From Fibrobacter succinogenes (GTDB taxonomy: Bacteria; Fibrobacterota; Fibrobacteria; Fibrobacterales; Fibrobacteraceae): DNA of 40,267 nt. Both the position numbers and the translations under genes were made by a program. A model generated the notes under the pieces. The model searched no databases, was not told the origin of the DNA, and worked only from the letters and a program-made list of their open reading frames with translations. Numbering within the stretch: the first letter of the stretch is position 1; every line of letters starts with the position of its first letter. Where the stretch lies: NCBI GenBank assembly GCA_902768715.1, contig CACXMH010000034.1, positions 1-40,267 on the forward strand. Reading direction: 5' to 3'. Of this stretch, positions 1-40,267 are shown piece by piece.

Positions 1-1
1 C

Positions 2-1027
2 CGCGCCGCAACGCTGAAGGAACTCATGCGCATCTACGACATGATGGGCGTGGGCTTTGACCACTACACCGGCGAATCCTTCTTCGAAGACAAGATTCCG
101 GCCATTCTCGATGAACTCCGCGAAAAGAACCTGATGGTCAAAAGCCAGGACCTGGACGTGGTGATGCTGGACGAATTTGACCTGAACCCCTGCCTAATCC
201 GCAAGAGCGACGGTTCTACGCTGTACGCGACCCGCGACCTCGCCGCCGCATGCTACCGCAAGAAGGAATACAACTTCGACAAGTGCCTCTACGTGGTGGA
301 CCTGGGGCAGGCGCTCCACTTCAAGCAGGTGTTCCACGTTTTGAAGAAGATGGGCCGCGAATGGTACAAGGACATGTACCACATTCCGTTCGGCGTGATC
401 CTGCAGCTGGTGGACGGCAAGTGGGAAAAGGGCAAGACCCGCACGGGTACCGCAAGCCTGCTGCGCGACGTGATTGAAGCCGCCCAGAAGAAGATTCTCG
501 AATTCATCGACCAGAAGAATCCGAACCTCGAAAACAAGGAACTCATCGCCCGCCAGATCGGCATTAGCGCCCTTACCTTCAACGACCTCAAGAACAGCCG
601 CCTGAAGGACGTGCGTTTCGATTGGGATGCCGTAATGAGCTTCGAAGGCGATACCGGTCCGTATGTGCAGAACGCCCACGTGCGCCTCTGCAGCATTATG
701 CGCAAGGCCGGCATTGAACGTGCCGACCTCGCCGCCGCAATCAAGGACGTGAACTTCGCTGAACTCGGCGACGATGCCGCTTACAGCCTCATCAACATTC
801 TGTCGAAGAAGGGCAAGAAGATTCTGGATGCAGTCGCCGGAGACGAACCGAGCGTGCTCGCCCAGTACGCCTTGGAAATCGCAGAAGCAGCCCACAAGTT
901 CATTCACGAAGACCGCGTGCTTGGCAGCGCCGAAGAAAAGTCCCGTCTGTTCCTGGTTCAGGCAACACAGATCGTGCTGGAAAACGTGCTCGACCTGCTC
1001 GGACTCTTCCCGATTAGGCAGATGTAA
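2..1027 (+). CDS. argS: Arginyl-tRNA synthetase, C-terminal part (5' partial)
   Basis: Charges tRNA-Arg with arginine in the cytoplasm (class I synthetase). The reading frame is open from the left edge, so the N-terminal half, including the HIGH motif, lies outside the window and about 340 residues remain. The visible part has the end of the Rossmann domain (YATRDLAAACYR), a degenerate KMSKS loop (KGKTRTGTASLLRDVI), the family motif TGPYVQNAHVRLCSIMRKAG, and a DALR-type all-helical anticodon-binding domain ending LLGLFPIRQM. The ATG at 26 is internal, not the start. The last 14 bases overlap the convergent aminopeptidase gene, so there is no room for a separate terminator. The identification is firm; only the 5' end is missing. 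Confidence 0.95.
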   Translation, partial: RAATLKELMRIYDMMGVGFDHYTGESFFEDKIPAILDELREKNLMVKSQDLDVVMLDEFDLNPCLIRKSDGSTLYATRDLAAACYRKKEYNFDKCLYVVDLGQALHFKQVFHVLKKMGREWYKDMYHIPFGVILQLVDGKWEKGKTRTGTASLLRDVIEAAQKKILEFIDQKNPNLENKELIARQIGISALTFNDLKNSRLKDVRFDWDAVMSFEGDTGPYVQNAHVRLCSIMRKAGIERADLAAAIKDVNFAELGDDAAYSLINILSKKGKKILDAVAGDEPSVLAQYALEIAEAAHKFIHEDRVLGSAEEKSRLFLVQATQIVLENVLDLLGLFPIRQM

Positions 1028-2135
1028 GTCTATCGGGATTCAAGCACTTTAGTTCATCAACGACGAACAAGCCGTCCTTGCGGATAAGCTTGTCGTCGAA
1101 CCAAATTTCGCCACCGCCATATTCTGGGCGCATAATCAGCACCAGATCCCAATGGATAGAACTGACGTTCCCGTTAGGCGCTTCTTCGTAGCAGCGGCCC
1201 GGAGTAAAGTGTATAGAACCCGCAATCTTTTCGTCAAAGAGAATGTCACACATGGGTGCGTTCACAAACGGGTTAAAGCCAATAGCAAATTCCCCAACAT
1301 AACGAGCCCCCTCATCGGTATCGAACAAGGCGTTCATGGCCACATTGTCACCGGATTCGCAAGTGGCGTTCACAATCTTCCCGTCCTTGAATTCCAGGCG
1401 GATATTGCTGAAATACTTGCCGTCGTAAAGGGTGGGCGTATTGTACTGAATGACTCCGTTTACACTGTTCCGAACCGGGGCCGTATAGACTTCGCCATCG
1501 GGGATATTCATGTTGCCGCAGCAGGGGATAGCCGGAATGTCCTTGATGCTAAACGTCAAGTCCGTGCCCTTGGCCACAAGGCGCACCTTGTCGGTACGGT
1601 TCATGAGGTCCACCAGGTTCTGGGCGGCCCTGGCCATCTTCGGGTAATCGGCCAGGCAGGCTTCAAAGTAGAAGTCCTCAAATGCTTCCGTGCTCATCTT
1701 GGCGCCCTGGGCCATGGAAGGGTTCGGCCAGCGGAGCACGCACCAACGGGTCTTATCCACACGGTAGTTCAGAACTGGGTCCGTAATCTTGCGGTAACTG
1801 AGCATTTTGGCGCTGTCGATATCGCAATTTTCCAAAGCGTTGTCAGCCCCACGGATGGCGATATAGGCCTGCATTTTCTGCATCTCGGCCAGAGCCAGGT
1901 CCGCCTGGAGTTTCATCTGTTCTTCGGTAGCGGACTTGATCATTTCGCGACGGACTCGCCCGCGGTAGTTGTGCACAAAGGCATTTCCACCTACTTTAGC
2001 CACAGCCTTCACCAGTTCCGTAGAGACTTCGTCCGGAGTGTCCGTGGTCTCAATGAGGATATTCTCCCCCGCTTTAAGCCCGATGGCATTGTTAATTAGA
2101 TTCTCTGCAAGTTTTGTAATTCTTGGATCTGTCAT
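1014..2135 (-). CDS. M29-family metal-dependent aminopeptidase
   Basis: A 373-residue cytosolic exopeptidase of the AmpS/AmpT/PepS (M29) family, which removes N-terminal residues using a two-metal centre. The expected metal ligands can be placed: Glu215 (DGEVYTAP), Glu282 (GEFAIGFNP), His309 (GSIHFTPG), Tyr316 (RCYEEA), His328 and Asp330 (SSIHWDL). The N-terminal part (GLKAGENILIETTD) is also typical. The length is about 35 residues shorter than the usual 410. The start ATG is preceded by AGAGGAATAAA, a good ribosome-binding site. The gene converges on argS with a 14-bp overlap and stands alone. The family call is firm; the substrate is unknown. Confidence 0.9.
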   Translation of the reverse strand: MTDPRITKLAENLINNAIGLKAGENILIETTDTPDEVSTELVKAVAKVGGNAFVHNYRGRVRREMIKSATEEQMKLQADLALAEMQKMQAYIAIRGADNALENCDIDSAKMLSYRKITDPVLNYRVDKTRWCVLRWPNPSMAQGAKMSTEAFEDFYFEACLADYPKMARAAQNLVDLMNRTDKVRLVAKGTDLTFSIKDIPAIPCCGNMNIPDGEVYTAPVRNSVNGVIQYNTPTLYDGKYFSNIRLEFKDGKIVNATCESGDNVAMNALFDTDEGARYVGEFAIGFNPFVNAPMCDILFDEKIAGSIHFTPGRCYEEAPNGNVSSIHWDLVLIMRPEYGGGEIWFDDKLIRKDGLFVVDELKCLNPDRLTSA

Positions 2136-2266
2136 TTTATTCCTCTATTTTCAAATAGCTTTTCAACTAGTTTTTGAAGCTTTTATCAAGACTTGGGCCT
2201 GGTTTGGCGCCAAGGGCGCAACTATAAGAACCCACAACTCATTACTCATTACTCACAACTCATCAC
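2136..2266. other. Intergenic region with short palindromes
   Basis: About 130 bp between the aminopeptidase start and the SprT-like stop. It holds a perfect 10-bp palindrome TTGGCGCCAA (2204-2213), a small hairpin CTATTT-TC-AAATAG just upstream of the aminopeptidase ribosome-binding site, and the beginning of a heptanucleotide repeat array. No ORF or clear promoter box was recognised. Confidence 0.5.
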
Positions 2267-2275
2267 TCACAACTC
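2234..2275. repeat. Heptanucleotide repeat array, word A..ACTC
   Basis: Six consecutive 7-mers with the pattern A(CA/TT/TC)ACTC, for example ACAACTC and ATTACTC, in exact 7-base register. The array runs into the last codons and stop of the SprT-like gene (stop at 2267-2269). It is one of six period-7 arrays in the window. Confidence 0.75.
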
Positions 2276-3079
2276 TTTCCCTCGGCGCATGGCACGGATG
2301 TTCCTGGGCAGAACCTCCTTATGCCACTTTATCCACTCGTCAAAATAGATATAGCGCTTTTCACGCTGACGGAACTGCCGACCGTGAACCACCCGGCGGC
2401 CATTGCGCTCCTCCACAGGAATCACCACATGGAGGCACTCGTGATAGACAACTCCTGCAACGGCATAAAACGGGCAGTTCTTGGCATCGTAGCCCTTGCT
2501 GATACTGATTAAGTGAAAGTTTTCGCCCGTCAGAGGGTCTTTACGCATAGAGTGAAAACTAAGGCCACCTACCCTGTTGCTCCAGGTAATCCGGCAAGTC
2601 AGTTCGCCATTGAAATAAGTATCATTGACCGCAGCAAGCACCTGGTTCAAATCGTGATAGGTCCCCTTGGGACGTATGGGCGGGATTCTGCCGCGGGACT
2701 CCAAGGTCTTTTCACCTTTGTCCGCCAGCACCTGGTCCACCACCGCCCAAAAGCGATTCACCAGTTCTTTGATGATAAGCTTATTCTTCTGCGTCTTGCG
2801 ACGTATGGCATGCTCCGCCCATTCGGCAGCAATTTCACGAGCCTGGGCAAATTCTGGAGCCTTCATATACCCCGGCAAGAGCACCTCCGGATGACCGAAC
2901 AAGAAGCCCCCTACACAGCGGATGCTCTTTTTCATGCGGGGGTTGTACTTGAAAGTCACCAGGCCATTTTCGGAACTTTCGGCCGAGATTTTCTTGACCG
3001 CAGACTCATAGGCCTGGGATGCCGCCGAACCGAAAAGGTCCAGCTGGCCAAACAAATCCATCTGTCCCTCGCCCATCAT
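2267..3079 (-). CDS. SprT-like zinc metallopeptidase with tandem sliding-clamp-type motifs
   Basis: A 270-residue protein whose C-terminal part matches the SprT/SPRTN protease fold: HECLH at 213-217 is the HExxH zinc site with catalytic Glu214, and VHGRQF at 231-236 supplies the third His in the HGxxF context usual for the family. The middle (res. 80-160) is helical. The N-terminus holds QMDLF (6-10) and QLDLF (12-16); both fit the bacterial beta-clamp binding consensus QL[S/D/N]LF. The ORF begins ATGATG and overlaps the upstream YkgJ-like stop (ATGA), so translation is probably coupled. A second possible start, Met7, has a GAGGG site before it; it would remove Gln6 but keep QLDLF. A role in DNA-protein crosslink repair is an inference. 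Confidence 0.75.
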   Translation of the reverse strand: MMGEGQMDLFGQLDLFGSAASQAYESAVKKISAESSENGLVTFKYNPRMKKSIRCVGGFLFGHPEVLLPGYMKAPEFAQAREIAAEWAEHAIRRKTQKNKLIIKELVNRFWAVVDQVLADKGEKTLESRGRIPPIRPKGTYHDLNQVLAAVNDTYFNGELTCRITWSNRVGGLSFHSMRKDPLTGENFHLISISKGYDAKNCPFYAVAGVVYHECLHVVIPVEERNGRRVVHGRQFRQREKRYIYFDEWIKWHKEVLPRNIRAMRRGKEL

Positions 3080-3828
3080 GAGAAGAGTCCCTCATAAAGG
3101 TTCATGGACAGTAGCCCTCCGAAATAGCTTTCGGGCAATTCCAAATCAGCGTAATGCTCCGAAATTCCGCACAGGGCCTCTTCGATATGGTCCGGCATAT
3201 ATACCACAAAACTTTCGTTCTTTTCGGTCTGCAAATATTCCGGCACACAGTATTTCGGGAGCGTTTCGCTAAAGTACATACGGCACGACACCGGACGCAA
3301 GGGGTAAATTCCGCAATCCCCTTGAGGCGTGGAGAATGGGCACGCCTTCCACTGGGAAAAATAATCATGGAGTGCCCTATCTTCGGCATCATCCTCGGAA
3401 TCAGACTCCGCCAAGCGCTTGCCCAAGAGACCTTCAAACAATTTTGCCCGAATTTGACAGTCTTCCATAATGGACAGAAAGTCGTCTCGATGTCTCAAAC
3501 TAGAATACAGGTAAACAAGTTCAAAAGGCTCTACAGACATGGGGTAATGGTGGCAGCAATTCCCGCAAGAAGGACCGCACTTGATTCCATTCTTATGCTG
3601 GGGCAATACAGCCTCCAGATAGAGGGAATAGGCCCTGTGGTAGTCTTTGGCAAAATCTACAATCATGGGAATCTGCACCGCCAAGTTGTCTGGACCGACC
3701 GCAGATTTCCGTCCAAGAGATTGCGCAACAAAATCGAGGCGGTCCCGCTCCTTGGACAAGAGCTGCCCGAGCCTACTCACCGCATTGGTGTACGCCCTGG
3801 TCGGGAAGTATTCCTCGCACAAACTCAT
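3076..3828 (-). CDS. YkgJ-family zinc/iron-chelating cysteine-cluster protein
   Basis: A protein of about 250 residues with the CxxxCxxCC cluster (CGPSCGNCCHHYP) and a second C...C..YPLRPVSC segment, the signature of the YkgJ (Fe/Zn-chelating) family. The biochemical role is unknown. The longest frame starts with GTG at 3864, but I prefer the ATG at 3826-3828: it lies exactly 5 nt after a TATATTTG box, the same arrangement as cimA, suggesting a leaderless mRNA. No Shine-Dalgarno sequence is visible before either start. The stop overlaps the SprT-like start by 4 bp (ATGA), giving a two-gene operon. The family is secure; the start is an inference. Confidence 0.75.
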   Translation of the reverse strand: MSLCEEYFPTRAYTNAVSRLGQLLSKERDRLDFVAQSLGRKSAVGPDNLAVQIPMIVDFAKDYHRAYSLYLEAVLPQHKNGIKCGPSCGNCCHHYPMSVEPFELVYLYSSLRHRDDFLSIMEDCQIRAKLFEGLLGKRLAESDSEDDAEDRALHDYFSQWKACPFSTPQGDCGIYPLRPVSCRMYFSETLPKYCVPEYLQTEKNESFVVYMPDHIEEALCGISEHYADLELPESYFGGLLSMNLYEGLFS

Positions 3829-3833
3829 GCCAC

Positions 3834-3841
3834 CAAATATA
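3834..3841 (-). promoter_or_regulatory. -7/-10 box of the YkgJ-SprT operon (TATATTTG, N5, ATG)
   Basis: Read on the minus strand, TATATTTG is followed by GTGGC and then ATG. A weak -35-like GTGAAA lies 17 bases upstream. With normal spacing, transcription would begin at or next to the ATG, so the mRNA would be leaderless. Confidence 0.45.
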
Positions 3842-3975
3842 TTTACTTCGGCAGATGATTTCACGTTTTCTTGTCAAAAACGGCATTTTCACTATAAAAA
3901 CAGCGAAAAAACGGATTTTCGCCCCAAAAAAGAGGAAAAAGGATAGATTTGTGTTCTTTTTTGTAAGAAGAAAGT

Positions 3976-3983
3976 TATCTTTA
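3976..3983 (+). promoter_or_regulatory. Putative -7/-10 box (TATCTTTA) of the lipoprotein/GGDEF operon
   Basis: TATCTTTA lies 28 bases before the ATG at 4012, in an A/T-rich divergent intergenic region (3865-4011). It resembles the TAnnTTTG boxes before other genes here. There is no convincing Shine-Dalgarno sequence before the ATG apart from a distant AAAGGA. The predicted leader is about 20-25 nt. Confidence 0.4.
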
Positions 3984-4011
3984 CAAAGGACTAGAACACC
4001 TAGAATGACCT

Positions 4012-5373
4012 ATGAAAATAAAACTTCTAATCTGTTTCTTATGCGCGCTGATTCTAGGGATTGCAGGCTGCAACCTGTTTAATCCCACGGGTTCGGCGAA
4101 TATTGATTCTGGTGATGCCAACGCACTGACGTACGAGGGCTATCAAAAATTCCGCGCAAACGACTACGGCGAAGCGGAATACTATTTCAGAAAAGCCATC
4201 GAAGCGGACTCAAGCCACTCGGAAGCATGGTACGGTCTAGCTAAAGCCATCCTAAATCTTCAAGGGATAAACTCCTTTGAACTTCTCAAGTATGTCAATA
4301 CCGATGGTGAACGGTCCACCATGCCCATATCAAAAATGGACGATGAAACCGCCTCTAGATACCAAGGCAATATCGATGCCGTCATTGACTTCGTCAGACT
4401 ATTCATAAATTACGACACCACAGGAAAACTCGACGGAGTCATCAATTACAAGAAGATTTCCGACAGTTACATGCTCCTGCAAATGTTCAAGACCATGCTA
4501 CTTCTCCGTAAGGTAATGCCAAACATCCCAGCCTGCGCCAACATTGACCCAAGAACAGGCGCAGCCGAATGCAGCCTCGGAGATATTCTCAACGGACTAC
4601 ACGGGAACATGTCAATAGATGTCTTGAATTCTCTTAACGAGACCTTCACGACATGCGCCAACAATCCAGACGCAATGGGATCCGTAGCAAGCCAGTTCCT
4701 ACCCGGTTTCGGCGACATGCTTTCTCCCGAGGGCAAAAAGGTAACCACAAGCGCCTCCTGCGACGCCATGAGGAGCATCACCACTACATCTGACAACCCC
4801 GAAGAAAACGAGAAAGCTCTATCTACGGTAATTTCTTTTTCAGGGTACAGCCAATCGGTCGATGAAGACGGAGATGGATGCAATGACGAGGAAATCATCG
4901 ACGGGCAGGACAACGACGGCGATGGCGAAATCGACGAAGACCCCAGGGACCAGTCGGACCAATTCTCCTACGATGAAATGGCAATTGCCAGAAATGCGAT
5001 TACCCATCAAACGGGTGCAGCAAACCTGCTCATCATCACCTCTGTCGCCCCAAACGGCAAATATGAAAATGTAGATATTGATATGGACGGAAGAAAGGCT
5101 GAAAGCGATGAATGGGAATTCGTCTATTCCGAATACCAGAGAAGGGTTGAAAACAACAACCACAGATTCAAGTTCGCCGAAAAGCTGGTATTCAATCCCC
5201 GAGGCCTGCCTTTTGAAACCTTTATGGAAAAGAAACTGGCCGTTGCCAAGGACTACGAGGGCAAATACAGTCTTAAATACCGAAAAGAGACTATTGGTGG
5301 ATGCTGGGTCAACTATTCTCAAGAAGACTTTCTCAAGGCTCTTGAGGCACAAAGAGTGAGGTTCGAAGAATGA
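4012..5373 (+). CDS. TPR-containing lipoprotein with calcium-binding-like DxDGDG repeats
   Basis: A 453-residue predicted lipoprotein: basic start MKIK, hydrophobic segment, and lipobox GIAGC with Cys20. Residues about 37-75 look like a TPR unit (YEGYQKFRANDYGEAEYYFRKAIE). Residues about 284-310 hold DEDGDGCND and DNDGDGEIDED, acidic loops like those of thrombospondin type 3 or dockerin repeats that usually bind calcium; a third acidic stretch (DIDMDG) follows. No enzyme domain was recognised. Its stop overlaps the start of the next gene by ATGA, so it is the first gene of an operon with a PorV-like barrel and a diguanylate cyclase. It is likely an envelope assembly or scaffold protein, which is inference. 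Confidence 0.75.
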   Translation: MKIKLLICFLCALILGIAGCNLFNPTGSANIDSGDANALTYEGYQKFRANDYGEAEYYFRKAIEADSSHSEAWYGLAKAILNLQGINSFELLKYVNTDGERSTMPISKMDDETASRYQGNIDAVIDFVRLFINYDTTGKLDGVINYKKISDSYMLLQMFKTMLLLRKVMPNIPACANIDPRTGAAECSLGDILNGLHGNMSIDVLNSLNETFTTCANNPDAMGSVASQFLPGFGDMLSPEGKKVTTSASCDAMRSITTTSDNPEENEKALSTVISFSGYSQSVDEDGDGCNDEEIIDGQDNDGDGEIDEDPRDQSDQFSYDEMAIARNAITHQTGAANLLIITSVAPNGKYENVDIDMDGRKAESDEWEFVYSEYQRRVENNNHRFKFAEKLVFNPRGLPFETFMEKKLAVAKDYEGKYSLKYRKETIGGCWVNYSQEDFLKALEAQRVRFEE

Positions 5374-6617
5374 AACGCCTCGTCATTTATTTAACCTTGT
5401 GCCTCGTTTCCTGTGCTTTGGCACTCAAGGCGCCTACCCATCATTCCCTTCGCGCCGAAGCCATGGGTAATGCCCATGTGGCCGTTGTCGATGACAAGGA
5501 AGCCATCTACTTCAACTACGCCGGTCTAACCCAAATCAACAAGCTCGGCAACTACGACAAGTTCCCCGAAACGGGCTACTACCCCAGAAACTTCGGCGAC
5601 ATGCGTCTAAACCTGGGTGGTGCAGGGCCTTTCGAAACCTATTTCCACACCTATAACGTAGCCAAGGATCTACAGAGTATATACCAAGGGGCATCCAACG
5701 AAGCTGCCGCCAACGGGCTCAAGGCGTCATCGGTCTTGATGGACTCCCTGTCTGCCCATCCTGAGCTGATGCACAAGGTAAACAGCTACGACCACAAGAG
5801 CTTAGCCATGAAGCTCAAGTTCGATGCAGAACTCGCCTTTCATGGTATCGGCGGTGCAGTCTGGGTAGATGCAAATGTTGCCCCCTACCTGGATGCAGGC
5901 ATCATCCTCCCCAACATGGGAATCGACACTTTCTATGTGGATGGAGTTGTCCAGGGCGGTATATCTTACGGATTTACCGACAAGCTTTCTGTTGGTTTCG
6001 GTGCAAAAGCAGTCAAGCGTCACAAGGTAGAAATGCTGACCATCGACATCTTGAATTATGACACCATGCAAGACACCCTTGAAGACCGTTACCACGACGC
6101 GACGGATCATATTTTTGATTTCAATTCCATTTCCATGGGTATCGATCTTGGTATCTTGTACCAACTTACCCGCGAAGTTAGGGTGGGTACATCCGTCAGG
6201 GACATTTATTTCAAGGAACTAGCGGGCGACAAGATTACGCCAAACTGGACAGTTGGCGCCAACTACAGCCCGAGATTCTTTAACAAGAATACGGGCTATG
6301 GGCATAAGTTCAACATTGCCATGGACTATGCCGACATTGTGAACAGCACGAACAACTACAAGCCTTTATCCCATATAAATTTCGGTGTAGAAGTTGAACA
6401 AAACCTCATTGCCTGGCCCGGATATTATTACGGAGTCCGAGCTTTGGCCGTCCGTTTATCAGGCGGTTTCAAGGGGGGCTACCCCGCGGCTGGTATTGCA
6501 CTGGAAGCGCTTCAGTTCTTCACGCTTGAATTTGCAACCTGGGCCGAGGAACTGGGTTACTATACCGGCCAAGACGAAGAACGTATCTATATGGTCCAAA
6601 TGAGTTTAGGTTTCTAG
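5370..6617 (+). CDS. PorV/UPF0164-like outer-membrane beta-barrel protein
   Basis: A 415-residue exported protein with signal peptide MKRLVIYLTLCLVSCALA. The mature start, RAEAMGNAHVAVVDDKEAIYFNYAGL, is the typical opening of FadL/PorV-like barrels (MGGA..AxxDD..A.YYNPAGL). The rest alternates short beta-like segments with aromatic residues, and the chain ends in Phe (MVQMSLGF), as barrel proteins usually do. The ATGA overlap with the upstream lipoprotein implies coupled translation; the next gene begins 3 bases after its stop. Fold and location are well supported; cargo or partner is unknown. PorV in type IX secretion is a relative by fold only, and no other type IX gene is seen here. Confidence 0.75.
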   Translation: MKRLVIYLTLCLVSCALALKAPTHHSLRAEAMGNAHVAVVDDKEAIYFNYAGLTQINKLGNYDKFPETGYYPRNFGDMRLNLGGAGPFETYFHTYNVAKDLQSIYQGASNEAAANGLKASSVLMDSLSAHPELMHKVNSYDHKSLAMKLKFDAELAFHGIGGAVWVDANVAPYLDAGIILPNMGIDTFYVDGVVQGGISYGFTDKLSVGFGAKAVKRHKVEMLTIDILNYDTMQDTLEDRYHDATDHIFDFNSISMGIDLGILYQLTREVRVGTSVRDIYFKELAGDKITPNWTVGANYSPRFFNKNTGYGHKFNIAMDYADIVNSTNNYKPLSHINFGVEVEQNLIAWPGYYYGVRALAVRLSGGFKGGYPAAGIALEALQFFTLEFATWAEELGYYTGQDEERIYMVQMSLGF

Positions 6618-6619
6618 CC

Positions 6620-7615
6620 ATGAGTGTAAACGAGCTGGAAACACTGCCCATCTCAAGGGCTCAATTCTTAAAGACTGACATATTTAAAAATGTTTCCTTT
6701 GAGAGTCTAGCCGGCTACTTGCTCAGTTGCAAGAAAATCGAAGCAGAACCAGGAACCCTACTCATAGACCCAAACCAACCTGAACGGCGTCTTCTCGTGT
6801 TACTCGACGGACTGCTAGAAGTGGTGTTGCAGTCCCAGGGAGGAACCTTCACGGACAACATTTTGCCAGGACATTGTGCTGGCGAGATGTCCATCTTTGA
6901 CAACGTGAGGCCCAGTGCCCAAGTTTTCGCCAAAGAAAAAAGTACTCTTCTTGTCGTGGAAGCTGACATCGCTCTCGCCATGCTCAACGCCTCCCACGAT
7001 TTATGCCTGAATTTCTTGCAGCTTTTGAGCAGGAGATTACGCAACAACAATAAGGTCGTTTGCGAAGAGGAATACCACATCCGCTGCATTGAAGAAAACG
7101 CCAAGGTAGATTCTTTGACAGGACTACACAACCGTCGTTGGCTTGAAGAAACTTATACTAGAGAACTCAAGCGTAGTAATGACGGCAATTTCAGTCTGTC
7201 GGCTTTCATGCTGGACATTGACCATTTTAAGAACATCAACGACACCTACGGGCATTTGGCCGGCGACCAAGTTCTTATTGCTGTAGCGCAAGAGATTACC
7301 CGCTGCCTTAGGCCCAGCGACATGCCGGTACGCTACGGAGGCGAAGAATTCACGGTATTCCTGCCCAACACCACTGTAGATAACGCCAAAATCATTGCAG
7401 AAAGATTGCGTGCGGGAGTAGAAAAGATTCGCGTCGCCCTTTCTACTGGCGAAGTGATAACGGTTACCATAAGCGTCGGTTTTACGGAACGGCAAGCCGG
7501 CGACACCGTAGAATCCATCATCAAGCGGGCAGACGACGCCCTTTACCACGCCAAGGAATCAGGCCGCAACCGCGTGTGCCTGAACCTGGGCGAAGATTCC
7601 ATGTTCCTATTCTGA
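6620..7615 (+). CDS. Diguanylate cyclase with N-terminal cyclic-nucleotide-binding-like domain
   Basis: A 331-residue cytosolic protein that should make c-di-GMP from two GTP. Residues about 15-125 form a CRP/cNMP-type beta-roll (PGTLLIDPNQPERRLLVLLDG, then GHCAGEMSIFD); no helix-turn-helix follows. Residues about 163-325 are a GGDEF domain: DSLTGLHNRRWL, DIDHFKNINDTYGH, and the active-site motif GGEEF at 240-244. The product-inhibition I-site RxxD is present as RPSD at 231-234, five residues before GGEEF. The start follows the barrel gene after 2 bases, with no clear ribosome-binding site, so coupling is likely. It probably ties c-di-GMP level to a ligand and to the envelope proteins in its operon (inference). 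Confidence 0.9.
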   Translation: MSVNELETLPISRAQFLKTDIFKNVSFESLAGYLLSCKKIEAEPGTLLIDPNQPERRLLVLLDGLLEVVLQSQGGTFTDNILPGHCAGEMSIFDNVRPSAQVFAKEKSTLLVVEADIALAMLNASHDLCLNFLQLLSRRLRNNNKVVCEEEYHIRCIEENAKVDSLTGLHNRRWLEETYTRELKRSNDGNFSLSAFMLDIDHFKNINDTYGHLAGDQVLIAVAQEITRCLRPSDMPVRYGGEEFTVFLPNTTVDNAKIIAERLRAGVEKIRVALSTGEVITVTISVGFTERQAGDTVESIIKRADDALYHAKESGRNRVCLNLGEDSMFLF

Positions 7616-7617
7616 CC

Positions 7618-7659
7618 GGGCTGGCAGAAAGCATATTGATTCTTACCACCGGCCAGCCC
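7618..7659 (+). terminator. Hairpin after the GGDEF gene, possible terminator
   Basis: GGGCTGGC (7618-7625) pairs perfectly with GCCAGCCC (7652-7659) across a 26-nt loop, directly after the stop codon at 7613-7615. There is no following T tract, so it is not a classical intrinsic terminator on either strand. Confidence 0.35.
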
Positions 7660-7664
7660 TCTCG

Positions 7665-7777
7665 CAACCACGCCTCGTTAATAAACCTAAGCCGAACACA
7701 GCAGAAACAAGTTTACTTGTTTCTATTGTTGAGGCGCCAGTTTATGCGATGTAATCGCAATACGAGGCGTTTGTTGC
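7665..7777. ncRNA. Multibranched inverted-repeat element between GGDEF gene and hisD
   Basis: A long outer stem, GCAAC plus ACGCCTCGT (7665-7679), pairs with ACGAGGCGT plus GTTGC (7762-7777), interrupted by one small internal loop. Inside are two further perfect hairpins: AGAAACAAG/CTTGTTTCT (7703-7724, UUUA loop) and TGCGAT-GTA-ATCGCA (7745-7759). CGCCTC (7672-7677) could alternatively pair with GAGGCG at 7731-7736, so two exclusive folds are possible. The element lies between convergent genes and has no good ORF. It could be a small RNA, a bidirectional 3' element or a MITE-like repeat; the strand is undecided. The remaining sequence to 7835 shows nothing recognisable. Confidence 0.4.
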
Positions 7778-7835
7778 TCACAGAAGCGACCGCAAAGCCT
7801 AAAAACAAGAATAAAAAAAGGTATGACTTCGTTCT

Positions 7836-8357
7836 TTACAGTCTCTTGAGCACTGCGGCGGCGTGGTGGATAAAGCCTTCTTCGGTGGCGACGGCGGCAA
7901 TGGCCTTCGCGTTCTTCTTGATGGCCTTCTCGCTGTAGCGGATGATGCTCATGCGTTTTAAGAAGTCGTACACGCCCAGCGGGCTGAAGAAGCGGCCCGT
8001 ACCGTTGGTAGGCAGCACGTGGTTCGGGCCAGCGAAATAGTCTCCCACCGGTTCGCTGGACCACGGGCCGATAAACACGGCACCCGCGTTCTCGATCTGC
8101 GCGGCCATGGATTCGGCTTCGGCAGTCATCACTTCGAGGTGTTCCGGAGCAATGCGGTTTGCGATTTCCACACCGTCGAACCAGTCCTTCACCACCAAAA
8201 TGCGGCCGAAATTACCCAGAACCTTCTCGAGGAGTTCGCGCTTTGGAGAATTTTCCACCTGGATATCCACGCAGGCGCTAATCATCTGGGCGGTTTCCAT
8301 GTTGTCGGTAATGCAGATGGCCGCCTCGAAGCCGGAACCGTGTTCCGTCAGCCGCAA
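7836..8357 (-). pseudogene. hisD: Histidinol dehydrogenase, 3' fragment (frame-shifted)
   Basis: This is the C-terminal 40% of HisD, in a different frame from its N-terminal part. It reads from EHGSGFEAAICITDN to HHAAAVLKRL and includes the zinc-site His of the QAEH motif, the catalytic segment NRIAPEHLEVM, GDYFAGPNHVLPTNGTGRF with the zinc-binding Asp, and a C-terminal His (IHHAAAV) expected to be a zinc ligand. The only start at its head is a TTG in frame with no ribosome-binding site, so separate expression is unlikely. Adding 14 bases at the break makes the whole gene 1290 bp, or 429 residues, the normal HisD length. Either a real lesion or a consensus error. Confidence 0.85.
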
Positions 8358-9111
8358 CGAAGTCCGGATCGCAGGTGTTGTCTGCCATCACGAGCACTTC
8401 GGAGGGACCAGCCACCATGTCGATATCCACGACGCCGAAGACTTCTTTCTTGGCGATGGCCGCAAACACGTTGCCCGGACCCACAATCTTGTCCACACGT
8501 TCCACCACGATCTTGCCCTTGGCATCCTTCGCGCCGTAGGCAAGCAGGCCAATCGCCTGAGCACCGCCGATGTGGTAAACTTCGGTAATGCCGAGTTCCT
8601 GCAGCACAAATGCCACAGCACGGTTGATTTCGCCCTTGATGGGTGTGACGACCACGATATCTTCCACACCGGCAACGAGAGCCGGGACCGCATTCATGAT
8701 GACGGTGCTCGGATAGATGCCCGCACCGCCCGGCACGTAGAGGCCCACCCGCTTCATGGGGCGGATGCGCTGACCGAGGACTACCCCATCGGCCCCTTCC
8801 ATGAGCCAGGATTCTTCCATCTGGTTCTGGTGGAAATCGCGGACGTTCTTGATGGCCTGCTTCAGGGCCTTCTGGAGTTCCTTCGGGCACTTGGCGGCAG
8901 ACTTCGCGATGGCAGAGGCCGGCACGCGGATGCTCTTGCCCTTCAGGCCGTCGAACTTCTGGGCGTATTCCGTCGCCTTCGCGATGCCACCCTTCTTGAT
9001 GTCGGCAAGGATCTGCATCACCTTGTCGTGAATTTCTCTAGACGGAGCGACTTCGCGCCCGCAGATGCGTTCAATTTCAGCAGATTTCGGAGTAACCTTG
9101 ATTATTTTCAT
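8278..9111 (-). pseudogene. hisD: Histidinol dehydrogenase, 5' fragment (frame-shifted)
   Basis: HisD oxidises L-histidinol to L-histidine with two NAD+, the last step of histidine synthesis. This frame holds the N-terminal part: the NAD-binding region with RIRPMKRVGLYVPGGAGIYPSTVIMNAVPA, GGAQAIGLLAYG, VDKIVGPGN and DMVAGPSEVLVMADNT. It follows the family through DPDFVAAD, then leaves frame: the family sequence DLLSQAEH should come next, but LLSQA is missing and the frame shifts by two bases. The change is best explained by a loss of about 14 bp near 8346-8350, which also removes the zinc-binding Gln of SQAEH. The true homologous part ends near 8347; the rest of this frame is junk. The start ATG has AGGAAAG upstream. 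Confidence 0.88.
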
Positions 9112-9129
9112 AGTCTTTCTTTCCTACTG

Positions 9130-9223
9130 TGTCATTCTGAGCGAAGAACCGAAGGTTCGTAGTCGAAGAATCTAGATCCTTCGACGCCCCTATCGCCACG
9201 CTCCAGGGGCGCTCAGGATGACA
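9130..9223. repeat. Palindromic intergenic repeat (REP/BIME-like), full copy
   Basis: Ends TGTCATTCTGAGC and GCTCAGGATGACA are inverted repeats (12 of 13 match). Within it are three more inverted repeats: AACC-GAA-GGTT, GTCGAAG...CTTCGAC around ATCTAGAT, and CGCCCCT...AGGGGCG, so the strand can fold into a four-arm structure. It lies between cimA and hisD, and shorter copies sit at 15004-15038 and 33797-33830. It probably also ends or attenuates the cimA transcript (inference). Confidence 0.75.
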
Positions 9224-9232
9224 CTTCAATCA

Positions 9233-10939
9233 TCATTTTCGTTTCGAGAGGCCGGCCAGGTTCCGAACCTTGCGGGCGCTCAACTTCTTGACCTTCACCG
9301 AAGCGGGTTCTTCCTTCGCAGTGGCCTTCGCAGCAATCGGTTTCACATCAATATGCTTGTAGGGCTTTTCAATGACCTTCTCGTCCAACAAAATCTTGTA
9401 GGTAAGTCCATCCACGAAGGCCATCCAGGACGCCTCGATGATGTTGCTGGAAACACCCACCACGTTCCAGTAGCCCTTCTCGTCACCGAAGGTGGTCCAC
9501 ACGCGGACCGTGGCGTCAGAAGCGACATTGCTACCGAGAACACGTACCTTGAAGTCGTCCAGACGGACCTTGGCCATATTCGGGAAGAACGGGAGCAGAG
9601 CCTTGCGGAGCGCTGCGTCCAGAGCGTTCACCGGGCCGTCGCCCTCGCTCACCTGATGGCTAATCTTGTCGCCAATCTGGAGTTTGACTGTCGCCTGTGA
9701 AACAGACACTCCCTGAGTGGTCTTGTCTTCGATGACACGGTAGCCCAGCACCTTGAAAGGTTCCTGCACCATGCCCAAATGACGATAGACCAACAGTTTG
9801 AAACTGGCCTCGGCAGAGTCGAAATGCCAGCCCGCGTTTTCACGTTCCTTGATGAGCGTAAGAAGCTTGCCCACAACAGGGTCTTTCTTGTCGATGCCCG
9901 GCTTGATAGCCTTGAGTTTCTCCACAACGAGAGAGCCTCCCGCTTGGTCGCTGGTCACAAACACACGGTCGTTGCCCACGGCATGGGGGTCAACATGTTC
10001 AAAACTGCGGCTCACCTTCATCACGCCATCGATGTGGGCTCCGCCCTTGTGAGCAAAGGCCGCATCGCCTACGTACGGGGCATGAGGATCGCTGGGCAAG
10101 TTCACAATCTGGTCAATGCTGCTACTCAACTGACGGAGCCTTGCAATCTTCTTGGCCGCAAAGAACTTCGCGTCCATCTTGAAATGCAGGTCTGCAGCAA
10201 TGGTGGTGAGGTTTGCATTCCCGCAACGCTCACCAAAGCCGTTCACAACACCCTGTACCATCACAGCACCGTTCTTGACAGCATAAAGGCTGTTGCACAC
10301 CGCAAGTCCGGAATCATCATGAACGTGAATTCCGAGAGGTGTGGAAATATGCTTTTTCACTTCCTTGATAATGCTTTTCAGTTCCCAAGGCATGGTTCCG
10401 CCATTGGTATCGCAAAGCACGATACAGTCCGCATGGCCCTTTTCTGCCGCACGGAGAGTCTCGATGGCATACTCCGGATTCGCCTTGTAGCCGTCAAAGA
10501 AATGTTCCGCATCGTAGATGACCTCTTCGGAATGTTCCTTGAGGTAGGCCACCGAAGACTCGATCATGTCCAGGTTTTCTTCTAGGGTGGTGCGGATAAC
10601 GTCTGTCACATGCAAGTCCCAGCTCTTGCCGAAAATGGTCTTTACGGGAGCACCGGACTTTACCAGGGCCTGCAACAGCGGGTCCTTTTCGGGCAGCACC
10701 TTGGGGCGTCGTGTAGAACCGAAAGCGGCAATCTTCGCATGTTTCAGCTTGACTTCTTTAATCTTCTGGAAAAATTCCTCGTCGGTGGGGTTGCTGGGGT
10801 TTGGCCAGCCACCTTCGATATAGTCAAAACCGAAACTGTCCAGGAGTCTTGCTATCTGCAGCTTGTCCGCCAGGGACAAACTGATTTTCCTATCCTGGTT
10901 ACCGTCGCGGAGGGTCGTGTCGTACAAAAAAACTTTCAT
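9233..10939 (-). CDS. cimA: (R)-citramalate synthase
   Basis: Condenses acetyl-CoA with pyruvate to give citramalate, the first step of the threonine-independent route to isoleucine. From the ATG at 10937-10939 it has about 568 residues: LYDTTLRDGNQ at the start of the HMGL-type TIM barrel, GGWPNPSNPTDEEFF, DTNGGTMPWE, and HVHDDSGLAVCNSL with the metal-binding His pair, then a LeuA-type regulatory/dimerisation domain (res. about 380-530, e.g. QVSEGDGPVNALDAALRKAL). This layout fits the long CimA type rather than 2-isopropylmalate synthase. It ends in a Lys-rich tail (KVKKLSARKVRNLAGLSKRK). The open frame extends upstream to 11020, but that leader is unlike the family, and a TATCTTTG box lies 5 nt before the chosen ATG. 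Confidence 0.9.
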   Translation of the reverse strand: MKVFLYDTTLRDGNQDRKISLSLADKLQIARLLDSFGFDYIEGGWPNPSNPTDEEFFQKIKEVKLKHAKIAAFGSTRRPKVLPEKDPLLQALVKSGAPVKTIFGKSWDLHVTDVIRTTLEENLDMIESSVAYLKEHSEEVIYDAEHFFDGYKANPEYAIETLRAAEKGHADCIVLCDTNGGTMPWELKSIIKEVKKHISTPLGIHVHDDSGLAVCNSLYAVKNGAVMVQGVVNGFGERCGNANLTTIAADLHFKMDAKFFAAKKIARLRQLSSSIDQIVNLPSDPHAPYVGDAAFAHKGGAHIDGVMKVSRSFEHVDPHAVGNDRVFVTSDQAGGSLVVEKLKAIKPGIDKKDPVVGKLLTLIKERENAGWHFDSAEASFKLLVYRHLGMVQEPFKVLGYRVIEDKTTQGVSVSQATVKLQIGDKISHQVSEGDGPVNALDAALRKALLPFFPNMAKVRLDDFKVRVLGSNVASDATVRVWTTFGDEKGYWNVVGVSSNIIEASWMAFVDGLTYKILLDEKVIEKPYKHIDVKPIAAKATAKEEPASVKVKKLSARKVRNLAGLSKRK

Positions 10940-10944
10940 GTGCC

Positions 10945-10967
10945 CAAAGATAAAAAAAACAAATATA
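10945..10967 (-). promoter_or_regulatory. cimA promoter boxes (TATATTTG and TATCTTTG)
   Basis: On the minus strand TATATTTG (10967-10960) and TATCTTTG (10952-10945) lie in tandem, separated by a run of T. The second is followed by GGCAC and the ATG, an N5 spacing that predicts a leaderless transcript. No Shine-Dalgarno sequence is present. GTGAAT 17 bases upstream of the first box is a weak -35 candidate. Confidence 0.45.
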
Positions 10968-10988
10968 ATCAGAGAATCCAAAGCATTC

Positions 10989-11000
10989 ACAAAGCTTTGT
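10989..11000. promoter_or_regulatory. 12-bp perfect palindrome in the cimA/methyltransferase divergent region
   Basis: ACAAAGCTTTGT is perfectly self-complementary and sits 50 bp upstream of the cimA start and 59 bp upstream of the methyltransferase start. It could be an operator for either or both genes; no regulator gene is adjacent. Confidence 0.3.
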
Positions 11001-11026
11001 AAAAACACCAATCCTATCAATTAAAC

Positions 11027-11034
11027 TATATTTC
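11027..11034 (+). promoter_or_regulatory. Putative -7/-10 box of the methyltransferase gene (TATATTTC)
   Basis: TATATTTC lies 24 bases before the ATG at 11059. AAGAGA between them is an acceptable ribosome-binding site. Confidence 0.4.
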
Positions 11035-11058
11035 AGCCCATAATTCAAGAGACCCACT

Positions 11059-12153
11059 ATGTTCGACTTTTATACCGAAGACAAAATCAATGCCGTGGAC
11101 GCCAAGTTCGAGGCTCAAAAAATCGCTTTTGCCCCCCTCAGTTTCCATGCCGCCAAGGCCCTCCGGGACATGGGAATCCTGGAAGAAATCAGTAACGCAC
11201 GCAAGAACGGAATTACTGTTTCGGAACTTTCCAAGAAACTGGGCATTTCCCTCTACGGCGTGGGCGTTCTTATCGAGATGGGCCTCGGCATGGGTGCCAT
11301 CAAGCTCCACAAGGATTCCAAAGAAGATGACCTGCGGCTCACCCTCGGGAAAATCGGATTTTTCCTGATGAAGGACGAAATGACCCAGGTGAACATGGAT
11401 TTTTCTGAAGACATCTGCTACCTGGGCGCAGAGGATATGCAACAGGCCATCCGCGAAGGAAAACCTGCCGGCCTCAAGCACCTGGGCAACTGGAGCACGG
11501 TCTATCAGGGACTTTCCCAACTCACCGACCAGCAAAAGAAGAGCTGGTTCGGCTTTGACCATTTCTATTCCGACCTTGCCTTCCCCGAAGCGCTCCCCAT
11601 CGTGTTCTCCAACCCCGTGGGCCGCCTGTTCGACATCGGCGGGAATACCGCCAAGTGGGCCATCGCCTGCTGCAAGTACAACCCCAATGTAAAGGTTTCC
11701 ATCATCGACCTTCCGGGCCAGACTGCCGTAGCCGAAAAGAACGCCAAGGCCGCCGGATTCGAGAACCGTATCGACATGGTTCCCTGCAACGTGCTGGACA
11801 ACACTACCGAGTTCCCGAAAGGAGCCGACGCCGTGTGGATGAGCCAGTTCTTGGACTGCTTCTCCCTGGAAGAAATCACCAAGATCTTGACTAAAATCCG
11901 CACCGCCGCCACCACAGAAACGGATGTATATGTGCTGGAACCCCTGTGGGACAAGCAGCGCTTCGAAGCGGCAGCCTACTCCCTGCAGGCCACATCCCTC
12001 TACTTCACCTGCATTGCCAACGGAAACTCCAAGATGTACCGTTTCGAGGAACTGAAGCACGCCGTTGAAATCGCAGGCTTCGACCTGAAAGAAGCCCACC
12101 ACAACGTTGGCCCCAACAGCTATTCGTTGCTGCGGTTTAGGATTAGGGGATAG
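11059..12153 (+). CDS. SAM-dependent O-methyltransferase-like protein
   Basis: A 364-residue cytosolic protein. Residues about 20-100 look like the winged-helix dimerisation domain of plant/bacterial O-methyltransferases (ALRDMGILEEISNARKNGITVSELSKKLGIS). Residues about 190-340 carry the class I SAM fold: motif I LFDIGGNTAKWAIACC, acidic strand end SIIDLPGQ, NRIDMVPCNVLD, and MSQFLDCFSLEE in place of the usual MS.VLHDW. The catalytic His of classical OMTs is therefore not obvious. It is followed after 53 bp by a ketoacyl-synthase-like gene. The last codons (RFRIRG) and stop are part of a heptanucleotide array. The substrate is unknown; an aryl-polyene-type acyl product is one guess. Confidence 0.75.
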   Translation: MFDFYTEDKINAVDAKFEAQKIAFAPLSFHAAKALRDMGILEEISNARKNGITVSELSKKLGISLYGVGVLIEMGLGMGAIKLHKDSKEDDLRLTLGKIGFFLMKDEMTQVNMDFSEDICYLGAEDMQQAIREGKPAGLKHLGNWSTVYQGLSQLTDQQKKSWFGFDHFYSDLAFPEALPIVFSNPVGRLFDIGGNTAKWAIACCKYNPNVKVSIIDLPGQTAVAEKNAKAAGFENRIDMVPCNVLDNTTEFPKGADAVWMSQFLDCFSLEEITKILTKIRTAATTETDVYVLEPLWDKQRFEAAAYSLQATSLYFTCIANGNSKMYRFEELKHAVEIAGFDLKEAHHNVGPNSYSLLRFRIRG

Positions 12154-12176
12154 GTTTTAGGTTGTAGGTTTTAGGG
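12135..12176. repeat. Heptanucleotide repeat array, word ..NTAGG
   Basis: Words such as TTTTAGG and TTGTAGG repeat with AGG every 7 bases (first step 6). The array begins inside the last codons of the methyltransferase and runs into the intergenic region. It looks superficially like telomeric repeats but is only about 40 bp. Confidence 0.7.
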
Positions 12177-12206
12177 CGACGGATTACGCGAGGTGTCATC
12201 CCAGAA

Positions 12207-12824
12207 ATGGTTTATATCAAAAAATTCAAGGTTTTTGTCCCGAGCGAAGAGGCGCCTCAGCCCGATGTGAAATTCGTGCCCATGCTCACCCGGCGCAGGC
12301 TCAGCCTTCTTTCCAAGATGGTCGTGTTCGTAAACGACGCCGTCTCCAAGGACTTGCCTCCCTGCAAGGTGACCTTCGCCTCCCAATATGGCGAAATCTC
12401 CCAGCAACTAAAAATTTCGGACACGCTTTTGCAGACGGGCAACGTATCTCCGGCTCATTTTAGTTTATCCGTATTCAACGCATCTATCGCCAACGCCACC
12501 ATTCTCGAAAAGAACACCGCCGGATATTCAGCCGTGTTTTCGGGAAGGGACGCCTTCCGTTATGGGCTTGCCGACTGCGTTGCCGCACTGGAATCCGGTT
12601 CCGAAAAAGAACGGATTTTTATCTTCGCCGACGAAAAAATTCCAGAGACATACGCTCCCGTGGCAGGAGTTTCTTACCCCAACGCCTACTGCGCCCTGGC
12701 CCTGAGGCTTTCTGTAGAAAAGACCGAAGGGGCTGTTGAACTTGACCTGTCGCCTCTGGCTGGCAACTTCGAGACCGCCGCAGACGAGGCCATGGAATTC
12801 ATTCGGACTCGGTTACCGGCCTAG
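12207..12824 (+). CDS. Beta-ketoacyl-synthase-like protein (N-terminal-domain only)
   Basis: A 205-residue protein resembling the short ketoacyl-synthase-like family (Ketoacyl-synt_2 type) found in aryl-polyene clusters: FVPMLTRRRLSLLSKMVV, VTFASQYGEI, SPAHFSLSVFNASIANATI (where true synthases have the active-site Cys), and YSAVFSGRDAFRYGLADCVAAL. There is no Cys in the nucleophile position and no C-terminal thiolase half, so it is probably not a condensing enzyme by itself but a chain-length-factor-like partner. Start chosen at ATG 12207; GAGG is 13 bases upstream, which is rather far. It sits with the methyltransferase but no ACP, dehydratase or other pathway gene is nearby. Confidence 0.6.
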   Translation: MVYIKKFKVFVPSEEAPQPDVKFVPMLTRRRLSLLSKMVVFVNDAVSKDLPPCKVTFASQYGEISQQLKISDTLLQTGNVSPAHFSLSVFNASIANATILEKNTAGYSAVFSGRDAFRYGLADCVAALESGSEKERIFIFADEKIPETYAPVAGVSYPNAYCALALRLSVEKTEGAVELDLSPLAGNFETAADEAMEFIRTRLPA

Positions 12825-12863
12825 ACAAAAACTTTCTCCTCCCCCTACATCGTTCAATTGGAC

Positions 12864-12893
12864 TTGAACCGTTTTTTTGATATACTATCTTTC
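12864..12893 (+). promoter_or_regulatory. apt promoter: TTGAAC, N16, TATCTTTC, N5, ATG
   Basis: TTGAAC (12864-12869) and TATCTT (12886-12891) have sigma-70-like spacing. The ATG of apt follows the TATCTTTC box after 5 bases (TCCGT), and no ribosome-binding site is present, so a leaderless mRNA is predicted. Confidence 0.5.
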
Positions 12894-12898
12894 TCCGT

Positions 12899-13423
12899 AT
12901 GAAAAGCATCGAAGACTACATCATTTCCGTTCCGGACTTTCCAAAACCGGGAATCCTATTCCGTGACGTGACGGGAATTCTCGGAAACGCCGACGGGCTG
13001 AAAATCACTCTGGACGCCCTCTACAAAGCCCTTGAAGGGGTTGAATTTGATGCCGTCGTCGGTCTCGAAGCTCGAGGTTTCTTGTTCGGAGTGTCACTAG
13101 CCGAGCATTTCCACAAGCCCTTCGTGCCCGTACGCAAGAAAGGAAAGCTCCCCCGCGAAACCGTCGGAATCACCTATGACCTGGAATACGGACAGGCCAG
13201 CATAGAAGTCCACAAAGACGCCATAAAGCCCGGCCAGAAGGTGGTCATCATCGACGACCTGCTGGCCACAGGTGGCACAGCAAAAGCCGCTGCACACCTC
13301 ATCGAAAAGCTGGGCGGCAAGGTGGAATTGCTGCTATTCGTCATCGAGCTGTCCGATCTGCACGGCCGCGAAGTTTTGAAGGGCTATAACATCGAGACGC
13401 TCACGAAATTCCCAGGGCACTAA
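12899..13423 (+). CDS. apt: Adenine phosphoribosyltransferase
   Basis: Converts adenine and PRPP to AMP for purine salvage in the cytosol. It has 174 residues, normal for the family. Signature segments are FPKPGILFRDVTGIL near the N-terminus, GLEARGFLFG, RKKGKLP and the PRPP-binding loop VVIIDDLLATGGTAKAA (res. 115-131). The start is fixed by alignment with the family and by the TATCTTTC-N5-ATG arrangement; there is no Shine-Dalgarno sequence. argH follows 39 bp later with its own promoter-like box. Confidence 0.95.
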   Translation: MKSIEDYIISVPDFPKPGILFRDVTGILGNADGLKITLDALYKALEGVEFDAVVGLEARGFLFGVSLAEHFHKPFVPVRKKGKLPRETVGITYDLEYGQASIEVHKDAIKPGQKVVIIDDLLATGGTAKAAAHLIEKLGGKVELLLFVIELSDLHGREVLKGYNIETLTKFPGH

Positions 13424-13428
13424 CTTTC

Positions 13429-13436
13429 TATATTTG
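13429..13436 (+). promoter_or_regulatory. argH promoter box (TATATTTG)
   Basis: An exact TAnnTTTG match 26 bases before the argH ATG, followed by AAGAGGAT as a ribosome-binding site. The predicted 5' leader is about 20 nt, unlike the leaderless genes cimA and apt. Confidence 0.5.
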
Positions 13437-13462
13437 TCCGCGTAAAAATAAGAGGATTTAAA

Positions 13463-14095
13463 ATGGCCAAGACCAGCGCAAAGAAAACAGCAAAGAAGGA
13501 TTCTGCCAAGAAAGGCACCCAGACCAACATGTGGACCGGCCGTTTTGCTAGCGGCATGGCTCAGAGCATGGTAGACCTGAGCTTCAGCCTGCAATTCGAC
13601 GCCGAGCTCATCGAAGAAGACATCGAAGGCAGCATCGGCCACGGCAAGGGTCTGGTGGAATCCGGCGTGCTCAGCAAGGCCGACTACAAGAAGATTTGCG
13701 ATGGTTTGGCCAGCATCCTCAAGGATTACAAGGCCGGCAAGAACCTGTGGAAGGAATCCGACGAGGACATCCACATGGCCGTGGAACGGGTGCTCACCGA
13801 ACGCATCGGGGCCCTCGGCAAGAAGATCCACACGGGTCGCAGCCGTAACGACCAGGTCTGCACGGACTTCAAGCTTTACATGCGTCACCGCGCCGCCGAA
13901 ATCCGCGCCCTCGAAGTGAGCCTGATGGAAACGGTGCTGGACCTCGCAAAGAAATACTTCGGCAAGATGATGCCGGGCTACACCCACCTGCAGCAGGCAC
14001 AGCCGATTTACTTCAGCCATTACCTGATGAGCATGTTCTTTGCCGTGACACCCACCTGCAGCAGGCACAGCCGATTTACTTCAGCCATTACCTGA
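13463..14095 (+). pseudogene. argH: Argininosuccinate lyase, 5' fragment (frame-shifted by tandem duplication)
   Basis: ArgH splits argininosuccinate into arginine and fumarate. This part begins with an unusual Lys/Ala-rich extension (MAKTSAKKTAKKDSAKKG) before the normal start MWTGRFASG, and contains TGRSRNDQVCTDFKLYMR and MMPGYTHLQQAQPIYFSHYL. At 14048 a second copy of the preceding 68 bp begins; since 68 is not a multiple of three, the frame is lost and stops at a TGA (14093-14095). Removing one copy gives an intact 1440-bp gene of 479 residues. The stop overlaps the ATG of the next fragment (TGATG), so reinitiation could in principle occur. Confidence 0.88.
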
Positions 14096-14116
14096 TGAGC
14101 ATGTTCTTTGCCGTGA
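13980..14116 (+). repeat. 68-bp perfect tandem duplication within argH
   Basis: Bases 13980-14047 are repeated at 14048-14115 with no difference (the following A is also shared). The unit codes for the conserved stretch THLQQAQPIYFSHYL and on to FFAV. The perfect identity means it is either very recent or an assembly artefact. Confidence 0.95.
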
Positions 14117-14970
14117 GCCGCGACGTAAAGCGCCTCGACAATTTCCTGGAACTGCACAGCGAACTTCCGCTCGGTAGCGGTGCCATGGCCGGTTCCGCCT
14201 TCCCGTACCACCGCGCCTTGGTGGCAAAGGAACTCGGATTTAATGGAGTCTCCCCCAACAGCATCGACGCCGTGAGCCACCGCGACATGATGCTCGAATT
14301 CGAAGCCGACCTCGCCATTATCGCGAACACCATGAGCCGCTACGCCGAAGATTTCGTGAACTGGAGCACCAGCGAATTCGGCTACCTCACCCTGCACGAC
14401 GCCTTCTCTAGCGGTTCCTCCATGATGCCGCAGAAGAAGAACCCGGATTCCATGGAACTTATCCGCGGAAAGTCCGGACGCATGCTGGGTAACTTCAGTA
14501 CCCTCTACACTCTGGTGAAGGGAGCCCCGCTCAGCTACAGCCGAGACCTGCAAGAAGACAAGGAACCGGTATTCGACTCCGTCCATAACGTGAAGGTAAT
14601 TCTCCGCGTCATGAAGGAAGCTTTGGAAAGCGCACGTTTCAATTTCGACAAGATGCACGCCAAAATGCTGCCGGCGCTGCTGGCTACCGACCTCGCTGAC
14701 TTGCTGGTCGAATCCGGCGTGCCGTTCCGTGACGCCCACCACGTGGTCGGTAGCCTGGTCGGCGAAGCCGCCCGCCAAGGCCTCGAATTCACGGACCTCT
14801 CTGATGAGGCCTGGGCCAGCGCCGGCGTCCCGAACGTAAAGCAGATGAAGAAGACGCTCACGTTTGAATACAGCGTTTCCCGCCGTAACATCGAAGGCGG
14901 TACGGGTCCCAAATCCGTGAAGCAGCAGTTCGTAAAGGCAGACGCAATCTTGAAGAAGTTCAAGAAGTAA
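14095..14970 (+). pseudogene. argH: Argininosuccinate lyase, 3' fragment
   Basis: The C-terminal 291 residues of ArgH in the frame restored after the 68-bp duplication. It contains LPLGSGAMAGSAFPYHR, the fumarase/aspartase-superfamily signature GSSMMPQKKNPDSMELIRGKSGR with the catalytic loop, and LLATDLADLLVESGVPFRDAHHVVG. The N-terminal ATG is simply an internal Met of the intact gene. A product from this fragment alone would lack the THLQ catalytic region and would not be expected to be active. Confidence 0.85.
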
Positions 14971-15003
14971 GAAAAGATCCTCGCGAAAATGAAACGCTAG
15001 CCT

Positions 15004-15038
15004 GGATCCTTCGGTCGCTACGCTCCCTCAGGATGACA
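15004..15038. repeat. Truncated copy of the palindromic intergenic repeat
   Basis: GGATCCTTCGGTCGCTACGC through CTCAGGATGACA matches one arm of the element at 9130-9223. It lies between the argH stop and the convergent TraB-like gene. Confidence 0.7.
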
Positions 15039-15047
15039 ATAGCGAAC

Positions 15048-15962
15048 CTACAGCTGCTCTACGGTGAAACCCTTGGAACGCAGAATGTCAATGACGTTCT
15101 CGTGATTGCCCGCCAGGTGAGCTGCGCCTACGACAACGAAGATATTACGGTCTTGTGCTAAGAAATCTGCAATGCTTTCTGCCATCTTACGGTTACGGGA
15201 GTAATATATGCGCTCGTTGATTTCTTTTTTGAACAGGGAATCTGCAGGACTCAACTGAGCTGTATCCAAATTCATGTTTACGCAAAAAAGCGAGTCATTC
15301 CCCGCTTTCCAGGCACGCATCATGCCCCTGGTGGCAGAATCAAGAAAGGCCGTTTCACGAAGGATAGTTTCTAGATAGAAAATTCCCAACGAATCCGAAT
15401 CGCCGTCGCCGGTAAATACAAAAACCTGTTCCTCTACCGTTTCCAGCGAGACGACATTTTTGCCGGCGTCACGGGCTCTTTCAAGAAAATGGACATCTAT
15501 TCCCAATTTTCCGTCATAGCCCAAGCGCATAATTCCAACAGCAGTCACGGTCATCCCCGCCGACAGCGGCTTGTAGCGACTAAACGAACCTAATGGCAGT
15601 TTCCACGCCAGACAAAGGCTATCAAGAGATGCCGAAACTCTTGCAGGAATGACACTATCGAGAACCCTTCCATCATGAAAAAAGCCTTGCTGTTCTGTCA
15701 TCAAGGCGATTTGCCGCGAAATGGAATCGTCGGTCGCGTCTATTTCTACCGCAAGCTCTTCCGAGCGATCAAATGCGTTTTCGATGATGGTATCTAGCGG
15801 ATAAAAGGAAGAATCCGCAAAATGCAGACTTCCCAAAAGGTAAACGCTCGAGTTGGAATCGGAAACCTTCCAAAAGAGGTGTTTTCTCCCTTCATTCTCT
15901 ATAAAAGAACACCCTGCCAACAGCAGTAAGGCACAAACAAACAGAACAGAAAAGCCCTTCAC
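15048..15962 (-). CDS. TraB/GumN-family lipoprotein
   Basis: A 304-residue predicted lipoprotein (lipobox LLAGC, Cys18) of the TraB/PrgY/GumN family, whose eukaryotic relatives (TIKI) are metalloproteases. Diagnostic motifs are YLLGSLHFAD with GSLH at 44-47, EELAVEID, GIDVHFLERARDAGKNVVSLET, and the C-terminal FVVVGAAHLAG with GAAH at 279-282, followed by the usual GFTVEQL ending. The two GxxH motifs would bind the metal. It begins 7 bp after the unknown helical gene and is the last gene of the seven-gene motor operon. An envelope protease role is inference. Confidence 0.8.
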   Translation of the reverse strand: MKGFSVLFVCALLLLAGCSFIENEGRKHLFWKVSDSNSSVYLLGSLHFADSSFYPLDTIIENAFDRSEELAVEIDATDDSISRQIALMTEQQGFFHDGRVLDSVIPARVSASLDSLCLAWKLPLGSFSRYKPLSAGMTVTAVGIMRLGYDGKLGIDVHFLERARDAGKNVVSLETVEEQVFVFTGDGDSDSLGIFYLETILRETAFLDSATRGMMRAWKAGNDSLFCVNMNLDTAQLSPADSLFKKEINERIYYSRNRKMAESIADFLAQDRNIFVVVGAAHLAGNHENVIDILRSKGFTVEQL

Positions 15963-15969
15963 TTTTCAG

Positions 15970-16623
15970 CTACTTCTTATCTTGAGGGACAAGCCGTTCC
16001 ACTACGCGGAACAATTCATTATAAATTTCCAGGAAATCCTCAATCCAGATGGGATCCCGCTCTCCGACGATATGCATCGTCTCTTCCAGGGTATGCTGGG
16101 CGTTATAAGGTCCGACCAGCGAACCCTCGGGCAAGGCTCCGCTCCTGTAGGCCTGTGCCGCCGAAACGCGGGCACGGAAACTACGACGAAGGCGTGTAAT
16201 GAGGGAGCTTCGCAAAGCCAGCAGTTCGTCGTAAGCCTCCTGGAAATTTCCGTCGGCTATGGACTGTTCAGCCAATTTCAGGCGACGACCGATGGATTCG
16301 CGCTCCATGGGCGGCACCAGCATGCCCTTGGCAGCGAGAGTGCCCCGAATCTGGGCAATTGTCTTTTCCAAAAAATCCTTGCCCCAAAAGCACATAGGAG
16401 CGGCTGCATTTTCGGCAACCCTGTTTTCTCGAATCTTATGGGCAGATAGCCAACGATCAAGCTTGTCCAGCACGATTCCCGCCTCGGGAGTGCGCTCGAT
16501 GGCCAAATAGTCCTGGGCACGGGAAAGCAGGTTTTCCGCATAGACCATACGCCAATGAGGGAACTTTCCGCTCTTGCGGAGAGCATCCATGTTCTGGCGG
16601 ATTGTGTCTAGACGAATTTGCAT
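15970..16623 (-). CDS. Unknown helical protein, fourth component of the X-motA-motB-Y set
   Basis: A 217-residue protein with no signal peptide and no membrane segment; it is charged, predicted almost all-helical and therefore probably cytosolic. No family was recognised. Repeating features are the Arg-rich stretch SSLITRLRRSFRARVSAAQAYR (about res. 129-150) and an acidic C-terminal helix (IEDFLEIYNELFRVVERL). It starts 4 bases after the MotB-like stop and ends 7 bases before the TraB-like gene. Its place next to a motor pair recalls the accessory genes of Zorya systems, but no sequence similarity to a named Zorya protein can be claimed. Confidence 0.65.
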   Translation of the reverse strand: MQIRLDTIRQNMDALRKSGKFPHWRMVYAENLLSRAQDYLAIERTPEAGIVLDKLDRWLSAHKIRENRVAENAAAPMCFWGKDFLEKTIAQIRGTLAAKGMLVPPMERESIGRRLKLAEQSIADGNFQEAYDELLALRSSLITRLRRSFRARVSAAQAYRSGALPEGSLVGPYNAQHTLEETMHIVGERDPIWIEDFLEIYNELFRVVERLVPQDKK

Positions 16624-16627
16624 AGGA

Positions 16628-17266
16628 CTACTTCTTTTCTGTCATCTGGAGCGGGGTCACGCCGATTTCCACACGACGGTTCAGGCTGCGGTGTTCCTCG
16701 CTGTCGTTAGGATACTTGGGCTGGTGCTCGCCAAAGCCTGCCGCAAAGAGGCGCTCCGGCGGGAATCCCTGTGCCACAAGAGCCTTGACCACGCTCACCG
16801 CACGTTCCGTAGAAAGGTTCCAGTTAGAAAAATTCGGGGAGTTTTTCACCGGCAAGTCGTCGGTAAAACCGCTCACCATGATTACATCGCCCGGAGCCAT
16901 AGCGTCCAAAAGTCCCTTGCTGATTCCTTCAATGACCTTGATACCTTCGGCGGTCAGGTTCGCCCCGTTGATGGGGAAAAGGAAGCTGGCCTGAATCTGG
17001 ATCTTGCCGTCTTCGAGAGCGATAAGCCCCTGCTCGATAGAAGACTTGAGGCTCTGGGAAAGGAGCGCGTTGCGTTCCGCCGCAATTTTCCGCATTTCCT
17101 CCTGGCAAGAGAGCACTTCCTCTTCGGTACGGGTCAGGTCTTCCGCTTTCTGCTCCTTCAACGTGGCCATGGCCACGAAGGCAAGGATAAACAGGGACAC
17201 CAGGGCCACGCCCAGGTCCGTATAGGCCATCCAGGGATTGTGATTGTCTTCGCGACGAAATCCCAT
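16628..17266 (-). CDS. MotB/ZorB-like protein with OmpA peptidoglycan-binding domain
   Basis: A 212-residue inner-membrane protein. A single membrane segment (res. about 12-34) begins PWMAYTDLGVALVSLF and carries Asp17, in the position of the proton-binding Asp of MotB. A short coiled linker (res. 38-80) leads to an OmpA-like domain (res. about 85-205): VSGFTDDLPV, NWNLSTERAVSVVKALVAQG, FAAGFGEHQPKYPND and NRRVEIGV, the peptidoglycan-binding core. Length and layout fit MotB- or ZorB-type stators. It follows the MotA-like gene after 3 bases, so the two are surely co-translated and probably form a 5:2 ion-driven complex. No flagellar gene is nearby. Confidence 0.88.
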   Translation of the reverse strand: MGFRREDNHNPWMAYTDLGVALVSLFILAFVAMATLKEQKAEDLTRTEEEVLSCQEEMRKIAAERNALLSQSLKSSIEQGLIALEDGKIQIQASFLFPINGANLTAEGIKVIEGISKGLLDAMAPGDVIMVSGFTDDLPVKNSPNFSNWNLSTERAVSVVKALVAQGFPPERLFAAGFGEHQPKYPNDSEEHRSLNRRVEIGVTPLQMTEKK

Positions 17267-17269
17267 CTA

Positions 17270-18844
17270 CTAGCCCTCCACCTTAGGCTGCTCGGCCTTG
17301 TGGTTTGCACGCTGAACCTGTTCCATGACTTCCAGCAAGATTTCCTGGGTCTTGACAGCGTTTTCCATAAGCACTTCGGAGGCACGCTCGTGGAAAGCTT
17401 CCAGGGACTGGTTCAAGTGTTCCACAAAGTTGTCTTCTTCCTCGTGCTCGGCAGTGTCGCCAGAAAGCTTTTCCAGAATGGTCTCGAGGCCTGCGCGGAG
17501 CATTTCCAGGTTGGCGCTGAGTTCGCTCTGGTTCACCCGCATCAGTTCGGCGGTCTCCACCAGGTTTCCACCCAGGGCGTCGGTAGCTTCCTTCTCCTTC
17601 ACTACCCGGTTGTCGATGCTTTCGGTAAGGGCCTTCTGGGCCTCAAGCAACACGGCAGAAGATTCCGAAAGTTTCTGGAAGGCATCCAGAATGTCGGAAG
17701 AAAGGGCCGAAAGCTTTTCGGAAACGGACTTGCTGAGTTCGGCGGAACCCGCCTGGGCTTTTTCGGCCACCTGGAGCGCCACCGTCTTGAGGGTTTCCAG
17801 ACCCTCTTTTTGGGACTGGACTCCGGCAGAAGCTTCTGTCGAAAGCTTGTCCATAAAGGACTTCCACTGTTCCGAAGACTGTTTGACCTGGTCGGCCACG
17901 GCACTTGCGATGCTCTTCGAAGAGGCGTTCATGGCGTTTTCCGTCGCGCTGGCTACGGCACCGAGCTTTTCATCGAGCTTGGTAGAAATCGAACCCATCG
18001 CTTTTTCAGTTGTGCTGGCCACAGCGCCCAACTTCTCATCCAATTTCGCAGAAACAGAATTCATGGAGTTGGACACCGCACTCTCCAAAGATTCCACAGT
18101 CTTTGCAAGCCCCTGCTGCACAGAGGCGGCCACGGCTGACAGATTCTTCTCTACAGACTGGAACAGGCGTTCCAGTTCCGTCTTTTCCATATCGGTGGCA
18201 GAAGCGGCGGCGTCTTCGCCCTGCAATTCAAGAGTGAGACTGTCCAGGCGGGCCAAGAAACGCTCCCGGGCACCGAGCAGCAGACTACGGCTCGCGTTCA
18301 GCACCAAGGCCGCAAAGAGACCGCAAAGGCTGGTCCCGAAAATGCCCTTCATATTCTGGAACAGCACCTGGATGGTATCAAGAGTGCCTTGAGTCGTAGA
18401 GTTGTCGATAGCACCGCCGGCTGTTGCCACAGAATACATAAGACCAAAGAACGTACCCATCAGGCCGAGCAAAATCACCGTACCGCTGGAACTGCGGGGA
18501 GCGGGCAGGCCCGTACTGTTAGAAAGAACCTCGTAGGCGATAGGCGAATCGATTCGGATACCCTTCTCTACCAGATGGCGGGCCATTTCCAGGCGGCGAG
18601 CCACCACGCCGTCGCCGCTCACCCTGAAACCCCTGCCGCTTTCGCAGGCGGCAATCTGTTCCTCTTCGGCGCTAATCTTGCGGGCCGCGGCCATAGACAT
18701 GAACTGTTCCGCCAGGAACACCACGAAAATGGCGGCCATGATAATCCAGCCAAACAGCGGAGCGCCAAAATACATGGCTCCGCAGGCAAGGGCACCAATG
18801 CCCACCAGGGTAAGCAGGAGAATGGAATTGAAAGCGTTCTTCAT
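17270..18844 (-). CDS. MotA/TolQ/ZorA-like motor protein with long coiled-coil tail
   Basis: A 524-residue membrane protein. Transmembrane segments are about 8-27, 31-50, 121-141 and 163-187; the third carries GLMGTFFGLM and the fourth FGTSLCGLFAALVL, the core motifs of MotA/TolQ/ExbB channels. Residues 200-520 form a long helical tail, an arrangement typical of ZorA and unlike flagellar MotA. The tail holds a direct repeat of about 22 residues (KLDEKLGAVAS twice, at 263-285 and 286-307) and is rich in Ala, Ser, Lys and Glu. The start overlaps the upstream stop (ATGA), with AAAGGTGA as ribosome-binding site. Ions probably drive rotation of this pentamer round the MotB-like partner (family knowledge). 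Confidence 0.85.
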   Translation of the reverse strand: MKNAFNSILLLTLVGIGALACGAMYFGAPLFGWIIMAAIFVVFLAEQFMSMAAARKISAEEEQIAACESGRGFRVSGDGVVARRLEMARHLVEKGIRIDSPIAYEVLSNSTGLPAPRSSSGTVILLGLMGTFFGLMYSVATAGGAIDNSTTQGTLDTIQVLFQNMKGIFGTSLCGLFAALVLNASRSLLLGARERFLARLDSLTLELQGEDAAASATDMEKTELERLFQSVEKNLSAVAASVQQGLAKTVESLESAVSNSMNSVSAKLDEKLGAVASTTEKAMGSISTKLDEKLGAVASATENAMNASSKSIASAVADQVKQSSEQWKSFMDKLSTEASAGVQSQKEGLETLKTVALQVAEKAQAGSAELSKSVSEKLSALSSDILDAFQKLSESSAVLLEAQKALTESIDNRVVKEKEATDALGGNLVETAELMRVNQSELSANLEMLRAGLETILEKLSGDTAEHEEEDNFVEHLNQSLEAFHERASEVLMENAVKTQEILLEVMEQVQRANHKAEQPKVEG

Positions 18845-19740
18845 CGTTCACCTTTTGTTTCAAATAAATTTAACTGACCGCGGTTGAACCCGCGCAAGAA
18901 CAGGGACCACTTGTCGCGGTACCAGTCGATTACCTGGAGCGTAAGGCCCCGAGCGTAATCGCAAAAATCATCGGTAAAGGCCAAAAAGCCGTTTTCGTAG
19001 GCGTAATGCGGGTTCCAGAGCCTGCCCACGTTGCGGGCACAGCCTGCCGCCGTGCGGTAATACTTGGGCGCCCCCTTCACATTGAAGGCTGCCGCAAAGC
19101 GTTTCTTGGCAAGGGTGTTCAAGGAACTGCGCAAAGAGGTTACCAGGGCATTCTCTTTTTCACGGAGGCCCTCTTCCAGACAGGGCAAGAGTTTGCTCAC
19201 CGCATCTACGGCACTCTCGCCATGCCAGTACTTGCAGAGTTTTTCCTGCAACTGCATCACGCGGCCATGCATACGCACAAACAAGGGCTCGGCATCGCTT
19301 ACCAGCAGGTGGATGGTCGCCGAATAAAAGGCGTTAATGTCTTGCTTGTTGTTCTTGACCGCAAGGCACCAACCGTTCTCGTCGTGGTGCAAAAAGTCAC
19401 CGCCCTCCAAAAGCAGGCGCAAAACCTCGTCGGTAGAAAAACGCTGCATCCACTTGGCGCGGAACTCGTCGTAAAGTTTGCTCGCATCGGCCACTATCTG
19501 GGGAAAAGAGGACTCGCAAAGTTTCCAGGCCGTAGCACTATAGCTTATCAGTTCGGAGCTAGAAACCGCCTCTTCTCTATTGTTCAAAAGGGCGTCCAGG
19601 TGCTCGAAAAGCACAATGGACCAGGTCACCATCATGGACTGTGAAAGGGTCGCCACCATGGCAGGGTGATCGGCATGCACCGACAAGTGCATACTTGTCC
19701 CCGTCATCTTGCGAATGGAGCGGCGAAAAGAATCTTCCAC
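18841..19740 (-). CDS. Unknown helical protein with C-terminal QLNLF clamp-type motif
   Basis: A 299-residue protein not recognised as a known family. It has no signal peptide; it looks helical, with many Trp and Cys residues, and is probably cytosolic. Its last residues, NRGQLNLFETKGER, contain QLNLF at 289-293, the same pentapeptide known as the beta-clamp binding site of E. coli UmuC. It begins 10 bp after the beta-helix gene and overlaps the MotA-like start by 4 bp. The gene order X-A-B-Y resembles, from memory, the four-gene Zorya type III layout, in which two proteins of unknown function flank ZorA/ZorB. The function is unknown; the clamp link is a motif-level inference. Confidence 0.7.
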   Translation of the reverse strand: MEDSFRRSIRKMTGTSMHLSVHADHPAMVATLSQSMMVTWSIVLFEHLDALLNNREEAVSSSELISYSATAWKLCESSFPQIVADASKLYDEFRAKWMQRFSTDEVLRLLLEGGDFLHHDENGWCLAVKNNKQDINAFYSATIHLLVSDAEPLFVRMHGRVMQLQEKLCKYWHGESAVDAVSKLLPCLEEGLREKENALVTSLRSSLNTLAKKRFAAAFNVKGAPKYYRTAAGCARNVGRLWNPHYAYENGFLAFTDDFCDYARGLTLQVIDWYRDKWSLFLRGFNRGQLNLFETKGER

Positions 19741-19750
19741 TGGCTACCCC

Positions 19751-20470
19751 TTAAAATCCCGTTTCAATCCTCTGCCATACGCTACGGCTCACCCGCTTGC
19801 GGCTACCCGCCAGCTCTTCTGATTCCTTGCGCACATCGGATTCCAGATTGCCCTTGATCAGCGCCAAATCACCCTGGAAATCCCCGCCCGCCTCAAGGAA
19901 CAGGCCATAGACATTGTTAGAAATCTTGCTGTCCAAGGATATCACCTTGCCGCCACGGACAGAAAGGGCAAAACGATTCCGACTGAAATCGCAATGAGAT
20001 AGCACTAGCTCGGGCACATCATCTACCCACAGGCCGTAGTAGTTATTCACAAAGCGCACATTCTCGAAAACCCCACGGGTGCGGAACACGGAATTGCGGA
20101 AGGCGTTTTCTACCATCAGGTTCTTGATTTCAAAAGAACCGTTACCCGAAATGATATGCAGGCCGTTCCAGCTTTCGCTGGAGTCAGCACTTTTGAACAC
20201 GATAGGCTTGGCCTCTGTACCCCGGATGTCCACCGGGCCCCGGAGCATCAGCTTGGCGTATTCGCCCATAAGGACCGTGACCCCAGGTTCTACGGCAAAG
20301 GTATCCGAAGAGGAAAGTACCACGCCTTGCTCCAGGATGTAGGGGCTATCCTTTTCCTGCAAAAGGAGCTTGCCGTTTTCCACTTGCGGAAACGGCATCT
20401 CCCCCGCAAGGGCAGCCACAAACGCCCAAAGAAGCGGCAGGACTATCTTACTTGGCCTGGTCAATTTCAC
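19751..20470 (-). CDS. Secreted right-handed beta-helix protein
   Basis: A 239-residue exported protein: an N-terminal hydrophobic segment (IVLPLLWAFVAALAGE), then beta-helix turns of about 20-24 residues rich in G, N, V and I (ILEQGVVLSSSDTFAVEPGV, FEIKNLMVENAFRNSVFRTRG, FENVRFVNNYYGLWVDDVPE, LSHCDFSRNRFALSVRGG). No pectate-lyase catalytic residues are evident. It is related in layout to res. about 155-380 of the large protein at 26056. The frame opens with GTG at 20468-20470, overlapping the upstream lipoprotein by 23 bp, but the TTG at 20462-20464 is better spaced from GAGGGG and may be the real start. It is the second gene of the motor operon. Confidence 0.7.
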   Translation of the reverse strand: MKLTRPSKIVLPLLWAFVAALAGEMPFPQVENGKLLLQEKDSPYILEQGVVLSSSDTFAVEPGVTVLMGEYAKLMLRGPVDIRGTEAKPIVFKSADSSESWNGLHIISGNGSFEIKNLMVENAFRNSVFRTRGVFENVRFVNNYYGLWVDDVPELVLSHCDFSRNRFALSVRGGKVISLDSKISNNVYGLFLEAGGDFQGDLALIKGNLESDVRKESEELAGSRKRVSRSVWQRIETGF

Positions 20471-21290
20471 CCCTCAGCTTGATTTTCTGGATAATGTGCA
20501 TGTTGGGCAACAACTGGGCCGCAATCACGTCGTTTACGTCGATGTGTCCCGAAATCTCCAAGTTGCCGGACTGCACCACCCCGTGAGTAATGTCGAATAG
20601 GATAGACCCCGAACCCACGATAAAGCCCTTGCTTTCCATGCGCACGTTGGCAGTGGTGTCCGGAATTTCCTTGTACTTGATGTTCATGCCGATTTTCGCC
20701 ATCTGGACTCCGTCGTGCACGAACACATCCTCAAGTTTGAAGGCCTTGTAAACAGTTGTCATTGCGCCGTTGCCAGGAATCTCCACGGAACGCTCCCACA
20801 CGTCACCCAAGTTCACAGGGCTTCCCGGCAGAACGGGCTGGATTTTCATGAACACCTTCATCAGGTTCAGTTCCTCGGTCCCCGGTTGCAGGGCCTGATC
20901 CTCTACGGAGGGGTCGCTCATGGAACCATCCCCCATCATCTTGAACTGGAAATGCTGGGACGAAAGGTACTTCTCGATATAGCGGAACTCCTCGACGGAG
21001 CGCTTGTCGCTCTTGTAGTCCACCGTATCAATCTTCATCTCGAAACGGGCGGAACCGTTGTCGAATGCCACCGTCTGGCTCAGGGTGGACTGGGCGTTCA
21101 AGCGGGTCTCCATAGACTCGGGAGATTCGTGAGTGGAATCCTCGGGGGCAAACACATTCAGGCTCGCTTCCAGGGTGAATTTCTGGACCGGAGCGTTCTG
21201 GGTGTTAAAAGCCAAAGAAACGCTATTGCTATCGCAAGAACAGAGCCACAGGAGCGCCGTGGACAGGATCGAAAACTTTACGAAATTCAT
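20448..21290 (-). CDS. Putative lipoprotein, first gene of the motor operon
   Basis: A 280-residue predicted lipoprotein: MNFVKFSILSTALLWLCSC gives a lipobox with Cys19. The rest is beta-rich without a recognised catalytic motif (PVNLGDVWERSVEIPGNGAM, KGFIVGSGSILFDITHGVVQ); it resembles the loose class of envelope proteins with a repeated substrate/ligand-binding beta fold. It opens a co-directional run of seven genes down to 15048 with gaps of 10 bp or less. A hairpin and a heptamer array lie just upstream. AAGGT immediately before the ATG is a weak ribosome-binding site. Confidence 0.65.
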   Translation of the reverse strand: MNFVKFSILSTALLWLCSCDSNSVSLAFNTQNAPVQKFTLEASLNVFAPEDSTHESPESMETRLNAQSTLSQTVAFDNGSARFEMKIDTVDYKSDKRSVEEFRYIEKYLSSQHFQFKMMGDGSMSDPSVEDQALQPGTEELNLMKVFMKIQPVLPGSPVNLGDVWERSVEIPGNGAMTTVYKAFKLEDVFVHDGVQMAKIGMNIKYKEIPDTTANVRMESKGFIVGSGSILFDITHGVVQSGNLEISGHIDVNDVIAAQLLPNMHIIQKIKLRGEIDQAK

Positions 21291-21300
21291 ACCTTGAATG

Positions 21301-21396
21301 TAGCAAATAGTTACTAGAAATTTGGGTTTCTAGACGCCTACAGACACATTTATTATCCGAAAATTCGTAACTAGAAGCTCAGAACTCATAGCTGAG
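21301..21396. repeat. Paired heptanucleotide arrays and hairpins between tadA and the motor operon
   Basis: Period-7 words start at 21301 (TAGCAAA, TAGTTAC, TAGAAAT) and at 21369 (AACTAGA, AGCTCAG, AACTCAT, AGCTGAG). The second set overlaps the tadA stop at 21386-21388. Two hairpins are embedded: CTAGAAA/TTTCTAG (21314-21333, 7-bp stem) and GCTCAG/CTGAGC (21377-21397). They may end tadA transcription or shape the leader of the downstream operon. Confidence 0.5.
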
Positions 21397-21922
21397 CCGA
21401 AGGCTCCACGCCCTTGTTACCGGAATCACCCTTTTCCAGGCGCATTTTCTGGAAAAAAGCCTTCAAAAGTCCCAGGCATTCGTCGGCAAGGATACCGCCA
21501 GTGACCTTTACCTCACGTTTCAGGGCATTTCCCGTAATAACATCCACCGTGGTACCGCACCCACCAAAGCGGGTGTCCGGCGAGCCATAGACCACCCGTG
21601 AAACGCGACTGTTCAAGATTGCTCCCGCACACATGGGGCAAGGTTCCAGGGTTACATACAAAGTAGTTTCTTCCAGACGCCAATTCTCAATTTTTGCCGA
21701 GGCCGTCCCAATAGCCAGAATTTCAGCATGGGCGGTGGCGTCTTTCAGCATTTCAACCTGATTGTGTCCCCTGCCTATGACCACACCGTCTTTAACGACG
21801 ACACATCCTATAGGGATTTCCCCTTCGTCAAAGGCTTTTTCCGCCTCCCGAAGGGCCATACGCATGTAGCGTTCGTCATCTGCCGACACATTTTCAGGCG
21901 AAATATCTTTTAGCTCATCCAT
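21386..21922 (-). CDS. tadA: tRNA-specific adenosine-34 deaminase
   Basis: Deaminates A34 to inosine in the anticodon of tRNA-Arg(ACG). It has the zinc-deaminase core HAEIL (catalytic Glu) and LEPCPMCAGAILNSRVSRVVYGSPD (two zinc Cys), plus the N-terminal MRMALREAEKAFDEGEIPIGCVVV. At about 178 residues it is slightly longer than E. coli TadA because of a C-terminal tail. The ATG at 21920-21922 is preferred over the TTG one codon before it. TATATTCC lies 6 nt upstream of the ATG, and there is no Shine-Dalgarno sequence, so this may be another near-leaderless start. Confidence 0.92.
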   Translation of the reverse strand: MDELKDISPENVSADDERYMRMALREAEKAFDEGEIPIGCVVVKDGVVIGRGHNQVEMLKDATAHAEILAIGTASAKIENWRLEETTLYVTLEPCPMCAGAILNSRVSRVVYGSPDTRFGGCGTTVDVITGNALKREVKVTGGILADECLGLLKAFFQKMRLEKGDSGNKGVEPSAQL

Positions 21923-21964
21923 CAATCAGGAATATAGAAAAAGCCCAGCCCAGCTGAGCTCAAA

Positions 21965-21977
21965 TAACGAATCGTTA
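21965..21977. promoter_or_regulatory. 13-bp inverted repeat TAACGA-A-TCGTTA
   Basis: Perfect inverted repeat in the 64-bp gap between the CorC-like stop and tadA. It may be a small terminator stem or an operator for tadA; there is no T tract and no neighbouring regulator. Confidence 0.25.
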
Positions 21978-21989
21978 CGTCCCGTCTTA

Positions 21990-23321
21990 TCAGATTTTTT
22001 TTAAGGCCTGAGTCTTGGGACCGGCCTTACCGGGAGGGAGAATCAGCATCACCTTTTCCATGCGGGTGCCGTCCATCTTGAGCACCCTGAAGGTATAGCC
22101 CTGAATCTTGACTTCGGCACCTGGAGACGGGATAATGCCAAGTGTGGCCTGAATGAGCCCCGAAAGGGTCTCCACATGGGAATTCTCAGGCGGTTCCAGC
22201 TCAATTCCCAGTTCGTCGCTCAAGTCCGAAAGAGTCATGAGGGGGTCCACGATGTAGCGGCCGTCTTTTAGGCGTTGCACATCTTCGTCTTCATCCATAT
22301 CGTCTTCGTCGCGGATTTCACCCACGATTTCTTCTAGGATGTCTTCCAGGGTCACAAGGCCCGCCGTACCGCCGTATTCATCTACAACGATGGCCAGCTG
22401 GTTTCCGGTCTTGCGGAGTTCTGTAAGCAGGTCGTCTATCTTCTTGTGGTAAGGCACGAACACAGGAGGCATCACGATTTTCATGATGTCGAAGGGCTCG
22501 TCCCGGTGTTCGGTGTACCATTCCAAAAAGTCCCTGTTGGAAAGAATTCCCACAATGTTATCGACGGTATCCTTATAGACAGGCAAGCGGGAATGGCGTT
22601 CGCTGTTCAACACCTTGACAAGTTCGTCCAGGGGCGTTTCCACGTCGATAGCGCACATATCCACACGGGGAGTCATGATTTCACGGACCGGAGTCTCCAC
22701 GAAGTCGAAGATGTTGAGAATCATCTGCTGCTCTTCTTTTTCGAGGCCTTCGGCATCGGTCTCCTCACTGTCGGAAAGGTCCGCCTGCACGGCATCGCGC
22801 CGTTCTTCGGAGAGGAAACTGAGCTTGGAATCGTAACCCAGGCCCTTCAGAATCGCCACAAAAAGAACGTGACAGATTTTGGCAGGAATCGCAAAAGGTA
22901 TGCGTATGAGCTTGAAAAGCGGAATCAGCACCACTGCCAAGGTATCGGGCTTAAGTGTGCCGAGAAGGTTTGCGCAGAAAACGGTTATGGTATAGATGCA
23001 GATGCAGGCCACTACGAGGTAAGCCAAGAAAGCGAGCATCTTGAATTCGTGCACCCAGTTCCACGGAACCATCTGGAACAGGTAAATACCCAAAACGCCA
23101 CTCCCCACATTGCAAAAGATACGGCCGATGGAGATGGTCTCGTTGAAGCCGTCATGCTCCACGATGGCGGCCACTTTCTCTTCGCGGCCTTCCCTATCCT
23201 TGGCCTCACGCTTTGCATAGATGCCGCTGAATGCGGTCTTGATCAGTGAAAAAGAAAAAGAGATGAACAGAAAGAGGACCAAAAAAACAATAGCCCACTG
23301 TACCGATGAATCCATCAGCAT
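21990..23321 (-). CDS. CorC/HlyC-family CBS-domain transporter or hemolysin-like protein
   Basis: A 443-residue membrane protein of the CNNM/CorC family, implicated in magnesium or cobalt transport. It has an N-terminal CNNM domain with four hydrophobic segments (res. about 7-35, 66-88, 93-120, 128-155), then a CBS pair starting at [15 protein letters not shown] and ending at [23 protein letters not shown] (res. about 205-330), and a C-terminal CorC/HlyC domain ([20 protein letters not shown]...[11 protein letters not shown]). The start overlaps the ybeY stop by 7 bp. It belongs to the operon orf96-ybeY-corC, a common ybeY neighbourhood in bacteria. The transported ion is not decided by sequence. 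Confidence 0.88.
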
Positions 23322-23773
23322 TTCTCCTTGTAGGGGTCCAACCCCAGAAATTCACATTCCCGCTTGCGCATGACCTTGCGGTCGGCCGCCTTGATGTGGT
23401 CGTAGCCCGACAGGTGCAAAAGCCCATGGACAACGACTCGCTTGAGTTCTGCGAAAAAGCTGTTGCCGTATTCGGGGGCTTGGCGCTTGACCTGTTCTTT
23501 TGCGATGTAGATTTCGCCCAAAAGGTCCGGTTCGTGCCATTCATAGGAAAGTACGTCGGTCACCTTGTCTAGCCCGCGGTAGGACTTGTTCATTTCGCGG
23601 ACAAAGTCATCGTCACAGAGGACAACATTCACGTTATTCCCCGTTCCCTCCTGGTCCAGGAGCTGATGGGCCATCTTGTCGAACTTGTCTTTCCAGGGGA
23701 AAGTCTTGATGCTCCCCTGGCAAAGGAAATCTATCTTGTATTTTCTCTTTTTACTACTGGCAGGGTCAGGCAT
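23315..23773 (-). CDS. ybeY: Endoribonuclease YbeY
   Basis: A single-strand-specific endoribonuclease needed for 16S rRNA 3' maturation and ribosome quality control. It has 152 residues with the zinc signature VVHGLLHLSGYDH: His116, His120 and His126. The upstream segment MNKSYRGLDKVTDVLSYEW is also typical. The ATG overlaps the stop of the preceding small gene (TAATG), and the 3' end overlaps the corC-like gene by 7 bp, so the three are translated as a unit. Confidence 0.95.
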   Translation of the reverse strand: MPDPASSKKRKYKIDFLCQGSIKTFPWKDKFDKMAHQLLDQEGTGNNVNVVLCDDDFVREMNKSYRGLDKVTDVLSYEWHEPDLLGEIYIAKEQVKRQAPEYGNSFFAELKRVVVHGLLHLSGYDHIKAADRKVMRKRECEFLGLDPYKEKC

Positions 23774-24063
23774 TAAATATTATACCACTTCTTAAGATTT
23801 TCAATAATGGCTTCGGCCTGGGCCTTTCCGCTGATATTGAACTTGCTGCGGGCCTTAAAAGCGCCTGCTACCTTCTGGTAACGGCGGATATAGACCTTGG
23901 GCTCGCCAAATTCACCAGTCTTGGCGTTGCGTTCCTGGCAAAGGAACATCATGGTCTGCCAAGCGCCCTTGGAAAGGACTGCCTTGTCCAGTTCCTTGAT
24001 GACCTGCTCGCCGGTATCCGGATCGGTCATTTCTACGGTAGGCTCTTCAAATTCTGCGCTCAT
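23773..24063 (-). CDS. Small conserved-looking protein of unknown function
   Basis: A 96-residue soluble protein; no family was recognised. The sequence looks real: codon use is like its neighbours, it has a good ribosome-binding site (CGAGGAA) and its stop overlaps the ybeY start (TAATG). The N-terminus is acidic (FEEPTVEMTDPDTGEQV), and the C-terminal half is basic and helical (KVYIRRYQKVAGAFKARSKFN, then ISGKAQAEAIIENLKKWY). The tight coupling suggests a ribosome- or RNA-linked role, an inference from context only. Confidence 0.65.
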   Translation of the reverse strand: MSAEFEEPTVEMTDPDTGEQVIKELDKAVLSKGAWQTMMFLCQERNAKTGEFGEPKVYIRRYQKVAGAFKARSKFNISGKAQAEAIIENLKKWYNI

Positions 24064-24118
24064 AGGTTCCTCGTGTGATAAGGGTCAATTTCTCGACCAT
24101 AAAAAATACATTTTTATC

Positions 24119-24150
24119 TTGACAAGGCTAAAAATAATATATTTATCTTG
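24119..24150 (+). promoter_or_regulatory. Promoter of the FecR/beta-helix-barrel operon
   Basis: A consensus TTGACA (24119-24124) is followed after 19 bases by TATCTTGT (24144-24150 region), in a strongly A/T-rich stretch. TTTATCTTG occurs twice, about 30 bp apart. GAAAGAGGGG before the ATG at 24178 is a good ribosome-binding site. Confidence 0.45.
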
Positions 24151-24177
24151 TGTAATATATCCTGAAAGAGGGGCTAT

Positions 24178-26055
24178 ATGTCATTTTCAAGTCGTTTTAA
24201 AATTGTCGCCATAGCACTTATGCTGGCGGTACCTTTTTCTTATGCCGCCAAGAATACCTCGGGCAAGGTCCGTTCCGTCATCGGTGACGTGACCACACAG
24301 AAAAAGTCCGAAGGCAACTGGGTTCCACTCCGCGTAGGGGCAAAGGTCAAAGAAAAAGACGTTATCCGAACCCTGGTAGAATCCCAGGCCATTGTGGCCC
24401 TACCCGATGGCAGCACCATCTCGGTAGAAGAAAACTCCCTAGTGGAATTTTCCCAACTGGTATCCGAGGACGGGGTCCAGACGGCCATGACCGACATCAA
24501 GAGCGGAAAGGTCCGTTTTGACGTGCAGAAACAGACCAGCAAGGAGAGTTCCTTCATGTTCAAGACCGGGACCGCCACGGCGGCCATTCGCGGTACTGAC
24601 GGAGCCATCGGTTTGAGTTCCAAAGGCACACCCATCGCTTCCCTCCGTAATGGTAAGCTTGAACTCACTGTATTCAACCAAAAAGTGGAAATTAAGGGCG
24701 GCGAAACCATCATTACCACCGAAAAAGAAATCATGGTTATGGAACTTTCCTCCTCCGGCGACCTGGAATTCTTAAATGAAATTGATGCCATGCTCAGCGA
24801 TACCTCTATGACCGAAGACAAACTGAAAGCGGCTATCCAGGCAAAGGATATCGAATACAAGGCAAAACAGACGGCCGCAAAGGATTCCCTCAAGTGCTTC
24901 TTTGAACCCCTCCCCGACATCATCTACACTCCAACCGTAACCATCAAGGGAACCTGCCCTGCCGGTGTGGGCGTCGAAATCAGTGGAGAAAGAATCGAAT
25001 CGACCGGAGAACCGCTACAGTTTACCCCCAACTGGGCACCCAGTGCCTTTGGCGAAAAGAAATTCCCCGTGGTCTGCTACTCCGGTAAGGTAAGCTTTGA
25101 CTGCGCCGGCCTGACGACCCTCTACATGCAACAGCCCGACACGACAGTCTCGGATTCAGGCAAAACCGCAATGAAACCGTTCAGTGTGACAACGGCCTCG
25201 CCTCTTGTTGTTTGTGAGACCGGCTCGGCCGTTATAGAAGGTGAATTTGACCCAGCAGATACGGCAGCAACCCTATTTGTCAAACTTGGCAGCTACACCT
25301 CTCCCAACCTGGTTCCCCTAAGCGCAGAAGGGAAATGGACTCATACGATTACCATCAATGACCAGAAGGGCAACTGGAACGAAAGATACGCTACCGTCGA
25401 ATTCAACGGAGCTTCGGGCAATGTTAGTGCACGCATCGACCTCGCTATCGATAAAACCTGCAGCGCCATCAACCTGGGGCGTCCTGCACTCCTGTTCCAG
25501 GGTTCAGACCCCATCCGCTGCGAAGCCCGTGTTTACATTTCGGGCATCAAGGACGACATTGTCATTCTCTCTACCGAAAGAGACAATACACCTCTCAAAG
25601 AAACCTATTTTGACAAGAACGCCTTCTCCACCATCAAGCTCAAGCAGGGACTCCATGACTACACTTGGACAGCTCGAGACCAAGCAGGGAACAAATCTGA
25701 AATTAGAAAGAAACTTGGATGCTTCTCAAGTAGTGGCGCTGCCATTCATGTTCGTCACGGCAATAGGGAACGTTTGCGCGTGCCTCCACCACCCAATGGG
25801 GTCTCCAAAAAACTGGCAAAGGACTTGCGTTTCGAAGTTACTGGAATTCAGCGAGACCCCAATCAAATCAAGAGCGTTTCCATCAAGAGAAACGGCGTGG
25901 AAATTCAGAAATATGAAGGCGAACTGAGTATCGACGATACCAAGTTCAGTGAGCGCGTAGAACTCGAATATGGCAAGATAACCACATTCGATATCGAGGT
26001 CGTGCTAAAAGACGGCAGAAATCTTACAGCCAAAAAGGTTTACGAGGTACGCTAA
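24178..26055 (+). CDS. Exported FecR-domain protein
   Basis: A 625-residue protein with a signal peptide (MSFSSRFKIVAIALMLAVPFSYAA). A FecR domain lies at about res. 30-180: GKVRSVIGDVTTQKKSEGNWVPLRVGAKVKEKDVIRTLVES, LPDGSTISVEENSLVEF, SSFMFKTGTATAAIRGTDGAIGL. A helical segment (about 195-245) follows, then several Ig-like beta domains with paired Cys (for example VTIKGTCPAGVGVEISGERI). It lacks the transmembrane anti-sigma part of true FecR, so it is probably an envelope scaffold rather than a sigma regulator. Its stop is directly followed by the ATG of the next gene, so the two form an operon. Confidence 0.8.
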   Translation: MSFSSRFKIVAIALMLAVPFSYAAKNTSGKVRSVIGDVTTQKKSEGNWVPLRVGAKVKEKDVIRTLVESQAIVALPDGSTISVEENSLVEFSQLVSEDGVQTAMTDIKSGKVRFDVQKQTSKESSFMFKTGTATAAIRGTDGAIGLSSKGTPIASLRNGKLELTVFNQKVEIKGGETIITTEKEIMVMELSSSGDLEFLNEIDAMLSDTSMTEDKLKAAIQAKDIEYKAKQTAAKDSLKCFFEPLPDIIYTPTVTIKGTCPAGVGVEISGERIESTGEPLQFTPNWAPSAFGEKKFPVVCYSGKVSFDCAGLTTLYMQQPDTTVSDSGKTAMKPFSVTTASPLVVCETGSAVIEGEFDPADTAATLFVKLGSYTSPNLVPLSAEGKWTHTITINDQKGNWNERYATVEFNGASGNVSARIDLAIDKTCSAINLGRPALLFQGSDPIRCEARVYISGIKDDIVILSTERDNTPLKETYFDKNAFSTIKLKQGLHDYTWTARDQAGNKSEIRKKLGCFSSSGAAIHVRHGNRERLRVPPPPNGVSKKLAKDLRFEVTGIQRDPNQIKSVSIKRNGVEIQKYEGELSIDDTKFSERVELEYGKITTFDIEVVLKDGRNLTAKKVYEVR

Positions 26056-29000
26056 ATGAAAAAACTCTTTAAAAGTACCGTTGCCACATTCTTTTTGGGA
26101 ACAGCCTTTGTTTTCGCCCAAGAACCTGCACCTGCAGTCGCAGTTCCCACACAGCCAACCACCCAAGCTTCCGAAGCTCCCGCTCCTGAACCGGGACAAC
26201 AGGGAGCAGCCGCCACCGTAGCAGAGGCTCCTGTTCAAGAGCCTATTCCAACAGCATCCGAGCCCCAGCCAGTAGCTACAGAAGTTGCCCCTGCACAAAC
26301 CGAGGCTGCACCCGTCGCCGAGGCTCCCGCCGATGCTGTTCCCGCACCAGTTGAATCCACCCCTGTGGCCGAAGCGCCTGCAGATGTTTCAGCCGAACCC
26401 GTAACCGAAACCGCAGAAGCGGTTCCCGCAACAGCGCAACCCCCTGTCGAGGCAGCTCCTGTGGCAGCCCCAGTACCTGTTGCAGAACCAGCACCCGAAC
26501 CTGTAAATACTCAACTTGCAGGAACTGAACTTCAGGGAGAACTCCACGGATTCCTGAAAGCGGACAAATCCCCGTACCTAGTAAATGGAATAGTTTCTGT
26601 CGCAGCCAATACAGTATTGGTCATTGAGCCGGGAACTACAATCATGTTCACCAAGGGTAGTTCGCTGATGGTGAATCAAGGACAGCTTGTGGTAGCGGGT
26701 TCCGCCACATCCCCAGTAGTGTTCCGTTCCGCCATGAGTGTTCCAGCTGCAGGCGACTGGGCAGGAATTACAGTCATTGGAGAGAACAACTCCGAAATTC
26801 GCAATGCCCAAATCCTCAACGCCACCAACGGCCTTGTCGTCGAAAATGGCAACCTGAAAATTCAGAATTCCCTTGTAGAAGGGTCTAGCGGTTATGGTAT
26901 TTATGCCCGTAATGCATCTATTGTCGTAAGCGACGGGCAGTTCAAGAACAACCAGGTTGCCCTGAACCTTTCCCACTACGCCCAAGGCGAAATAGAGCGT
27001 TCCAACTTTGAGGGAAACAATGTTGCCCTGCTGAATTCCAAGCTTTCCAAAAGCAACATTTCTTCCTCGAATTTCAGAAATAACGGTACAGCCGTAGTCA
27101 ATATGGGCAACACCCTTATCGACTTGAACAAGGCTTCCGTAGAAGACAATACCGTTGGTATAGCCACGGCAGAAATCCTTGCGCCGGAAGTTATGGAAAA
27201 CGCCAAAAACAACAAAGAAAATTTCAGTGACAAGGCAGAAGAAACCGCGGCAACCCTCCCCCCCGAGCCGGAAGTACCAGGCACAGAACGCAAGAACCTT
27301 AACCCCACCGACAAGGCCTATGTTGTATTTGATACAGAAACAGACTCAGATTCTACGCAAAAAAGCTGGTCAATCCTTGGCAACTTGATGCTTGGCTGGA
27401 ATTATCATTATGTCCGCACCCGTACCCATCATAGCGACACGCCGGAAATCATGGGAACGGATACCATTCTCAAGGGAGACCGTTACAAGAACTATTTCCA
27501 GGTACCAGGCTTTGCCGAAAACGCTTCGGTGTATTTGCTGATGATTTCTCCGGAAGGCAAAACTATCGAATTTACCATGGACGCCACTTCGGATTCTTGG
27601 AACAAGTTCTCTCCAAACCCTGTAACACTACGCTATAACGACAGCTACAACAGCGTCAACTTGGGTGATATCCAGATGATGGGCGGAGACATCTACATGT
27701 CCGGCATGCCCTTATTCGGTGCTGAATACACGCTCTCCCTACTCAAGAATAATGCAGATCAACCCCTGTTCCAGCTAGAAGGATTCTTTGGCGAAGCCAA
27801 ACGTTCTCTAGTCCCCCACAACCGCCATCCCTATTTCTACAACGACTATATTGACGATGGCGAAGCCCAAGCACAGCGCCTCGCTTACGGCGGATTCCTG
27901 AAATGGGCTCCTGTACGCAGGTTTGATGCCAAGGTGGGTGCAATTTACGCCAATGACGAACTTGAAGACCCACTGCTTCGCGATGGGGCAAAGGCGACCA
28001 CCCTTACCACCGACCCGTTGCAAGAAGCATTTACCATGTATGCCGAAGGAAACTGGCTGTTTTTCCCGGGCGACATCGAGCTGAACGGGCAGATTGCCGT
28101 CGGACGTGCCGACACCACTGATGCCATACGCCAGAGAGCCATCAATAAGGTTTTCTCCAATGCAGGTCTGAATACATCCAGTTACACACTTCTCCGTAAA
28201 TTGATGCAGAGTGAAAGTCAGATTGACTGGCTGACCAATGCCGAGTTAGAAGAAATTTTCGGTGACAACACCAACATGACAAAAGGCCAGATGCTACAGA
28301 AATTGCACGAACTGGTGAAAGAAGCGAAGAAGGTCCAAAAAGAGGTCGAAAGCGACCGCGATGATGACCGCGTGCTAGGCCAGCACTGGGGTAGCCAGAA
28401 CTTCGCTCTTGGAGCATCCTTGAACTGGAGTATCAACAGAACAAGAATTGCAGGTCATTTTAAGTACATTGGCGAAGAGTTCTACAGCGCCGGTTCACCG
28501 GACCAGCTTTCCAACACCCGCGAATTCGGAGCTAGCCTAGAACAGGACATCAAGAAGTTCTGGATTCTTGGATTGGAATACCAAATCAATGTAGAAAATG
28601 CGGCCCACGGAAGAAAGAAAAACCTGGCAGGACTTGCAGAAGGCACCCATTTCGGTTTGGTTTCCGATGACGAAAGCGACTGGTTCGAAGCTCACGAGTT
28701 GGACAACGACCGTACGAAATACATTCATAATTTTGGTTTGGGCAACACCTTTACCGTCAACCCCAGAGTCCAAATCACGGCGGGCTACAACCTAGAATAC
28801 AGAGACCAGTACCGTCCTTTACAGCTCCGGGGCAACTACATGCTGGACGATGGAGTTTACAGGGATGATTTCTTTACCAAGGGCAAGGGGTCAAAGGTTG
28901 CCATCGTGAACGGCGATACCGTCATGGTGGATTCCGCACGCTGGGCAAACTACATGTCTATGGCGGACGAGCCTTACCTCGCCTCCAAATTTGAAGAAAG

Positions 29001-29589
29001 ACTCTACAAGCAAAGCATCAAGGCCGGGATATCCTTCAAAGCTGCCCAGTCCGTGTTCAAAATCAACGGCCGTTGGACACTGCGTACAGACGATTCCAAG
29101 TTCCACAAGGACAGCTTAATCGATGAAATGGATATGGATTTGGAAGACACGACCTGGGCAAAACTGGGTTATTACTACGGTGGAAGTGACTACTTTGAAC
29201 AGAGCTACCCGTTAAGCATCACCACAACCTTGAAGAGCATGCAAAACCTCTTCCAGGTGACTTACCGCCTGAAATCTTATACTCGTGATGAGATGGCCGA
29301 AGACGAAATCACCGTAGAAGACGAATTAGAAATTCCCTTCATGAATCGTTTCATGGTCCTTTCCTTGAATGGTCAGTTCCGCTACATGCTTACGGAATGG
29401 ACCGAATCAGACGAGGACTTCGACGAAGAAGAAATGGACGTGCTTGGGAAACTCAACCTGCGGTTCAACCACAGCAAGCACCTGTACAGTGACTGGTACG
29501 TAGGTTCGGCCATCTATTATCGTCCGGACTACCTGTCCAACGAATACAAGGACATCTACGGCGGAATCAACCTGAACTACGTGTTCTAA
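26056..29589 (+). CDS. Large outer-membrane protein: Ala/Pro-rich linker, beta-helix and C-terminal barrel
   Basis: A 1177-residue exported protein. Signal peptide MKKLFKSTVATFFLGTAFVFA; then about 125 residues (23-150) of Ala, Pro, Glu, Val and Thr (repeats like APVAEAPAD), a rod-like linker reminiscent of TonB or OprF spacers; then a right-handed beta-helix (res. about 160-385: VLVIEPGTTIMFTKGSSLMV, GSSGYGIYARNASIVVSDGQ); then a long region rich in aromatic, alternating beta segments ending INLNYVF, which looks like an outer-membrane barrel with a terminal Phe. The gene follows the FecR-domain gene with no gap. No catalytic motif is seen. It may be an adhesin or surface display protein (inference). 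Confidence 0.75.
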   Translation: MKKLFKSTVATFFLGTAFVFAQEPAPAVAVPTQPTTQASEAPAPEPGQQGAAATVAEAPVQEPIPTASEPQPVATEVAPAQTEAAPVAEAPADAVPAPVESTPVAEAPADVSAEPVTETAEAVPATAQPPVEAAPVAAPVPVAEPAPEPVNTQLAGTELQGELHGFLKADKSPYLVNGIVSVAANTVLVIEPGTTIMFTKGSSLMVNQGQLVVAGSATSPVVFRSAMSVPAAGDWAGITVIGENNSEIRNAQILNATNGLVVENGNLKIQNSLVEGSSGYGIYARNASIVVSDGQFKNNQVALNLSHYAQGEIERSNFEGNNVALLNSKLSKSNISSSNFRNNGTAVVNMGNTLIDLNKASVEDNTVGIATAEILAPEVMENAKNNKENFSDKAEETAATLPPEPEVPGTERKNLNPTDKAYVVFDTETDSDSTQKSWSILGNLMLGWNYHYVRTRTHHSDTPEIMGTDTILKGDRYKNYFQVPGFAENASVYLLMISPEGKTIEFTMDATSDSWNKFSPNPVTLRYNDSYNSVNLGDIQMMGGDIYMSGMPLFGAEYTLSLLKNNADQPLFQLEGFFGEAKRSLVPHNRHPYFYNDYIDDGEAQAQRLAYGGFLKWAPVRRFDAKVGAIYANDELEDPLLRDGAKATTLTTDPLQEAFTMYAEGNWLFFPGDIELNGQIAVGRADTTDAIRQRAINKVFSNAGLNTSSYTLLRKLMQSESQIDWLTNAELEEIFGDNTNMTKGQMLQKLHELVKEAKKVQKEVESDRDDDRVLGQHWGSQNFALGASLNWSINRTRIAGHFKYIGEEFYSAGSPDQLSNTREFGASLEQDIKKFWILGLEYQINVENAAHGRKKNLAGLAEGTHFGLVSDDESDWFEAHELDNDRTKYIHNFGLGNTFTVNPRVQITAGYNLEYRDQYRPLQLRGNYMLDDGVYRDDFFTKGKGSKVAIVNGDTVMVDSARWANYMSMADEPYLASKFEERLYKQSIKAGISFKAAQSVFKINGRWTLRTDDSKFHKDSLIDEMDMDLEDTTWAKLGYYYGGSDYFEQSYPLSITTTLKSMQNLFQVTYRLKSYTRDEMAEDEITVEDELEIPFMNRFMVLSLNGQFRYMLTEWTESDEDFDEEEMDVLGKLNLRFNHSKHLYSDWYVGSAIYYRPDYLSNEYKDIYGGINLNYVF

Positions 29590-29612
29590 GGTTTTCCGTC
29601 GGCGCAAGGGCC

Positions 29613-31286
29613 ATGTACTCTTACTGTTTTCACGAGCTTCCCGTTGCCCTAGAAAAAAAAGGCAAGTTTCGGGAAGCTCTTGCCAAAGAGCTGAAACTCC
29701 ACCCAGAACAGATTTTCGATCTGGAGGTGGAACGTTTTTCGCTGGACTCCCGCCGGAAAGGTTTCCCCCACTGGTCTTATAATGTCCGTTTCGATGTTCA
29801 GCAAAAACTGAAGACCTTCGGAAACAACGCCAAGGGGCTCGTAGAAGCGGTTCCGGCAAAACAAGACCCGAAAGAGGCAGCCCTGGCAGGCACCGTGCAA
29901 ATGCCCGAGCATGTAGATATTGTGGGTGCAGGTCCTTCGGGGCTCTGGGCGGCCCTGCACCTTTTACGCAAGGGCTATTCCGTAGATCTTTACGAGCAAG
30001 GCAAGCCCGTAGAGGAACGATTCCGCGACATACGCCGGTTCTTTGTGGACCGAAAGTTCAATGCCCGCAGTAATGTCCTCTTTGGCGAGGGCGGTGCAGG
30101 AGCCTTCAGTGACGGCAAGCTCAACACCAGGAGCAGAAACGCATTCTCGGAACAGGTTCTGCACGACATGGTGGATTTCGGGGTGGACCAGGATGTTATC
30201 ACCTTCGCGAAGCCCCACATCGGAACAGACAGGCTTGTGCTGATGCTCCGGAAAATCCGTGCAGAAATTGCCCGACTGGGTGGGCAAATCCATTTTTATT
30301 CGGCCCTGACAGATGTAGAAATCCAGAACGGTCGCATTTCTGCCATCAAGATTGAAAACGACGCCGCACCGCAAGGTGCGTGGAAGCGCTGCGAAGCGCT
30401 GGTCCTTGCCACTGGGCATTCTTGCAGGGACATTTACCAGATGCTGCAGGCCCGGGGCGTAGCCCTTGAAAGCAAGGCTTTCGCCATGGGCGTTCGTGTG
30501 GAACACCCCCAGGAGCTGATAAACCTGCGGCAGCTGGGTAGAGGTGTCGATACACGCCTCACCGGAGCTGCGGAATATTTTCTCGCCACACCGACACTGA
30601 ACAAAACCTGCAGTGCCTACAGTTTCTGCATGTGCCCTGGCGGCGTGCTGGTGCCCTGCGCTTCTGAACCAGGGACACTTGCCACCAACGGCATGAGTTA
30701 CAGCCGTCGAAACGGCCCACTTGCCAACGGAGCCATCGTGGTTCCCGTAGAGGCCAGCGAAAAACTCTTTGGTGGACTGGAATTCCAGAGAAAAACGGAG
30801 GCGGACGCTTTCAATGTAGGCGGAAAGAACTACAGTGCTCCGGCACAGACCATCAAGGCCTTCATGGAACACCGGCTGGACAAAAAGTTACCGAAATCCA
30901 CCTACCCCTGCGGGATTGTACCCGTCAACACCTGGGACTGGCTGGACAAGCGGATTTGCCAGAGCCTTTACGAAGGTTTTTTGAACTTTGACCGAAAAAT
31001 TCCCGGATTCATTGCAGAAGGCCTCATTGTGGCTCCCGAAACCAGGACCAGTTCTCCCCTGCGAATCACCCGAGACAGCGCTACCCTAGAAAGCGTGAAT
31101 ACCAAGGGATTGTTCGTGCTGGGCGAAGGGGCCGGCTATGCAGGCGGGATTGTCACCAGCGCCGCCGACGGAGTGAGACTGGCGTACTACGCGAAGAATT
31201 TAAAGGACACAATTCAGAATTCAGATTTCGGAATTCGGAATTGTTTTAATGATAATAACTCCGAATTCATAAATCCGAAATCATAA
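29613..31286 (+). CDS. FAD-dependent NAD(P)-utilising dehydrogenase-like protein
   Basis: A 557-residue cytosolic flavoprotein of the family often called uncharacterised FAD-dependent protein. The N-terminal 90 residues (MYSYCFHELPVALEKKGK) precede the dinucleotide-binding motif VDIVGAGPSGLWAALHL (101-117), then EERFRDIRRFF, the family hallmark FGEGGAGAFSDGKLNTR, and the C-terminal FAD motif GLFVLGEGAGYAGGIVTSAADG. The substrate is unknown. The ATG has AAGGG just upstream. About 25 C-terminal residues (DTIQNSDFGIRNCFNDNNSE...) are encoded by a heptanucleotide array, so the normal family end is probably around LAYYAKN. Confidence 0.85.
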   Translation: MYSYCFHELPVALEKKGKFREALAKELKLHPEQIFDLEVERFSLDSRRKGFPHWSYNVRFDVQQKLKTFGNNAKGLVEAVPAKQDPKEAALAGTVQMPEHVDIVGAGPSGLWAALHLLRKGYSVDLYEQGKPVEERFRDIRRFFVDRKFNARSNVLFGEGGAGAFSDGKLNTRSRNAFSEQVLHDMVDFGVDQDVITFAKPHIGTDRLVLMLRKIRAEIARLGGQIHFYSALTDVEIQNGRISAIKIENDAAPQGAWKRCEALVLATGHSCRDIYQMLQARGVALESKAFAMGVRVEHPQELINLRQLGRGVDTRLTGAAEYFLATPTLNKTCSAYSFCMCPGGVLVPCASEPGTLATNGMSYSRRNGPLANGAIVVPVEASEKLFGGLEFQRKTEADAFNVGGKNYSAPAQTIKAFMEHRLDKKLPKSTYPCGIVPVNTWDWLDKRICQSLYEGFLNFDRKIPGFIAEGLIVAPETRTSSPLRITRDSATLESVNTKGLFVLGEGAGYAGGIVTSAADGVRLAYYAKNLKDTIQNSDFGIRNCFNDNNSEFINPKS

Positions 31287-31295
31287 TTCATCATG
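31211..31295. repeat. Head-to-head heptanucleotide arrays, word AATTCRG
   Basis: Five 7-mers such as AATTCAG and AATTCGG (31211-31245), a 15-nt spacer, then five 7-mers in reverse-complement sense such as CCGAATT and CCGAAAT (31261-31295). The two halves can form a long hairpin. The array encodes the tail of the FAD protein and ends at the start codon of the next gene. Confidence 0.7.
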
Positions 31296-32294
31296 ATTAC
31301 CCGCACTATCGACCGTAACTTTGCCAACATGCGCCTGGACCGTTTTCTTCGGAAGGCTTTTCCCGACGAATCATTGTCCGTTTTCTTTGCTATCCTGCGA
31401 AAAAAGAAAGTCAGGGTGAACGGGGTTATCGGCAAGGCAAACCAGATGCTCCAGGAAGGAGATACCGTCTGCATTTACGAGAATTTGAAAAGCGTTGTAA
31501 ATTCGGAATCCGGAGCTCAGAAAACGGATTTGAACAACGCCGAAAACAAGGGTTGGACTAAGGCCAGCACAGCAGCCGACCGAAAATCCGGCTGGGGTAC
31601 TCAGGAGCTAGACATCATCTTGGAAACCGAAGACTACCTGGTGGTCAACAAGCCTTCGGGAATGCCTAGCCAGCCGGGAAGCGGGACCCGCCCCGGCGAA
31701 AGCCTGGTGGAACACCTCTGGGAATGGGGCAAGCGGGAACATCTCGACTTCAAGCCTACCCTCGCCCACCGTCTGGACCAGGAAACCTCGGGACTTTTGC
31801 TGGTGGCACTTCACGGTGACACCCTGCGGGACTTGACCCGCCTGATTCGTGAACACGAAGTCAAGAAATACTACCTGGCCCTTGTCAAAGGGAATCTCGA
31901 AAAAGAAAAAGGAACCATCGAAGCCTCCCTCGCCCGCACAGACAATGCCAAGGGCTCCAAGATGCAGATTGACGAAAAAGGGAAAAAGTCCATCACCCAT
32001 TATAGCGTCAAAAAACACTACAACGGCTACGACCTGGTAAAAATCAACCTGGAAACAGGCCGTATGCACCAGATCAGGGCGCACTTCGCAAGCATCGGGC
32101 ATCCACTCTTGGGAGACACCCGTTACGGAGATTTTGCCCTGAATCGTGAATTCAAGAAACAATACGGACTGAACCGACTGTTTTTGCACAGCAGCCGTCT
32201 GGAATACCCCTGGCAAGGCAAGAATACGGTCCAGGAATGCCCCCTGCCCAAAGAACTGCAGGACGTCCTAAAAAAATTGTCCACATCAATGTAA
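31293..32294 (+). CDS. RluA-family pseudouridine synthase with S4 domain
   Basis: Isomerises uridine in rRNA or tRNA. It has 333 residues: an N-terminal S4 RNA-binding domain (MRLDRFLRKAFPDESLSVFFAILRKKKVRVNG), a Ser/Lys-rich linker (about 65-100), then the RluA catalytic domain with VVNKPSGMPSQPG, HRLDQETSGLLLVA (catalytic Asp162) and GRMHQIRAHFASIGHPLLGD. The exact target (RluC, RluD or another) cannot be told from sequence. The ATG sits in the end of a heptamer array, 6 bp after the upstream stop, with no Shine-Dalgarno sequence. Confidence 0.92.
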   Translation: MITRTIDRNFANMRLDRFLRKAFPDESLSVFFAILRKKKVRVNGVIGKANQMLQEGDTVCIYENLKSVVNSESGAQKTDLNNAENKGWTKASTAADRKSGWGTQELDIILETEDYLVVNKPSGMPSQPGSGTRPGESLVEHLWEWGKREHLDFKPTLAHRLDQETSGLLLVALHGDTLRDLTRLIREHEVKKYYLALVKGNLEKEKGTIEASLARTDNAKGSKMQIDEKGKKSITHYSVKKHYNGYDLVKINLETGRMHQIRAHFASIGHPLLGDTRYGDFALNREFKKQYGLNRLFLHSSRLEYPWQGKNTVQECPLPKELQDVLKKLSTSM

Positions 32295-32296
32295 CG

Positions 32297-32320
32297 AAGT
32301 TTTGACTAGAATTAAAACTT
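32297..32320. terminator. Bidirectional hairpin between rluA-like and murC-like genes
   Basis: AAGTTTT (32297-32303) pairs with AAAACTT (32314-32320) over a 10-nt loop, between two convergent genes. The A/T-rich arms can serve as a weak terminator on both strands. Confidence 0.4.
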
Positions 32321-32339
32321 TAGAAAAGAGAGCGATCTA

Positions 32340-33749
32340 TTAGCGGTTTTCGAGAAGTTTCTGCACGGACTGCGCGAACTTCTCCAGACTCGGGTCTCTC
32401 GCCCCCATCAGCAAGATGGTGTCGCCGGGCTGGGCGTATTCCACCATCTTCTTGGCGCATTCGTTGCGGTCGGCGATGTAGATGGCTTCGCAACCCCTGA
32501 GAAGCAGGTCATCGGCCAGGTCACCAGCGCTGATGTCGCGGGTGACGGTGCCGCCGGCGTAGTAGATTTCGCTGAAGAACATCACGTCGTTTTCACGGTC
32601 GTCGTCAAAGTCCTTGGGGCGGAGCGCCTTGGCGATAAATTCCACAAGGTCTTTGCGCAAGAAGCGTGTAGGGCCGAATCCATGGGGCTGGAACCAGGCG
32701 ATAACGCGGCCCTCGGTAAAGTCCTGGGCGCTTCTAATGCTTGCGGCAATCTTTGCCGGATTGTGGGCGAAGTCGTCCACCAGAGTCACGCCGTTGAATG
32801 TCCCTAAAATCTGGTGACGGCGGAACACTCCGGGGAATGTGGCAAGGGCGTCAGCGCAAGTATGCAGCGTTACCCCTGCGCGGAGTGCGGCAGCCGTTGC
32901 GGCCAGGGCGTTTTCCATATTATGCTTGCCCGGCAGCGGCACCACAAATTTCACCAGTTCTGCATTGTGACGCACGCGGAACTGTATGGAGGTTCCGACA
33001 GACTTGAAGTCCGTGCCCTGCACGCCTACATAATTTTCAAAACCAAAATCGAATTCGCGACCGGCGCTGAATTTCTTGGCCAGCGGGTGGGCGTCGTTCA
33101 CGATCAGAATTTTTCCGTTGTCCAAAATGTTATGGCTGAACTTGAGGAAAATTTCCTGAAGTTCGTCCATTTCTTTGTGATCCTTATCGACATTCAGAAT
33201 CAGGCCGATTTCGGGTTCGTAACGCACCAGCGTTCCGTCGCTTTCGTCCGCCTCAACCACCAGCCACTGCCCCTTGCCACTCACTGCGTTACCAATCTTG
33301 CCTTCTTTCTGCAAATTCACGAGACCCGCCCCCGTCATCACCGACGGCTGGAGGCCCGCATATTGCAAAATGTGGTAAATCATGGCGGTCACGGTAGATT
33401 TTCCGCTGGTTCCCGAAACGGCAATCGTGCGAGCTTCCTTCGAAATTTTCGCCAGCATTTCGCTACGGTGCATCACCGGAATCCCGAGTTCCTTGGCACG
33501 CTTGAGGTCCGGGTTCGAATCTTCGATAGCGGTACTCACCACCACAGCATTCAAACCAGCAACCACGCCTGAGCCGTCTTGCGGATAGCACTTGACGCCA
33601 CATTCTTCGAGCTGACTCATCACAAGCGGCTTTTCTGCCGCACCGAACTGGCGGTCAGACCCGCTAATAGAAGCACCCTTGCCAACCAAATACTGGGCGA
33701 TGGCACTCATACCTACGCCCGCAACACCGATAAAAAAGTAAGATTCCAT
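32340..33749 (-). CDS. MurC/Mpl-like Mur ligase with variant P-loop
   Basis: A 469-residue Mur-ligase-family protein, probably joining L-alanine or a peptide to UDP-MurNAc. The order of domains matches MurC: N-terminal FIGVAGVGMSAIAQYL, ATP loop GTSGKST (113-119), EADESDGTLVRYEPE, PGKHNMENALAATAA (273-287), and the C-terminal VDDFAHNPAKIAASI. Two normally conserved positions differ: MurC has GTHGKTT and DDYGHHPTE/DDFAHHPT. So it may be a paralogue with another substrate, or a divergent MurC. TACATTAT lies 5 nt before the ATG, matching the leaderless pattern. There is no close neighbour of the cell-division cluster. Confidence 0.75.
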   Translation of the reverse strand: MESYFFIGVAGVGMSAIAQYLVGKGASISGSDRQFGAAEKPLVMSQLEECGVKCYPQDGSGVVAGLNAVVVSTAIEDSNPDLKRAKELGIPVMHRSEMLAKISKEARTIAVSGTSGKSTVTAMIYHILQYAGLQPSVMTGAGLVNLQKEGKIGNAVSGKGQWLVVEADESDGTLVRYEPEIGLILNVDKDHKEMDELQEIFLKFSHNILDNGKILIVNDAHPLAKKFSAGREFDFGFENYVGVQGTDFKSVGTSIQFRVRHNAELVKFVVPLPGKHNMENALAATAAALRAGVTLHTCADALATFPGVFRRHQILGTFNGVTLVDDFAHNPAKIAASIRSAQDFTEGRVIAWFQPHGFGPTRFLRKDLVEFIAKALRPKDFDDDRENDVMFFSEIYYAGGTVTRDISAGDLADDLLLRGCEAIYIADRNECAKKMVEYAQPGDTILLMGARDPSLEKFAQSVQKLLENR

Positions 33750-33796
33750 GACAAATAATGTAGAAATTAACTGTTAATAAAAAATTAAGCAAGAAA

Positions 33797-33830
33797 ATCC
33801 TTCGACTCGTTTCACTCGCCCAGGATAACA
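33797..33830. repeat. Degenerate short copy of the palindromic intergenic repeat
   Basis: ATCCTTCGACTCG ... CAGGATAACA corresponds to one arm of the element at 9130-9223 with some changes. A heptamer array follows directly. Confidence 0.55.
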
Positions 33831-33842
33831 CACTTACAATTT

Positions 33843-33870
33843 CACATTACACATTACACACTACACACCT
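33843..33870. repeat. Heptanucleotide repeat array, word CACATTA
   Basis: Four 7-mers, CACATTA twice and then CACACTA and CACACCT, in exact register, followed by C- and T-rich tracts. It lies upstream of the polyamine operon promoter box. Confidence 0.65.
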
Positions 33871-33889
33871 CCCCCCTCCCCCTTTTTTT

Positions 33890-33897
33890 TATATTAG
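33890..33897 (+). promoter_or_regulatory. Putative -7/-10 box of the polyamine operon (TATATTAG)
   Basis: TATATTAG after a T tract, 38 bases before the ATG at 33935. AAGGA (33919-33923) provides the ribosome-binding site. Confidence 0.4.
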
Positions 33898-33934
33898 TGC
33901 CACTACAAACACCTTTACAAGGAACAAACAAAAA

Positions 33935-35209
33935 ATGGCAAGAGCATTGATTATCGGTTGTGGCGCTGTCGCCACGGTTGCTATCAAGAAGTGCTGCACG
34001 GCAAGCGAAGTGTTCAGCGAAATCTGCATCGCTAGCCGCCACCGCGAAAACTGCGAGAAGCTCGCTCAGGAACTGCGCCCGAACACAAAGACGGTCATCA
34101 CGACTGCCGCTGTGGATGCGGACAAGGCCGAAAATGTCTCTAAGCTCATCAAGGAATACAAGCCCGACCTAGTGATGAACATTGCGCTCCCGTACCAGGA
34201 CCTCGCCATCATGGACGCCTGCCTGGAATGCGGCGTGAACTACATGGACACGGCGAACTACGAGCCCGAAAACATCGACGATCCAGAATGGCGCAAGGTC
34301 TATGACAAGCGTTGCAAGGAACAGGGGTTCAGTGCCTACTTCGACTACAGCTGGCAGTGGGCTTACAAGGAAAAGTTTGAAAAGGCCGGCCTCACGGCAC
34401 TGCTCGGTTCCGGCTTTGACCCGGGTGTTTCCCAGGCCTACTGCGCCTACGCGTTAAAGCACCAGTTCGACACCATCGAAGAAATTGACATCCTCGACTG
34501 CAACGGCGGCGATCATGGCTACAAGTTCGCCACCAACTTCAACCCCGAAATCAACCTGCGTGAAGTTTCCGCTCCGGGCAGCTACTGGGACACCGACGCA
34601 AACGGCAAGGGCCACTGGGTCGAAATCCCGGCCATGAGCATCAAGCGCGAATACGTGTTTGACGAAGTGGGCAAGAAGGACATGTACCTGTTGCACCACG
34701 AAGAAATCGAATCCCTGGCCCAGAACATCCCGGGCGTGAAGCGCATCCGCTTCTTCATGACCTTTGGCCAGAGTTACCTCGACCACATGCGCTGCCTCGA
34801 AGACGTGGGCATGCTCAGCACCCAGCCCATCAAGTTCCAGGGCCAGGAAATCGTTCCTATCCAGTTCCTCAAGGCTCTCCTTCCGGATCCGGCAAGCCTC
34901 GGCCCCCGCACCGTGGGCAAGACCAACATCGGTTGTATTTTCAAGGGAACCAAGGACGGCAAGCCCAAGACCTACTACCTGTACAACGTATGCGACCACC
35001 AGGAATGCTACAAAGAACTGGGCAGCCAGGCTATCGCCTACACCACCGGCGTTCCGGCCATGTGCGGCGCCATGATGGTGCTCACCGGCAAGTGGAACAA
35101 GCCAGGCGTGCATACTGTGGAAGAATTCGACCCGGATCCGTTCATGGAAGCCCTCACCAAGTACGGCCTCCCCTGGAAGGAAAACTTCAACCCTGTTCTC
35201 GTTGACTAG
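33935..35209 (+). CDS. Carboxy(nor)spermidine dehydrogenase (saccharopine dehydrogenase family)
   Basis: Condenses putrescine (or diaminopropane) with aspartate semialdehyde, using NADPH, to form carboxyspermidine. It has 424 residues: Rossmann start ALIIGCGAVATVAIKKC, ASRHRENCEKLA, NIALPYQDLAIMDACLECGVNYMDTANYE, GSGFDPGVSQAYCAYA and ILDCNGGDHGYKFATNFNPEINLREVSAPGSYW, which fit the bacterial carboxynorspermidine synthase rather than lysine-pathway enzymes. speA follows after 14 bp, which supports the polyamine role. The matching decarboxylase is not in the window. Confidence 0.88.
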   Translation: MARALIIGCGAVATVAIKKCCTASEVFSEICIASRHRENCEKLAQELRPNTKTVITTAAVDADKAENVSKLIKEYKPDLVMNIALPYQDLAIMDACLECGVNYMDTANYEPENIDDPEWRKVYDKRCKEQGFSAYFDYSWQWAYKEKFEKAGLTALLGSGFDPGVSQAYCAYALKHQFDTIEEIDILDCNGGDHGYKFATNFNPEINLREVSAPGSYWDTDANGKGHWVEIPAMSIKREYVFDEVGKKDMYLLHHEEIESLAQNIPGVKRIRFFMTFGQSYLDHMRCLEDVGMLSTQPIKFQGQEIVPIQFLKALLPDPASLGPRTVGKTNIGCIFKGTKDGKPKTYYLYNVCDHQECYKELGSQAIAYTTGVPAMCGAMMVLTGKWNKPGVHTVEEFDPDPFMEALTKYGLPWKENFNPVLVD

Positions 35210-35223
35210 AGAGACCCAGAGCA

Positions 35224-37122
35224 ATGAAAAAATGGCGCATTGACGATTCCCGTGACTTGTACAACGTCAAGGGTTGGGGCGTGAACTTCTTCGACATCAA
35301 CGAGAAGGGCCACGCAACGGTTCACCCGCTCAAGGAAGGCGGTCCGGACATCGACCTGTACGACCTGGTGCAGGAACTTTCGCTCCGCGACGTCTCCACT
35401 CCGATGCTGCTCCGCTTCCCGGATATCCTGGACAGCCGCATCGAGAAGATTAACGAGTGCTTCAACAAGTCCCGCAAGGAATACGGCTTCAAGGGCAGCT
35501 ACTACAGCATTTTCCCCATCAAGGTGAACCAGCAGCGCGCGGTCCTTGAAGAGGTGGTGCGCCACGGCAAAAAGTTCAACATCGGTCTCGAGGCCGGTTC
35601 CAAGCCCGAACTCCACGCGGTGCTTGCCAACATGGACAACCCCGACGCCCTCATCATCTGCAACGGCTACAAGGACGAGGACTTCATCGAACTCGCCCTC
35701 CTCGCGCAGAAGATGGGCAAGAAGATTTTCATCGTCGTCGAAAAGATGAACGAGCTCCACCTGGTGGTGGAACTTTCCCGCCGCATCGGCGTGCGCCCCA
35801 ACATCGGCATCCGCATCAAGCTGGCAAGTTCCGGCAGCGGCAAGTGGGAAGAATCCGGCGGATACCACAGCAAGTTCGGCCTCAATAGTTCCGAACTCCT
35901 GGAAGCGCTGGACTACATCAAGGAAGAGAAAATGGAAGACTGCATGAAGCTCATCCATTTCCACCTGGGTAGCCAGATTACGCATATCCGCAACATCAAG
36001 AACGGCCTTCGCGAAATTTCGCAGTTCTACATCCAGATTCGCCAGATGGGCATGAACCTGGAATTCGTGGACGTGGGCGGCGGCCTGGGCGTTGACTACG
36101 ACGGCACCCGCAGCACCAACGCGAGCTCCGTGAACTATTCCATCCAGGAATACGCAAACGACGTGGTGTACGCGCTTTACGAGGCCTGCGAAGAGGTGAA
36201 CCTCCCGCACCCGAACATCATCGCGGAATCGGGCCGCGCCCTTTCGGCGCACCATTCCATTTTGGTGTTCAACATTCTGGAAACGGCGAGCCAGGCGTTC
36301 TTCGACGACGAGGAACACGAGATTGGCGACGACGCTCCCGATGCACTGAAGGACCTCTACGGAATCTACAAGGGACTTTCCCCCAAGAACCTGCTGGAAA
36401 GCTGGCACGATGCCATGCAGCTAAACGACGACGTGCTGAGCGGTTTCAAGGTGGGCGATTATGATTTGCCGACCCGCGCCATGAGCGAACGCCTGTTCTG
36501 GAGCATCGCCCGCGAGGTGAACCAGATTGCATCCGAGCTGCGCCACCCGCCTTACGAACTGGCGGAACTCCCGCGCTTGCTTGCCGAAAAGTACTTCGGC
36601 AACTTCAGCTTGTTCCAGAGCCTGCCCGACAGCTGGGCTATCGACCAGATTTTCCCGGTGATGCCTATCCAGCGCCTGGACGAGGAACCCACGGTGGAAA
36701 CCACCATCCAGGACGTGACCTGCGACAGCGACGGAAAGATTGCGCTCTTTATCCGTGGCGGCGACGTAAGCCACACGCTCCCGCTCCACAAGCTCAAGAA
36801 GAACGAGCCCTACTACATCGCCGTCTATCTCGTGGGGGCCTACCAGGAAATCCTCGGTGACCTGCACAACCTCTTCGGTGACACCAACGCCGTCCACATC
36901 GTCTGTAACGACCAGGGCGGCTACGAAATCGAGAAGGTCATTGACGGCGAATCCGTAGAAGACGTGCTGGACTACGTGAGCTTCAGCGACAAGGCCCTGG
37001 TGCGCAACATGGAAAACTGGGTGACCCGCTCCGTGAAGGAAGGGAAAATCAGCCTACAAGAAGGCAAGGAATTCCTAAACATCTACCGCAGCGGCCTGTA
37101 CGGATATACGTATCTGGAGTAA
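35224..37122 (+). CDS. speA: Biosynthetic arginine decarboxylase
   Basis: A PLP enzyme turning arginine into agmatine, the entry to putrescine and spermidine synthesis. It has 632 residues, normal for the SpeA type. Visible are SIFPIKVNQQRAVLEE with the PLP Lys100, GLEAGSKPELHAVL, HFHLGSQITHIRNI, VDVGGGLGVDYDGTRS and the ESGRA motif, followed by the long SpeA-specific C-terminal part (YPVMPIQRLDEEP-like region and VSFSDKALVRNMENWV). It is the second gene of an operon with the carboxyspermidine dehydrogenase. It converges on thiD with only a 2-bp gap. Confidence 0.95.
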   Translation: MKKWRIDDSRDLYNVKGWGVNFFDINEKGHATVHPLKEGGPDIDLYDLVQELSLRDVSTPMLLRFPDILDSRIEKINECFNKSRKEYGFKGSYYSIFPIKVNQQRAVLEEVVRHGKKFNIGLEAGSKPELHAVLANMDNPDALIICNGYKDEDFIELALLAQKMGKKIFIVVEKMNELHLVVELSRRIGVRPNIGIRIKLASSGSGKWEESGGYHSKFGLNSSELLEALDYIKEEKMEDCMKLIHFHLGSQITHIRNIKNGLREISQFYIQIRQMGMNLEFVDVGGGLGVDYDGTRSTNASSVNYSIQEYANDVVYALYEACEEVNLPHPNIIAESGRALSAHHSILVFNILETASQAFFDDEEHEIGDDAPDALKDLYGIYKGLSPKNLLESWHDAMQLNDDVLSGFKVGDYDLPTRAMSERLFWSIAREVNQIASELRHPPYELAELPRLLAEKYFGNFSLFQSLPDSWAIDQIFPVMPIQRLDEEPTVETTIQDVTCDSDGKIALFIRGGDVSHTLPLHKLKKNEPYYIAVYLVGAYQEILGDLHNLFGDTNAVHIVCNDQGGYEIEKVIDGESVEDVLDYVSFSDKALVRNMENWVTRSVKEGKISLQEGKEFLNIYRSGLYGYTYLE

Positions 37123-37124
37123 AC

Positions 37125-37862
37125 CTAGCGCAAAAAGCCCAGGCGGCCCTCGCCAGTCTGTAAGAATCTATCCATATAGTCTTTGGCCGCCTGACAAGCC
37201 TCGGGTAGACTTTTGCCCAAAGCAACATTGGCAAGGATTGCCGACGAAAGGTGACAGCCTGTACCGTGCTTATCGACCCCCTGAAGGCGTGGCGATGCAA
37301 ACTTGAACTGTCCTTCGGCAGTCCAGAGGGTATCTACCGCTTCGTTCCCTTGGGAATGCCCGCCCTTCAGAAGCAGGGCAAAATCCTTGCCCAGCGTGAT
37401 TTCGTCTCGAGAGGCCGACAGGCCGAACCCGAAAAGGGCGAACTCGTCTTGATTTGGCGTAATCAGGTCCAGGCGTTTCATGATGGGCACAAAGTCGTCT
37501 TGGTCCATGTTCCGCAAAAAACGGTAACCCGCACTAGCACTGGCCACCGGGTCCCACAAGATGAAGGCGTCCGGCGATTTTTCCCGAACTAAATCAACAA
37601 TGCGGCCAAGATTCTTGGCGTGATCCACCATGCCAATCTTTACATACTTGAAGGTATAGGACTTGAACAGGGTAGAAAGTTGAGCCTCGATACGGTCCCA
37701 GATGACCCAGCCGGGAGTTACGAACTCGTTTTCGTTCTGCTCCGTCATGGCGGTGCACACGGCCTCGCCATAGACCCCGAAATGGGCCATGGTCATTACA
37801 TCAGCGAGGATTCCCGCACCTGCAGAGCCATCGAAACCGGCAATCGTGAGTGCCCTTGTCAT
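37125..37862 (-). CDS. thiD: Hydroxymethylpyrimidine/phosphomethylpyrimidine kinase
   Basis: A ribokinase-fold kinase making HMP-PP for thiamine synthesis. From the ATG at 37860-37862: ALTIAGFDGSAGAGILADVMTMAHFGVYGEAVCTAMTEQN, WDPVASASAG, LITPNQDEFALFG, LLKGGH and the anion-hole motif GTGCHLSSAILANVALG. The usual Ser in GSDSSGGAG is FDGSAGAG here. A pyridoxal-kinase activity cannot be excluded. The frame extends upstream to 37904; the other plausible start is Met at 37869-37871 (MEKM), since GGAG overlaps it and TATTTTAG lies 7 nt before it. It is divergent from ddl. Confidence 0.82.
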   Translation of the reverse strand: MTRALTIAGFDGSAGAGILADVMTMAHFGVYGEAVCTAMTEQNENEFVTPGWVIWDRIEAQLSTLFKSYTFKYVKIGMVDHAKNLGRIVDLVREKSPDAFILWDPVASASAGYRFLRNMDQDDFVPIMKRLDLITPNQDEFALFGFGLSASRDEITLGKDFALLLKGGHSQGNEAVDTLWTAEGQFKFASPRLQGVDKHGTGCHLSSAILANVALGKSLPEACQAAKDYMDRFLQTGEGRLGFLR

Positions 37863-37929
37863 TTTCTCCATACGGTTTCTAAAATACATAAAAATCGCAG
37901 GCAAAACGGTTTTTCGCCTGCAAAATATC

Positions 37930-37937
37930 TACATTTT
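37930..37937 (+). promoter_or_regulatory. Possible -7/-10 box of ddl (TACATTTT)
   Basis: TACATTTT lies 26 bases before the ddl ATG, with AAAGGAA between them. It is a weaker match to TAnnTTTG than the boxes of apt, argH and cimA. Confidence 0.3.
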
Positions 37938-37963
37938 TCTTGTCATTTTTAAAGGAATTGAAA

Positions 37964-38998
37964 ATGCCCCGTTTACGCGTTTTAGTTTTGATGGGCGGCC
38001 CCTCCACAGAGCACGATGTCTCCGTAGTGAGCGGCACCGGCGTGGTCCGCGCCATGGACCCCGAAAAGTACAACATCCACCCCATATTGATTGACAAGGA
38101 CGGAACCTGGCACTGGTCCGCAAGGGAACTTTCCCCCTATCAGAAAGACAACTTCTCCGTCAATTATTTCCGCTCCCTGGAAGGCTCCGCCGCCGTGACC
38201 AAAAAATCTCCGGCCCTTTCGGAACTGCCCTCCGCAGACATCGCCTTCTTGGCCCTCCACGGCAAGTGGGGCGAAGACGGACACATCCAGGCCATGCTTG
38301 AAAACTGGGGTATTCCCTACACCGGTTGTGGCCTTTTGGCTTCTGCCCTCGCCATGGACAAGATCAAGTCCAAGGAAATCTACAAGGCAAACGGAGTCCC
38401 CACTCCCCCCTACCGCGTGATTTTCAAGCACGACTTCAACGGCGACACCCTGGTAAGTGTCTCTGACGAGCTTGGATTCCCCCTGGTCATCAAGGACCCC
38501 CTGGGCGGCTCCAGCATCGGTATCGGCATCGCCAAGGATTTGGACGAGGCCGGCAAGATTGCGACGGACCTGTTCAAGGATTCCGACCGTCTGCTTTGCG
38601 AAAAATTCATCGCCGGCGAAGAAGCCAGCTGTGGATACATCGAAGGGGAAAAGCCCCTGCCGCCTACCGAAATGCGCATGACCACCCGCGAGTACTTTGA
38701 CTACGAAGCCAAGTACAACGGCGAATGCCAGGAGGTGACTCCGGCCGAATTCAAGCCCGAACTCACCGCCCGCATCCAGGAACTGGTGAAGAACGCCCAC
38801 TACGCCTTGGGCGGTGCCGGCTACAGCCGTACCGACGTGCGTATCGACAAGGAAGGGAACCTGTGGGCCATCGAGACCAACACCCTGCCCGGCATGACTC
38901 CCACGTCACTGCTCCCGCAGCAGGCGGCCTGCAACGGCATCACCTATTCCAGCCTCATTGACCTGATTATCGACAAGAGCCTTACTATCAGAAGGTAA
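37964..38998 (+). CDS. ddl: D-alanine--D-alanine ligase
   Basis: Joins two D-alanines for the peptidoglycan stem, an ATP-grasp enzyme. It has 344 residues from the ATG at 37964, chosen because AAAGGAATTGAAA precedes it and the family begins at RVLVLMGGPSTEHDVSVVSG. Further motifs are LHGKWGEDGHIQAMLENWGIPYTGCG, AMDKIKSKEIYKANGVPTPPY, VIKDPLGGSSIGIGI, and the C-terminal GAGYSRTDVRIDKEGNLWAIETNTLPGMTPTSLLPQQA, with metal- and product-binding residues. It is followed by a heptamer array and tsaB. Confidence 0.95.
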   Translation: MPRLRVLVLMGGPSTEHDVSVVSGTGVVRAMDPEKYNIHPILIDKDGTWHWSARELSPYQKDNFSVNYFRSLEGSAAVTKKSPALSELPSADIAFLALHGKWGEDGHIQAMLENWGIPYTGCGLLASALAMDKIKSKEIYKANGVPTPPYRVIFKHDFNGDTLVSVSDELGFPLVIKDPLGGSSIGIGIAKDLDEAGKIATDLFKDSDRLLCEKFIAGEEASCGYIEGEKPLPPTEMRMTTREYFDYEAKYNGECQEVTPAEFKPELTARIQELVKNAHYALGGAGYSRTDVRIDKEGNLWAIETNTLPGMTPTSLLPQQAACNGITYSSLIDLIIDKSLTIRR

Positions 38999-39004
38999 AA
39001 TCAA

Positions 39005-39071
39005 TGTGTAGTGTGAAATGAGGAATGACAAATTATCACATTACACATCCCACATTACACACCTCACACTC
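39005..39071. repeat. Head-to-head heptanucleotide arrays, words TGTGNAN and CACATTA
   Basis: Four 7-mers in one sense (TGTGTAG, TGTGAAA, TGAGGAA, TGACAAA), TTAT, then five in the opposite sense (CACATTA, CACATCC, CACATTA, CACACCT, CACACTC). They can pair into an imperfect hairpin. The array fills the whole ddl-tsaB gap and ends 2 bases before the tsaB ATG. Confidence 0.7.
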
Positions 39072-39073
39072 CC

Positions 39074-39715
39074 ATGTCCTTTGACCTCTTCGTAGACACC
39101 TCCCGGAAGGGAATTTCCATAGCCATCGCGGGCCCAACCGGCGAAGGGCACGAAGGAACATTCTACAAAGAAATCGTTGATCCCGAAGCCCGGGGCGAGA
39201 CCCTCAGCAAGAGCCTGGACAATCTACTGGAACAAAGCGGCATCGCCCTCCAGGATATCGGCCGGGTCATGGTGACTCTCGGGCCGGGCTCCTTTAGCGG
39301 TCTCAGGACCGGCGTGGCCTTTTGCCAGGGCATCTGCTTCAGCGGAGCCCGCAAGCTCTACGGAGTATCGACCCTAGAGGCCCTGGAATGCTTTTCCGAG
39401 GCCCCTGACACAGCTGTCGTGGTAAAGGCCCGAAAAGATTACTGGTACCTGCGGCTCTGCGGTCAGGAATCCTTCGACTCTACAGAAGAGGTTCTTTCAA
39501 AACTCTGTGCGAAAGAACCCAAGTTCGTCGTGGTTGACTCTACCGCCCGTGACGACACCCGTTTAACAGAATTTTTTACTGCCAAGGGTGTGAAAACCGT
39601 TCTCGACGAAGGCAATCCCCTAAGCCTCTGGGCCAAGCTTTTCGAGAAGCATCAACCGTCCCTGATCCAAGAAGCCAACTACATCCAGCCTTCCTATTTC
39701 GAGAAGGGACACTAA
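39074..39715 (+). CDS. tsaB: tRNA threonylcarbamoyladenosine biosynthesis protein TsaB
   Basis: A 213-residue ASKHA-fold partner of TsaD in t6A37 synthesis. Typical are the start DLFVDTSRKGISIAI, RGETLSKSLDNLLEQSGIALQDIGRVMVTLGPGSFSGLRTGVAFCQG, and VSTLEAL. The C-terminal half is less conserved, as usual. No Shine-Dalgarno sequence precedes the ATG because the gap is filled by a heptamer array. rimI starts 18 bp after its stop, the frequent tsaB-rimI pair. Confidence 0.92.
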   Translation: MSFDLFVDTSRKGISIAIAGPTGEGHEGTFYKEIVDPEARGETLSKSLDNLLEQSGIALQDIGRVMVTLGPGSFSGLRTGVAFCQGICFSGARKLYGVSTLEALECFSEAPDTAVVVKARKDYWYLRLCGQESFDSTEEVLSKLCAKEPKFVVVDSTARDDTRLTEFFTAKGVKTVLDEGNPLSLWAKLFEKHQPSLIQEANYIQPSYFEKGH

Positions 39716-39733
39716 GCTTTAACGGGGGTTACC

Positions 39734-40159
39734 ATGCCAATACGCCCCATGACCGAAGCAAACCTCACCCACGTTTTAGCCCTGCAGTCGGCCCTTGCCT
39801 TCCAAAACTGGAATGAGAAACAATTTCTCTCCGAACTACGGGCAAACTACGCCCTCTGCCTGGTGAACGAAGAAAACGGGGTTTTCGCCGGTTATGCCAT
39901 ATTCCACCTGATGGAAGCCGACTCGGAACTTTTGACCATCGCCGTAGCTCCAGAATTTCAGCGAAAGGGAATCGCTTCGGCACTCTTGCGCCATGGTCTG
40001 GGCAAACTGAATCGAGATAAAGGCGACCACTGCTTTCTGGAAGTCCGCGAAGGAAATTCAAAAGCGAGAGCCCTTTACGAAAAGCACGGATTCCAGGCGT
40101 ACGGCAAGCGGGAACGCTATTACGACGACGGGGAAACGGCTATATTGTACAAGTGGTAG
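39734..40159 (+). CDS. rimI: GNAT acetyltransferase, ribosomal-protein-alanine acetyltransferase type
   Basis: A 141-residue GNAT protein that probably acetylates the N-terminal Ala of ribosomal protein S18. Motif A is LLTIAVAPEFQRKGIASALL (acetyl-CoA pyrophosphate loop QRKGIA), motif B is FLEVREGNSKARALYEKHGFQAYGKRERYY, the usual RimI ending. The gene order after tsaB supports the name. Confidence 0.88.
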   Translation: MPIRPMTEANLTHVLALQSALAFQNWNEKQFLSELRANYALCLVNEENGVFAGYAIFHLMEADSELLTIAVAPEFQRKGIASALLRHGLGKLNRDKGDHCFLEVREGNSKARALYEKHGFQAYGKRERYYDDGETAILYKW

Positions 40160-40180
40160 ATCTGCGCCAAGGAATTCAAC

Positions 40181-40267
40181 ATGCTATTGAAAAAAGACAA
40201 GCGAATCAAAAAGACATCAAAAAAAATTTTCGGCTTTGCCATAGCCATTGCCTTTTTACTGGTGCTG
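40181..40267 (+). CDS. Start of a membrane-anchored or exported protein (3' partial)
   Basis: From ATG 40181, preceded by AAGGA, the frame stays open to the right edge for 29 codons. It begins basic (MLLKKDKRIKKTSKK) and continues hydrophobic (IFGFAIAIAFLLVL), so it is a signal peptide or N-terminal anchor. The protein cannot be identified from this piece. Confidence 0.55.
   Translation, partial: MLLKKDKRIKKTSKKIFGFAIAIAFLLVL

What the first reader, a model, noticed from the sequence alone, without database searches (positions are those of the whole stretch)
15048..21290. Seven-gene operon around a MotA/MotB (ZorA/ZorB-like) motor with envelope partners
Seen: seven minus-strand genes with gaps of 10 bp or less and several overlaps: lipoprotein, secreted beta-helix protein, unknown helical ORF (X), MotA-like with long helical tail, MotB-like with membrane Asp17 and OmpA domain, unknown helical ORF (Y), TraB/GumN-like lipoprotein. 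Known: Zorya anti-phage systems pair ZorA (MotA-like with long tail) with ZorB (OmpA-type) plus cytosolic effectors; the X-A-B-Y order recalls, from memory, Zorya type III. Inference: either a divergent Zorya-like defence system with extra envelope parts, or an undescribed ion-driven envelope machine (for example in surface assembly or adhesion). The lack of mobile genes nearby favours a conserved cellular role.
Basis: partly seen in the sequence, partly recalled or inferred. Interest (0 to 1): 0.8.

Follow-up and report, generated by a model that had tools for sequence, protein, structure and literature searches.

The report
Zorya-like motor operon, motor optional
A Fibrobacter operon encodes a flagellar-motor-like ion channel plus two helical partner proteins and is a deep sister of the type III Zorya phage-defence system, but nearly every member of its bacterial class carries it and some relatives have lost the motor while keeping the partners, which suggests a conserved cell function rather than an optional immune weapon.

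Summary
The seven ORFs are real and tightly coupled. The conserved unit is four genes, X-A-B-Y. B (MotB-like) groups with type III Zorya ZorB (bootstrap/SH-aLRT 100/97) and A matches ZorA3 (profile E=8e-18). X and Y match no curated family, but are remotely similar to ZorF (E=0.009) and ZorG (E=4e-4), in the same gene order. So this is a deep sister of type III Zorya rather than a recognised member. A lipoprotein and beta-helix gene belong to the locus in most motor-bearing genera of the family; the TraB/GumN gene does not (0 of 20 sampled genus genomes).

(1) X occurs in all 68 good-quality genomes of the class and in none of 42 genomes from other classes of the phylum. In 20 of 20 genus genomes the operon sits in one fixed chromosomal place, and B diverges as slowly as neighbouring tadA. 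(2) The motor is optional. Three other families, and one genus nested inside the motor-bearing family, keep X, Y and A's membrane helix and tail tip but lack A's channel core and all of MotB.

Best reading: a membrane-tethered cytoplasmic X/Y assembly that can be coupled to a rotary ion motor, with a conserved cellular role. Defence is not excluded.

The parts
18841..19740 (-). X (299 aa), soluble all-helical protein; remote relative of ZorF/DUF3348
   Evidence: in all 68 good-quality genomes of the class; AlphaFold2 pLDDT 86, pTM 0.82, long-helix bundle; hhalign vs ZorF E=0.009-0.015 and ZorF top-ranked ORF in 20 of 31 type III loci vs 4 of 31 for a reversed profile
17270..18844 (-). A (524 aa), ZorA-like: four TM segments plus long coiled cytoplasmic tail
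   Evidence: profile vs ZorA3 E=8e-18
18710..18823 (-). A residues 8-45: TM1-TM2, the membrane anchor kept (as one or two helices) in motorless relatives
18275..18484 (-). A residues 121-190: motor core with TM3/TM4 and the GTFFGL / FGTSLCGL motifs; deleted in motorless relatives
17309..17557 (-). A residues 430-512: conserved tail tip (NQSEL...HERASEVLMENAVKTQEILLEV), kept in all three architectures
16628..17266 (-). B (212 aa), MotB/ZorB3-like: one TM segment and a periplasmic OmpA peptidoglycan-binding domain
   Evidence: ZorB3 2e-43; clade with ZorB3 100/97
17216..17218 (-). B Asp17, the putative ion-carrying membrane aspartate
   Evidence: invariant in the alignment of Fibrobacter-type B and ZorB3
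16676..16981 (-). B OmpA domain (residues 96-197)
   Evidence: PF00691 1.1e-16
15970..16623 (-). Y (217 aa), soluble helical protein; remote relative of ZorG/DUF2894
   Evidence: hhalign vs ZorG E=4e-4 to 8e-4
16003..16122 (-). Y C-terminal signature around GPYN (residues 168-207), aligned to the GPLNS motif of ZorG
19751..20470 (-). beta-helix secreted protein; locus partner in most motor-bearing genera of the family, not class-wide
20448..21290 (-). DUF6263-like lipoprotein; adjacent in the family and in one motorless genus (g15), missing beside X in others
15048..15962 (-). TraB/GumN-family lipoprotein; co-directional neighbour, not a conserved part
   Evidence: PF01963 2e-56; absent in 20 of 20 sampled genus genomes, present in one close relative

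Best explanation
X-A-B-Y encodes a deep sister lineage of type III Zorya. Supported by sequence: A and B form a ZorAB-type ion-driven motor pair (B anchored to peptidoglycan by its OmpA domain, Asp17 in the channel position), A's long coiled tail runs into the cytoplasm and ends in a conserved tip, and X and Y are soluble helical proteins remotely related to ZorF and ZorG. Shown by comparison: the lasting core is X + Y + membrane-anchored tail tip of A; the motor (A's TM3/TM4 core plus all of B) is a detachable module that was lost at least once. Inferred: X and Y bind the tail tip and form a membrane-tethered cytoplasmic assembly; where the motor is present, ion flow rotates or flexes the A rod and so regulates or works on that assembly. 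Inferred: because the set is single-copy, class-wide, vertically inherited and slowly evolving, its main role here is a conserved cell-envelope or cytoplasmic-organisation job rather than accessory phage defence. The identity part (deep sister of type III Zorya) is about 0.85 likely; the housekeeping-role part about 0.55.
For: Kinship: same order as DUF3348-DUF802-OmpA-DUF2894 loci; among the best MotB relatives, the loci that carry the full neighbouring gene set are either Fibrobacter or four-gene type III loci; B+ZorB3 clade 100/97 against 41 other MotB-type rows; profile matches lie on the diagonal: B-ZorB3 1.5e-41, A-ZorA3 8e-18, Y-ZorG 4e-4 to 8e-4, X-ZorF 0.009-0.015, all off-diagonal pairs weaker. 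Core status: X in 120 of 168 phylum genomes; every class member of at least 90% completeness has it, the six class members without it are 62-88% complete and also lack B, and 42 genomes of other classes have none. Fixed neighbourhood in 20 of 20 genus genomes, median identity to the window B 83.5% vs tadA 83.1%. X not found in viral contigs or plasmids. Motor optional: families f3-f5 have A with one or two TM segments and no B ortholog; genera g5/g8 inside family f1 have a 168-258 aa A made of one TM + spacer + tail tip and no B ortholog in 13 genomes; the RpoB tree places g5 inside f1 (100/98), with f2 and the other f1 genera carrying the motor.
Against: No experiment on these genes. X-ZorF similarity is weak and Y's rank test has a high composition background (reversed Y profile also tops ZorG in 13 of 31 loci). 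The A tail tip is not demonstrably homologous to the ZorA3 tip. Physical binding of X and Y to the tip is not tested. A type III Zorya from Stenotrophomonas did reduce phage plaquing in E. coli (PMC8565338), so a defence role cannot be dismissed, and class-wide conservation does not exclude a core immune function. No neighbour gives a specific cellular pathway.
Confidence: 0.55

Rival explanations
1. A bona fide but divergent type III Zorya anti-phage system that became fixed in the class: X/Y sense infection or act as effectors, and the motor signals or recruits them.
For: Gene order and homology to type III; a type III system reduced plaquing of at least one phage tested in E. coli (PMC8565338); in Zorya I/II the ZorA tail, peptidoglycan binding and ion flow are all needed and the effector ZorE is recruited by ZorAB (PMC11890865).
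Against: Class-wide single-copy vertical inheritance in a fixed housekeeping neighbourhood; no X in viral contigs or plasmids; [quoted passage not shown] no nuclease or other catalytic domain found in X or Y.
Confidence: 0.3
2. An ion-driven envelope machine in which the beta-helix protein and the lipoprotein(s) are the working surface parts, for example in adhesion or surface assembly.
For: Lipoprotein and beta-helix genes precede X in the motor-bearing genera of family f1 that were examined, except one without the beta-helix, and in 20 of 20 genus genomes.
Against: The second-family (f2) locus with a motor has neither gene beside X; motorless genus g15 keeps the lipoprotein, while g13, g5 and g8 lack both. 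They are also among the faster-diverging genes of the block (median 58% and 65% vs 80% for X and 83% for B). TraB/GumN is not conserved.
Confidence: 0.1
3. An ordinary flagellar, Tol or Exb stator with unrelated neighbours.
For: B has a MotB-type OmpA domain and its closest solved sequences are MotB/PomB.
Against: The B tree separates it from the other MotB-type rows; the genus's other MotA/ExbB proteins are distinct; no flagellar or Tol genes belong to the conserved block in 20 genus genomes.
Confidence: 0.03

Closest known systems
Type III Zorya (ZorF-ZorA-ZorB-ZorG; DUF3348-DUF802-OmpA-DUF2894)
   Same: Gene order, MotA-type A with long coiled tail, MotB/OmpA-type B in one clade with ZorB3, remote X-ZorF and Y-ZorG similarity
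   Different: X and Y are not recognised by PADLOC or Pfam ZorF/ZorG models; distribution is class-wide and vertical; motor absent in several lineages; family-specific lipoprotein and beta-helix genes
Zorya types I and II (ZorAB plus ZorCD or ZorE)
   Same: ZorAB-type motor with long cytoplasmic tail
   Different: No ZorC, ZorD or ZorE homologue; ZorB1/ZorB2 profiles match B far less well (3e-19, 2e-5) than ZorB3 (2e-43)
Flagellar stator MotAB/PomAB
   Same: Ion-channel pair with a peptidoglycan-binding B subunit
   Different: Outside the other MotB-type B rows in the tree, no linked flagellar genes, tail and X/Y partners
TolQR / ExbBD / AglRS-type generic ion transporters
   Same: MotA/TolQ/ExbB-type channel fold
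   Different: B carries an OmpA domain; gene partners differ; A is not detected by the MotA_ExbB Pfam model

Membership tests
Type III Zorya | ZorA: MotA-like channel with long cytoplasmic tail | tested here: met
   profile vs ZorA3 E=8e-18; motor region 7e-11
Type III Zorya | ZorB: TM Asp plus OmpA domain, of the ZorB3 clade | tested here: met
   PADLOC ZorB3 2e-43; sister to all ZorB3, joint clade 100/97
Type III Zorya | ZorF = DUF3348 protein | tested here: not met
   no PADLOC match for X and no Pfam DUF3348 match for X or its 19 relatives; only remote profile similarity, E=0.009-0.015
Type III Zorya | ZorG = DUF2894 protein | tested here: not met
   PF11445 finds 0 of 151 relatives; no Pfam DUF2894 match for the Y family; remote profile similarity, E=4e-4
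Type III Zorya | gene order F-A-B-G | tested here: met
Type III Zorya | anti-phage activity | not testable with these tools
   needs plaque assays
Defence systems in general | patchy, mobile, island-borne distribution | tested here: not met
   class-wide, fixed locus, not found in viral or plasmid collections
Flagellar MotAB | linked flagellar genes and a B sequence within flagellar MotB | tested here: not met
Tol/Exb systems | TolR/ExbD-type B subunit and linked tol, pal or tonB genes | tested here: not met
   B has an OmpA domain; no such genes in the conserved block

The most novel reading that the evidence does not exclude
An ancient, vertically inherited bacterial machine whose essential part is a membrane-tethered tail tip holding two new helical proteins, onto which a rotary ion motor can be added or removed; type III Zorya would be its sister, so the ZorF/ZorG module may have a core cellular function and defence may be a secondary or derived use.
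Probability: 0.45. Interest if true: 0.78.

Novelty: new variant of a known kind. Interest (0 to 1): 0.62.

Why it matters
Type III Zorya is classed as a defence system but the roles of ZorF and ZorG are unknown. Here nature has run the deletion experiment: relatives keep ZorF-like X, ZorG-like Y and the ZorA-like tail tip while discarding the motor, and a whole bacterial class keeps the set as a core trait. This makes a direct question testable: what do ZorF, ZorG and the tail tip do without ion flow, and is defence the original job of this motor family?

Tried and rejected
Curated families for X and Y (Pfam, NCBIfam, PADLOC): nothing. Fold searches of the X and Y models against the PDB: no match with E <= 0.001. 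Homology of the A tail tip to the ZorA3 tip: not significant (score 15 vs shuffled maximum 16). TraB/GumN as a system member: rejected. First RpoB tree used antisense ORFs for some rows and was discarded; one search is the corrected one. Papers on Fibrobacter proteomics gave no certain hit on this operon; FSU_0286, listed as 'Fimbriae-associated domain protein' with an ExbB/MotA motif (PMC6851124), may be A but was not verified. The promoter/terminator scan gave nothing usable.

Full report
OBSERVATION. The seven minus-strand ORFs exist at the stated coordinates, with spacings of 10 bp or less and two overlaps. The organism is a Fibrobacter: the best named match to B, 99% identical over the whole protein, is an uncultured Fibrobacter MAG. 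B is clearly MotB/OmpA-like. A is MotA-like but so divergent that Pfam MotA_ExbB misses it; PADLOC ZorA3 and ZorB3 models pick up A (4e-7) and B (2e-43). X and Y match no family in Pfam, NCBIfam or PADLOC, and no Pfam family is shared by their relatives.

WHAT BELONGS TO THE UNIT. In 20 of 20 sampled genomes of the genus the block is tadA - lipoprotein - beta-helix - X - A - B - Y. The TraB/GumN gene is in none of these 20 and was found in one nearer relative, so it is a neighbour rather than a part. In other genera of the same family the lipoprotein and beta-helix usually precede X; in other families only X, A and Y persist reliably.

KINSHIP TO TYPE III ZORYA. Type III loci read as DUF3348-DUF802-OmpA-DUF2894, the same order as X-A-B-Y. 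Among the best MotB relatives in a genome-wide scan, the loci that carry the full neighbouring gene set are either Fibrobacter or four-gene type III loci. The B tree puts the Fibrobacter proteins beside all ZorB3 sequences with 100/97 support, outside 41 other MotB-type rows. Profile comparison gives B-ZorB3 1.5e-41, A-ZorA3 8e-18, Y-ZorG 8e-4 (4e-4 with more sequences) and X-ZorF 0.015 (0.009), while off-diagonal comparisons and shuffled controls score lower. As an independent check, the X profile ranks ZorF first among about 43 ORFs in 20 of 31 type III loci, against 4 of 31 for the reversed profile; Y ranks ZorG first in 22 of 31, but its reversed profile also does so in 13. X-ZorF and Y-ZorG homology is therefore likely but not proven. 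By the curated definition (DUF3348 and DUF2894) this is not a type III Zorya; it is a deep sister that is built alike.

DISTRIBUTION. An X profile finds the gene in 120 of 168 genomes of the phylum. All class members of at least 90% completeness have it, the six class members without it are 62-88% complete and also lack B, and the 42 genomes outside the class have none. Nearly every genome has one copy. X was found in neither viral contigs nor plasmids. In the genus, B has diverged as little as its neighbour tadA (median identity to the window protein 83.5% and 83.1%), X almost as little (80%), whereas A, Y and the envelope genes diverge faster (58-65%). Such a pattern is typical of a core cellular trait and unusual for a defence system.

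THE MOTOR IS OPTIONAL. Three architectures occur. (i) Family f1 (most genera) and f2: A with TM1-4, long tail and tip, plus B. (ii) Families f3, f4 and f5: A keeps one or two N-terminal TM helices, the coiled tail and the tip, but lacks the TM3/TM4 channel core, and no B ortholog is found in the genomes (best generic OmpA hits E no better than 6e-18, against 1e-40 or better for intact true orthologs). (iii) Genera g5 and g8 inside family f1: A shrinks to 168-258 residues, that is, one TM helix, a proline-rich PKIEIPKIE-type spacer in several, and the tail tip; no B ortholog in 13 genomes. X-A-Y order and mostly tight spacing remain. A corrected RpoB tree places g5 inside f1 (100/98) with f2 next (100/99), so the motor was lost at least once; whether its absence in f3-f5 is loss or the ancestral state is open (minimum two changes of state). 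What selection has kept is X, Y and the membrane-anchored tail tip.

MECHANISM. Supported by sequence: channel pair, invariant Asp17, peptidoglycan-binding domain, coiled tail, conserved tip, soluble helical X and Y (X model pLDDT 86, pTM 0.82; Y pLDDT 83, pTM 0.43). From work on Zorya I/II (PMC11890865): ZorA tails bundle into a rod, ion flow is important for function, and the ZorE effector is recruited by ZorAB. Inferred here: X and Y sit on the tail tip; when a motor is present its rotation acts on or gates this assembly; when it is absent the tip is a passive tether. No neighbour or fold identifies the cellular process. I favour a conserved envelope-linked or cytoplasmic-organisation role (about 0.55), with fixed defence as the main rival (about 0.3), since a type III Zorya was protective in E. 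coli (PMC8565338).

LIMITS. MAG incompleteness, no complex modelling, no experiments, weak X-ZorF statistics, and tip-ZorA3-tip homology not significant. The prevalence of type III in Proteobacteria, which would show whether it too is core, could not be measured.

Noticed in passing
window 13981-14116: argH is broken by a perfect 68-bp tandem duplication (13981-14048 and 14049-14116) that shifts the frame; two close relatives (L221, L224) align as a single copy, so an assembly artefact is likely.
   Followed up: partly
L148 7974-8672, L162 5514-6020, L163 6519-7061, L164 6513-7130, L168 7183-7860: Motorless A proteins of genera g5/g8 carry tandem PKIEIPKIE-type repeats between the single TM helix and the tail tip, perhaps a stiff spacer replacing the coiled rod.
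   Followed up: no
L147 9227-9724 (-): A FlgB-like flagellar gene lies near the motorless X-A-Y locus of genus g5, so these relatives may be flagellated, unlike Fibrobacter; a link between flagella and motor loss was not tested.
   Followed up: no
L052 9624-10061, L054 6140-6544: Y is reduced to 134-145 aa in two members of genus g13, keeping mainly the C-terminal part with the GPYN signature.
   Followed up: no
G000:C28:3059-7309: RpoB of the Fibrobacter family splits into two profile matches with about 100 extra residues near position 550, suggesting a lineage-specific insertion.
   Followed up: no
window 24178-31286 (+): FecR-domain protein (625 aa) followed by a 1177-aa ORF without a significant Pfam match and a further 557-aa ORF, tightly spaced; a possible surface or secretion gene cluster.
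   Followed up: no
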